A stretch of DNA of 49,191 nt, taken from Fidelibacterota bacterium. Its GTDB lineage: Bacteria > Fidelibacterota > UBA8477 > JABMPR01. The notes beneath the pieces were generated by a model that saw nothing but the letters and a program-made list of their open reading frames with translations, searched no databases and was not told the DNA's origin. The translations under genes were made by a program, and so were the position numbers. This document shows positions 1-49,191 of this stretch, piece after piece; within the stretch, counting starts at the first letter, position 1; each line of letters begins with the position of its first letter. The stretch covers positions 1 to 49,191 of the forward strand of contig JAIPGJ010000007.1 of NCBI GenBank assembly GCA_021736185.1. Direction: 5' to 3'.

Positions 1-752
1 GTGCCAGTCTCCTCCGAAACGACAAGAATATGTGCATCGGTTTCCTCGGATAAACCCAATGCTGCGAGATGTCTTGTTCCCAGCTTCATTCTGGCTCCAG
101 AAGGCTCTTCGGAAAGAGGTAGAATGCACTTGGCTGCATCAATAACTTCGTGGCTGATAATGACTGCACCATCATGAAGAGGTGATGTGGGATTAAAAAT
201 CGACACCAGCAAATCAGCAGATACTCTGGCATTAATTGAAGCTGATTTTTCCTTGATATGCTTGAGCCCGACCTCGCCTTCCATGACGATTAACATACCC
301 CACTTGCGCTCCTGGCAAGTCAATATCGCGTCAGTAATTTGGTCAACCATGGCGAGATTTTTAACTCTGAAGAGATAGCGGATAAAAGGATTTTGCCCGA
401 GATAAATAAGAATTCGCCTGAGCTCCGGCTGGAACAAGATAACGACTGCAATGACCCAAACTGTCGACAGGTTGGACAAGAGCCACGACATTCCATGCAA
501 TTCCGCCCAACGAACGATCACCGAGAGCAATATCAGTATGAGGATACCCGATAATAACTGCGCTGCTCTGGTACCTTTGAAAATCTTGTACAAAGAATAC
601 AGGACGAAAGCCACAGATAGAATATCCACAACATCATAGACTCGCACTGAAAGGAAGGCAATTGAGAATAATTCATAACGCCAGAAGTAGATGGTGACTC
701 CAGCCACCAGGATTCCCAGGATGAGGGAAAGTATATTTTTTTTATCAGACAT
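1..752 (-). CDS. cdaA: Diadenylate cyclase CdaA (partial, 3' end outside window)
   Basis: This gene makes the second messenger c-di-AMP from two ATP at the inner membrane. I translated it by hand because it runs off the left edge; 250 residues are visible from an ATG at 752. The N-terminus has about three hydrophobic membrane segments (roughly residues 7-24, 40-55 and 66-82), as in CdaA rather than soluble DisA. The DisA_N domain follows, with the catalytic DGA motif at residues 194-196 (context LHDGAVI). The second signature, normally RHR, reads RHL at 227-229 (GTRHLAALGLSEE). The gene starts 8 nt after the folP stop, the common folP-cdaA order. The family call is firm; full activity is less certain because of the RHL change. 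Confidence 0.9.
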   Translation of the reverse strand, partial: MSDKKNILSLILGILVAGVTIYFWRYELFSIAFLSVRVYDVVDILSVAFVLYSLYKIFKGTRAAQLLSGILILILLSVIVRWAELHGMSWLLSNLSTVWVIAVVILFQPELRRILIYLGQNPFIRYLFRVKNLAMVDQITDAILTCQERKWGMLIVMEGEVGLKHIKEKSASINARVSADLLVSIFNPTSPLHDGAVIISHEVIDAAKCILPLSEEPSGARMKLGTRHLAALGLSEETDAHILVVSEETG

Positions 753-760
753 CGTTCAAT

Positions 761-1615
761 TTAATCCGAATGTTTTTGAATGGCAGTGAAGATATCAAGA
801 ACTTGTCGTGTTTCCGCAACATCGTGAACCCTGAATAATTTAACACCCTGACGGTATGCTGAGACCACGGCTGCCAGAGATCCACCCAGTCGTTTATCCG
901 ACGTAGAGTTATCGATCATACCGATAAAAGATTTGCGAGATGCTCCAAGGAGTAAGGGTCGGGCCAGGACCTGCAGTTTTTTCAGGTTCCCCAGCAAGGT
1001 AAGATTGTCCTCCAGCGTTTTGCCAAAGCCGATACCTGGATCCAGCACGATGCGCACCATGTCAATACCGGCGAGACTCGCCTGTTTCAATCGTTCTTTG
1101 AAAAATCGGGTGACATCTTCCAGCACATTGATATAACTGGGAGCATTTTGCATGGTTGCTGGATTTCCCTGCATGTGCATCAGGATATAACCCACTTGAC
1201 TCCCCTTTACCAAATCAAACATCTCTATACTATTCCGACCTGCTGATACATCGTTGATAATATGGGCTCCAGCTTCAATAGCAGCCTGGGCGACGCTGGC
1301 CTTCTGGGTGTCGATTGAAATGAGCGTATCAGTTTGGGAAGCAAGTTGTTCGATGATTGGGAGGATACGGGAGATCTCTTCATCAGCGCTTACCGCCTGT
1401 GAACCCGGTCGTGTTGATTCACCCCCTACATCAATGATTGCGGCCCCTTCGGCTATCATCTCCCGAGCCCTGGCAAGGGCTTTCAAAGGATCATAGAATT
1501 GGCCACCATCATGAAACGAATCAGGAGTTACATTTAGAATGCCCATGATAAGCGGCTTATCTAATTGTAACTCCTGACCCTTTATTAACCATTTCTGACC
1601 TAAGTCTTGTGACAT
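761..1615 (-). CDS. folP: Dihydropteroate synthase
   Basis: It condenses 6-hydroxymethyl-7,8-dihydropterin diphosphate with p-aminobenzoate in folate synthesis. The 284-residue product is a TIM-barrel DHPS with the pterin-site signatures GILNVTPDSFHDGG near the N-terminus and IDVGGESTRPG soon after. It also has IINDVSAG and the late GASRKSFIG phosphate-binding loop. Length is normal. I start it at the ATG at 1615, preceded by AAGGAAAGC, rather than at an upstream in-frame TTG at 1630. It lies between ftsH and cdaA with short gaps and is probably cotranscribed with tilS-hpt-ftsH. Confidence 0.95.
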   Translation of the reverse strand: MSQDLGQKWLIKGQELQLDKPLIMGILNVTPDSFHDGGQFYDPLKALARAREMIAEGAAIIDVGGESTRPGSQAVSADEEISRILPIIEQLASQTDTLISIDTQKASVAQAAIEAGAHIINDVSAGRNSIEMFDLVKGSQVGYILMHMQGNPATMQNAPSYINVLEDVTRFFKERLKQASLAGIDMVRIVLDPGIGFGKTLEDNLTLLGNLKKLQVLARPLLLGASRKSFIGMIDNSTSDKRLGGSLAAVVSAYRQGVKLFRVHDVAETRQVLDIFTAIQKHSD

Positions 1616-1647
1616 GCTTTCCTTGGTCAAAATGAAATTATAGCTAT

Positions 1648-4158
1648 TTACTCTTTGGGTTCTGGTGAAGTTGGTTCCGCCGAACTATCGCTAGCGGGTG
1701 CCTGCTTTGGTTTGGCAGGTCTTCTTCTCACAGGTGCCTTTTTCTTGACCGCGGCAGGTTTTTCAGGCTCAGACTCAACTTTTTCAGAAGCTTCAGGTGC
1801 ACCTGGCAAATTTGCGGGAACCACAGGTTTAACAGGTTCAGCTGCTTTGGCTTCATTAGGCTCCGCACCCTTGTTAGCAGGTTGCCCTGGATGGTCAGTA
1901 CGATGCCTGGGGTGTTGAGACCGATCTCTATTACGCCGAGGTTTCTCATCACTTGGAATAGCCATGGGATCTTCATATATAATGCCCAATATGGAATCCA
2001 GCTGTCGCCCATCAATGCTTTCTTTATCCAGCAATAATGTGCTGATTTTTTCCAATTTATCCTGGTTCTTGGTGATGATATCTTTAGCTTTTTTATAGGC
2101 ATTATCGATGAGTTTGCGAACTTCCGCATCGATCTTTTTGGCCATATCTTCGCTAAAGTCACGGTGCATTCCCAGATCACGACCGATAAATATTTCCTCT
2201 TTTTTCTGACCATAGTTCATGGGACCCATTTTGTCACTCATGCCCCATTCCGTCACCATTTTTCTTGCCAGTGAGGACGCACGTTCAATATCGTTTCCAG
2301 CACCCGTTGTCATTTGATTCAATACCACTTCTTCAGCAACACGGCCACCCATGAGAATCGCCAGCATACCTTCCAGGAAGTCTCTTGAATAGTTGTAGCG
2401 ATCATCCACAGGCAATTGAGCGGTGAGACCCAGCGCACGGCCACGTGGAATGATGGTTACTTTATGAACTGGATCCGTACCGGCTGTCATCCGGGCAACC
2501 AGGGCATGTCCTGCTTCATGGACAGCTGTTGTTTTCTTTTCCTTTTCATTAATAACCATACTACGTCGTTCAGTACCCATCATCACTTTATCTTTGGCTT
2601 GTTCGATGTCAACCATTTCAACACGCTGTTTCCTGTGTTTGGATGCCAGGAGAGCGGCTTCATTGATGAGATTCGCCAGATCAGCTCCAGACATACCCGG
2701 GGTACCCTTGGCGATGATATCCAGACGAACATTTTTGGCTAAGGGGATATTTTTAGAGTGGACCTTGAGGATGGCTTCACGCCCTCGAACATCAGGATTA
2801 TCAACAGTAATCTGTCTATCAAATCGTCCTGGTCTCAATAAAGCCGAATCCAGAACATCAGGTCTATTGGTCGCAGCCAGGAGAATGATATTGTCGCTGG
2901 TTTCAAATCCATCCATTTCAACCAAAAGCGCATTCAAGGTTTGTTCTCGTTCATCGTGACCACCACCTAAACCAGCACCTCGCTGGCGACCGACGGCGTC
3001 CAATTCATCGATAAAAATGATACATGGAGAATTCTTCTTGCTCTGTTCGAATAGATCTCGAACACGGCTGGCACCTACTCCCACAAACATTTCCACGAAA
3101 TCCGCACCGCTAAGACTATAGAATGGAACCCCTGCCTCGCCTGCTACTGCTCTCGCCAGTAATGTTTTGCCAGTTCCTGGAGGACCTACCAGCAGAGCGC
3201 CTTTGGGAATCCTACCTCCTAATTTCTGGAAACGCTCGGGATGTTTGAGATATTGGACAATTTCTCTAAGCTCATCCTTGGCTTCTTCACAACCGGCTAC
3301 ATCTCTGAAAGTGGTCTGGGGTTTCTCTTGATCAATGATTTTTGCCCGACTTTTTCCAAAAGAGAATATGCCTTCGGCTCCGCCAGCGCCTCCCTGCATT
3401 CTACGCATGAGGAAAAACCAGACGAAGATGATGAAGAACCAGGGTAAAATCTGGAACAGATAATCCACCCAGTCTCGAGTCTCATCCTCAAACTCATATA
3501 CAATGCCCATTTGATCCCACTCAGCGGTGACTTCACTATCAATGGTAGGAGGTAAAACCGCCCAGAATTTTGTGTAATCTTTACTAACACCATTTAAGAC
3601 AGTGGTTTCTGAAGACTTCAGCGTTCCGTGGAATTGATTTTTCTTTATGACAGCTGATTCAATCTTACCATCCTGCAGCAGGGTTCGATATTCAGTAAAA
3701 CCGACTTTCTGAACATGTTCTGTATCCGTTTTTAATACTTGAGCAAAGAAAAAGACGGACATGAGGATGACAACCCAAAGGAGTGTTGTCTTTAAACCCT
3801 TTTGCCAGTTTTCATTGCCCTCAGGTGGACGAGTAATTTTGATATTCGTAGATTTTTTTACTGGTTTTGATTCAGGGGTCCGGGAAGTTTTCTGGCCTGA
3901 ATCTCTATTGGGTCTGTTGTCCCTATTTGGCCGGTTATCTCTGTTCGGCCGCTTATCTCTGGTATCTCTTTTATCTTTGCTGTCTCGCTTGTCGCTAGAG
4001 TCTCGGTTATCCCGATTGTCACGATTGCCTGATTTATTATAGGGTTTTCTTGCCGGTCTACGACGTTGATTTGAAGATCTGTCATTCCGACGGGGAGAAT
4101 TATCCTGATTTGGAGGTGTATTCTCCTGATTTTTATTTGATTGATTATCTGCGTTCAT
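1648..4158 (-). CDS. ftsH: ATP-dependent zinc metalloprotease FtsH, with long charged N- and C-terminal extensions
   Basis: This is a membrane-anchored AAA+ protease that degrades misfolded membrane and regulatory proteins. The 836-residue product is about 150-200 longer than usual FtsH. Residues 1-120 are a hydrophilic extension rich in Arg, Asp and Asn with RD-type repeats at about 46-86. TM1 is at about 124-141, a periplasmic domain follows, and TM2 is at about 234-251. Walker A GPPGTGKT is at 325-332, Walker B at 380-385, the second region of homology near 427-445, and the zinc site HEAGH at 547-551. The last ~105 residues, after IYEDPMAIP, are rich in Pro, Ala, Lys and Glu. The start ATG has AAGGAT upstream. 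It follows hpt by 10 nt. Confidence 0.97.
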
Positions 4159-4168
4159 TGATATCCTT

Positions 4169-4738
4169 TTACAAATTCATATTTACAGGAAAAGCCCAGA
4201 TTGAGGGTAGATTCCTGAATTTTTGGTCTAGATCCAATCCATATCCCACGAGAAAGCGGTCTGCAACTTCAAAACCAACATACTCTGCCTCAAAATCCAA
4301 CTTGAGACATTCTCGTTTAAAGAGCAAAGTGGTGAAAGCGACGGAGCTGGGCTGATTTTCCAAGATTCTATGTTTCAAAAATCGGGCGGTCAAGCCACTA
4401 TCGATAATATCCTCCACGATAATAACATCACGATCAGTGATGATACAACTAATGTCTTTTAGAAGTCGCACAGTGCCAGAAGATTGTGTGCCAGAGTGAT
4501 ATGAGGAGACTTTTATAAAATCAATCTCACAATCTATTTCCAGTCTTTTGGCCAGATCGGCCAGAAAGAATACCGAGCCATTCAAGACACCAATGAGAAT
4601 TGGGACTTTGCCAGCATACTCTGTGGAGATCTGTTTAGCCAACTCATCCACTCTCTTTTCAATGACATCTTGCGAATAGATCTCTTCCAAAATCTGTCCA
4701 GTGTATTTGCCCATATTTTCCACTACTCGCGTCTTCAT
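4169..4738 (-). CDS. hpt: Hypoxanthine phosphoribosyltransferase
   Basis: It salvages hypoxanthine or guanine with PRPP to give IMP or GMP in the cytoplasm. The 189-residue protein has the type I PRTase PRPP-binding loop [13 protein letters not shown] in mid-sequence, a conserved [13 protein letters not shown] flexible-loop region and a C-terminal VGYGLD stretch. The start ATG overlaps the tilS stop as ATGA (4 nt), so translation is likely coupled. tilS-hpt-ftsH is a widespread bacterial order, which supports the assignment. Confidence 0.95.
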
Positions 4739-6117
4739 TCAAATGTTCCCTCTTGAAATTGAACTCTCATACAGTGCCTTAACTCTTTTTCCTGCGGTAT
4801 CTTCTCTGAGACCAGCGCCGGGAAGGCAGTTCGTATCCCTGGGACCCATTGAATCTCACCCTCATGCTCAAGCACCGGATAATATTCTTTTAGATAGGTC
4901 GCCACGCGAGCAGACTGAAGAACCTGATTGATGGCAATCGATCTGCCAGTGGCATCAATCACCAAACTATCCCCGGGTTCCACAACCCTTAGCCTGTATG
5001 CTTCCAGAGGATATACATTCCAGAAATACGAAGGATCTTGAATATGATCTTCAAGATTGGAGCTGCTATACTCGATACTAAAAAATGGAAATTTACCTAC
5101 ATCACTTACCGACAATTGGGTTCTGGACCAGCAATAATCTGATTTTTTATATAAAGATATCCCTGCTCGATGACGACATGCAGTCACCGCAGCTGGAAGG
5201 TGAATTTCCTTTCCGATAGCTTCATCTCCGAGCAACGATTTCAAGGCTTTGAAATGGCTGGAGGAGATCCCCTGGGGCCTGGAAGAGATTAGTTGAAAAG
5301 CTCTGTCAAAAATCGCCTTTTGGATCGGCGAAAAATAGCCGGGGACCTCACCCATTCCTAATGCTATTTTCGAAGCGGAATACGTGTTAAACTCTTTTAT
5401 ATCAATATCTTCTATACTTGTTTTAATCATGTCACTTAAAGCCTGGGCAGCTTGATTTATGCTCTGAATACATGCTTTCAGCTCGTGATCATTATTTTGG
5501 GTCAACCCAGGAATAAAATTTGCCCTGATGTTATTTCTTAAAAAAGATGTATCACTATTTGATTTATCAATTCGAAACTGAAGCTTATGATTTTCAGCAT
5601 ATTCCATGATTTCTAGGCGGGAATATTTCAAGATGGGTCGAATGAAACTATTCGTATACTCACTAATTCCCATTAATCCTGAGATACCACTCCCCTGGTA
5701 CAGGTTCATGAATATGGTCTCAATCTGATCATCCTCATTTTGACCTGTCGCTACAAAGTGGAGACCCAACTGATCTTTGAGAGCGAGGAACTGAGAACGA
5801 CGTCTGATGCTGCCTGCTTCTTCGATACTCAGGCCGTTCTGAGAGGCATAATCCCCGATATCCTCAGAAATCACATGCACGGGATAGCCCAGTCTCAAAG
5901 CCATGTCTTCGACAAATGCTCTGTCAGCGTCACTATCGATCCCTCTCAGTCGATGATCAAAATGGACCATACTGATCTGGATTTGAGGAAGACTTTTAAG
6001 TAAGTGGAGCAGCACGGTTGAATCAACACCACCAGAACAGGCCACCAGTACTTTCAAGCCAGGTCGATACCAGGTTGAAGATTGGCAATATTGGCGGAAA
6101 TTCGTGTCGTTTAGCAT
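4735..6117 (-). CDS. tilS: tRNA(Ile)-lysidine synthetase
   Basis: It attaches lysine to C34 of the CAU-anticodon tRNA-Ile using ATP, so the tRNA reads AUA. The 460-residue product has the PP-loop ATP pyrophosphatase motif SGGVDS at 28-33, an HFDHRLRG segment and ATGQNEDDQIETIFMNLYQGSG, all typical of TilS. The C-terminal half carries the less conserved tRNA-binding region. It is the first gene of the tilS-hpt-ftsH-folP-cdaA run and begins 11 nt after the A-tract of the terminator that closes the preceding gap gene, so it should have its own promoter nearby; I could not pick one confidently. Confidence 0.95.
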   Translation of the reverse strand: MLNDTNFRQYCQSSTWYRPGLKVLVACSGGVDSTVLLHLLKSLPQIQISMVHFDHRLRGIDSDADRAFVEDMALRLGYPVHVISEDIGDYASQNGLSIEEAGSIRRRSQFLALKDQLGLHFVATGQNEDDQIETIFMNLYQGSGISGLMGISEYTNSFIRPILKYSRLEIMEYAENHKLQFRIDKSNSDTSFLRNNIRANFIPGLTQNNDHELKACIQSINQAAQALSDMIKTSIEDIDIKEFNTYSASKIALGMGEVPGYFSPIQKAIFDRAFQLISSRPQGISSSHFKALKSLLGDEAIGKEIHLPAAVTACRHRAGISLYKKSDYCWSRTQLSVSDVGKFPFFSIEYSSSNLEDHIQDPSYFWNVYPLEAYRLRVVEPGDSLVIDATGRSIAINQVLQSARVATYLKEYYPVLEHEGEIQWVPGIRTAFPALVSEKIPQEKELRHCMRVQFQEGTFE

Positions 6118-6155
6118 ATTAAAAAAAGCGACTCTGGTTAGATAAACAGAGCCGC
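6118..6155 (-). terminator. Rho-independent terminator after the archaeal-type gap gene
   Basis: On the minus strand, a 9-bp stem (GCGGCTCTG with CAGAGTCGC, one G-U pair) with an 11-nt loop occupies 6128-6155 and is followed at once by seven Ts (complement of 6121-6127). It lies about 30 nt past the stop of the gap gene and just before tilS. It separates the long ccm-gap run from the tilS operon. Confidence 0.85.
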
Positions 6156-6184
6156 CGAGTTTTTGTTAGTGATCCATGCAACAA

Positions 6185-7258
6185 TTAGACTTCATCAAAA
6201 AACCAATCTGATAGAGATTGAATTTTCTGCTCATAAGAATTGGGATACATAAACCACGTCGCCGCTGAAATGGAGCTCAGAAGTGAATTCCCGTCCTGAG
6301 GCGTAAAACAGAATCCAACCAATTCTTTACCGCCATCAATCAGCTGGAGGCTGGGGACCGACACGACCATTTGATTCAATATGCGACCATAATGACCATG
6401 ATCTCTTCCAAAAGAGAATACCTGCGAGGATAGCTTTTTCTCAGTCACCGCCACCAGAGGATTTTTATCAAAGATATCCAGGACCTGGGTCATGGTCATG
6501 GCTTCTTTCATCTTTAAGTTGAAATGAACGATATGCATGTATTGTGTGTTCAATTTCATGGCGGAGGAGAAAATATTCAGATCATAGCCTAAAGTTTTAA
6601 AAAGATTCGCAGCATCTTTTGCATGATGTGTGCCATAGCGTTCTGAGGTGTGACTGCCCACTTCAGGAGCCGGGATGAAATCATTGGCCTGGCTTAAATC
6701 ATTGGCTCGACGAATCATCACAAAACGTCCATCCAACAGATTGCTGGGATCCCCGTTATGCATCCCGATGGTTTTCACCAGCGAAGAAAGATTATGAGTA
6801 TTACAGGAAACAACCTGCAGAAACCGGTCCTCCCCTTGAATAAGGGCTTCATCATTGATGCCCCGTGCATAAGGTTTACCAAAGCCAGTTTCACTGCCCT
6901 GTGCGATAAATCCAGAGGTGTTGTGATCATAATTGTGGTAGTATTTAACCTTGTTTTTGTGACCAACGCCTTTGGGAGTACAATCAATGACGACGGAGGC
7001 TCGATCAATTGCCTCTACCGTAGAGAAGGCCGGCGAAAGCCCAATATCCTGGAAACCTTCAAATGCTTCCTGGTCTGTGACCAGTCGTGCTCCACGTTTC
7101 ATCAGGCGTATAACCTTGGCATGTTCGCTTTTCAGAGGTGTACGCTTGTGAAAGGTAATTTCATCAATACCTAGACTGGACTTATAATCAGATAATAAGC
7201 CAATAAGTGGCTCACCGATTGTCCCGGTACCTACAACGTGTACAATTTTCTTAGGCAT
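6185..7258 (-). CDS. gap: Archaeal-type (class II) glyceraldehyde-3-phosphate dehydrogenase
   Basis: It oxidises glyceraldehyde-3-phosphate to 1,3-bisphosphoglycerate with NAD(P). The 357-residue sequence does not resemble the usual bacterial GapA but matches the archaeal class: a Rossmann loop GTGTIGEP at 10-17, VVIDCTPKGVGHKNK at about 89-103, FIAQGSETGFG, and the catalytic cysteine Cys152 in VVSCNTHNL. A later MHIVHFNLKMKEAMT segment fits the archaeal MHMHNVMVE region. The ATG has GATAGGG upstream. It sits 12 nt after ccmD and ends just before a strong terminator, so it may ride on the ccm transcript. Cofactor preference cannot be read from sequence alone. Confidence 0.88.
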   Translation of the reverse strand: MPKKIVHVVGTGTIGEPLIGLLSDYKSSLGIDEITFHKRTPLKSEHAKVIRLMKRGARLVTDQEAFEGFQDIGLSPAFSTVEAIDRASVVIDCTPKGVGHKNKVKYYHNYDHNTSGFIAQGSETGFGKPYARGINDEALIQGEDRFLQVVSCNTHNLSSLVKTIGMHNGDPSNLLDGRFVMIRRANDLSQANDFIPAPEVGSHTSERYGTHHAKDAANLFKTLGYDLNIFSSAMKLNTQYMHIVHFNLKMKEAMTMTQVLDIFDKNPLVAVTEKKLSSQVFSFGRDHGHYGRILNQMVVSVPSLQLIDGGKELVGFCFTPQDGNSLLSSISAATWFMYPNSYEQKIQSLSDWFFDEV

Positions 7259-7270
7259 CCCTATCTTCCC

Positions 7271-7414
7271 CTATTTTTTTTGGTCGATAAGCTCTTTAAG
7301 GAGGGTCATTTCCTGACTCAGATGATCCACTTTTTTGTTCATATACCAGATGAATCCGAATATTCCCAACCAGATAAATCCATAGGCCAGAAATAAATAT
7401 ACAAAGGCATCCAT
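7271..7414 (-). CDS. ccmD: CcmD-like heme exporter small membrane protein
   Basis: This is a 47-residue protein found by hand translation. It has one membrane segment (about residues 4-24, aromatic-rich: VYLFLAYGFIWLGIFGFIWY) followed by a charged cytoplasmic tail with a short coiled-coil-like KKVDHLSQEMTLLKELIDQKK. That matches CcmD, which helps release holo-CcmE from the CcmABC complex. Its ATG abuts the TAA of ccmC with no gap, the usual ccmC-ccmD order. The sequence is short and poorly conserved, so the call rests mainly on topology and position. Confidence 0.82.
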   Translation of the reverse strand: MDAFVYLFLAYGFIWLGIFGFIWYMNKKVDHLSQEMTLLKELIDQKK

Positions 7415-8107
7415 TTATAGAATCTCCATTTCTTTGAACTGCTTATTGAGGGAATCCTCAAGTGTCAGTAATTGATAGCGCTTGCGGATCAAATACACAT
7501 ACAGCAGGGTAAATGTGGCCAGTGAAAACATAAAGGTAAAAAACATGGGAGCAGCTAGACTCCCTTCACTGCTGGCCATGACTGCTTTGGGATGTTGTGT
7601 CTCCCACCAGCGAATCGAATAATAAACAATGGGTACGTCAATAAACCCAATGATCCCTACAACGGCCGAGAGATTAGCTCGCTTGCTCCCATCAGGCAGA
7701 TAGCGGCGCAGCATCAGGAAGGCCACGTAAATGAGCCACAAAATCAAGGATGAGGTGAGACGAACATCCCAGGTCCACCAGATGCCCCAGACAGGCTTGG
7801 CCCAGATGGGGCCAGTGATGAGAACCAGAGTGATGAATAATACCCCGATTTCAGCTGAAGCGACGGTAATGAGCTCATATTTGCGATCCCGGGTTGCCAG
7901 GTAAGCAATACTTCCAATAAATACCACGAAGAAGGCTAGAAAGCCTAGCCAGGCGCTGGGTACGTGAAAATAGAATATCCTCTGGGCTATTTGCTCTGCA
8001 GGATTGGAAGCTTTGATTGGGGGAACCCATTGAAAAATCAAATAGACACTTGCCAAAAATGCCAAGAGTAGAACGATGAGTATTATTTTATCAATTTTAG
8101 ATCTCAT
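7415..8107 (-). CDS. ccmC: Heme exporter / heme-handling protein CcmC
   Basis: It presents heme to CcmE on the periplasmic side of the membrane. The 230-residue protein has about six membrane segments and the tryptophan-rich WWD motif WGIWWTWDVRLTSSL in the middle, with histidines in the flanking loops (FYFHVPSAW before, and a WWETQHP stretch after) that fit the two axial heme ligands. Length agrees with CcmC. It lies 38 nt after ccmB and abuts ccmD. Confidence 0.93.
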   Translation of the reverse strand: MRSKIDKIILIVLLLAFLASVYLIFQWVPPIKASNPAEQIAQRIFYFHVPSAWLGFLAFFVVFIGSIAYLATRDRKYELITVASAEIGVLFITLVLITGPIWAKPVWGIWWTWDVRLTSSLILWLIYVAFLMLRRYLPDGSKRANLSAVVGIIGFIDVPIVYYSIRWWETQHPKAVMASSEGSLAAPMFFTFMFSLATFTLLYVYLIRKRYQLLTLEDSLNKQFKEMEIL

Positions 8108-8145
8108 GAATGGCCTTCTTTTTGTTTATGACACTTACCCTCACC

Positions 8146-8817
8146 CTAATCTTCCAGAACGAAATCGAAGAGCATGTAGGAGAGGGTAAAAAAGATAACA
8201 TCAAAAGCACCCACCCGTAAAAGAAGGGGGTAAAAAGCTTCGGTTACTTGATTACTTAGAATCATCCCCGTCAAGGTAACTGACCAGATGATGATGGGTG
8301 ATACCAGCGGCCATAATAAAAGAGACAGGAGAATTTGTTGATTTCTCGTATGCACCGCCACCGCCGAAAGGATGGTTCCCAGACTGGTGAATCCAATCGT
8401 CCCGGCCAGCAGTACCGGGACAAGCTTGAACATTCCCAAGGATAACTGTAAGTCGTAAAAGATGATAAATATGGGAAAGATGAGTGCTTCAAACATGAGC
8501 ATGATAATGGTAACACTTAAAAATTTACCGACGTAGATCTGTCCACCATCCACGGGCATGAGGGCCATGGCGCGTAGATTGCCGTTTTCCTTTTCCAGTG
8601 AAAATGATTGATTGAGACCAAACATCCCGGAGAATACGAAGGCTACCCACAACAATCCCGGTGCAATTTCAAGCATGACCAATCGGGATACTTCAAAAGT
8701 AAAATTAAAAATGACAAAGATGAGTAAAGAGAAAATCCACATGGCGAGAATACTCTCTTTGGATCTGAACTCCATGCGCAGATCTTTTTTCAAGATCGCT
8801 ATGGCCGTTTGCATCAT
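8146..8817 (-). CDS. ccmB: Heme ABC exporter permease CcmB
   Basis: It is the membrane subunit partnering CcmA in the ABC complex that drives release of heme-loaded CcmE. The 223-residue product has about six hydrophobic segments and the family features: an N-terminal AILKKDLRMEFRSKE stretch and FGLNQSFSLEKENGNLRAMALMP in the first third. Its ATG overlaps the ccmA stop by 4 nt (ATGA), so the two are translationally coupled. A second in-frame ATG directly follows the first. Confidence 0.93.
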   Translation of the reverse strand: MMQTAIAILKKDLRMEFRSKESILAMWIFSLLIFVIFNFTFEVSRLVMLEIAPGLLWVAFVFSGMFGLNQSFSLEKENGNLRAMALMPVDGGQIYVGKFLSVTIIMLMFEALIFPIFIIFYDLQLSLGMFKLVPVLLAGTIGFTSLGTILSAVAVHTRNQQILLSLLLWPLVSPIIIWSVTLTGMILSNQVTEAFYPLLLRVGAFDVIFFTLSYMLFDFVLED

Positions 8818-9530
8818 GAGTCGTTCTCCCCTGCTTCAGCACTGAAGAACGCTGCCCTGATTTCGTCTGGACTGGAGTTTTTCATCCATCCATCCCTAAC
8901 AATTTTATGCTTCGAAATCACCAGATATCGATCAGATAGTATGGCAGCTGTGTGGAGGTCATGCGTGGTCAGCAGAATCGTACGGCCCATTTCCTTCTGC
9001 TTTTTCAATAAGGTAATGAGCATTCCAATAGCATGTTGATCCAGACCGGTAAAAGGTTCATCCAGGAGCAACAACTTAGGCTCATGCAACAGAGCCCGGG
9101 CGATGGTTAATCGCTGAGTCATGCCCCGGCTATAGGTGGCAACCAAATCAAAACGACGATGTTTGAGCTCTACATCCTGAAGTACCGTATCAATGCGATT
9201 TTTTGCATCAGGGACATTGTAGATGCGACTGTAATACTCGAGATTTTCAAGAGCTGTCAAGTTCCCATAGAGGAACATTTCATGTGAAATCACAGCCAGC
9301 TGGGCCTTATTTACACGATCATTTGGATCGGTACCAAAGAGCTTAACGGAACCATCACTGGGTCTTGAAATGCCGCTAATAACATTTAAAAGGGTCGTTT
9401 TACCGGCCCCATTTCGACCGAGAACACTGACAAACTCACCTGATTGAACGGCAAATGTTACACTGCGGAGAGCAATAATGCGCCCAAAATCTTTGGATAC
9501 GCCTGAAACTTCTAATGCAGGTACATCCAA
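8814..9530 (-). CDS. ccmA: Heme ABC exporter ATP-binding protein CcmA
   Basis: This 238-residue ABC ATPase powers the CcmAB step of cytochrome c maturation. It has Walker A GRNGAGKTT, a signature region YSRGMTQRLTIARALLHEP, Walker B LLLLDEPFTGLD and the H-loop TTHDLHTA. I start it at the TTG at 9530, one base after the stop of the upstream gene; the product then begins just before PALEVSGVSKDFG, where CcmA homologues begin. A longer in-frame version to 9602 would add about 24 residues encoded inside the neighbour and looks wrong. It overlaps ccmB by 4 nt. Confidence 0.88.
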   Translation of the reverse strand: MDVPALEVSGVSKDFGRIIALRSVTFAVQSGEFVSVLGRNGAGKTTLLNVISGISRPSDGSVKLFGTDPNDRVNKAQLAVISHEMFLYGNLTALENLEYYSRIYNVPDAKNRIDTVLQDVELKHRRFDLVATYSRGMTQRLTIARALLHEPKLLLLDEPFTGLDQHAIGMLITLLKKQKEMGRTILLTTHDLHTAAILSDRYLVISKHKIVRDGWMKNSSPDEIRAAFFSAEAGENDS

Positions 9531-9531
9531 A

Positions 9532-10692
9532 TTATTTGATCCGATCCAATGTTTTATATACTGAGACAAGACGATAGAGAAGCTTATCCTTTTCGTCTCC
9601 ATCCGTATCGGATTTGGATAGATTGGCGTATTCCTGCAATAGATCAGATTTCTGCCTTTTTAGCATGGCTATGGATTCCTGTTTAAGATCTTCACTTTGC
9701 TGAGTCACGGAAACAAAGAGTGAAATGAGAATTGCCATGATCAGAACTCCTGCTATGGAGAGTTCGACACTGGCGTCCATCCGATTCTCGACCACAATCC
9801 TCCCCGTGTTCTGCTGATGTTGCTCATGCTCATCTGGTTGCGACTCAGACATTCCCATCCCGGATACCTGGAACTCCAGCATGGTTCCCGCTTTCACCTT
9901 TTCAAGTGCATAGATAGCCAGACCATTTTCGTTATCTGTCCCTTCACGGGAAAGCCCTGGCGCGGTAACATTCAGATCAATGGGCATCACATATACATGG
10001 AAATGGTCAATATCATAGCCAACCTTTTCACTGATCGATGTACCACTGGGATCATAGGGTAAATAGTAGGCAGCATCTATTTCAGATACTCCAGGTTTTA
10101 TAGCATTAGGAAGGACCTGATCATTATCAATATCGATTGGAGCAGTATTTAAGGGCATGCTGCCACTTTTAAAGGTCAATAGCTCCATCTCAGAGATGTT
10201 TTCCGGAACATGAATTTTTGCCAGTCCAGGCGACTTGTAATAGGTAACCGGAGGTGCCGACACGTTATCCAGAATGATTCTTTTTTGAATTCGAATTTTA
10301 TCCTGGAAGCCGTAGATCACAAAAAATGGCACGCTGGCAATCACATCATTGACCGTTTCACTTGATTCGTAAACAGTCAGTGAGGTTTCCCAGGCTGTCA
10401 CACCAGCAGTCGGCACAAACATGGCAGAATAATTCACGCCACCCAAAGTAGCTCTGACCAGATATTGGCTTTGTCCATTGGACTCTACCCCACTAAAGGT
10501 CGTTGCCTTTATCACATTGGTGGCGGAGGCAATTTCTGCCATACCTGCTGCTAAATCAACGAGAGCCACATGATCAGCCGAACCGGGTTCATTTCTGGTA
10601 CCATTGATAATATTCACTCGCAAATCTCCGGCAAAACTCAGGTTCGCAAGGAAAAGAAGTATCAGCAATTGCTGTGAGAATCGAATTTTCAT
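9532..10692 (-). CDS. Uncharacterised secreted, C-terminally membrane-anchored protein in the ccm cluster
   Basis: I do not recognise a named family. The 386-residue product has a signal peptide (MKIRFSQQLLILLFLANLSFAG), then about 260 residues of beta-rich extracytoplasmic sequence. One membrane segment (about ELSIAGVLIMAILISLFVSV, residues ~310-330) and a charged ~50-residue cytoplasmic tail with coiled-coil character follow. This layout, a periplasmic carboxypeptidase-regulatory-like or sugar-binding-like head on a C-terminal anchor, fits a role in presenting something at the ccm complex, but that is inference. I start it at the ATG at 10692 with AAGGAGATG upstream; it overlaps the zinc-ribbon gene by 4 nt and is followed 1 nt later by ccmA. 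Confidence 0.75.
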   Translation of the reverse strand: MKIRFSQQLLILLFLANLSFAGDLRVNIINGTRNEPGSADHVALVDLAAGMAEIASATNVIKATTFSGVESNGQSQYLVRATLGGVNYSAMFVPTAGVTAWETSLTVYESSETVNDVIASVPFFVIYGFQDKIRIQKRIILDNVSAPPVTYYKSPGLAKIHVPENISEMELLTFKSGSMPLNTAPIDIDNDQVLPNAIKPGVSEIDAAYYLPYDPSGTSISEKVGYDIDHFHVYVMPIDLNVTAPGLSREGTDNENGLAIYALEKVKAGTMLEFQVSGMGMSESQPDEHEQHQQNTGRIVVENRMDASVELSIAGVLIMAILISLFVSVTQQSEDLKQESIAMLKRQKSDLLQEYANLSKSDTDGDEKDKLLYRLVSVYKTLDRIK

Positions 10693-11117
10693 CTCATCTC
10701 CTTTCCACATTTCATGCAAAACTTGGCCTCAGGGAGATTCTCAGCGCCACATTCAATACAATAGACTTGTGTGCTGCCCTTTTTACTCTTTTTGGCTTTC
10801 TGCTTCTTACCCAGATTACTGATATCTTTTTGAATGCGTTCCATGAAAGCGCTGGATTTTTGACTTTCCAGCCTTTCAATGACACGACCGGCCTCACTTA
10901 AAAATGATTGACGGATCCGCTTGAAATCTTCTTCACTCAAACGCCCCATGGCAAAATCAAACTCGAGATCAGCAATATTTCCATAAACTCGCTGCTTTTT
11001 GTCAGCCAGTTCATCTACTTCCATGTACAGGGACACCCAGGTGCTATCCTTTTTAAATAGAGGCAAAACAATCCAGATCAGGAAAGCCATGCCTGTAAGA
11101 TATGCGAGAAAACTCAT
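10689..11117 (-). CDS. Membrane-anchored zinc-ribbon protein of the ccm cluster
   Basis: This 142-residue protein has an N-terminal membrane segment (residues ~2-20), a helical middle with an ELADKKQRVYGNIADLEFDFAMGRLSEEDF stretch, a Lys-rich linker and a C-terminal zinc ribbon with two CxxC pairs (CIEC and CMKC). The membrane helix plus a short helical segment loosely resembles the N-terminal part of CcmI, which holds apocytochrome during heme ligation; the zinc ribbon is not part of CcmI. It overlaps ccmF by 4 nt on one side and the anchored protein by 4 nt on the other. The function is unknown, but placement argues for a part in cytochrome c maturation. Confidence 0.8.
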   Translation of the reverse strand: MSFLAYLTGMAFLIWIVLPLFKKDSTWVSLYMEVDELADKKQRVYGNIADLEFDFAMGRLSEEDFKRIRQSFLSEAGRVIERLESQKSSAFMERIQKDISNLGKKQKAKKSKKGSTQVYCIECGAENLPEAKFCMKCGKEMR

Positions 11118-13099
11118 TGATCACTTCCCCCCTTGGATTCGCGAAGATTCGGGAGCATCGCAAAAAGAGTTCCCAGAACCATGATTAATGCACCGATCCA
11201 GACCATACTCACCAACGGATTTCGATAGACCTGAACAATGACTTTCGTACCATCATTACTCATACCTGAAAGAACAGCATAGATATCTTCACGCAAAGTC
11301 GAATAGATATCGACTTCAGTTGATGGCTGGTCAGAGGCGAAATAAAACCGTTTTTCAGGCGAAATGGTTGTGATGAAACGATCATTTCTGTATAATTCCA
11401 TATCCAGCCGATCAGATGAATAGTTTTCAGTCTCACCATGGACAATCGACAATGCTTTAAAGGTATACGATCCCAGGTCGAAAGAGTCCCCCTCACCTAC
11501 TTCTGCTCTTGTCTCAGAGTTAAATGCATTGCCAGTGAAACCAACAAACATGATCACTATGGCAGCATGAATCAAATACCCACCATATCTACGGGTATTC
11601 TTCCGGGAGAGCATAAACAGAGCTATTAAGAAGTTCTCTCCTGAATTTTTCATGCGGATAAGGGCACCCTTTACAAACTCAACAACAATGGTCCACATGA
11701 CGAAAAACGCGATGGCAAAAGAGCCCAATGCCCACCCATCACGTACTCCCAGAGCGTAGAGTATGATGACAAATATGAGACTACCCAGGATGGGCCAGCC
11801 AAAACTTCGTTTGAGGGTCTCTACTGAAGTGTGTCGCCAGGCGAGCAGTGGTCCTGCTCCAGTCAATAGCAGCAGAGCCAAACCAATAGGAATCATGATA
11901 TTGTTGAACCAGGGAGGTCCAACGGTAATTTGATCCCCCGTAAACAACTCACTGATCACAGGAAACAAGGTTCCCCACAACACGGCTATGGTCGCCAGAA
12001 GAAAGAGTAGGTTATTAAAGAGGAATCCACTTTCTCTTGAAACCAGGGACTCCATCTCCTCATCCGGTTTTAAATCCTTGCGTCTGTAGAGAAGTAAGGT
12101 AACACTGAAAATCAATCCCATTGTCAGGAATATCGCGAAAGCAGGTCCAAGACCTGAATTGGCAAAGGCGTGCACTGAACTCACAACGCCACTGCGAGTC
12201 AGGAAGGTACCAAATATGGACAATAGATAGGTGGCTATAACCAGAGCCATATTCCAGATTTTCAACATGCCCTTGCGCTCTTGTATCATAACTGAGTGCA
12301 AATAGGCGGTGGAGGTTAACCAGGGCAGCAGGGAAGCATTTTCTACTGGATCCCAGGCCCAATAACCACCCCAACCCAATTCCACGTAGGCCCATTTCCC
12401 ACCAAGGACGATACCTATAGCAAGAAAACCCCAGGTTGTGAGTGCCCAACGTCTGGTCGTGTGTATCCACCCTGCACCCAGCTTGCCTGTGATCAGCGCT
12501 GCTATGGCAAAAGCGAAAGGCACAACGGAACCGACGTACCCGATAAACAGGATTGGTGGATGAATAATCATGGCAGGATGCTGGAGCAAGGGATTTAATC
12601 CCCGACCATCCTGAACCGCGAATTCTTGAAGGGTGTTTCCCAGGTCCTGGTAAAGTGTCTGGAATGGATTTGCGATAAAGACGCTCAAAATTGAAAAGAA
12701 AACCATGGTCGATGCAATGACAAACAGAACGTATGGCATGAGGTCATTGTTTTTGCGACGATTCTGGAAGGCAACGATGGCAATGAATATGGTCACAATC
12801 CATGTCCAGAGGAGTAATGATCCGTTATGACCAGCCCATAGCGCCACAATTTTATAAAACATTGGTAATGCTAAATTGGTGTTGCTGGCAACGTATTCTA
12901 TTGAAAAGTCACTTGTAACCAAAAGATATTCCAGGGATAGAACTGCCAGTGTTGTCACTGCAAAAGCGGCATATGCGCCTCTCCTTGCAGCTTCTAAAAG
13001 TCCTCTACGCTTTGTCACACCAGCCGCTAAAGCAGTGAGTGCGGTAAAAACGCTTACCGGGAATAGAAAAAATAAAAGGATGTTTCCTAAATCAGCCAT
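11114..13099 (-). CDS. ccmF: Cytochrome c heme lyase subunit CcmF
   Basis: It takes heme from holo-CcmE and attaches it to apocytochrome c. The 661-residue multi-span protein has the CcmF WWD motif WGGYWAWDPVENASLLPWL in the first half, preceded by KWAYVELGW. It has the ALWAGHNGSLLLWTW loop near residue 90 and a long C-terminal periplasmic domain before the last membrane segment. Length is normal. It starts 26 nt after ccmE and its stop overlaps the zinc-ribbon gene by 4 nt. Confidence 0.95.
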   Translation of the reverse strand: MADLGNILLFFLFPVSVFTALTALAAGVTKRRGLLEAARRGAYAAFAVTTLAVLSLEYLLVTSDFSIEYVASNTNLALPMFYKIVALWAGHNGSLLLWTWIVTIFIAIVAFQNRRKNNDLMPYVLFVIASTMVFFSILSVFIANPFQTLYQDLGNTLQEFAVQDGRGLNPLLQHPAMIIHPPILFIGYVGSVVPFAFAIAALITGKLGAGWIHTTRRWALTTWGFLAIGIVLGGKWAYVELGWGGYWAWDPVENASLLPWLTSTAYLHSVMIQERKGMLKIWNMALVIATYLLSIFGTFLTRSGVVSSVHAFANSGLGPAFAIFLTMGLIFSVTLLLYRRKDLKPDEEMESLVSRESGFLFNNLLFLLATIAVLWGTLFPVISELFTGDQITVGPPWFNNIMIPIGLALLLLTGAGPLLAWRHTSVETLKRSFGWPILGSLIFVIILYALGVRDGWALGSFAIAFFVMWTIVVEFVKGALIRMKNSGENFLIALFMLSRKNTRRYGGYLIHAAIVIMFVGFTGNAFNSETRAEVGEGDSFDLGSYTFKALSIVHGETENYSSDRLDMELYRNDRFITTISPEKRFYFASDQPSTEVDIYSTLREDIYAVLSGMSNDGTKVIVQVYRNPLVSMVWIGALIMVLGTLFAMLPNLRESKGGSDQ

Positions 13100-13125
13100 T
13101 TAACTATATCCTAACTATGTCTTAT

Positions 13126-13545
13126 TTAAACTTCAGGGGAAGAATAATCAGCTTCATACTTTGAAGCACATTTAGCTTGTATACGTTCTGCATGAAAAAT
13201 ACCATCGTCTTGGAGTTTACCAGAAACGATCACTTCAGCATCCATATCATTGTTGAATGTGTCAGGAATCGGGTCTTTTCCAATGTAATGAATTTTTAAT
13301 TCAGAATTTCCTTCGGTGATGACAAAATCGAGGTCCAGATTATTTCTGATAATACTCCCCTTTTTTAGATCACCATTCACTTTAAGAGTCATCGTTTGAG
13401 CCCTGGAGCCCAACATCTGGACTTCACTCACACTTTTTGAGTAGGACATGGTGGTATCTTCCTGCATACCCTGTACCGCCAGGACGATTACAGCAATAAC
13501 GATAACCATAGATCCAATTATAAATTTAAGCTTATTATTATTCAA
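13126..13545 (-). CDS. ccmE: Cytochrome c maturation heme chaperone CcmE, cysteine (CxxxY) type
   Basis: It carries heme covalently in the periplasm from CcmABC to CcmF. The 139-residue product has an N-terminal anchor (KFIIGSMVIVIAVIVLAVQG) and the OB-fold core with VNGDLKKGSI, IHYIGKDPIPDTF and VIVSGKLQDDGIFHAERIQAKC. At the heme-binding site it has CASKY (Cys126, Tyr130), so the usual histidine of HxxxY is cysteine. That is the variant known in archaea and Desulfovibrio. I start at a TTG at 13545 with AGGAG 9 nt upstream; a TTG at 13554 is also possible. It is followed by ccmF. Confidence 0.9.
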   Translation of the reverse strand: MNNNKLKFIIGSMVIVIAVIVLAVQGMQEDTTMSYSKSVSEVQMLGSRAQTMTLKVNGDLKKGSIIRNNLDLDFVITEGNSELKIHYIGKDPIPDTFNNDMDAEVIVSGKLQDDGIFHAERIQAKCASKYEADYSSPEV

Positions 13546-13562
13546 GGGACACAACTCCTAAT

Positions 13563-14357
13563 TTATGATTTGAACATGTTTAGTATTTTATCTTTCCATG
13601 ACGATGAAGCAGGTTCGAGATGAACCGGGTAGACTTCAACGGGCTCACCCCTGAGAATTTTCCCTGGGTTGATTTTAAGCATCAAGTCTGCGTACTCTTT
13701 TCCGTATCTATCTGATAACCAGTTATATCCAGGCTTTGTGTAAAGTGCTCTTGACTCCAAATTATGGCTATCGCTCCCTACCAGATGCACGGCATCTCGC
13801 TCAAATAAAAAATTGGCAAGCTTCTCACTATTTGGGCCTAGCGTACCGAGAAATGATCCAATATCTACTTGAGTAGGGCAACCCATATTGATCAATTCTT
13901 CCAATTGTTGAGGCTCCCTTTGCCAGGGTTTAATCCGCTCTGGATGGGCAATAATGGGGATGACCCCGGTGCGTGTAATATCGTAGATAATCCGTTCAAG
14001 ATTATTTGGAACGGAATGAAAGGCAAATTCAAGCAGGAGGTATTTACCACCGATAAGCACATCGAGCTCTTCAAGAATAATGGGCAGCATATCCTGGTAA
14101 CGAACCTCAGCAGCCACTGACAATTCAAGCGGAAGTTGATGCTTCGCAATAAGTTCAATGACAGTACGTTTACCCGCTTCAATCTTTGCTTTCCACTCTC
14201 CAGTCCCCTTGATAATGTCAGCTTCATATAAGTGGGGAGTCAAAACGAGATGTTGAACTCCCTGATTCACCGCCTCCTTTAGCATAGATAGTGCCATCTG
14301 GCTATTTTTGGCACCATCATCTACTGCGGGAAGCATATGATTGTGAATATCTATCAT
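13563..14357 (-). CDS. CpsB/YwqE-type PHP-domain protein-tyrosine phosphatase
   Basis: This 264-residue protein belongs to the manganese-dependent PHP-fold phosphatases that dephosphorylate tyrosine kinases of capsule or exopolysaccharide synthesis. The metal-site motifs are visible: IDIHNHMLPAVDDGAKN at the N-terminus, LTPHLY at about residue 40, a VIPIIAHPERIKPW stretch and a late HLVGSDSHNLESR. No partner tyrosine kinase or polysaccharide gene is in the window. The gene lies between the mutase and ccmE with 17-18 nt gaps, so it is probably cotranscribed with unrelated genes. Confidence 0.88.
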   Translation of the reverse strand: MIDIHNHMLPAVDDGAKNSQMALSMLKEAVNQGVQHLVLTPHLYEADIIKGTGEWKAKIEAGKRTVIELIAKHQLPLELSVAAEVRYQDMLPIILEELDVLIGGKYLLLEFAFHSVPNNLERIIYDITRTGVIPIIAHPERIKPWQREPQQLEELINMGCPTQVDIGSFLGTLGPNSEKLANFLFERDAVHLVGSDSHNLESRALYTKPGYNWLSDRYGKEYADLMLKINPGKILRGEPVEVYPVHLEPASSSWKDKILNMFKS

Positions 14358-14375
14358 CTCTGCACCATGCGTCTC

Positions 14376-16037
14376 TTAAAACACTGGCGTTTCAGTATAG
14401 GTTCCGTAGATAACCTTCATAGCATCCACCATCTCTCCCAGGGTTGCTGACTGGCGCACAGCCTCCAGCAATGGGGGCATCACATTCTCACCAGATTTGC
14501 AGGCAGCCGTTAGATTTGCCAGGGCTTCATCTGTTTTGGCCTGATTTCTCGACTGACGTAAAGCCTGGACCTTCCCTACTTGATCTATTTCTACTGATTT
14601 ATCAATTTTGAGAACGGGAATGTCAATGATCTCATTTTCCCGAACAAATGCATTCACCCCAACAATCAAACGTTTCTTCTCATCGTATTTACGGGCAACA
14701 TCATAGGCAGCCTTGCCGATCTCACGCTGGAAGTAGCCCATCTCGATGGCTGGAATCACACCACCGAGCTCATCGATGGTATCAAAATATTTCTCAGCCT
14801 CAGCTTCCATTTTATCTGTCATTGCTTCAACATAATATGATCCTGCCAGAGGATCTATGGTTGAGCCAACCCCTGTCTCATAGGCGATGACCTGTTGCGT
14901 TCTGAGGGCAATCTCCACGCTTTTCTCAGTTGGCAGTGCCAGGACTTCATCCATGGAGTTGGTATGTAGAGATTGGGTCCCTCCCAAAACTCCGGCAAGT
15001 GCCTCATAGGCAGTTCTGACGATATTATTTTCTGGTTGCGGGGCTGTCAGGCTATGACCTGCAGTCTGCGTATGGAATCGTAGCATCCAGGAGCGGGGAT
15101 CTTTGGCACCATATTTTTTCTTCATGCGCTTGGCATAAATTCGCCTGGCAGCTCGAAATTTTCCAATCTCTTCAAAAAAATCAATATGTGAGTTAAAAAA
15201 GAAACTGAGTCTTCTGGCAAATTTGTCCACATCCAGGCCTCTCTCAATGGCCGCTTCCACATAAGCAAAACCATCTGCCAGGGTAAATGCTAACTCCTGG
15301 GCAGCTGTTGAGCCTGCTTCCCTGATGTGATAACCTGAAATGGAAATCGTGTTATAAGCTGGCATAAAATCAGTACACCACTCAATCATGTCAGTGATGA
15401 TATGCATGGAAGGTTCTGGTGGAAAAATGAATTCCTTCTGAGCGATGTACTCCTTCAAAATATCATTCTGCAGGGTCCCATGTAATTTTTCAGACGAAAT
15501 GCCCTGCCTTTCACCAACCACTACATACATAGCCAGAAGAATAATGGCGGGACCATTTATGGTCATGGAGGTCGACACCTGATCAAGTGGAATTCCATCG
15601 AATAAAGTCATCATATCATCTATGGAATTGATGGAAACACCACAATGGCCTACTTCTCCCAGTGAAAGTGGGTGATCAGAATCATAGCCCATTAGCGTCG
15701 GCATATCAAAAGCGACGCTCAAGCCAGTCTGCCCCTCCTTCAGTAAAAATTTGAATCGCTTATTGGTATCCTCAGGGGTTCCAAAACCGGCAAACTGCCT
15801 CATGGTCCATAAGCGACCGCGGTACATATTGGGGTGGACACCCCTGGTGAAAGGATATTCACCGGGGAAGCCAACTTTCTCCATATATGCTTCCAGATTA
15901 TGCTGCTCTTCATCTGGTAGATATAGCAAATCATTGGGTAATCCAGAAACCGTATCATAATCATACTCGCGTTCCTTGGACTCAGCAACTTTCTGCTTCC
16001 AACGTTTCAGGCTGTCCTGATAAGCATGATCTGACAT
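14376..16037 (-). CDS. icmA: Acyl-CoA mutase large subunit, isobutyryl-CoA mutase-like
   Basis: This is the substrate-binding TIM-barrel subunit of a B12-dependent acyl-CoA mutase. At 553 residues it lacks the C-terminal cobalamin domain, so it needs a separate small subunit, not found here. Family motifs include TRGVHPNMYRGRLWTMRQFAGFGT, AFDMPTLMGYDSDHP and GGTQSLHTNS. The two substrate-specificity positions are Phe82 (RQFAGF) and Gln200 (IAQKEF), 118 apart. Methylmalonyl-CoA mutase has Tyr and Arg there, isobutyryl-CoA mutase Phe and Gln. Ala109 differs from the Asp of 2-hydroxyisobutyryl-CoA mutase. Start is the ATG at 16037 (AGGAG 11 nt upstream); an in-frame GTG lies at 16049. Many pipelines would call it methylmalonyl-CoA mutase. 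Confidence 0.85.
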   Translation of the reverse strand: MSDHAYQDSLKRWKQKVAESKEREYDYDTVSGLPNDLLYLPDEEQHNLEAYMEKVGFPGEYPFTRGVHPNMYRGRLWTMRQFAGFGTPEDTNKRFKFLLKEGQTGLSVAFDMPTLMGYDSDHPLSLGEVGHCGVSINSIDDMMTLFDGIPLDQVSTSMTINGPAIILLAMYVVVGERQGISSEKLHGTLQNDILKEYIAQKEFIFPPEPSMHIITDMIEWCTDFMPAYNTISISGYHIREAGSTAAQELAFTLADGFAYVEAAIERGLDVDKFARRLSFFFNSHIDFFEEIGKFRAARRIYAKRMKKKYGAKDPRSWMLRFHTQTAGHSLTAPQPENNIVRTAYEALAGVLGGTQSLHTNSMDEVLALPTEKSVEIALRTQQVIAYETGVGSTIDPLAGSYYVEAMTDKMEAEAEKYFDTIDELGGVIPAIEMGYFQREIGKAAYDVARKYDEKKRLIVGVNAFVRENEIIDIPVLKIDKSVEIDQVGKVQALRQSRNQAKTDEALANLTAACKSGENVMPPLLEAVRQSATLGEMVDAMKVIYGTYTETPVF

Positions 16038-16058
16038 ATTTCTATCCACTCCTGATCG

Positions 16059-17936
16059 TTAGTTCTTCAATTCAAGAATTGAGGCTGCAATATCTTCTGG
16101 AGTCAACTCCACCTCTGCCAATAATTTAGCCCGTGCGCCATGGGTCACGAAGCGATCTGGCAAGGTGTGGGCATGTATTCGAGCACATTTTTCCACAGGT
16201 TCGGCAAAAGCCTTGATGGTCTGTGCCAGACTCCCCGGATAATTATTCTCTTCAATGACCACGATATGCTTGTTTGACTTTAAAAGCGACAAAAGCAACG
16301 CTTCATCAAAGGGTTTGATAAATTTAGCATCGATATGGCTTACTTTCAGGCCTTTTGAATCGAGTATTTTTATCGCTGCGGCTGCAACAGGATTCATGGA
16401 ACCCACAGCGATGATGGCGATATCCTTGCCAGTTGAAAGCGTTTCCCACTTTCCAATTTCCACAGCCTTACTCTTAATAGTTACTCGATTTTTTATTGCC
16501 GAAGCTTTTGGATAGCGAATAAAAAACGGACCCGAATCATGTGCCAGCGCGGTCTGCATCAAATGACGCAGCTCTTCCCCATTTCGTGGTGCTGCAACAA
16601 CCACTCCTGGAATACTGGAAAGATAGGCAAGATCTAGGACCCCGTGGTGCGTCGGTCCGTCTTCTCCAACCAATCCCGCCCTATCAAGCATAAATATGAC
16701 AGGTAATTTCTGAACAGCTATATCATGGACAAGCATGTCATAAGCACGTTGCAGGAAGGTGGAATAAATAGCGACAAAGGGCTTTAATCCTTGTGATGCA
16801 AGCGCGGCAGCGAATGTGACGGCATGACCTTCTGCGATACCCACATCAAAAAATCGATTGGGATGTTCATCAGCGAAACCAGCCAGACCGGTACCGTCCC
16901 GCATGGCAGCAGTAATGGCGACGATTCGCTTATCTGTCCTGGCCAACACACTCAGTTCATCACCAAACACTTTGAGGAATGGAGGCGTTTCGTCCTTGGA
17001 TTTTGTTTGGCCAGGTTTGGCGGCTGGACCAATGCCATGAAATTTGGCTGGATTTGCTTCTGCCTGAGCGAAGCCTAAACCCTTTTTGGTCACAATGTGG
17101 AGCAGAATTGGAGTATTAATATCTTTGATATTTTCAAGCGTGGAGATCAGTAAGGGCAAATCATTCCCATCAATAGGGCCAAAATAGCGAATCCCCATCT
17201 CATCGAAAATGACACCTGGTACCAGTAAATTCTTAAGACTTTCCTCAATCTTTTTCATACCAGTTCGAATCGTACTTTTTCCGATGGGGAGCTTCCCGGT
17301 AATTTTCCAGAGTTCGTCCCTGACCCGATTATAGAGCGGATTGGTTGTGATTTTTGACAGATATTTGGACATGGCACCCACGTTGGGCGAAATGGACATC
17401 TCATTGTCATTCAATATGATCATCATGCGGGTTCTAAGGATACCCAGATTGTTTAATCCCTCGAACGAAAGACCACCGGTTAAGGCACCATCTCCAATCA
17501 CTGAAATGACCTGATGCTTCTCCCCTTTCAAATCACGCGCGATAGCAAAGCCAACCCCGGCTGAGATAGATGTTGAGGCATGGCCGGCACCATAAATATC
17601 GTGTTCACTTTCCAGGGGCTTGCAAAAACCGCTGATACCACCATATTGACGTATGGTCTTGAGCGCCTCGCGACGCCCTGTCAAAATTTTATGAGCATAG
17701 GCTTGATGACCGACATCCCAGATAATCTTGTCTTTAGGTGAATTAAATACTTTATGAAGCGCTACGGATAGCTCAACGACCCCAAGGGTGGGGGCCAAAT
17801 GGCCACCCGTCTCTGAAACGACTTCGATGGTGTAGTCTCTTAGTTCCTGACAGAGTTGGATTAAATCAGCTTCAGACAATGATTTAATATCAGCAGGAGA
17901 ATCTATATTTTTTAGCAGTCTATATTTATCCGACAT
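16059..17936 (-). CDS. dxs: 1-deoxy-D-xylulose-5-phosphate synthase
   Basis: It joins pyruvate and glyceraldehyde-3-phosphate with thiamine diphosphate in the first step of the MEP isoprenoid pathway. The 625-residue protein has the thiamine-binding GDGALTGGLSFEGLNN motif, an early GGHLAPTLGVVELSVALH, a DVGHQAYAHKILTGR stretch, DRAGLVGEDGPTHHG in the pyrimidine domain and a C-terminal transketolase domain. Length is normal. It follows pdxT by 7 nt and is followed 21 nt later by the mutase. ispH of the same pathway is four genes upstream in the same run. Confidence 0.97.
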   Translation of the reverse strand: MSDKYRLLKNIDSPADIKSLSEADLIQLCQELRDYTIEVVSETGGHLAPTLGVVELSVALHKVFNSPKDKIIWDVGHQAYAHKILTGRREALKTIRQYGGISGFCKPLESEHDIYGAGHASTSISAGVGFAIARDLKGEKHQVISVIGDGALTGGLSFEGLNNLGILRTRMMIILNDNEMSISPNVGAMSKYLSKITTNPLYNRVRDELWKITGKLPIGKSTIRTGMKKIEESLKNLLVPGVIFDEMGIRYFGPIDGNDLPLLISTLENIKDINTPILLHIVTKKGLGFAQAEANPAKFHGIGPAAKPGQTKSKDETPPFLKVFGDELSVLARTDKRIVAITAAMRDGTGLAGFADEHPNRFFDVGIAEGHAVTFAAALASQGLKPFVAIYSTFLQRAYDMLVHDIAVQKLPVIFMLDRAGLVGEDGPTHHGVLDLAYLSSIPGVVVAAPRNGEELRHLMQTALAHDSGPFFIRYPKASAIKNRVTIKSKAVEIGKWETLSTGKDIAIIAVGSMNPVAAAAIKILDSKGLKVSHIDAKFIKPFDEALLLSLLKSNKHIVVIEENNYPGSLAQTIKAFAEPVEKCARIHAHTLPDRFVTHGARAKLLAEVELTPEDIAASILELKN

Positions 17937-17943
17937 GGATAGT

Positions 17944-18546
17944 TTACCTCGATTTTAAAACAATTTCGTCCACAAAATATTTATGGATTCCTGGATCTTC
18001 TGTAAGCTCAGGGTGAAAAGACGCCACCAATACATTGCCTTGCCTCAGCAGTACAGGATCGGCTCCGAAAACCGCTAATGACATCACGTTGGGTTTAATA
18101 TCTCGAAATTTTGGAGCACGAATAAAGATAGCGTGGAAATCGTGATCCAACATACTGGGGATCACCAAAGCGGTGCTAAAGGATTCTATCTGACGACCAT
18201 AAGCATTTCGCTCTGCTTTGTAATCTATCTTATTAAAACAGCGCACACGCTCATCGTCTATCTGCTGACCCAGCAAAATCGCTCCAGCGCAGGTACCAAA
18301 AACAGGCAGGGTTTCCAGTGCCTCATTCATAGGTTCCCACAGACCTTCGTTTTCCAAAAGCAGAGTCATGGTTGTGGACTCACCCCCTGGTAAAATCAGA
18401 GCATCGATGAGCTTCAGATCAGCCGGCTCACGAACAGCGCGACTTTTTATGCCCAGCTTACCCATACTAAAGGCATGTTTGGCAAAACTCCCCTGCAGAG
18501 CCACAACCCCTATTGTCAAATCTTCATATTCAGGTCGAATCGTCAA
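17944..18546 (-). CDS. pdxT: Pyridoxal 5'-phosphate synthase glutaminase subunit
   Basis: It releases ammonia from glutamine for PdxS in the DXP-independent vitamin B6 pathway. The 200-residue class I amidotransferase has GGEST (oxyanion loop), the nucleophile in FGTCAGAILL and the C-terminal His-Glu pair in SFHPEL, plus an N-terminal VVALQGSFAKH. The start appears to be a TTG at 18546 with TAGGGA upstream. It follows pdxS by 9 nt; the pair form the 12+12 PLP synthase. Confidence 0.95.
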   Translation of the reverse strand: MTIRPEYEDLTIGVVALQGSFAKHAFSMGKLGIKSRAVREPADLKLIDALILPGGESTTMTLLLENEGLWEPMNEALETLPVFGTCAGAILLGQQIDDERVRCFNKIDYKAERNAYGRQIESFSTALVIPSMLDHDFHAIFIRAPKFRDIKPNVMSLAVFGADPVLLRQGNVLVASFHPELTEDPGIHKYFVDEIVLKSR

Positions 18547-18555
18547 AATATTTCC

Positions 18556-19437
18556 CTACCAACCTCTATCTTGCATTCTATCTTCTGGTTTAATCTCAAC
18601 CATGTCCAGCCCCTTCATGGCTTTTCCAAGCCCTTCGGAGATCTCAGCCAGCTTGTCGGGTTTGTCATAAAAGGTAGCTGCTTGTACAATGGCCTTAGCC
18701 ATGGCCTCAGAGTTTTCTGATTTGAAGATACCAGATCCAACAAAAATAGTTTCAGCACCTAACTGCATCATGAGAGAAGCATCTGCTGGAGTGGCGATTC
18801 CACCCGCTGAAAAATTTGGCACCGGTAGTTTTCCCGTTTTGGCCACTTGTACCACCAGATGAAAGGGTGCACCCATTTTTTTGGCAGCCGCCATAAGTTC
18901 ATCGGTTCGCATCGTGCTAAGATTTGCCATCTCGGTATTGATGGTACGCATGTGGCGAACTGCTTCAACAATGTTTCCCGTGCCAGGCTCACCTTTGGTT
19001 CTGATGAGAGCGGCACCCTCGCCAATGCGGCGCAGGGCTTCAGCCAGGTTGGTAGCCCCACAGACAAACGGAGTCTTGAAATCATGCTTCCAGATATGAT
19101 TGGCCTCGTCGGCTGGTGTCAACACTTCACTCTCGTCGATATAGTCTATCTCTAAAGCTTCAAGAATCTGAGCTTCGGCAAAGTGACCAATCCGACATTT
19201 TGCCATGACAGGTATGGATACAGCTCTTTGAATTTCTTTAATCATTTTCGGATCCGAGGCTCGAGCAATACCACCATCTCTTCGAATGTCAGCGGGGATT
19301 CTTTCTAGAGCCATCACAGCAACGGCCCCCGCCTGTTCAGCGATTTTTGCCTGTTCGGGCGTGGTCACATCCATGATGACCCCGCCTTTGAGCATTTCAG
19401 CCAATCCCGTTTTTACCTCGAACAGCTCATTTGTCAT
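18556..19437 (-). CDS. pdxS: Pyridoxal 5'-phosphate synthase subunit PdxS
   Basis: It builds PLP from ribose-5-phosphate, glyceraldehyde-3-phosphate and ammonia. The 293-residue beta/alpha barrel is highly conserved: [25 protein letters not shown] at the start (Asp and Lys of the active site), [19 protein letters not shown], and the phosphate-site loop [20 protein letters not shown] chose the ATG at 19437 (GGAG 9 nt upstream); a TTG at 19443 is in frame. It is paired with pdxT. dxs is downstream, but this route does not use DXP. Confidence 0.97.
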
Positions 19438-19472
19438 TTTCAATGTCTCCGATAACTAATAATGTGAATTTT

Positions 19473-20330
19473 TTACACACGTGGTTTCACGTGTAAGTTA
19501 TTTAAATGTTCAACAACTTCTTCAATAAGATCATCTGGTGATGAAGCACCAGCCGAGACACCCACTGACTCAGCCTGCTCAAACCAGCTTGCCTGTATGT
19601 CCGATGCGCTTTCAACCATATGGGAGCGAGGATTCAACCCCAGAGAAACTTCAAGCAATCTTTTTGTATTGGCGCTGGTAAATGAACCGACGATAATCAT
19701 CACATCTGAAATGGGTGCAATTTCTTTGATTTGCCCTTGATTTCGCCTGGTTGGGAAACAAACCGTATTCACAAATCTCAAATCAAATATTTTCATAGAG
19801 AGGATGCCGATAATGTCCTGGACATTCTCAATCATTTGAGTGGATTGCGAGACAACTCCTGCTTTTTTCATCCGTGGCAAGGCTTCTGCTTCGGCAATGG
19901 ATGCAATAACCAATGCCTCAGGAACCTGTGCCCGAATGGCCACAACCTCATCATGGCCATGGTCACCAATAATGATCAGTTTACGACCTTCAAGATGAAG
20001 TTTTTTTATTTCGTCATGAATTTCATGAACCAAGGGGCAGGTGGCATCGATGATGGATAGATTTTTTTCCCCAGCTTGCGCCCACAGCGTTGGAATCGTT
20101 CCGTGCGCTCTAAAAAGAACGGGGGCATCCTTCACTTCATCAAGGGAATCGACAACTCTGACATTTTCTTTGGCCAGGTCATTCACCACGCGTTCATTAT
20201 GAACAATATCACCTAGCATATAAACTTTACCATGTTCCCGGGCTACTTCCCGGGCTTTTTCAATGGCGTCTCTGACACCAAAGCAGAAACCAGCGTCCTT
20301 AGCGACTCTTATTTTGAGTTGCTCAGGCAT
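19473..20330 (-). CDS. ispH: 4-hydroxy-3-methylbut-2-enyl diphosphate reductase
   Basis: This is the last enzyme of the MEP pathway, an iron-sulfur reductase giving IPP and DMAPP. The 285-residue product has the three cluster cysteines in GFCFGV near the N-terminus, DATCPLVHEI and NTVCFPTRRNQ. The last motif differs slightly from the common TICYAT form. It also has the conserved HNERVVNDL and SSPDDLIEEVV regions. Start is the ATG at 20330 with GGGATG upstream; an ATG six bases earlier has no spacing for a ribosome site. The 5' end overlaps the nrnA stop by a few bases. Confidence 0.95.
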   Translation of the reverse strand: MPEQLKIRVAKDAGFCFGVRDAIEKAREVAREHGKVYMLGDIVHNERVVNDLAKENVRVVDSLDEVKDAPVLFRAHGTIPTLWAQAGEKNLSIIDATCPLVHEIHDEIKKLHLEGRKLIIIGDHGHDEVVAIRAQVPEALVIASIAEAEALPRMKKAGVVSQSTQMIENVQDIIGILSMKIFDLRFVNTVCFPTRRNQGQIKEIAPISDVMIIVGSFTSANTKRLLEVSLGLNPRSHMVESASDIQASWFEQAESVGVSAGASSPDDLIEEVVEHLNNLHVKPRV

Positions 20331-21354
20331 GCTCATCCCATGCTTTTATGGCTGCCATGGTTTTTTCAATAATCGCTTCAGCAGCATCCTCGAGAGATCC
20401 TATCACGGTGCACCCTGCTGCAAATGCATGACCACCACCATCAAAGAATTGAGCCACAGTATTAACCGGAATCTTTCCCTTGGATCGGAAGCTGACATCA
20501 ACCAGCTGACCTGGCATCTTGGTGATAGAAACCCCAATTTCCACACCTTGAATGGATCGAATAAAATCTGAAAGGGAATTCATATCATCAGGCACAGCTC
20601 CCAAGGGGCTGATATCCTCAAAATCAATGATTGACCAGGCCAATCTGCCATCGCATTCGTATTTCAGATGACTGAGAAGTTTCTGGATGACCTGAAGTCT
20701 CCCGGGAGTATTTAAATCCTCATATATATGCACATATAGTTCGTAGGGCTTGACACCGGCGGCCACCAGATTTGCTGCAGCCATCAAGGTTTCAGGATCC
20801 GTATTGTTAAACCTGAAATTGCCAGTATCGCTCATCATGGCAGAGTAGATGGGGCTGGCAATTTCATCACGAGAACAGGCTTTCGCATCCATGGAATTGA
20901 TAAGATCATAAATCAACACCCCAGTGGAACTTGCCGTGGGAAAATCAAATGGATAATTGAATTGAGATTTATCCCCTGGATGGTGATCAATACTGACTTT
21001 GGGGATATCCATGGACATAAGATCGACGCCAATATCCATTAATCGATTGTAATGGCCAATATCAAAGGCGATGAATACATCGGATTCAGCCACGAGTTTT
21101 GCATGCAGATTTGAATCATATACCTGGATCTCACCATTTTCTGGGAGGAATTCAAGATTGACTCTAACTGGCGAAGGATTCAGTATATGAACCGTCTTGC
21201 CGATGGAAGTGAGATACCTGGCTAAACCAAGTTGGGACCCAATACCATCAGCGTCAGGTTGGACGTGTGTGGAGAATACAAAGTTGCTGTTCTCAATCAG
21301 CAAAGTCCTTAGGACTTCCCAGTTTCTTTGCTCGCCAGTTAAATCAAGACTCAT
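20323..21354 (-). CDS. nrnA: DHH-family phosphoesterase, NrnA-like oligoribonuclease/pAp phosphatase
   Basis: NrnA-type enzymes degrade short RNA oligonucleotides and 3',5'-bisphosphoadenosine with manganese. The 343-residue product has the DHH domain motifs HVQPDADGIGSQLGLARYL (metal-binding DxD), FDIGH, SIDHHPGD and the DTGNFRF stretch. The C-terminal DHHA1 domain has the GGGHAFAAG motif. Length fits the family. pAp versus nanoRNA preference cannot be read here. It is the first gene of the 16-gene minus-strand run; its 3' end overlaps ispH. Confidence 0.92.
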   Translation of the reverse strand: MSLDLTGEQRNWEVLRTLLIENSNFVFSTHVQPDADGIGSQLGLARYLTSIGKTVHILNPSPVRVNLEFLPENGEIQVYDSNLHAKLVAESDVFIAFDIGHYNRLMDIGVDLMSMDIPKVSIDHHPGDKSQFNYPFDFPTASSTGVLIYDLINSMDAKACSRDEIASPIYSAMMSDTGNFRFNNTDPETLMAAANLVAAGVKPYELYVHIYEDLNTPGRLQVIQKLLSHLKYECDGRLAWSIIDFEDISPLGAVPDDMNSLSDFIRSIQGVEIGVSITKMPGQLVDVSFRSKGKIPVNTVAQFFDGGGHAFAAGCTVIGSLEDAAEAIIEKTMAAIKAWDEHA

Positions 21355-21646
21355 TTATGTAAAAATACCTCTAAGCAATACCTTCATTTCAGCATTTTCG
21401 AATTACGTTCGAATCCGAAACATTGAATATATTCGTTAACCTACCAGAACCAAACGATTCAGCGCAGAGATCAATAAAAACAGGATGTTTATATCCGTGA
21501 TGTGATTTGTATCCATTGAAGGAATGCCTACACAGACTCATCTGTGTCTAAATGAGATAATTTTCCTCCGAATTGCTTTACCTGAATGGTGGATGGGCGG
21601 TTATTCATTCAAGTGAGGATAAAGATGCCCGACTGCAATGATCAGG
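21355..21646. other. Intergenic leader upstream of nrnA
   Basis: This 292-nt stretch separates nrnA and gpsA, both on the minus strand. I see no convincing gene. It holds an inverted repeat TTCGAATTACGTTCGAA at 21397-21413, between a possible promoter and the nrnA start, which could be an operator. A 50-codon minus-strand frame at 21389-21541 has GGAGG more than 20 nt too far upstream and is not supported. Confidence 0.5.
21426..21453 (-). promoter_or_regulatory. Candidate sigma70-type promoter for the nrnA run
   Basis: On the minus strand a TTGGTT box (21453-21448) and TATATT (21431-21426) are separated by 16 nt. Transcription would start about 65 nt upstream of nrnA. Boxes are imperfect, so this is a weak call. 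Confidence 0.3.
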
Positions 21647-22657
21647 TCAGGATAGCGAATGACGTTCCTTTTTTGGAGCTCTCCCCATCAACTCTTCCAC
21701 CGCGTTGACGGGATCCTTTTCCTCGAAAAGGACCTGAAAGATTTGCTCTGAGATTGGCATTTCGACCCCAGTTTTAGCAATCAACTGGTGAACTGATCTT
21801 GAGGTATTGATACCTTCAGCAACCATTTTCATTTCTTCCAGGATATCTTTCAGTTTGCGACCTTTGCCTAATTCGTATCCAACATGCCGGTTGCGACTAT
21901 GGGTACTCAGGCAAGTGACAATCAGATCACCCATGCCGCTAAGACCGGCAAAAGTTACTTCCCTGGCACCCAGGAAAACGCCCAGACGGGTCATTTCAAA
22001 AAGGCCACGGGTAAGCAGGGCCGCCAGGGTGTTGTCACCATAGCCCATTCCAGCGAGTATTCCTGCTGCAATGGCAATAACATTCTTTAATGATCCACCG
22101 TATTCAACGCCAAGGATGTCCACATTTGTATATACTCTGAGGGTATCAGACATGAAGGTTTTCTGTACAATTTTTGCTGAATTTTCATCAGGACAGGCCG
22201 CTACAATGGTTGACGGCATTTCCTTTACGACTTCTTCGGCATGGGTTGGTCCATATAAGGATGAAATATTGCCGATGGGATGATCCGGCAACGCATGGGC
22301 AATCACCTGACTCATGGTTCTCAGGGTATCATTTTCAATTCCCTTGGCCACATTAACGATGATCGTATCTCGGTGAATAGCATCTGCTAATTTGGCCATA
22401 GTATTCCCCACCGTATGTGAGGGAATGGCTACCAGCACTATTTGCTTATCCTGAACACACTTTTCCATATCCATTGTAAAATTCAATTCAGGCGGCAGTA
22501 TAACTCCAGGCAGGTAATCTGGCAGCTCTCTAAGATCTTGAGCCTGTTTAAAATCTTTTTCCAGATAAAACCAAACATCCACGGAATGCCCGTTTTTGAG
22601 CAAATGGATCGCCAAGGTCATGCCCCAGCTCCCAGAACCTAATACTGCTATTTTCAT
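21647..22657 (-). CDS. gpsA: Glycerol-3-phosphate dehydrogenase [NAD(P)+]
   Basis: It reduces dihydroxyacetone phosphate to sn-glycerol-3-phosphate for phospholipid synthesis. The 336-residue protein has the N-terminal Rossmann motif VLGSGSWGMTLA, IPSHTV, the AKGIE stretch, the LYGPTHAEEV region and the catalytic lysine loop YGGSLKNVIAIAAGILAGMGYGDN. GLSGMGDLIVTC follows. Length is usual. It lies downstream of the acyl-CoA synthetase, across a strong hairpin. Confidence 0.96.
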   Translation of the reverse strand: MKIAVLGSGSWGMTLAIHLLKNGHSVDVWFYLEKDFKQAQDLRELPDYLPGVILPPELNFTMDMEKCVQDKQIVLVAIPSHTVGNTMAKLADAIHRDTIIVNVAKGIENDTLRTMSQVIAHALPDHPIGNISSLYGPTHAEEVVKEMPSTIVAACPDENSAKIVQKTFMSDTLRVYTNVDILGVEYGGSLKNVIAIAAGILAGMGYGDNTLAALLTRGLFEMTRLGVFLGAREVTFAGLSGMGDLIVTCLSTHSRNRHVGYELGKGRKLKDILEEMKMVAEGINTSRSVHQLIAKTGVEMPISEQIFQVLFEEKDPVNAVEELMGRAPKKERHSLS

Positions 22658-22679
22658 GGAGTAAATCCCATCCTAATGT

Positions 22680-22711
22680 AAAGAGCTCCTGATATTGATC
22701 AGGAGCTCTTT
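22680..22711. terminator. Perfect hairpin between the acyl-CoA synthetase gene and gpsA
   Basis: A 14-bp perfect stem (AAAGAGCTCCTGAT with its complement) around a 4-nt loop lies at 22680-22711. The plus-strand side is followed by TGTTTTTG. On the minus strand only CTCTTTACATT follows, so termination there would be partial. It probably reduces read-through into gpsA. Confidence 0.6.
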
Positions 22712-22733
22712 GTTTTTGATTCCAATAATTGAA

Positions 22734-24521
22734 CTATTCGTAGAGGGCGTCCATTTTAGCTTTATAACGTTCCTCCACGACCCGCTTCTTGATTTTCAGA
22801 GTTGGAGTAAGCGTTCCATCTTCAATGCTAAATTCCCGAGGCAGGACAATAATCTTTTTCACTGCTTCATAGCCACTGAAATTTTTCATAATCTCTTCAA
22901 TTTCGCCCATGAGCATATCATAGACTTTAGGATTTTCACATAGTGATTCAGGGGTCATATCTACAATATCATGTTCCTTGGCCCAGGTGCCAACTTCGTC
23001 ATAATTGGGAACGACGAGGGCAGACACGAATTTTCTCCGATCGCCATGAACCAGGGCCTGTTCGAAGAATTTGTTCATAATAATAGCACCTTCAATGGGG
23101 GCAGGAGCAATATTCTTTCCACCAGCTGTAACAATGATATTCTTTTTACGATCGGTGATTTTGAGATACCCGTCATCAATAATCCCTATATCGCCTGTAT
23201 GAAACCAGCCCTCTTCATTGATAGCTTCCCTGGTTCCAGCCTCATCCTTGTAATAGCCCTTCATGATATGCGGACCACGGGATAAGATTTCACCATCATC
23301 AGCAATTTTTACTTCCACGCCATCAATAGTTGGACCTACGGTCCCAAAACGAAAATCATGGGGTGGATTCAGGGTGATAACTGGAGAAGTCTCGGAAAGA
23401 CCATAACCTTCTAGAATGGTGATACCCGCTGCATCAAAGAAGCGACCGATATCAGCTCCAAGTGGGGCGCCACCGCTGGCAAACAATTTAAATTGTGTGC
23501 CCAGCAGGGCCTGGACTTTGCTGAATACCAGTTTATCAGCCCGTTTTTTCTTTTTGGCCAGTTTAGGCGATATGTTACCTGCATTGCGAGCATCAACGTA
23601 TTCAAAACCAGTCTTTACTGCCCAACTGGCAATTTTACGTTTGATAAATGACCCACCGGCAAACTTGGCTTGTACACCGGCATACATTTTCTCATATAGC
23701 CTAGGTACTGACATCGCCACAGTGGGATTCACCTCTGATAAGTTAGCAATCACTTTATCCATGGACTCTGCATAGGTAATATTGGCACCGACGTGAGTAC
23801 CCACATAATCTCCAAGCCTTTCAAAACTATGACTTAAAGGCAGGAAGGATAAAAACTTATCTTTATCGCTAATTCCCAAACGTGCATTGCAGGAAATGAT
23901 ATTGCTTACCAGATTATTATGAGTCAGCATGACACCTTTTGGACTACCCGTTGTACCACTGGTATAGATGAGAGTTAAAATGTCATCTGGCGAGACGCTA
24001 CGTGCTTGAGTTTCAAAGTCATAGGCATCATCAGTTGCAGCAAATGCTTTGCCCTTTTCCATCAGCTCGTTAAAGGAGATGATATCCTCATCATCAAATG
24101 ACAACGATTCATCAAAATAAACCACAGAGATTAATTCTGGACAGTCCGCTTTAATCTGCAGAACCTTCTCCATTTGCCCGGCATCCTGTGCAAATAAAAG
24201 CTTTGAATCGGAATGAGCAATGATGTACTGGACTTGACTGGCTATTAAGGTAGGATACACTGTCACAGAAGAGGCGCCTCTCGTGGCAATTGCATAATCT
24301 GAATAAGCCCAACGTCGACAGTTGGTTGAGAGAATGGCAACATGATCTTTAGGCTTAATACCAAGGGCGGCTAAGCCATAAGAAGCATTTTTGACCATCT
24401 CATATATATCTTTCCCTTTATCTCCAACCCATTCGCCATTGACTTTATCAGTAAATAATTCCGCCTCAGCATGGCTTTTTGTAACATTAAGAAACATTTC
24501 TGCAATCGTTTTGAATTCCAC
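22734..24521 (-). CDS. fadD: AMP-forming long-chain acyl-CoA synthetase
   Basis: It activates fatty acids to acyl-CoA through an acyl-adenylate. The 595-residue product has the ANL superfamily P-loop TLIYTSGTTGSPKGVMLTHNN, the GYGLSETSP motif, the TGDIGIIDDGYLKITDRKKNI hinge region, and a late GTLTPTLKIKKR catalytic-lysine segment. It resembles the larger FadD15-like synthetases. The start is taken as GTG at 24521, with a perfect AGGAGG 7 nt upstream; an ATG at 24572 would add 17 poorly supported residues. Substrate chain length cannot be set from sequence. The symbol is a family label. Confidence 0.9.
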   Translation of the reverse strand: MEFKTIAEMFLNVTKSHAEAELFTDKVNGEWVGDKGKDIYEMVKNASYGLAALGIKPKDHVAILSTNCRRWAYSDYAIATRGASSVTVYPTLIASQVQYIIAHSDSKLLFAQDAGQMEKVLQIKADCPELISVVYFDESLSFDDEDIISFNELMEKGKAFAATDDAYDFETQARSVSPDDILTLIYTSGTTGSPKGVMLTHNNLVSNIISCNARLGISDKDKFLSFLPLSHSFERLGDYVGTHVGANITYAESMDKVIANLSEVNPTVAMSVPRLYEKMYAGVQAKFAGGSFIKRKIASWAVKTGFEYVDARNAGNISPKLAKKKKRADKLVFSKVQALLGTQFKLFASGGAPLGADIGRFFDAAGITILEGYGLSETSPVITLNPPHDFRFGTVGPTIDGVEVKIADDGEILSRGPHIMKGYYKDEAGTREAINEEGWFHTGDIGIIDDGYLKITDRKKNIIVTAGGKNIAPAPIEGAIIMNKFFEQALVHGDRRKFVSALVVPNYDEVGTWAKEHDIVDMTPESLCENPKVYDMLMGEIEEIMKNFSGYEAVKKIIVLPREFSIEDGTLTPTLKIKKRVVEERYKAKMDALYE

Positions 24522-24597
24522 GACAGCTCCTCCTTTTAGGGTGTTTTTTTCAATTTCGTCAATGATAAACATTTTCTATTAAAAGCACAGCATTTTA

Positions 24598-24626
24598 TTG
24601 ACTCATGCCTTGACAGAATGTATCAT
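24598..24626 (+). promoter_or_regulatory. Promoter of tRNA-Leu
   Basis: TTGACT (24598-24603) and TATCAT (24621-24626) are 17 nt apart, about 20 nt before the tRNA. A GC-rich stretch (GCCGCGCGC) follows the -10 box, as in stringently controlled stable-RNA promoters. Confidence 0.7.
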
Positions 24627-24646
24627 GCCGCGCGCTTTTAGAATGA

Positions 24647-24730
24647 GCCAGGGTGGCGGAATTGGTAGACGCAGTGGACTCAAAATCCACCGGTGGCAAC
24701 ACTGTGGGGGTTCGACTCCCCCCCCTGGTA
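24647..24730 (+). tRNA. tRNA-Leu, anticodon CAA
   Basis: The 84-nt sequence folds into a class II tRNA. The 7-bp acceptor stem pairs GCCAGGG (24647-24653) with CCCTGGT (24723-24729), ending in a G-U pair. The D-loop contains AATTGGTAGAC, and the anticodon stem GTGGA/TCCAC encloses CTCAAAA, giving CAA (reads UUG). A variable arm follows, then the T arm GGGGG-TTCGACT-CCCCC. The discriminator base is A, and CCA is not encoded. Confidence 0.96.
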
Positions 24731-24997
24731 CTCGACCTCACTCGATAGAGTGAAGTCGACCACGTCCCCTCGACCTACTCGGGATAAACTCCGCTGAATA
24801 ACATGAAGATAAGACGGGTCTAAATAAATCCTAAACTTAAGAGTTTCGTCGCAGCAGGCACAGGAGTGAACATTGATTATGTTTAATTCCTTCAATTTGC
24901 ACGGCACTGACAATAAAATCATAGGCCAATTTGAGTGTGGACGCCACGCCACATCTGATTACTTTATTCAACAGAAGTATTCACAATAAGGTAGTGT
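24731..24997. other. Intergenic region between tRNA-Leu and the nitroreductase gene
   Basis: No gene is supported. A hairpin at 24732-24759 (TCGAC-C-TCACTC with GAGTGA-A-GTCGA, 4-nt loop, one mismatch) follows the tRNA; it lacks a T-tract, so it may be a processing or weak termination signal. The remainder probably carries the promoter of the plus-strand pair; I found no clean boxes. Confidence 0.5.
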
Positions 24998-25663
24998 ATG
25001 AAAAAAGAATCAATCCCCTATCAGAGGCCAATAGAGCTTAATGATACTGAAATGCTTCGTCGATCGGGCCAATTTTTAAAATTCATGAAATCTCGCCGGA
25101 CCATCCGTGAATTTTCGCAGCAAGAGGTGCCCCAACAAGTTATTTTAGACTGCCTCAAAACCGCTGGAACTGCACCCAGTGGAGCCAATCAACAGCCCTG
25201 GCATTTTGTCATCGTAAGAGATCCATCCATCAAAAAGCAAATTCGACTTGCTGCTGAGGAAGAAGAAAGAAAATTTTATGCTGGACGTGCCGGTGATACC
25301 TGGCTTGACGTTCTGGAGCAGTTGGGTACAGATGCCAATAAGCCATTTCTCGAGGAGGCACCGATTCTTATTGCCATATTCGAGCAAAAATACAGAATCG
25401 ATGATCAGGGTGTTAAAGTTAAACACTATTATACAAAAGAATCCGTAGGTATAGCCACAGGATTGCTCATTACCGCGCTTCACCATGTTGGCCTGGCAAC
25501 ACTTACCCATACCCCCAGCCCCATGAACTTTCTCACAAAAATATTAAGGCGACCCGAGGGTGAACGTCCATTTCTCCTGCTGGTCGTCGGGCATCCCGCA
25601 GATGTCGTCAAGGTCCCCGATATTGATAAAAAAGACTTCAGGGATATTGTGAGCCAATTCTAG
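24998..25663 (+). CDS. Nitroreductase-family FMN oxidoreductase
   Basis: The 221-residue protein belongs to the FMN-dependent nitroreductase fold. It has SRRTIREFSQQEVP near residue 32 (FMN phosphate binding), TAPSGANQQPWHFVIVRD, and a C-terminal FLLLVVGHPAD segment. The insert around FYAGRAGDTWLDVLEQLGTDANKPFL and the KYRI stretch resemble the BluB/iodotyrosine-deiodinase branch more than classical NfsB, but the substrate is not determined. The ATG has AAGGTAGTGT upstream. It is the first of two plus-strand genes, 5 nt before the SGNH hydrolase. Confidence 0.85.
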   Translation: MKKESIPYQRPIELNDTEMLRRSGQFLKFMKSRRTIREFSQQEVPQQVILDCLKTAGTAPSGANQQPWHFVIVRDPSIKKQIRLAAEEEERKFYAGRAGDTWLDVLEQLGTDANKPFLEEAPILIAIFEQKYRIDDQGVKVKHYYTKESVGIATGLLITALHHVGLATLTHTPSPMNFLTKILRRPEGERPFLLLVVGHPADVVKVPDIDKKDFRDIVSQF

Positions 25664-25668
25664 GAATT

Positions 25669-26304
25669 ATGATGATATCAAAAATCGTCTTTTTTGGTGA
25701 CAGTATCACCGCTGCAAGCAAGGACCAACATCCTCCATTAGGAAATGGTTATGTCGCCATGTTAAAGGATCTGTTTGCTTCAGATTCAGATCTGAACCAG
25801 ATCAAGTTTATGAACGCCGGGATCAGTGGTCACACCATTGACGACCTGCTCAGAAGATACAAGACAGATATCCTTCCACATCAACCCGATGCCATAGTGA
25901 TTAAGATTGGGATTAATGATGCGCGCAAAGATTCTTCCTCCGCCAGAGATAGGGATAGAGTCAAGCATTACGAAACAGGGCTTCAACATCTTATTATAAC
26001 ACTCCAGAATGACTTACCTGGAGTTCAACTCTTCCTGTTTACACCATATTATATCTCGGATTCGACCTCCGATCCATTGTACTGTATAATGGGTGAATAT
26101 TGCGGGGTTGTTAAAGCATTAGCTGACAAATTTGCCATCCCGGTACTGGATACCCAGGCTGTGTTTGATGCTGCTGTAAAAATGAAACCTGCCAGGGAGT
26201 GGGCTCCTGATCAAATCCATCCGGAACGTGAGGGTCATATGCTCATTGCCAGGGCAGCCTTCCCTTTCCTAAAAGGACATCTAATCAAGGGAGATAGTCA
26301 ATAA
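25669..26304 (+). CDS. SGNH/GDSL-family hydrolase
   Basis: This 211-residue cytoplasmic esterase or lipase-like protein has the SGNH blocks: GDSIT at residues ~11-15 (nucleophile Ser), a glycine in NAGISGHTIDDLLRR, GIND (oxyanion Asn) and the C-terminal DQIHPEREGH catalytic Asp and His. No signal peptide is seen. The substrate is unknown. Two adjacent ATGs follow AGGAATT, either of which may start it. Its last 20 nt overlap the end of pyrC on the opposite strand, so the two genes converge. Confidence 0.87.
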   Translation: MMISKIVFFGDSITAASKDQHPPLGNGYVAMLKDLFASDSDLNQIKFMNAGISGHTIDDLLRRYKTDILPHQPDAIVIKIGINDARKDSSSARDRDRVKHYETGLQHLIITLQNDLPGVQLFLFTPYYISDSTSDPLYCIMGEYCGVVKALADKFAIPVLDTQAVFDAAVKMKPAREWAPDQIHPEREGHMLIARAAFPFLKGHLIKGDSQ

Positions 26305-27607
26305 TGACTTCTTTTCCTTTAACACTTTCGTCAATTTCTCCATCCTGAAAGACAATATTGCCATTCACAATGGTCATAACCGGCCACCCCTGGCTGGTCC
26401 AGCCATCGTAGGGACTCCAGTTCACCTTGGTCCAGAGTTTCCCATTCTCAATCGATCTCTTTTTGCCCATGTCCACTAGAACGATATCTGCATCATAGCC
26501 TGCTTTAATGTGTCCTTTATTTTGAACCTTGTATAATTCTACTGGTTTCTCGCACATCCACTTCACCACATCTTCTATTTTGCATAAACCTCGATTCGCG
26601 CGATCAAGCATGAGGGGCAAAGACGTCTCAACGCCGGGCATACCAGAAGGTGCTTCCCCGAAGGGCTTGGCTTTTTCTTCATGGGTGTGGGGAGCGTGAT
26701 CCGTGGCAACACAGTCAATCACACCCTTTACGAGACCTTCCCAGAGCGCTTCTCCGTGACGGGTGTCCCTTATGGGTGGATTCATTTGAGCGTAGGAACC
26801 TAATTTTTGATACACATGGGGGGCACTCAGGAGTATATGCTGAGGGCAGACTTCTGCGGAGATAGGAGCCTTTGATTTTTGAATTTCAAGGTACTTGACT
26901 TCATCCAGGGTGGTCATGTGGAGAATATGCAGCCGTCGTTGATACTTGATAGCCAGCTCGACTGCCAGTGTGGTGGCTTTTAGGGCGGCATCTGGAGATC
27001 TGACAAATTGGTGATGATTAAAATCTGTTGAGTTTTTGTAAATTTCCCTGGCGGAATTGATGATATCATCATCTTCGGCATGGACCGCAATCAAGCGTGA
27101 GCCATGCCCAAATATGTTCTCCAGGTCCCTTCTATCACTCACCAGTAAATCTCCAGTGGATGAGCCCATAAATATTTTTATCCCAGGCACATTTTTGACA
27201 CCGTTCAGAACCTCCAGGTTGGTATTGGTGGCCCCAATGAAAAAATTATAATTCACCACGCACTTTTCTGCAGCCAGCTGTTTTCGTTCTGCCATGCCTT
27301 CAATGGTGATAGTGGATGGTTTTGTATTGGGCATATCAAAAAAACTGGTAACCCCTCCAGCCGCTGCAGCCATGGAACCGGTTCTCAAATCCTCTTTCCA
27401 TGTAAGACCAGGATCACGAAAATGGACCTGAGGATCAAGAGCACCTGGCAAGCAATAAAGATGAGTACCATCAATTACCCGAGCTGCAGTGCCTTCAGAA
27501 ATTTTGCCAACCTGGGCAATTTTTCCATCTCTAAGCAGAACATCCTGGCGAATGATCCCGGTAGATGATACGCATCGGGAATTTTTAATGAGAATGGGTG
27601 ATGGCAT
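26285..27607 (-). CDS. pyrC: Dihydroorotase
   Basis: It closes carbamoyl-aspartate to dihydroorotate in pyrimidine synthesis. The 440-residue amidohydrolase has PQVHFRDPGLTWKED (metal-binding HxH), the KIFMGSSTGDLL stretch with the lysine that can be carbamylated, LHILHMTT, EVCPQH and DCVATDHAPHTHEEK with the late catalytic Asp. These fit the class I dihydroorotases; allantoinase is a close relative and cannot be fully excluded, but the DPG and DHAPH contexts favour PyrC. The start has AGGAG upstream. It converges with the SGNH gene. Confidence 0.88.
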   Translation of the reverse strand: MPSPILIKNSRCVSSTGIIRQDVLLRDGKIAQVGKISEGTAARVIDGTHLYCLPGALDPQVHFRDPGLTWKEDLRTGSMAAAAGGVTSFFDMPNTKPSTITIEGMAERKQLAAEKCVVNYNFFIGATNTNLEVLNGVKNVPGIKIFMGSSTGDLLVSDRRDLENIFGHGSRLIAVHAEDDDIINSAREIYKNSTDFNHHQFVRSPDAALKATTLAVELAIKYQRRLHILHMTTLDEVKYLEIQKSKAPISAEVCPQHILLSAPHVYQKLGSYAQMNPPIRDTRHGEALWEGLVKGVIDCVATDHAPHTHEEKAKPFGEAPSGMPGVETSLPLMLDRANRGLCKIEDVVKWMCEKPVELYKVQNKGHIKAGYDADIVLVDMGKKRSIENGKLWTKVNWSPYDGWTSQGWPVMTIVNGNIVFQDGEIDESVKGKEVIIDYLP

Positions 27608-27632
27608 TTATACACTCCTGATAATTTTTTAT

Positions 27633-27658
27633 GAGCAAATAATATGACCTGTTTGCTC
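27633..27658. promoter_or_regulatory. Inverted repeat upstream of pyrC
   Basis: GAGCAAA and TTTGCTC, 12 nt apart, lie 26-51 nt upstream of the pyrC start. It could be an operator or a 5' leader hairpin. There is no T-tract on the minus strand, so it is not a terminator for comEC. Confidence 0.35.
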
Positions 27659-27842
27659 GGTGATAGAAACTTAAAATGCTGTGATTGTGGGATTCCTCTT
27701 CTTATTGGCTAAGCAGGAGACTGAATTTATCCAAGTCTCCGATTTACGTTCTCCAAACCGGTACATTTCGATTACCATGAGCCTCAGTATCCAGAGCTGT
27801 CCGGCGACTGTGGAGTTATGCTGAGTACAAACGAGTCTCTGA

Positions 27843-30215
27843 TTAACGCCAATCATTCCGTGTCCATTTCCTACCATCGCTGGTATATATGATGGCACCT
27901 TCCAGATCTGTCCTATGTATTTCTGTTCCTGATTTTCTGTATTTGCTGAGTGTTATTGCTGAAGGGTGCTTAAATTTATTTTTCTCACCCAGACTGATCA
28001 GGCAGACCTCTGGTTGAACAAGATGGATGTAATCCTGACTTGAACTTGTTTTGGATCCATGGTGGGGAGCTTTGATCAACTCACTATTTAAAAGGTTGCC
28101 AAAAGGGAGCTGTTGATGCTCTGTTTTTTCCTCTCCGTCTCCAGTGAGCATGACACTTGATTCGCCATAGAATAGTTGCATGATAAGCGAGGTATTGTTG
28201 ACGTTTGAAGGTTGCGATGCACTATCATAACACTTTGGAGCGCTTACCCGCAGGTAGACAGGTTTCAGGCTTGAATCAATATGTCCTGCAAAAACTGGTG
28301 AGGTGGGGATCTGCTCGGAGGTGAGACTTTCCTGGAGCATCTTATACCCATAGGACTCATACTCGATATTCGGCATGTATACTTTTCGTACTGGAATATT
28401 TTCGATCATAAACTGAGCGCCGCCTATATGATCATTGTGTGGATGGGTAATCACGAGAAGATCAAGCTTTGACCAATTGCGATACTTCAGATATGGAAGG
28501 ATTACATCTCTGCCCATGTCTTGACCTCCAAATCTTAAACCAGCATCAATCAGCATGGTTCTACCATTGGGAGCATGAATCAGGATGGCATCTCCTTGCC
28601 CAACATCCAGCATAACCAGTTCCAAGCGCTGGGGTTCAAGGATGGATTGCCACATGTCTATTCCAGCCCAGCATAGCAACAGAATTATCCAGAGTTTTAC
28701 CACCTTTTTAAACTTGAATATAGTCAGTGAAAATATTCCCATGAGCAACAGGATCAGTTCATGGGGCTTGATGGCTGCTGTACTTATATATGCCCAGTCA
28801 AATCGAGCGCAGACTTGAACAAACCAGAGCATCAAATCAATGGCACCTTCCAGGGTGGCAGCCCAGAGTGGTGCAAGAATTGGAATTAGGGAGCCTAACA
28901 GCAGGAAGCTCATCCCTGTCGCCACAATAATACCAATCAGAGGTACAACCACCAGATTCGCTATCAGACTAACCAGAGGTATTTTGTGAAAGTAATAAAT
29001 AGTGATTGCCAGTGTCCCAAGCTGGGCAGCCAGTGAGACCAGGAAGAGATCGAGAACCCCCAGAATCATCCTGCCAAAACCGCTGTTTCTAAGGATGGAC
29101 AGACCGCTCACCCATTCCTTAAAAACAGGGAAAAGGGTTACAATACTTAGAACAGCCAAAAAGGAGAGTTGAAATCCTAAATTTTGCAGTTGTCCTGGTG
29201 AAATCAGAAGAATGATGAAAGCCGCAGCAGCCAGTAGATTGAGTATGTCTGACTTACGCTCGAGGAGACCTCCGATGATCATCAGGGAGGCCATGATTGA
29301 CGCCCGCATCACTGAAGGAGCACCGCCAGTTAGCCCCACATAAAAGATGAGCCCAGCTATGACGCTGAACATTTTCAGATGATAGGGCAAACGCAGCAAA
29401 CCAAAACAAGTAATAAGAATTAATGAAACATAACCAACATGCAGTCCACTGACTGCCAAAACATGAATCACACCCGTGTTTGCAAAATCATTGCGGGTGG
29501 AATCGTCTACCTCCTGCTTGTCGCCTAAAATCAATGCAGACAAAATCCCAGCTGATCGAGGGGTTAAATATGTGTGGAAATGATTTGAAATGCCTTCCTT
29601 TAAATCAAACATCAGTAGGAGCAGGTTACTTCCTTTTCGTGATCGAATAACCACCCCTTCCGGATCACTCAGAAAAGCTTCGAAATAGATATCCTTTTTT
29701 GCTAAATAGTCACGATAGTCAAATTCATGAGGATTCCTTCTCGGCCTTGGTGTGTTGATTTGCATCCCGGCCATGAGCGTGTCTCCCTCATGGAGTAACG
29801 AAGTCAACTCTTTGGCATATAGAATCATGGCCCCAGCAGAAATGGACTGCCGTTGAATGTGCTCAGGTCGTAACAGGTATTTGGGGGTGCCACGACGGGT
29901 TTCGCCAACGGCATCCACAACAGCCCTCACTGTATAAATCGAATCCGCCTCCACATGATATGCAGAGAGATGATCTGGAGGGACTATTTCTTCCAGGACA
30001 ACTCGAAAGCCACCTGCAAGGATGAGTAACATCAAGGTTGTGGTTCCACCTGCATTGTTTTTGAAAATAGCGAGGAGTACCAATATCCCTGCCACCAAGA
30101 ATAGCAGGGTTGGGGGTAGTTTGAGATTCGATTGAATCACGATGCCAATTATAAAACAAAGTGATACCCATACCATGGGACGAGGCATCACAAAGTTCGT
30201 GAACCTTTTGTACAT
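27843..30215 (-). CDS. comEC: DNA-uptake channel protein ComEC/Rec2
   Basis: It forms the inner-membrane channel for single-stranded DNA entry during natural transformation. The 790-residue product has N-terminal membrane segments with an extracytoplasmic OB-type domain (about 90-200), and the competence domain with SAGILSALILGDKQEVDDSTRNDFANTGVIHVLAVSGLHVG. Further membrane spans follow, then a C-terminal metallo-beta-lactamase domain with DVGQGDAILIHAPNGRTMLIDAG and THPHNDHIGG. Start is the ATG at 30215 preceded by AGGTAGGA; a TTG at 30242 is possible. It lies 68 nt downstream of recX. Confidence 0.94.
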   Translation of the reverse strand: MYKRFTNFVMPRPMVWVSLCFIIGIVIQSNLKLPPTLLFLVAGILVLLAIFKNNAGGTTTLMLLILAGGFRVVLEEIVPPDHLSAYHVEADSIYTVRAVVDAVGETRRGTPKYLLRPEHIQRQSISAGAMILYAKELTSLLHEGDTLMAGMQINTPRPRRNPHEFDYRDYLAKKDIYFEAFLSDPEGVVIRSRKGSNLLLLMFDLKEGISNHFHTYLTPRSAGILSALILGDKQEVDDSTRNDFANTGVIHVLAVSGLHVGYVSLILITCFGLLRLPYHLKMFSVIAGLIFYVGLTGGAPSVMRASIMASLMIIGGLLERKSDILNLLAAAAFIILLISPGQLQNLGFQLSFLAVLSIVTLFPVFKEWVSGLSILRNSGFGRMILGVLDLFLVSLAAQLGTLAITIYYFHKIPLVSLIANLVVVPLIGIIVATGMSFLLLGSLIPILAPLWAATLEGAIDLMLWFVQVCARFDWAYISTAAIKPHELILLLMGIFSLTIFKFKKVVKLWIILLLCWAGIDMWQSILEPQRLELVMLDVGQGDAILIHAPNGRTMLIDAGLRFGGQDMGRDVILPYLKYRNWSKLDLLVITHPHNDHIGGAQFMIENIPVRKVYMPNIEYESYGYKMLQESLTSEQIPTSPVFAGHIDSSLKPVYLRVSAPKCYDSASQPSNVNNTSLIMQLFYGESSVMLTGDGEEKTEHQQLPFGNLLNSELIKAPHHGSKTSSSQDYIHLVQPEVCLISLGEKNKFKHPSAITLSKYRKSGTEIHRTDLEGAIIYTSDGRKWTRNDWR

Positions 30216-30283
30216 AATTCCTACCTGTTTGGGGTTAACCAAACATAGGATGTGAACGTTGGTTCACCAAATATAAAAATGAA

Positions 30284-30940
30284 TTATTCGGTCAGTAGAT
30301 CAGGAGGGCTGTCATCGCTGACAAAAGTGAAATCCTGCAAAGCAAAAGTTATTGATGGCCCTTCAAATCCGCGTCTTTGAAGCAGACTCCAGATGCGCTT
30401 TTTGTCTTTATATGTGGGTTGCTCTATATGCTTTAATTTGCGTTGGGCAAGATCAAGGGCCAGCTGATTAAAATCATATTCTTCGCGTATGGATTCAATT
30501 TCAGCCTCGATAATCTGCTTTGAGATCCGTTTGGCATTGAGTTGGTGTCGAAGCCTTATGGGACCCCAACCCTGGATTTTTACCCGATCTTTAACAAACA
30601 ATCGAGCAAATCTTTCATCACTCAAATAATTACGATCTTTAAGACGATGAATTAAGGCTTCCGACAGGTCGCGATAGTTTTTTTTATATAGCCATTCTTT
30701 AACTTCTTGCTCGCATCTCTCACGAAAAGCGATAAAATTGATCAAGCCGAGATAGGCTATTTCAATGCGATCATCATTTTCGAGATCGTGCTTGAGCGCT
30801 TCAGTATACTCATCGCCAACCTTGATATCGTACTTCACGATGAGAGAGCCATCAACACCTAGCTCAAATTTTCCATCAACAAACAGGTTGAATCGTTCTC
30901 TGAGTTTCTTCTGTTGGGTGATTTTGGTGATTTTTGGCAT
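30284..30940 (-). CDS. recX: RecX-family regulator of RecA
   Basis: RecX binds RecA filaments and limits recombination and SOS activity. The 218-residue product carries three-helix repeats typical of the family: an ALIHRLKDRNYLSDERFARLFVKDRV segment, GPIRLRHQLNAKRISKQIIEAEI and KRIWSLLQRRGFEGPSITFAL. It lies just downstream of recA, the classical arrangement, with a hairpin between. I start it at the ATG at 30940; an upstream in-frame ATG at 30967 lies inside the hairpin and is unlikely. Confidence 0.9.
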   Translation of the reverse strand: MPKITKITQQKKLRERFNLFVDGKFELGVDGSLIVKYDIKVGDEYTEALKHDLENDDRIEIAYLGLINFIAFRERCEQEVKEWLYKKNYRDLSEALIHRLKDRNYLSDERFARLFVKDRVKIQGWGPIRLRHQLNAKRISKQIIEAEIESIREEYDFNQLALDLAQRKLKHIEQPTYKDKKRIWSLLQRRGFEGPSITFALQDFTFVSDDSPPDLLTE

Positions 30941-30944
30941 AGGG

Positions 30945-30985
30945 CTATAAAGAAGAAGGGCTCCCAAAGCAAAATGGAAGCCCCC
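30945..30985 (-). terminator. Attenuator-like hairpin between recA and recX
   Basis: On the minus strand GGGCTTCC and GGGAGCCC (about 8 bp, with G-U) flank a 10-nt loop at 30958-30985 and are followed by TTCTTCTTT. It ends about 20 nt before the recX start. A leaky terminator here would lower recX relative to recA. Confidence 0.65.
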
Positions 30986-31005
30986 TGATTTAAAACTAAG
31001 TGTAG

Positions 31006-32037
31006 CTATTCAGCTTTTTGTTTGACTGGCTCCATCCCCATAAACATACGGACTTCACCAACCAACTTTGCCATGAGATCTGGATTTTCCATAAAGAAAT
31101 TTTTAACATTCTCTTTTCCCTGACCCAGTCGATCTTCCCCATAGCTAAACCATGATCCACTCTTTTGGACCAGATTTGCCTGCAGGGCCAGATCAAGAAT
31201 ATCACCTTCAAATGAGAATCCATGACCAAACATGATATCCAGTTCTGTCTCACGGAATGGCGGAGCCATCTTATTCTTCACCACTTTTACACGAACCCGA
31301 TTTCCAATATTATCCTGACCGTCTTTCAGGGATCCAATTCTTCGAATATCTATCCTAACGGATGCATAAAATTTAAGAGCCCGTCCTCCTGTAGTGGTCT
31401 CAGGGCTGCCAAACATCACTCCAATTTTTTCACGAATCTGATTGATGAAGATGACCGATGTATTGGACTTGGATACAGCACCCGTCAATTTGCGGAGTGC
31501 CTGCGACATAAGTCGGGCATGGAGACCCATGTGACTGTCGCCCATCTCTCCTTCTAATTCAGCTCGTGGTACCAGAGCCGCTACGGAATCAATGACAATA
31601 ACATCCAGGGCATTACTCCGCACCAGAGTTTCACAAATTTCCAGCGCCTGTTCACCGGAGTCGGGTTGTGAAATGAGCAAATTCTTCACATCCACGCCCA
31701 GCTTGCTGGCATATTTGGGATCAAGGGCATGTTCGGCATCGATGAAAGCTGCATACCCTCCATCTTTCTGGGCATTGGCCACGACATGGAGTGCCAGAGT
31801 GGTTTTTCCTGATGATTCTGGTCCGAAAACCTCAATGATTCTGCCACGGGGAATTCCACCCACTCCCAAGGCGGCGTCCAGTGAAAGTGCCCCGGTGGAG
31901 ATGGCTTCTACCGCCAGATTCATCTGTTCCTCACCCATTCTCATGACTGCCCCAGCTCCAAATTGTCTTTCAATCTGAGAGACGGCTAGCTCTATTGCTT
32001 TACTCTTATCTTTTGAATTACCTTGAGCAGCACTCAT
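31006..32037 (-). CDS. recA: Recombinase RecA
   Basis: It forms filaments on single-stranded DNA and catalyses strand exchange and SOS coprotease activity. The 343-residue protein has Walker [14 protein letters not shown], the [17 protein letters not shown] stretch, Walker [13 protein letters not shown], and loops [22 protein letters not shown] and [12 protein letters not shown], with FFMENPDL and KAE at the C-terminus. Start ATG has GGAGG at good spacing and overlaps the thpR stop by one base (TAATG). recX follows. Confidence 0.98.
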
Positions 32038-32612
32038 TACTGACCTCCACTATTAAATTTAAATGATTTCAATTCTTCATACTCTGCACCAACAGGCGTC
32101 AAGGTACTTTTCATCCATACCACGGTATCAACTTCAAAATTAAATTCACGCACTTCTGCACTTAGAAATTTATGGATAAAGGTACTTTTGCGTGAGATTG
32201 TTTTGACGCGAGCAAGCGTAATATGAGGTTGAAATGGACGATTATCAAGTGTATATCCTAGTTGGAGCAACTCTTTATCCAGTTTTTGCTTAAATGCATT
32301 CAGAGTCAGGTCATAAGGCATGGATCCAACCCACAGAACTCTTGGTGCATTTGCGTGGGGATAAATACCAGTATCAGTTGTCCCGAGCTGAAAGGTGGGA
32401 AAAGCATTAACCACTGATTCAATGCGCAGGGCGTGTTCTTCGATCTTGTCCGAATCAGTCTCACCCAGATAATTAAGCGTGATATGAATATTCTCCGGTT
32501 TCACCCAATTTATTTTGTCCTGCCTGTCAACAATGGGCACCAGCATGTTTTTAAAATAACCCTTAATCTGTTCTGGAATCGGCAAGGCCAAAAAGGTTCT
32601 AATCTCACTCAT
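32037..32612 (-). CDS. thpR: RNA 2',3'-cyclic phosphodiesterase
   Basis: ThpR (formerly LigT) opens 2',3'-cyclic phosphates at RNA ends. The 191-residue product is a 2H phosphoesterase with both catalytic HxTx motifs: HITLNYLGE near residue 45 and HITLARVKT near 130. It begins with [11 protein letters not shown]. It is tightly packed between cinA (4-nt overlap) and recA (1-nt overlap). Confidence 0.92.
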
Positions 32613-33859
32613 CCCTTGGTCTCCTCAAGCAGGAGTCGCAAGAGATTAAGCGCAGAAAAGGCACTCATCTCCTTATTCAGAATGCGATCCTTCCCAAACT
32701 GAAAGCGTTTAATATTTTGGTGGACCCTATCGGCCACGCCAATATATACGGTTCCCACTGGTTTCTCTTCCGTTCCACCTGTGGGACCAGCCACCCCGGA
32801 AATAGCTATAGCGTAGTCAGCGCCGCTTCGATTCAGGGTTCCGGTCAGCATTTCAGAGACGGTTGCTTCGCTAACTGCACCATGGTCCAACAAGGTCTGC
32901 TCCTGAACCCCCAGCACAGACATTTTGGTCGCATTAGCGTAGGTCACAAATCCACTCTGGAAGTACTCACTACTTCCGCTAATATCTGTTATAAGACTTG
33001 CCACCAGCCCCCCCGTACATGACTCAGCGGTTGCTACGGTTGCTTGTTTTTCTAAAAGGAGCCTGCCAATGAGCACCGGTAGCTCTTCCTCATCCCGACC
33101 ATAAATATTTTTTGGTTTCAGAATGCGAATTCTGGCATAAATCTCATCTGAGAGCGCATGGTCTTCCTCAATCGAACGGGATGGGAATGAGACTCTTATA
33201 TTTACCATGCCCTGTCTTGGAAGATAGGCAATCTTTATATTCGAATATTCATCAAAAACGGGTTTACTCAACTCGTAAAGGGTGGATTCTGGAACGCCAA
33301 TCGAGTAGATATCAATTTTAGAGATGAATCTTTTTGTCAATATTGAAAGTAGAGGGATAATCTGGCCTGTGGTGACAGCTTCCATTTCTCTGGGTACTCC
33401 TGCCATGACAAAGAGATGCTTCCCTTCATGCTGAATATGCATACCCTGGGCTGTCCCCATTGGATTGTGAAGGAGGGTAGCATTCTCCGGATATTCCGCC
33501 TGGGACCTATTAGACTCTGAAAACTTAAATCCCCGTCGTGCAAAGCGGTCTTTAAGGGCTGCTAAAAGGTCCGGATATAGCTTCAATCCCACATGAAAGT
33601 ATTCACAGAGTACTGACTTAGTGATGTCATCGTGGGTGGGTCCCAAACCCCCTGTAAGCGTCACTATATCGGATTGAGAGAAGGCCCAGTCCAACGAATC
33701 TTTAATGTCCGCAGCCACATCACCAATAATCATCTTCTTGATGACGGGGATGCCAATCAGATCCAGCTGTTTTGAAATAAACGCGTTATTGGAATCAAGT
33801 GTTTTGCCGGACAGGAGTTCATCTCCAATAGAAATGGTGATCGCTTTGAAAATTGTCAT
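32609..33859 (-). CDS. cinA: CinA, competence/damage-inducible protein with PncC domain
   Basis: The 416-residue protein has an N-terminal MoCF-like domain (ISIGDELLSGKTLDSNNAFISKQL, LTGGLGPTHDDITK) that in homologues hydrolyses ADP-ribose. The C-terminal domain is PncC (TAESCTGGLVASLITDISGSS, VAGPTGGTEEKPVGTVYIG) and deamidates nicotinamide mononucleotide. Both domains look complete. In some naturally competent bacteria CinA is coexpressed with recA and helps its membrane localisation. Here it precedes thpR and recA with overlaps, which fits that link. It overlaps pgpA by 4 nt. Confidence 0.95.
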   Translation of the reverse strand: MTIFKAITISIGDELLSGKTLDSNNAFISKQLDLIGIPVIKKMIIGDVAADIKDSLDWAFSQSDIVTLTGGLGPTHDDITKSVLCEYFHVGLKLYPDLLAALKDRFARRGFKFSESNRSQAEYPENATLLHNPMGTAQGMHIQHEGKHLFVMAGVPREMEAVTTGQIIPLLSILTKRFISKIDIYSIGVPESTLYELSKPVFDEYSNIKIAYLPRQGMVNIRVSFPSRSIEEDHALSDEIYARIRILKPKNIYGRDEEELPVLIGRLLLEKQATVATAESCTGGLVASLITDISGSSEYFQSGFVTYANATKMSVLGVQEQTLLDHGAVSEATVSEMLTGTLNRSGADYAIAISGVAGPTGGTEEKPVGTVYIGVADRVHQNIKRFQFGKDRILNKEMSAFSALNLLRLLLEETKG

Positions 33860-34311
33860 AAAATCGCTGCAACCCCTTGAATAATAGCCAGGGCTAATAA
33901 ACCAGCCAGCACATCATCCATCATGACCCCGATACCACCTGGTAGATGTTGAGATTTGTCAATCAGCCACGGTTTCCAAATATCAAACACCCTGAAAAGG
34001 ACGAAGGCAGCCAACCAGAATCCCCAGTGGGCTGGAATGGCAAGTAGCGCTATCCATTGTCCCACCAACTCATCGATAACGATCTCCCCTGGGTCCTCGA
34101 TACCTAGATGTACGGCTACTTTATTTGAGGCAAACACTCCCAAAAGAGTGATAAGCAAGATCAAACCGATAGTCACAAGGAGATTATCTGTAACCAGAGT
34201 ACTCCAGAAATAAGCGATGGGTAGGGTCACCAGAGAACCATAGGTTCCCGGAGCACCTGGAATAAGACCTACATATCCAACGGAGGTAAATCCGCGTAAA
34301 AGTTGATTCAT
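33856..34311 (-). CDS. pgpA: Phosphatidylglycerophosphatase A
   Basis: It removes the phosphate from phosphatidylglycerophosphate to give phosphatidylglycerol. The 151-residue membrane protein has the family motifs GAPGTYGSL near residue 20, IVIDELVGQWIAL and the late VFDIWKPW and DDVLAGL stretches. Start is the ATG at 34311, overlapping the pgsA stop by 4 nt. A longer frame to 34425 would run inside pgsA. pgsA, the preceding step, is directly upstream. Confidence 0.93.
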   Translation of the reverse strand: MNQLLRGFTSVGYVGLIPGAPGTYGSLVTLPIAYFWSTLVTDNLLVTIGLILLITLLGVFASNKVAVHLGIEDPGEIVIDELVGQWIALLAIPAHWGFWLAAFVLFRVFDIWKPWLIDKSQHLPGGIGVMMDDVLAGLLALAIIQGVAAIL

Positions 34312-34904
34312 TCGCTTTCCGTGAAGAGCATTTTCAAGAAAGCGCGATTTATCCAGAAATAATGGAAACCGGTATAGGCGGTAACCAGACCAGTAAGAAT
34401 AAAGATCGTTTCTGTGACGAACCACTCTTCAACCCAGGCCACGATAACATCGAGGGATTCAAAATGTCCCAGGAGAATAAAAACCAGTCCCACATACATG
34501 GAAATATACTGAAAGGTCGTTTTTAATTTGGCAATGCGGCTGGTATTCATGGAGACACCATTGGCCAGCATTCCCCAGCGCAACAGTGTGACCAGACCAT
34601 CTCGTACGATGATTACGGCGGTTATCCAAATGGGCATGACATCTAAAATATTTAGCGTAATAAAAGTGCTGTTGACTAAAACTTTATCTGCGAGAGGATC
34701 CATAAATTTCCCAAACTCACTGACTACCTGCAGCTTACGGGCAAGTATCCCATCAAATAAATCGGTGAGTGACGCGATGAGAAACAAGAGAAATGCCAAA
34801 GCATGTAGTGCCAGACCGTCAAAGCCGATAAGCAACCAGACAATCAGAGGTGTAACGACTATTCTAAAAATAGTTAAAATATTTGGTAAGTTATGTACCA
34901 TCAT
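34308..34904 (-). CDS. pgsA: CDP-diacylglycerol-glycerol-3-phosphate 3-phosphatidyltransferase
   Basis: It makes phosphatidylglycerophosphate from CDP-diacylglycerol and glycerol-3-phosphate. The 198-residue membrane protein has the CDP-alcohol phosphotransferase motif DLFDGILARKLQVVSEFGKF followed by MDPLAD, with all four aspartates, and an NLPNILTIFRI N-terminus. The two adjacent ATGs at the start overlap the recR stop by 4 nt. It is paired with pgpA and embedded in a DNA-repair run. Confidence 0.94.
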   Translation of the reverse strand: MMVHNLPNILTIFRIVVTPLIVWLLIGFDGLALHALAFLLFLIASLTDLFDGILARKLQVVSEFGKFMDPLADKVLVNSTFITLNILDVMPIWITAVIIVRDGLVTLLRWGMLANGVSMNTSRIAKLKTTFQYISMYVGLVFILLGHFESLDVIVAWVEEWFVTETIFILTGLVTAYTGFHYFWINRAFLKMLFTESE

Positions 34905-35494
34905 AATTCATGCCTATCATCCATGGCTCTCCCCAAGGTTACACCGTCAATATACTCAAGATCACCGCCACTGGGAATTCCTCTTGCGAGGCGTGTGACT
35001 TTAATATTCTTTTCCTGCAACAATCGGGCGAGATATAAGGAAGTTGTCTCCCCTTCCACGCTGGGATTCATAGCAATCACAATTTCAGTGACCTTATCCA
35101 GCCGGGTGAGTAAATTTCTGATATTTAATTGATCTGGACCCACACCCTCAAGAGGTGAAAGTACACCACCAAGAATGTGGTACTTCCCGCTAAAGCGACT
35201 TGTCTCTTCAATGGCCACCACGTCCCGGGAATCCTCAACGACACAGAGAATTGATTCATCCCTGCGGGCATCCAGACACACCGGACATGGATCAGCCTCA
35301 GTAATCAGGTTGCAGATAGAACACTGCCGTAATTTTTCACTGCTCTGGATGATAACATCACCCAATCGTTGAACATCTTCAGGATTCCACTCGATGAGTT
35401 GGAAGGCCATTCTTTGCGCAGTTTTCTTGCCGATTCCTGGGAACCGTGAGAATTGCTCAGTAATACGCTCCAGACTCTCAGGCAGAATTTTCAT
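34901..35494 (-). CDS. recR: Recombination mediator RecR
   Basis: RecR works with RecF/O to load RecA at gaps. The 197-residue protein has the HhH segment [20 protein letters not shown] near residue 15, a four-cysteine zinc finger [16 protein letters not shown] at about 57-72, and a Toprim domain with [13 protein letters not shown] and [11 protein letters not shown]. Length is normal. The gene overlaps ybaB by 4 nt in the usual dnaX-ybaB-recR order. Confidence 0.97.
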
Positions 35495-35829
35495 CCAAGT
35501 CCGGGAATATTAAGTCCACCCATTCCACCCATCATGCCACCAGTTACCTGTGACATTCTTGAGTTAGCGGCATCCTGGGCATTGGTTAGTGCTTGATTCA
35601 CAGCTGCGAGAACGAGATCTTCAACCATATCCACATCATCTTCAAGCACATCGGGTTCAATTTTGATGGACAATATCTGCATTTTGGCATTGGCTCTCAC
35701 ATTAACCATGCCCCCACCAGCAGAACCTTCCACTTCAATGGCGGCCAGCTCATTCTGAGCGAGCTCCATTTCCTTTTGCATCTTTTGGGCTTGCTTTAAA
35801 AGGTTGCCCATTCCGCCTTTTGGCATCAT
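35491..35829 (-). CDS. ybaB: YbaB/EbfC nucleoid-associated protein
   Basis: This is a small DNA-binding dimer found beside dnaX and recR. The 112-residue product has an N-terminal [19 protein letters not shown] helix, the [22 protein letters not shown] core, and a Gly/Met-rich tail. Two ATGs follow AGGAGAAAACTCC; either could be the start. It comes 34 nt after dnaX and overlaps recR by 4 nt. Confidence 0.95.
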
Positions 35830-35863
35830 TGGAGTTTTCTCCTATTCATATTCAAATAAGATC

Positions 35864-37768
35864 CTAGTCATCAATGATCTCCCCATCAAAAATATCCAGG
35901 AGATGTTGAGATGTGGGATGAGCCAGAATTTCATCTTCTTTTCTTTGTTTTGGTTTCCGACCATTTTCTTCTAATAGCAGGATGGTCATTTTTGTTCCGA
36001 ATACTTCAGCAGCAATTTTATGAATATCATCGGTGTTTTTACTCAAGGTCCGAATGTGATATTTTTGTTCAGGAGCAAATGAAACGGTCAGACATCCTTT
36101 TTCAAAACTGGCAGGAGTCCCCTCACTCATAAACGCGCTGGTAGACCTGCTGATCTTACTCAACCTCTCGATAAATATTTCCCAGTTCGGCAAGAGCTCT
36201 TCGATTTTCAGGTCGTCTGGAGTTTCCTCCTGGACTGGCTTGGATTCAACTACCACGACTTCATCCTCTTCAGGAATTGGCTCTGGCGTCATGGCTTCTG
36301 GTTCTTCTGAAACAGGCAGCACCGATTGCTGTGCTTTTTCCTGAACGGATTCCAGCACTTTTTCAGATGGAGTCTCCGGCGTCGCCTCAGATTCTGGAAC
36401 TGGATCTGGCGCAACGGCTTCAGGTTCATTTGAAACGGGCAGCACCGATTGCTGTGCTTTTTCCTGAACCGGTTTCAGCGCTTTTTCAGGTGGAGCCTCC
36501 GATGTCACTACAGGTTCTGGGGTTGAAGTTGCCTCAGGCATGGGAGCAGGTTTCTTTGCAGGTAAAGCATCATGACTGGACGCTGGCGCTATTTTTGGAG
36601 GAACCACTTTGGGTTTCCTCACTGCTGGAGCGATTTTTCCCGAAAGGATTGCATCAAGATCCAGTGCGCGCGTGCTTCTGGCTAATTTCAGCAACATGAG
36701 CTCCACGGAAACCAGTTGATTGCTCACAAAGCGCTGGTCCCGGATAGTTTCCAGGACAATATTTTGCATACGCAGGAGATCCCGTTCCTCAAAATAGCTT
36801 GCCTGTTCATCAAGTGCCTTACCATCTGCATCTGAAACATCAAGGTAACTGGTTATACCAGCCACTTTAACGATGAGGAGGTTTCTTACATGCTCACTGA
36901 GACCATGCAGAAACTCTGAAATACTTATTCCTCTTGAAAAAAGCAGGTTGGCTTGATTCATGAGATTTTCGGCAGATTGGCTGGCAACATTTTGCATCAA
37001 TTCGAAATAAATCGTCACATCCAGAACCCCCAGCACTCTTCTGACCAGTTCAATGGATGCCTCGTCTTCAGCAAAAGCGGAAACCTGATCCAGGAGACTT
37101 AATGAATCCCGCAAACTTCCTGCTGCTTTTCGTGCGATGAGAGCCAAGCCTTCATCAGATATTGAAATACCTTCATTGTCACTGATCATTTTCAAACGCG
37201 CCACCATGGTTTCAGTCGAAATCATTCTGAAATCATAACGCTGGCATCGGGATAAAATGGTCAGAGGCACTTTTTGCGGTTCGGTTGTGGCAAAAATAAA
37301 TAATACCTGTGGCGGTGGTTCTTCCAGAGTTTTAAGGAGTGCATTAAAAGCTTCTTTGGTGAGCATATGCACTTCGTCTATGATATAGACTCGATACTTG
37401 GAATTGGTTGGCGGATATTTCACAGCTTCGCGTAATTCCCTGATGGCATCAATACCACGTGTTGAGGCTCCATCAACCTCCTGGACATCCAGGCTGCGCC
37501 CCCCTGTGATTTCTATACAATGTTTACATATATTGCAGGGATTTCCATCTTGAGGATTTTCACAGTTGATGGCCTTGGCAAGAATTCGTGCAGAGGTGGT
37601 TTTACCTACGCCTCTGGGACCAGTAAAAATGTAACCATTGGCTAATCTATGCCGGAGTAGCGCATTCCTCAGTGTCCTGGAAACATGCTCCTGTCCTACC
37701 ACATCTTCAAAGGTCTGAGGACGATATTTTAATGAGGAAACAATGTATGCAGGTACTTGATCAGTCAC
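35864..37768 (-). CDS. dnaX: DNA polymerase III subunits gamma and tau
   Basis: It is the clamp-loader ATPase of the replisome. The 634-residue product has Walker A GPRGVGKT at 50-57 and a zinc-binding cysteine cluster CENPQDGNPCNICKHC just after. The Walker B region IIDEVHMLTKEAFNALLKTLEEP and sensor motifs follow. The C-terminal half has a Pro/Glu-rich linker with a duplicated 41-residue segment, then a tau-like domain. I did not find a clear slippery site for a gamma frameshift. The start is a GTG at 37768. It lies just downstream of the SRP RNA, a common order. Confidence 0.95.
   Translation of the reverse strand: MTDQVPAYIVSSLKYRPQTFEDVVGQEHVSRTLRNALLRHRLANGYIFTGPRGVGKTTSARILAKAINCENPQDGNPCNICKHCIEITGGRSLDVQEVDGASTRGIDAIRELREAVKYPPTNSKYRVYIIDEVHMLTKEAFNALLKTLEEPPPQVLFIFATTEPQKVPLTILSRCQRYDFRMISTETMVARLKMISDNEGISISDEGLALIARKAAGSLRDSLSLLDQVSAFAEDEASIELVRRVLGVLDVTIYFELMQNVASQSAENLMNQANLLFSRGISISEFLHGLSEHVRNLLIVKVAGITSYLDVSDADGKALDEQASYFEERDLLRMQNIVLETIRDQRFVSNQLVSVELMLLKLARSTRALDLDAILSGKIAPAVRKPKVVPPKIAPASSHDALPAKKPAPMPEATSTPEPVVTSEAPPEKALKPVQEKAQQSVLPVSNEPEAVAPDPVPESEATPETPSEKVLESVQEKAQQSVLPVSEEPEAMTPEPIPEEDEVVVVESKPVQEETPDDLKIEELLPNWEIFIERLSKISRSTSAFMSEGTPASFEKGCLTVSFAPEQKYHIRTLSKNTDDIHKIAAEVFGTKMTILLLEENGRKPKQRKEDEILAHPTSQHLLDIFDGEIIDD
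36288..36531 (-). repeat. Tandem 123-nt coding repeat in dnaX
   Basis: Two near-identical copies of a segment encoding EKAQQSVLPVS and its flanks lie 123 nt (41 codons) apart in the Pro/Glu-rich linker of dnaX. For example, the matching GGCAGCACCGATTG stretches begin at 36315 and 36438. The repeat is in phase, so it lengthens the linker. Confidence 0.8.
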
Positions 37769-37801
37769 GATATTGGACTTTCCAGTTGGTTGAATATATA
37801 G

Positions 37802-37937
37802 CTGATCTCAAAGATGCGTGCGCCTCAGGCTATTCCAGCACACGATTACAATGCTTACCGCTGCTTCCTTCCGGATCTGACGGGGTTCGGCTCGCTCTCA
37901 TTGCAGGACCTGAGAGCACGACGCATCTTCAAGATCA
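37802..37937 (-). ncRNA. ffs: Small bacterial signal recognition particle RNA (4.5S)
   Basis: This RNA pairs with Ffh in the SRP. The minus strand contains the diagnostic AGGTCCTGC near its start and the apical domain GAACCCCGTCAGATCC-GGAAGGAAGCAGCGGTAAG, with the symmetric and asymmetric internal loops and GGAA tetraloop. Outer stems pair CTGATCT and GATGCGT with GATCAG and ACGCATC at the ends, giving a ~136-nt hairpin. It precedes dnaX, as in many bacteria. The exact ends are estimated from the terminal pairing. Confidence 0.92.
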
Positions 37938-38061
37938 GACGATGGTTAATACGTATTAAAAAAGCTGAATAATGTATCAATTATCAGGGGTGAAGGAAGT
38001 CTGATTTGATCTAATTACTCCCTGTTTATCACATTCTGTTGAATTGAAGCTAGCTAACAAA

Positions 38062-39384
38062 TCATGAATCGTCATTTTCAACGGAGAGTAAATCATCCTT
38101 GCTGAAAAATCTGTGGAGCACCTTGATCATCATTTCATGATCTTTGACCCCGGTAGTCTCTCGAATAGAATGCATGGATAGCATGGCATTCCCCACGTCA
38201 ACCACAGGGATACCTAAGCCAGTGGCTGTAATCGGTCCAATGGTGGATCCACAGGGTAAATCCGTTTTATGCACATAATGCTGAACCGGAACATCCACTT
38301 CCTTAGCTAATTGTTCAAAAATAGCTGAGGTGAAGGCACTGGTTGCATAGCGATGGTTTGCATTATGCTTTATCACAGGTCCCCGGTTCATTTTGACCGC
38401 ATGTTGGGGGTCATGGAAGTCTGCATAATTAGGATGAATGGCATGGGCTCCATCTGCTGAAACACAGGCGCTATTGGCCAGGGCCCTTTGTATCTGGTGA
38501 TTTAACCCATCAGAACTAACGACGCGAGTAATAATATCACGTATGAATCCAGAGGCTGCACCATTTTCGGTTGAGCTCCCAATTTCCTCATTATCGAACA
38601 AGGCAATCATGGCGGTCTGGGGTGCAGAAAAAGCCTTGGAGGTCAGGGCCTGAATGGAAGCGTGGCACATGGCCAGATTATCAATTCTTCCGCTCACAAT
38701 GAACTCATCGTTGAGACCACTGAGATTTGCGGTCTGCGTATCATAACATTCTAACTGCCAGCTGGCGATTGATCCCCGCTCAACCTGCAAGGTGTCTGCA
38801 ATGAGACCTTCAAGCAGTCGGGTATCAAGTTTGGAACCATCTGTGCTTTCGAGAGCCAGTATGGGGGGCATGTGTGTTTGTTTATTTAACTTCAACCCAA
38901 GCTCATTCACTTCTCTATTCAAGTGAATGGCCAGCTGAGGTATTCTAAGCAATACTTTATCAGATTTGAATGGGACCACCTTGAGTTTCCCAGCCTGCTT
39001 GAGGATAACCCTGCCAGCCAGGGAAAGGTCACGATCGGTCCAACTGGCCAGCAGCGGACCTCCATAAATCTCGACTCCAAGTTGGATATAGCCACTCTTA
39101 GAATACTGGGCTTCAGTTTTGAGGTGCAGCCCCGGTGAATCGGTATGGGCCCCAACCAGGCGAACTCCAGTCAGTTCCCCACTCCCCATTTGCCAGGCAG
39201 CCAGGGCGGATTGACTGCGAATGACATAGTATTTCATATTGGGTTTTAAGTCCCAGGCTTCTTTTTCATCCAATTGAGTAAATCCGTGGAACTGGAGTGC
39301 CTCTGCAGCAGTCAAAACAGCATTATAGGCTGTAGCACTTTTATCTAGAAAGTTAATTAGATCTGTTATTGGAGATATGGTCAT
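38062..39384 (-). CDS. apeB: M18-family aspartyl aminopeptidase
   Basis: A zinc aminopeptidase removing acidic N-terminal residues. The 440-residue product has the M18 motifs: GAHTDSPGLHLKT (metal-binding His and Asp), a FDNEEIGSSTENGAAS segment with the catalytic Glu, the HAIHPNYADFHDPQHAVKMNRGP stretch and a late HYVHKTDLPCGSTIGPITATGLGIPVVDVG. No signal peptide is seen, so it is cytoplasmic. It starts at an ATG with AAAGGAATC upstream. It is separated from the SRP RNA by 120 nt and lies next to the tnpA element. Confidence 0.93.
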   Translation of the reverse strand: MTISPITDLINFLDKSATAYNAVLTAAEALQFHGFTQLDEKEAWDLKPNMKYYVIRSQSALAAWQMGSGELTGVRLVGAHTDSPGLHLKTEAQYSKSGYIQLGVEIYGGPLLASWTDRDLSLAGRVILKQAGKLKVVPFKSDKVLLRIPQLAIHLNREVNELGLKLNKQTHMPPILALESTDGSKLDTRLLEGLIADTLQVERGSIASWQLECYDTQTANLSGLNDEFIVSGRIDNLAMCHASIQALTSKAFSAPQTAMIALFDNEEIGSSTENGAASGFIRDIITRVVSSDGLNHQIQRALANSACVSADGAHAIHPNYADFHDPQHAVKMNRGPVIKHNANHRYATSAFTSAIFEQLAKEVDVPVQHYVHKTDLPCGSTIGPITATGLGIPVVDVGNAMLSMHSIRETTGVKDHEMMIKVLHRFFSKDDLLSVENDDS

Positions 39385-39469
39385 GATGATTCCTTTTTCA
39401 TATCATTGCATTTCAAATTACTCAACCCCAAGGGGGTGAAAATTATATAGTCTGAGTTTTGCTCCGTTT

Positions 39470-39952
39470 TTAAACCCTGGAAGGGTGACATTCTTCTACC
39501 CATTCGAATAGATATTTATCTTCGTGTTCAATTTCATATTTTCTCAAAAACTCATGATATTCTTCCTGGAAAGATGTTTTCATGTGATGCCTCTCCTGAT
39601 CCAGGATATATTCATATACCCGATTAACCTGGGATTTGCCATAGGAAAAGGTCCCAAATCCAGCTTGCCATGAAAATTTACCCCTGACATAACCTTGATG
39701 ATTTATAAAATTAGTGGAATTATTTTTCACATCCCGCACCAAATCTGATATAGCTATAGATGGTTTCAGCCCCACAAAAATATGAACATGGTCAGAGACA
39801 CCATTAACGATGATTGCTTTTTGTCCTTTACCTTTGATGATCCCAGCTATGTATTTAAATACTTCATCTCGCCATGGTTTAAGAAGCATATTTCTCCGTC
39901 CTTTGACAGCGAAAATAATTTGGATATACAACTGTGAATAGGTACCGGCCAT
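39470..39952 (-). CDS. tnpA: IS200/IS605-family Y1 transposase (TnpA-like)
   Basis: The 160-residue protein is a Y1 HUH single-strand transposase. It has a YIQIIFAVKGR first strand, the HUH-type metal motif DHVHIFVG near residue 53, an ISDLVRDVKNNSTNFINHQG helix, GKFSWQAGFGTFSYGKS and the catalytic Tyr in VYEYILDQERHH. All core motifs look intact, so it may be active. Its ATG overlaps the stop of an upstream 36-codon frame as TGATG. It interrupts the space between apeB and dprA and could alternatively act as a REP-associated (RAYT-like) transposase moving the adjacent hairpin repeats. Confidence 0.92.
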   Translation of the reverse strand: MAGTYSQLYIQIIFAVKGRRNMLLKPWRDEVFKYIAGIIKGKGQKAIIVNGVSDHVHIFVGLKPSIAISDLVRDVKNNSTNFINHQGYVRGKFSWQAGFGTFSYGKSQVNRVYEYILDQERHHMKTSFQEEYHEFLRKYEIEHEDKYLFEWVEECHPSRV

Positions 39953-40062
39953 CAGCTCAGCTCTGTCATCCTTTCAGGATTCTCTTTGACTGGGTATCGA
40001 TCCATGCTACTGTCCTTACATCCCTTCGGGATTATTGTAGCAATATAAATAGGTCCGGCCAT
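39952..40062 (-). CDS. Short frame coupled to tnpA (repeat 2 into repeat 1)
   Basis: A 36-codon frame begins with MAGPI and ends with MDRYPVKENPERMTELS. Its TGA overlaps the tnpA start by one base (TGATG). The internal ATG at 40005 has AAGGA 7 nt upstream and could start a 17-residue version. I know of no matching family; it may be a leader for tnpA translation rather than a functional peptide. Confidence 0.4.
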   Translation of the reverse strand: MAGPIYIATIIPKGCKDSSMDRYPVKENPERMTELS

Positions 40063-40172
40063 CAGCTCAGCTCTGTCATCCTTTCAGGATTCTCTTTGAC
40101 TGGGTATCGATCCATGCTATTGTCCTTACATCCCTTCGGGATTATTGTAGCAATATCAATAGGTCCGGCCAT
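40062..40172 (-). CDS. Short frame coupled to the next repeat (repeat 3 into repeat 2)
   Basis: Another 36-codon frame differs from the tnpA-proximal one by two residues (Asp for Tyr, Asn for Ser). It likewise ends in TGA overlapping the next ATG. The internal ATG at 40115 again follows an AAGGA site. Coding status is uncertain. Confidence 0.35.
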   Translation of the reverse strand: MAGPIDIATIIPKGCKDNSMDRYPVKENPERMTELS

Positions 40173-40279
40173 CAGCTCAGCTCTGTCATCCTTTCAGGAT
40201 TCTCTTTAACTGGGTATCGATCCATGCTATTGTTATTACATCCCTTCGGGATTAAAGTGGTAATATAAATTGTGACCAT
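40172..40279 (-). CDS. Outermost short frame of the repeat ladder
   Basis: This 35-codon frame starts at an ATG at 40279 outside the repeats, reads MVTIYITTLIPKG, then runs into the shared MDRYPVKENPERMTELS end. Its stop overlaps the next start as TGATG. It diverges from the other copies in its first half; the AAGGA site of the internal start is changed to TAATAAC here. Coding status is uncertain. Confidence 0.3.
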   Translation of the reverse strand: MVTIYITTLIPKGCNNNSMDRYPVKENPERMTELS

Positions 40280-40326
40280 GTTCTGTATCTTCAATTTCAA
40301 ATTAGGTATTTCTGGAGATCGATTTT

Positions 40327-41424
40327 TCAAAATCTTCGTTTAAAATATTTTCCAGGTAATTGTTGGATAAGACCCTTCATTTCAAGTTGAAGCAAGGTCC
40401 CCAGCAGTGCGAAAGTAGTTTGCTCGGCCAGGCTGGCCAAATCATCAATATGGATTTCTTCAGTGGCCGAGAGGTGTTCAAGGACAGCGGTTTCTGCGGG
40501 ATCGGCGGCGATCAGGAGTTCCTGCTGACCCTGGGAACTGCCCATTTTGTATTTCCCGCCCAGCTCTTCAAGTATATCATCCACGCTTTCAACCAGTTTT
40601 GCGCCCTGTTTGATTAATAGATGGCTTCCCCGACTTTGGCGACTATTGACCGGTCCCGGCACAGCAAAGACTTCCCGGTTTTGATCCAGGGCAAAATAGG
40701 CTGTAATCAACGAGCCGCTGCGCTCTGCGGCTTCTATGACGATGGTGCCCAGGGAGAGCCCTGAAATGATTCGATTGCGGCGGGGAAAGTTTTGGGCGTC
40801 AGGTTTGCTGCCCATGAGGAATTCTGAAATGATCAAACCTTTTTGGGAAATCTCATGGTAAAGCTGTCTATTCTCTGCTGGATAAACGCGATCAACACCA
40901 TTTCCCAGAACTGCGATGGTCGAGCCACCCTCCTTCAGGCAGGCTTCGTGTACCAGGGAGTCAACCCCCTTGGCTGCACCAGATATGATGGTCAGACCAT
41001 TTCTGGCTAAATCTCTGCTAAACTCCTTTGATATTTCTCGACCATAGCTGGTAGGGGTTCTGGTCCCCACCATGCCAATACCATCTGATTTGAGAAGATC
41101 AATGTTTCCCCGACAAAACAGGGCGATGGGCGGATCATAAATTTGCTTCAAGCGCTCAGGATAGGAATCGTCCCAGATTGTTACCATTTCCACTTGAAAT
41201 TTATCTATCAGCTTTGCCTGACCGGCAATAAGTTCTTCATCTGCATTCTGTAAAATGGCTCTGGCTGTTTTATCTTTTATACCGGGAATTCGAGTCAGCT
41301 CCAGATAACTGGCTGAAAATATGTTGTCCAATGTGTCGAATTGTGAAATGAGGTCTAGTGTTTTCCGGGGACCGACGCCAGGGATGCTAAGAACCCTGAT
41401 AATATTGAACAGATTACTATTCAC
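40327..41424 (-). CDS. dprA: DNA-processing protein DprA
   Basis: DprA protects incoming single-stranded DNA and loads RecA on it during natural transformation. The 365-residue product has an N-terminal HhH segment (PGVGPRKTLDLI, IPGIKDKTARAIL) and the Rossmann-like core with VGTRTPTSYG, ISGAAKGVDSLVHEA, AVLGNGVDRVYPAENRQLY, ISEF and FPRRNRIISGLS. A C-terminal winged-helix domain follows (IDDLASLAEQTTFALLGTLLQLEMKGLI). The start is a GTG at 41424 inside the end of obgE (8-nt overlap). Confidence 0.96.
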   Translation of the reverse strand: MNSNLFNIIRVLSIPGVGPRKTLDLISQFDTLDNIFSASYLELTRIPGIKDKTARAILQNADEELIAGQAKLIDKFQVEMVTIWDDSYPERLKQIYDPPIALFCRGNIDLLKSDGIGMVGTRTPTSYGREISKEFSRDLARNGLTIISGAAKGVDSLVHEACLKEGGSTIAVLGNGVDRVYPAENRQLYHEISQKGLIISEFLMGSKPDAQNFPRRNRIISGLSLGTIVIEAAERSGSLITAYFALDQNREVFAVPGPVNSRQSRGSHLLIKQGAKLVESVDDILEELGGKYKMGSSQGQQELLIAADPAETAVLEHLSATEEIHIDDLASLAEQTTFALLGTLLQLEMKGLIQQLPGKYFKRRF

Positions 41425-42388
41425 GAATGCTGGTTGCCAGGGCCTTGACTAAATTTTCTATTCCTTCTCCAGAAACTGAAGAAATGGGGAAAAGTTCTAT
41501 GGGTTCGAAGGTTGACATCTTCGGAACTCCCACAAAAGAGTCCATCTTCGTAATTGCCAGCATGCGTTTACGCTGTGTCAATCCAGGGCTATATTTTTTT
41601 ACTTCCTCGAAAAGAAGTCGATAGGATTCTGAGGGGTCTTCATCATTGGCATCTACTAGAAACAAGAGGACACTGCAGCGTTCCACGTGTTTGAGAAACT
41701 GGGTTCCCAGGCCCTTGCCTGCATGAGCACCCTCGATGAGACCGGGTATGTCGGCCATGACAAAGCTGGTGTAGGTCCCAGTCTTCACAATACCCAGATT
41801 GGGTGTTAATGTCGTGAAGGGATAATCTGCGATTTTGGGTTTAGCTCGGGATACCCGGGCAAGCAATGTGGACTTGCCAGCGTTAGGAAAGCCAACCAGA
41901 CCAACATCGGCCAGCACTTTCAATTCAAGTTCCAGATCCCTTTCCCTACCTTCGCGGCCATATTCAAATTCCCGGGGTGCCTGATGGGTGGGCGTGACAA
42001 ATTCCGCATTGCCCCGACCGCCTCTGCCACCGTGGGCAACCACAATAGATTCCCCATCAATCTGCAAATCTGCTAGCACCTCACCATTATAGAGGTCTTT
42101 CACTATAGTCCCTGCAGGCACTTTAACAATGACGTCTTCACCTTGTTTACCCTGGCGAAGACTGCCTTCCCCATGCTTGCCTCGACCGGCTTTATAAATG
42201 CGATGATAGCGAACATCCTGTAAGGTGTGCAGTTGAGCGTCCACCTTGATGATAATACTGCCACCATTCCCTCCATTACCACCAGCTGGACCGCCTTTAG
42301 GCACAAATTTCTCACGACGAAAAGCAATAATTCCATCGCCCCCTTTACCCGGAATAACTTTAATCTTAACGTAATCGATAAATCTCAT
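41417..42388 (-). CDS. obgE: Obg GTPase
   Basis: This essential 50S-assembly and stress-response GTPase has the glycine-rich Obg fold (FVPKGGPAGGNGGNGG, GKHGEGSLRQGKQGEDV) over about 155 residues. The G domain follows, with G1 GFPNAGKST, G2 DYPFTTLTPNLG, G3 DIPGLIEGAHAGKGLG and G4 TKMD. At 323 residues it lacks the variable C-terminal extension of many Obg proteins. ATG follows AGGGA. It comes 8 nt after the lipoprotein gene and overlaps dprA. Confidence 0.96.
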   Translation of the reverse strand: MRFIDYVKIKVIPGKGGDGIIAFRREKFVPKGGPAGGNGGNGGSIIIKVDAQLHTLQDVRYHRIYKAGRGKHGEGSLRQGKQGEDVIVKVPAGTIVKDLYNGEVLADLQIDGESIVVAHGGRGGRGNAEFVTPTHQAPREFEYGREGRERDLELELKVLADVGLVGFPNAGKSTLLARVSRAKPKIADYPFTTLTPNLGIVKTGTYTSFVMADIPGLIEGAHAGKGLGTQFLKHVERCSVLLFLVDANDEDPSESYRLLFEEVKKYSPGLTQRKRMLAITKMDSFVGVPKMSTFEPIELFPISSVSGEGIENLVKALATSIRE

Positions 42389-42396
42389 TGTAGTCC

Positions 42397-42927
42397 CTAG
42401 CGGTTGCGTTGCGCTAAATCATTCATTCGCCGTTTTAAAAAGGGCAGAAAAGCACGATCTTCAACTTCCATATCCTTCATAATCACATCAGCGACTTCTT
42501 CATAATCCAACGCGCACAGAATAGAAACTTCGCCTCGTCGCTCCCAGCCATCTGTCACCTCAACATGGTTCATAATCTGCTCAAGTGTGATGGGAAGTGC
42601 GGATAATAGCTCAAATTTGTCCTTATCTGAGTAATTGATCTGCTTTTCCGACCAGTAGTCTCTCATGATGATTTCAATTTCACTCACTAGAATGGTATGC
42701 AGCTCAGATTGAGCCATCTGAATCGATTTATCCATATCAAAGGTTTGTGCCTCTGGCAAATGAATGACGATGAAGATGGTATCTCTCACCGCCCGGTGTG
42801 TATCCACCCATTTGGGTGCTGTGCTCGTACCGGCACTGGGGAGGTCATAATTTACTGATTCCTTAGCGCAGCCCATGATGAGTGCCATCAGCAGGGCTAA
42901 AAATAGTTTGTCACTCTGGAATTTCAT
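42397..42927 (-). CDS. Uncharacterised small lipoprotein
   Basis: I do not recognise a family. The 176-residue protein has a lipoprotein signal (hydrophobic LFLALLMALI followed by MGC, lipidated Cys at about residue 20), so it is membrane-anchored and exported. The rest is acidic and mixed alpha/beta, with DTIFIVIHLPEAQTFDMDKSIQMAQSEL and a C-terminal KRRMNDLAQRN helix. It has GGAGGGATC upstream of its ATG and overlaps hutH by 4 nt, with obgE 8 nt downstream. Confidence 0.8.
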   Translation of the reverse strand: MKFQSDKLFLALLMALIMGCAKESVNYDLPSAGTSTAPKWVDTHRAVRDTIFIVIHLPEAQTFDMDKSIQMAQSELHTILVSEIEIIMRDYWSEKQINYSDKDKFELLSALPITLEQIMNHVEVTDGWERRGEVSILCALDYEEVADVIMKDMEVEDRAFLPFLKRRMNDLAQRNR

Positions 42928-44450
42928 GCTGATCCCTCCAATTGTTGAATCACTATGCTTGCAATAGCACCTGATGCAATCATTTCATGAATGGCTTCGA
43001 TATGAGCGCTCAAAGGACCATCTACTTCGAGATAAGGTACTTGCTGGCGAATCAATTGATAAATGGTTTCACTGCAGGGTGCCAGGTGATACTGGGGATT
43101 CAGATCTCTGGCCTGGGCAGCGCACATCAACTCTATGGCTATTATTCTGGAGGCATTCGAGATGACCTGCTTGAGCTTATGACCTGCAGTGGGAGCCATA
43201 CTTACGTGATCTTCCTGATTCGCTGACGTCGGTATGGAATCCACAGATGCGGGATGGCTAAATACTTTATTTTCACTGGCCAGAGCAGCCGCAGTGACAT
43301 GGGCAATCATAAACCCAGAGTTTAAGCCGGCTTCTTTCATGAGAAACATGGGCAAATTACTTTGACTGGTTTCCTGAAAAGCAGCAATGCGACGTTCGCT
43401 CATGGCCGCCACATCGGTGAGTGCAATTGCCAGATAATCCATGATATGTGCCAGCGATGCTGCATGAAAATTGCCCCCTGAAACGATGATGTTTTCATTG
43501 ATCAATGTCACCGGATTATCCGTGGTGCTGTTGGCTTCCTGAGTCAGGATTTTTTCTGCATGAGTAATCAGATCATACAATGATCCATGTACTTGAGGCA
43601 TGCATCTGAGGCTGTAGAAATCCTGGACGCGATCACAATCAAGATGGGCATCCCGATAACCGCTGTGAGCCATAAGTCTATATAACAATTTTCCAGCAAA
43701 GGCTTGACCAGTCTGGTTCCGTGCTGCTTGTATTTCTGCTCTAAAAGCGGTGTCCGTGCCCAACATCACTTCAGTGCTAAAAGCACCTGTTGCAGACAAG
43801 GTAAAAAACAGATCCTTGATTTTCCCCAAGGATTCGATGGCGAAGGCAGTGCTTACCTGGGTACCATTGATCAGGGAAAGACCCTCTTTTTCTTTTAGCT
43901 CAACTGCCTCTAACCGGAATTCTTTTAATATTTCAGCTGCAGGTCTGGTAGATCCATCCTGCATGAGAAATTGACCTTCCCCGATGAGGGGTAATGCCAG
44001 ATCAGCCAGGGGTGCCAGGTCTCCACTGGCTCCCACACTACCTCTTTCTCGAACGGCAGGTATAAGATTATTATTGTACAAACGAATAAGCGCTTCGATG
44101 ACCTCCAGGCGGATTCCAGAATAACCTCTTAGTAAGCTGTTTATTTTCAGCAGGAGAATCAGTCGTACGGTATCGTGGGGCAAATAGCCACCAGTCCCCG
44201 CAGCATGACTCCTCAGTAAATTGACCTGTAATTGCTTCAATTTATCGCTGGATATGCGTTGATTGGCCAGTTTGCCAAATCCTGTATTGACGCCATAGAC
44301 CGTTTTACCCGTCTCCAGAATGTGTTCAACCACTTCCCGCGAGCGGCGGACGAGGATCTGCGATGCTGGGCTGAGGGAGAGTTCTGAGGGTGAACCCAGT
44401 TCGTCGTTGATCCCCTGAAGCGTCAAGGATTTGCCATCTAGAATCATCAT
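42924..44450 (-). CDS. hutH: Histidine ammonia-lyase
   Basis: It removes ammonia from histidine to form urocanate. The 508-residue product has the cofactor motif GSVGASGDLAPLAD with the MIO-forming Ala-Ser-Gly at 141-143. It also has GVNTGFGKLAN, LLRSHAAGTGG with the HAL-type histidine, YSLRCMPQVHG, STTDNPV and HPASVDSIPTSANQEDHVSM. Length is normal. No other hut genes are in the window. Related MIO enzymes act on Tyr or Phe, but the SH motif favours histidine. It overlaps the lipoprotein gene by 4 nt. Confidence 0.9.
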   Translation of the reverse strand: MMILDGKSLTLQGINDELGSPSELSLSPASQILVRRSREVVEHILETGKTVYGVNTGFGKLANQRISSDKLKQLQVNLLRSHAAGTGGYLPHDTVRLILLLKINSLLRGYSGIRLEVIEALIRLYNNNLIPAVRERGSVGASGDLAPLADLALPLIGEGQFLMQDGSTRPAAEILKEFRLEAVELKEKEGLSLINGTQVSTAFAIESLGKIKDLFFTLSATGAFSTEVMLGTDTAFRAEIQAARNQTGQAFAGKLLYRLMAHSGYRDAHLDCDRVQDFYSLRCMPQVHGSLYDLITHAEKILTQEANSTTDNPVTLINENIIVSGGNFHAASLAHIMDYLAIALTDVAAMSERRIAAFQETSQSNLPMFLMKEAGLNSGFMIAHVTAAALASENKVFSHPASVDSIPTSANQEDHVSMAPTAGHKLKQVISNASRIIAIELMCAAQARDLNPQYHLAPCSETIYQLIRQQVPYLEVDGPLSAHIEAIHEMIASGAIASIVIQQLEGSA

Positions 44451-44459
44451 TATCTCACT

Positions 44460-47327
44460 TTAGTTAGCATTGACATCTTTTAATCCATGAGAGCTAAACC
44501 AGGCCCTGATGGAATCGACCAACTCTCTTTCAGAATTGGCAGGGACATGAGGTATGGGAGTAGAATTGCGAAAATAATCGCCATATCTTTTGGTAAAAAT
44601 GCGCTCATCCAGTGAAAGGATCGCTCCAAAATCAGAGGTGCTGCGAATCAGTCGACCCACACCCTGTTTATATTTAATGGCAGCTTCGGGCACACTATAG
44701 CCCATAAAGTCATTCTCTCCTGCGGCTTTCAGAGCATCACTATTGGCTTTCACAACCGGATCAGATGGAACCAGGAAGGGTAATTTAGCGATGACTAACA
44801 ATTGTAGGGCATCTCCCCGGATATCAACGCCCTGCCAAAAACTATCAGTAGCCAACAGAATGCTATCAGGATGTTTCCTGAATTGATTGATCAAATCCAT
44901 TCTGGAAACACGACTTGATTGAACCAGCAGGCGTCGACCTGAGCCCTTGATGCGATCCTCCAGTTCTTCCTGCCAGTTCATAAGCATCGTATAGCTCGTG
45001 AATAATATCATGGTACCCACTGGATGTGTTTTCCAGATTTTCTCAAGGAGAAAGAGAACTTCGATGGTATAATTCTCCGAATTTTGAGGACCCATATAGG
45101 TGGGCACAAATATTCTGGCCTGATCCTCGTAAAAAAATGGAGAAGGATAGGTCTTCTCCTTCAATCGATCATGACCCCGTAAACCCAGTCGTTGTTTGAG
45201 ATAGTTGAAACTTCCATCAATATTAAGTGTGCCTGAAGTGAAAATAGCACATGCTAAATCCTCATAAACCCGAGTATGCAATTGCTTGCCGATCTCTAGA
45301 GGGACTTGAACAAATTTCACAGCAATCACATCACTGACTGGCATGATTTCAAACCAATAGATCAATTCAGGTATATCAGCGGACGCCTGCTTGTCCATGG
45401 TGGACAGGGTTTGAACCATCATTTCACGCCAGGATTCGAATCTGGAACTAATTTCTGTTAGCCCGGGAAGCCGGTCATCATCAAGATCGTCAAGAGACTT
45501 TTCGATATCCCTGACCAGATTGTTTAATGAGGTCAAACTGGTGATGACTGAATACCAAATTCCCCGCACAGGTGCAAATGGATTTTTTTCAGCTGTGTAT
45601 AGTTCTTTGTATGTAAAGGTTGCCCGGTCCACATCACGTTGCCTGGTAGCCTTAAACTCGGTAAAAAATGCCAGCAAGGTCTTGTCGAATTCTTGAATAT
45701 CCGTTTCAAGTTGATCGAGTTGACTGATTAACCCCGATTTCTGCTTCTCGTCCACAGGTACCATGAGATGTCTTAACTCGATGGACATACCACTTTTATT
45801 CTTCCCCTTATAGAACAGTTGGTCCATCTGGATGCGGAGACTCTTATATGAGAACTCTGCAGCAAAAAACTGATAGGCTGTCTTTTCAAGTAAGTGGGCT
45901 TCATCGACAATCAGTCTCTGGTAATGGGGCAAAATGGCATGGTCAGCGGCTGCATCGGCCAGCAGGAGGGAATGATTCACGACCACGATGTCTGCTTTGG
46001 CAGATTCCTGCCTCAATTTACCGAGATAACAATAATCATTGTGGGCACAGACATGGGTGGTACAGAAGCCTGGCTCACTATTCAGTTTGGACCAGACCAG
46101 TGCATTTCCAACAGTGTGAAATCCATTGTGCTCATCAATATCACCCGTAGGAGTTTCATGTGCCCAAACGACCAGGGTCTGGAGGGCTTCTTTTTCACGA
46201 CGACTGAATCTCCAGCTCACATCACGGATAGCTCTCTGCCATTTGGTTTTACAGATGTAGTTGTTGCGACCTTTCAAAAGTAAGGCTCTCACTGGCAATC
46301 CCAGCTCTTCTTGAATAAAGGGAATTTCCTTATGAAAAAGTTGATCTTGCAAATTTTTGGTGTTGCAACTGATAAGGATAGGTTCATCCTCTTTCAGTTC
46401 ATGTCGAGCCAGGATGGCAGGGATGGTATAAGCCAGACTCTTACCCACTCCAGTTCCCGCTTCTGCCATAAGAAATTCATCGTTGCGCATGGCATATTGA
46501 ATATCATGAGCGAGTGTGACCTGTACTTCGCGGGGTTCATAGTCCTCGAGATGTTCTGAGAGGAGACCCTTTTCTGAAAATATCTGGTCCAGATCAGGGA
46601 ATCCCCCGACCACTGTGGTATGACGAATATTCGGTTTCTGGGGTAAGGGGATTCGGGGATACTCCTCCAACTCTCCCAGAGCTCGCCCGGATGCGGTCCA
46701 ATCCAGCATCGCCTTATATAGGTCCTCATTGGGCAAGTCGGTACCGTGCATGACATCCACCAGCACTTTCAAAACATCTGGTGAAAGACGCTTCATCTCT
46801 GAAATGAGAATGAGCAGAATATCTGCAACCATATCTGCATCGTAGTCAGCGCGATGGGCACCCTCTTTGGACAGGTTGTAGAATTCAGCCGCAGTTCCCA
46901 GCTTATGGTTGATCATATCATATCTGAGAGTTCGTACTAAACTCAGGGTGTCGATGCGTTGATTCTTGAGGGGGATGCCATCAATGGCTTCACGTTTAAC
47001 ATTTAAGAAATTGTGATCAAAATAAATATTATGAGCAACCAGGGGATGATCCCCGAGAAAATCGTAGAGATCGTCAACCACTTCCTCAAAAGTGGGTGCA
47101 TCACTAACCATTTCATTGGTAATCCCGGTCAGCTTGGTAATGAATCTGGGAATTTGAACGGGCGGCTTGATAAATTGCTGATAATGTTCTGTGGCTACCC
47201 CGTTAACAACCTTGACAGCTCCAAATTCAATGACAAAATCAACATTGGGATCAAGTCCGGTGGTTTCAAGATCGAAGGAAACAAAGGTGCCGAGACCAAT
47301 TCCCTGTAAATATTCCGAGAAACTCAT
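44460..47327 (-). CDS. dinG: DinG-type helicase fused to a DnaQ-like 3'-5' exonuclease
   Basis: The 955-residue protein has an N-terminal DEDDh exonuclease domain (FVSFDLETTGL at about residue 15, HNIYFDHNFL, HRADYDAD). A superfamily 2 helicase of the XPD/DinG group follows: Walker A AGTGVGKSLAYT, DEAH in LIVDEAHLLEKT, and late ATDSFWQGVDIRG and QGVGRLIRS motifs. Four cysteines in the first helicase half (ICK, then FC-x4-C-x5-C) match the Fe-S cluster of E. coli DinG. The fusion is known in Gram-positives, but there the Fe-S cysteines are usually missing. It is the first gene before hutH (9-nt gap). Confidence 0.93.
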   Translation of the reverse strand: MSFSEYLQGIGLGTFVSFDLETTGLDPNVDFVIEFGAVKVVNGVATEHYQQFIKPPVQIPRFITKLTGITNEMVSDAPTFEEVVDDLYDFLGDHPLVAHNIYFDHNFLNVKREAIDGIPLKNQRIDTLSLVRTLRYDMINHKLGTAAEFYNLSKEGAHRADYDADMVADILLILISEMKRLSPDVLKVLVDVMHGTDLPNEDLYKAMLDWTASGRALGELEEYPRIPLPQKPNIRHTTVVGGFPDLDQIFSEKGLLSEHLEDYEPREVQVTLAHDIQYAMRNDEFLMAEAGTGVGKSLAYTIPAILARHELKEDEPILISCNTKNLQDQLFHKEIPFIQEELGLPVRALLLKGRNNYICKTKWQRAIRDVSWRFSRREKEALQTLVVWAHETPTGDIDEHNGFHTVGNALVWSKLNSEPGFCTTHVCAHNDYCYLGKLRQESAKADIVVVNHSLLLADAAADHAILPHYQRLIVDEAHLLEKTAYQFFAAEFSYKSLRIQMDQLFYKGKNKSGMSIELRHLMVPVDEKQKSGLISQLDQLETDIQEFDKTLLAFFTEFKATRQRDVDRATFTYKELYTAEKNPFAPVRGIWYSVITSLTSLNNLVRDIEKSLDDLDDDRLPGLTEISSRFESWREMMVQTLSTMDKQASADIPELIYWFEIMPVSDVIAVKFVQVPLEIGKQLHTRVYEDLACAIFTSGTLNIDGSFNYLKQRLGLRGHDRLKEKTYPSPFFYEDQARIFVPTYMGPQNSENYTIEVLFLLEKIWKTHPVGTMILFTSYTMLMNWQEELEDRIKGSGRRLLVQSSRVSRMDLINQFRKHPDSILLATDSFWQGVDIRGDALQLLVIAKLPFLVPSDPVVKANSDALKAAGENDFMGYSVPEAAIKYKQGVGRLIRSTSDFGAILSLDERIFTKRYGDYFRNSTPIPHVPANSERELVDSIRAWFSSHGLKDVNAN

Positions 47328-47399
47328 ACAGTGAACCTGGTATGTTTTATGTTGGAAGATATTTTCAAATTATCCCGAACTTTCTATGCATCGTGGGAA

Positions 47400-48572
47400 T
47401 CAAAAACCAGCAAACGCTCGAGTAACATCCAGGAGCATTTTAGGTTTTTCTCGCGCGACTGCGGTAAAGATTTTTAATAGTGATAAATTTTCTGAAGGTG
47501 TTTTTACCAGTCGATGAGCAATCTTGTTTAATTGATCATCGGTAATTTCTGCAATTCCCTGTGCTATTCTATAGAGGGCTTCATGGTTTTTACCCTCAGC
47601 TTTGTGCCATCGCTCTGGATAAGCTTTCATGGCCTGCTCAGAATAATCACCTGCTTGAATGCACTGACCAGCCACATCTCCAGCTATTTGGCCGCCCTCC
47701 ATTCCGGTGATAATTCCACCGCCTGTCACTGGGTTCACCATATGAGCGGCATCACCTGTCAACATAATGCCCTTGGCAGTGATCTTTTTTAAGGTTTTAC
47801 CCAGGGGTATACCGCCGCAAACGCTGGTTAAAACACTCGCTGTGGGGAAATATTGTCTCAAAAAGGCGTGGATCATGTCATGGGGATTATGATCTTTTCC
47901 GTAAATACCATTGATTCCCAATCCGATGTTGGCCATGCCATCACCCTTTGGAAATATCCAGAGGTAACCGCCTGGTGCCCAATTGTCACCTACGTAAAAA
48001 TCGATCATCTCCTGGTCTACATCGATATTACCCACGGTTGCCTGATAGCCAGAGTCCATATCCTTTAACTTTGAGGCCGTTCTTAGACCAGCCATCCGGC
48101 CCACACGTGACTCTACCCCATCTGCTGCGATAACGATGTTAGCAGTGAGTTTCCGTGTTTCTCCCATGTATTGATATTTTACGCCGCGGACATATTCATC
48201 CTCAAGGATGAGACCATCCACATAGGCTCTGGTTTGGATCTCGGCTCCGGCCTGGCTGGCTCGGTTGGCCAGTGCATAATCGAACAGTCGGCGATGAAGG
48301 ACGTAACCTGCATCGTCCATACCAAAATTAACCTGAGTATTATCCGGAGATCGCATGCGTACTTTGGAGATGGTGGTTGCTATCCAACCTGGATCCGGTT
48401 CAATAAATTTTCTCAAACCGGTAGCACCGACACCCTCGCCACAGCGCACGGGGTAACCAATGTCTCGGTCTTTTTCGAGAAGGATGGTTTTAGCACCCTG
48501 TTTTGCCGCTGCCTCAGCAGCCATTGACCCTGCCGGTCCACCCCCAACCACAATGACATCATAATCAGTCAT
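47400..48572 (-). CDS. Geranylgeranyl reductase-family FAD-dependent oxidoreductase
   Basis: The 390-residue product is a GGR-family flavoprotein that saturates isoprenoid double bonds. It has the FAD loop VIVVGGGPAGSMAAEAAAKQG, GEGVGATGLRKF, the substrate-side PGGYLWIFPKGDGMANIGLG, LTGDAAHMVNPVTGGGI and C-terminal helices. Archaeal members saturate membrane lipids; bacterial ones reduce menaquinone side chains or chlorophyll phytol. Which applies is unknown. Start is the ATG at 48572 with GGAGGAGG upstream; a longer frame to 48734 would lie within the ferredoxin gene. It overlaps the ferredoxin by 8 nt, which likely supplies electrons. Confidence 0.9.
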   Translation of the reverse strand: MTDYDVIVVGGGPAGSMAAEAAAKQGAKTILLEKDRDIGYPVRCGEGVGATGLRKFIEPDPGWIATTISKVRMRSPDNTQVNFGMDDAGYVLHRRLFDYALANRASQAGAEIQTRAYVDGLILEDEYVRGVKYQYMGETRKLTANIVIAADGVESRVGRMAGLRTASKLKDMDSGYQATVGNIDVDQEMIDFYVGDNWAPGGYLWIFPKGDGMANIGLGINGIYGKDHNPHDMIHAFLRQYFPTASVLTSVCGGIPLGKTLKKITAKGIMLTGDAAHMVNPVTGGGIITGMEGGQIAGDVAGQCIQAGDYSEQAMKAYPERWHKAEGKNHEALYRIAQGIAEITDDQLNKIAHRLVKTPSENLSLLKIFTAVAREKPKMLLDVTRAFAGF

Positions 48573-48762
48573 GCTTAACCTCCTCCTTCGCATCTGAAGA
48601 AAGCACGTCGATAGGACACACCCAGATACAAATATCGCAATCAATGCAGGTATCATGAATAATGGAAATATCAGCTTCGCGCAACTCAATGGCATCAACG
48701 GGACAGACTCCCACGCAGGTGCCGCAAAAATCACATCGATTATCTTTTACAAGGATCATCAT
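48565..48762 (-). CDS. 2[4Fe-4S] ferredoxin
   Basis: This 65-residue protein has two cluster motifs, CDFCGTCVGVCP at residues ~10-21 and CIDCDICIWVCP at ~39-50, the bacterial-type 2[4Fe-4S] fold, with an acidic tail. It is a low-potential electron carrier in the cytoplasm. Two ATGs after AAAAGGGG could start it. The end overlaps the geranylgeranyl-reductase-family gene by 8 nt, so the two are coupled and probably work together. Confidence 0.93.
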   Translation of the reverse strand: MMILVKDNRCDFCGTCVGVCPVDAIELREADISIIHDTCIDCDICIWVCPIDVLSSDAKEEVKHD

Positions 48763-48947
48763 AAACCCCTTTTATATCAACTCGATCCTTTCAGTGGATA
48801 GCCCTTTCCACCTGAGGTGATCGATTAAGAATTAACCTGTTAAAATAGGAATCAATGGTGCATTCTAAATGATTAAATGCACTGCATTATCTGGAGACAG
48901 GCGAATCGGTTCGTCCACGCCCATCTGGAATGATATCATGGGCTAGC

Positions 48948-49191
48948 TTACATCAACCCCAAACTGTTCAACAATACCAGCGTGATAAGCACTGGAGCGA
49001 CAAATCGCAGGAAAAGGAACCAGACACCCTCAAACCAGGGATACGTTTCAAATAAGTGCTCCGCCCCTTCCTTCAAAGCTGTCATAACAGAAGTTCGTGA
49101 CCAGACCCAGCCAGCAAAAATGGCAATCATCAATCCACCAAAGGGCAACAGAATGTTGGATGCTAAGAAATCCACGACATCAAAGAATGTC
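48948..49191 (-). CDS. Neurotransmitter:sodium symporter family transporter (C-terminal part)
   Basis: The gene runs off the right edge; 80 C-terminal residues are visible. They read TFFDVVDFLASNILLPFGGL, then a membrane span, SRTSVMTALKEG, and a last hydrophobic helix. This matches the C-terminus of bacterial NSS (LeuT-like) amino-acid transporters. Substrate cannot be inferred. It is about 185 nt upstream of the ferredoxin on the same strand. Confidence 0.85.
   Translation of the reverse strand, partial: TFFDVVDFLASNILLPFGGLMIAIFAGWVWSRTSVMTALKEGAEHLFETYPWFEGVWFLFLRFVAPVLITLVLLNSLGLM

Follow-up and report, generated by a model that had tools for sequence, protein, structure and literature searches.

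TnpA-Y1 subclass 1.2 has been reported with no REP listed and generally no IS200-type ends, as given in the part of the survey of Quentin et al. (2018, PMC6006769) available to us; this absence is a reported property of the subclass and not the basis of its classification. We analysed a stretch of 49,191 nt, the window, in which dprA (40327-41424) and the M18 aminopeptidase gene pepM18 (38062-39384) enclose a single Y1 transposase gene, tnpA. Its product scored 61.3 bits against the NCBIfam model NF033573 (IS200/IS605 transposase, cut-off 55), and solved structures gave three weak hits (best E 0.00056), all of them chains with no fuller name than 'transposase'. The motifs read off the translation, DHVH, WQ and Y---Q--HH (YILDQERHH), match those that the available text gives for subclass 1.2, and window TnpA would be filed there by motifs only. 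The likeness extends to a short protein, a low copy number (one match for tnpA in the window's assembly, which has 161 contigs and is 88.95% complete) and relatives that are largely Bacteroidetes. In contrast to subclass 1.2, for which the available part of the survey lists none, the window gene is flanked by inverted hairpins.

Three tandem copies of a 110-nt unit lie upstream of tnpA, and each copy keeps a short frame open. The gene, the copies and the frames, which are probably by-products, are located as follows.

39470-39952, minus strand: tnpA, Y1 (HUH) transposase of 160 aa (PF01797, 7.1e-23; NF033573; motifs in translation)
39945-40054, minus strand: tandem copy nearest tnpA, its low end containing the tnpA start
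40055-40164, minus strand: middle tandem copy, 98% identical to the copy at 39945-40054
40165-40274, minus strand: outermost tandem copy, AAGGA changed to AATAA, 90% identical to the copy at 39945-40054
39952-40062, minus strand: open frame of 36 codons, its TGA overlapping the tnpA ATG by 1 nt; probably a by-product
40062-40172, minus strand: open frame of 36 codons; probably a by-product
40172-40279, minus strand: open frame of 35 codons with its ATG at 40279; probably a by-product

A first-pass annotation had described three 110-nt repeats upstream of the minus-strand tnpA with their frames of 35-36 codons, and we found this description to be correct, with the copies at 39945-40274. As it had also reported, each TGA has its A in common with the next ATG (TGATG), the last stop overlaps the tnpA start, and an AAGGA site is lost in the outermost copy. 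The last overlap is with the tnpA ATG at 39952; AAGGA precedes an in-frame inner ATG in the two tnpA-proximal copies and reads AATAA in the outermost. The annotation took the 110-nt period to be the very length that preserves the stop-start overlap. We found that the inner ATGs match 15 of the first 16 tnpA bases, with one T missing (inner starts ATGGCCGG-ACCTATT versus the tnpA start ATGGCCGGTACCTATT, with AGAGCTGAGCTG ahead of each). Since the inner starts copy the tnpA start sequence, the duplication took the tnpA start and its TGATG with it, and the period was not 'chosen' to preserve the overlap. The 110-nt repeat is certain; the three frames are one event that was copied and are not independent events.

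Open frames of this kind arise readily in shuffled sequence. Among 20,000 dinucleotide shuffles of the 110-nt unit in which its ATG and closing TG were kept fixed, the same frame was open in 7.1% and some frame in 20.4%. The further conditions of the ladder, a TG before the ATG and a period that is 2 modulo 3, are likewise not rare. Codon differences between the two inner copies were 0 synonymous and 2 amino-acid changing, and those between the outermost and the middle copy 2 synonymous and 6 changing, one changed codon of the middle copy entering both counts; the expectation from all single-base changes is 60 synonymous to 226 changing. These inter-copy differences give no sign of a conserved peptide, the numbers being small and the substitutions too few for a firm test. 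Selected coding of small peptides was considered and set aside, as the frames had no Pfam or NCBIfam match and the copies differ mostly by amino-acid changes.

Each 110-nt copy also carries two GAA-loop hairpins (AATCCCGAAGGGATG and AATCCTGAAAGGATG), in agreement with the first-pass annotation, and two inverted hairpins were read from the sequence on the 3' side of tnpA.

39967-39981, minus strand: hairpin AATCCTGAAAGGATG, repeated at 40077-40091 and 40187-40201
40019-40033, minus strand: hairpin AATCCCGAAGGGATG, repeated at 40129-40143 and 40239-40253
39474-39486, plus strand: inverted hairpin ACCCT-GGA-AGGGT within the tnpA 3' end, tail towards the gene
39425-39437, plus strand: second inverted hairpin, ACCCC-AAG-GGGGT with TGAAAATTATATAG after it, located downstream of tnpA

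In the whole assembly the exact string AATCCYGAARGGATG occurs at the six upstream hairpin sites only; no exact hairpin copy was found away from the array in this assembly, and no 110-nt unit besides the array itself. Across 60 genomes, the window's own included, the unit gave partial matches in three orthologous loci only, and one exact 33-nt string searched in viral contigs had no match. An Rfam scan of the window (39350-40450, by E-value only) placed four weak matches to Acido-Lenti-1 (RF01687) on the hairpins (39953-40253, plus strand), the best at 19.2 bits where the gathering score is 37. One further weak match, of 17.5 bits, fell in a relative's locus (L050, 2978-3007, minus strand); scores over the window and L050 together span 16-19 bits. 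No family reached threshold in the scan of 18 relatives' loci, and with the window matches this weak we rejected a known RNA family as the identity of the hairpins.

Three same-genus orthologues of TnpA, 80-81% identical to it, were found among the 60 genomes searched (own included), and no closer TnpA was present among 245 genomes of the phylum. All three genes sit between dprA and pepM18, and both inverted hairpins at the 3' side of window tnpA have counterparts in them. Upstream, each orthologue carries the two-hairpin unit once, with the first stem reduced to 4 pairs in G006, and a GTG start with AAGG nearby. Neither TGATG nor such an open frame was found in any of the three, and stops interrupt the corresponding frame. 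The first-pass annotation had proposed that the repeats amplify a translation-coupled leader, and had named divergent homologues that keep the hairpins without the frames or the TGATG overlaps as the finding that would count against this. Since the orthologues, each with one copy, keep the hairpins without either, the proposal fails on its own terms.

We then compared 84 loci: the window, its three orthologous loci and, of 98 further loci on genome contigs, the best 80. The relatives' records were named Bacteroidetes, Chlorobi, Ignavibacteria, Chloroflexi, Calditrichaeota and, in one case, as a cyanobacterium. The Y motif Y---Q--HH was present in 79 loci; of the five without it, four have cut or shifted frames, and L066 has a different residue at the Y; the HUH motif was DHVH or DHIH in 75 loci and DHTH in 1, and 8 had no DHxH match. 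Hairpins with a 3-nt loop numbered 260 in 40.1 kb upstream of tnpA and 7.8 in shuffles. Control flanks, which some loci on short contigs lack, had 28 such hairpins in 68.5 kb, so that the hairpin density upstream of tnpA is about 16-fold that of control flanks. At least one hairpin lay within 500 nt upstream of tnpA in 74/84 loci, and 64/84 had a hairpin near the tnpA 3' end or downstream. The conserved core is AAYCCC-GAA-GGGRTGAMATGATTATAG, and 335 GNA-loop hairpins gave the consensus AA[CT]CCC-GAA-GGG[AG]TGA[AC]ATGATTATAG, in which stem pairing and the GNA loop were search conditions and the flanking AA, the TG and the tail were not imposed. Orientation was 141 to 56 upstream of tnpA and 26 to 112 downstream; this opposite bias on the two sides indicates that the tails are mostly directed into the gene from both. 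The first-pass annotation had offered as its other reading REP-like hairpins moved by the transposase, whose copies arose too recently for the frames to have closed. This reading fits these counts and the mostly inverted orientation well; the transposase may move the hairpins, and in the window's genome no exact copy lies elsewhere.

The same loci were examined for the ladder itself. A ladder of frames was found in 1/84 loci, the window alone. Likewise, 1/84 had a frame of at least 15 codons whose stop overlaps the start of tnpA by 1 or 4 nt (shuffles: mean 0.59, maximum 3), and the one other locus with TGATG at the tnpA start, L048, lacks a 15-codon frame. Spacing between successive hairpins in relatives was even modulo 3 (31, 37 and 38), and frame-keeping spacing was rejected on this ground. 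In 58 loci that have a GNA hairpin, 7 to 254 nt separate the end of the last such hairpin from the start of tnpA. Short ATG frames (20-100 codons) ending between -12 and +24 nt of the tnpA start were present in 9 of the 76 loci with 400 nt upstream, where 100 shuffles gave a mean of 4.07 (range 1-9); this roughly twofold excess speaks mildly against a pure by-product reading.

In five loci (L016, L018, L023, L035 and L066) a gene resembling a type I restriction specificity subunit has the element at its 3' end, just upstream of tnpA, and in all of these except L035 a long frame traverses the hairpins and terminates 7-12 nt short of tnpA. The Methylase_S assignment was confirmed in L016 and L066; L018 and L023 were assigned by eye from a shared protein end, and L035 by eye from DNA.

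The interval between dprA and pepM18 (39385-40326 in the window) was compared in 19 same-genus genomes, the window's own and 18 others. It measures 17 nt without the element in 5 of them, 680-942 nt with the element in 4, and 3-190 nt in the other 10. The element-free intervals of 17 nt suggest that gene and hairpins probably arrived together as one unit. Element-bearing genomes are scattered over the best trees (3 changes), which have weak support, and the test that holds them together gave p 0.124 with 19 proteins and 0.036 with 10 DNA rows. Repeated gain, loss or recombination of the element at this site is possible; precise excision was rejected as a conclusion, because the scattered tree positions are weakly supported and repeated gain or recombination explains them equally well. 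Dispersal was examined in 20 genomes chosen from the 80 loci, 14 of which had exact hairpin-plus-tail matches, 92 in total, and none a match to the reversed control pattern. Of these matches 36 were at most 1 kb from a tnpA hit and 56 were not, and 50 of the latter fell in three genomes, G252 (L063), G258 (L012) and G245 (L005), in tandem in places. These 50 matches away from tnpA hits show that the hairpins can be dispersed like REPs in some relatives' genomes.

We consider it likely, with good confidence, that the locus is an IS200-like or REPtron-like element with hairpins and that the ladder is a by-product of local duplication of the upstream unit. The element would comprise one Y1 gene with short inverted hairpins on either side, inserted between dprA and pepM18. 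By analogy with the subterminal hairpins of IS200/IS605, these are candidate single-stranded-DNA recognition sites of TnpA. The upstream two-hairpin unit would have been tandemly multiplied in the window's lineage together with the first tnpA bases; the copied sequence is observed, and the process may have been, for example, replication slippage at the hairpins. The ladder frames would then arise since the copies have in common one TGATG and one frame open by chance. The stems may have an added role in the mRNA. A striking but probably accidental pattern thus drops off the list of candidate regulatory devices.

The first-pass reading in its selected form would have ribosomes hop from frame to frame via TGATG into tnpA, with the copy number tuning the dose. 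It accounts for the three intact overlaps, for the AAGGA that two of the copies carry ahead of an in-frame inner ATG, and for the mildly raised number of short frames that end close to tnpA in relatives. Further, we saw no clear ribosome-binding site directly before window tnpA; the orthologues, by contrast, carry AAGG close to the GTG start. With AAGGA before the inner start and no clear site for tnpA itself, coupling could work in the window's lineage, and coupled translation there is possible; there is no sign of its selection. Against a selected leader, the ladder is absent from the three orthologues and from all other loci of the 84, the TGATG of L048 lacks its frame, the copies differ by amino-acid changes and hairpin spacing is not frame-keeping, and we regard it as very unlikely. 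A broader reading, which we hold to be decidedly unlikely, is that subclass 1.2 has a hairpin family of its own (AAYCCC-GNA-GGGRTGAMATGATTATAG) with the tail replacing the GTAG guide, with inverted ends and spread in some genomes, and that tandem growth here captured the tnpA start and made a working coupled leader.

Alternatively, the hairpins could act mainly in mRNA, masking the tnpA start or terminating transcription, with extra copies reinforcing repression. Their position close upstream of tnpA in the 58 loci is consistent with this, as is the regulation of IS200 transposase by leader stems, remarked on in PMC3733652. An mRNA role alone fails to explain the inverted downstream hairpins and the hairpins far from tnpA hits in some genomes, and predicted leader folds have no one common structure over the start; we therefore think it unlikely as the main function. 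An artefact of metagenome assembly and binning might be suspected from the many contigs and incomplete genome, yet no two of the three copies are alike, the flank of the outermost is distinct and the orthologue comparison is independent of copy number, which makes an artefact highly improbable.

The element, with the ladder as its probable by-product, can be set beside the known systems as follows. With IS200/IS605 it shares a Y1 transposase, and it may further resemble that family in its inverted hairpins on both sides and in a probable arrival as one unit with no obvious target duplication; it differs in being single-copy in the window's genome and in the several hairpins per side of many relatives. 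Acido-Lenti-1 RNA resembles it through the four weak matches on the window hairpins and the one in L050, but none of these comes anywhere near the gathering score. REPtrons (RAYT or TnpAREP with REPs) are similar in having a Y1 gene flanked by short palindromes that are sometimes tandem and are dispersed in some genomes. In contrast to REPtrons, the window has Y---Q--HH and not the class 2 Y---NP, and where canonical REPs have a GT[AG]G foot the consensus has none, showing the tail ATGATTATAG instead, both as judged from the available part of PMC6006769; nor does the window's genome have dispersed exact hairpin copies. In the library searched, none of the titles listed tied such hairpins to subclass 1.2, and papers matching hairpin strings were unrelated by title. 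A conserved hairpin with a conserved 3' tail thus surrounds a transposase subclass reported without such partners, and its recognition rule is directly testable. Overall, the hairpins seem to be a variant family of a kind already known, and the ladder looks ordinary.
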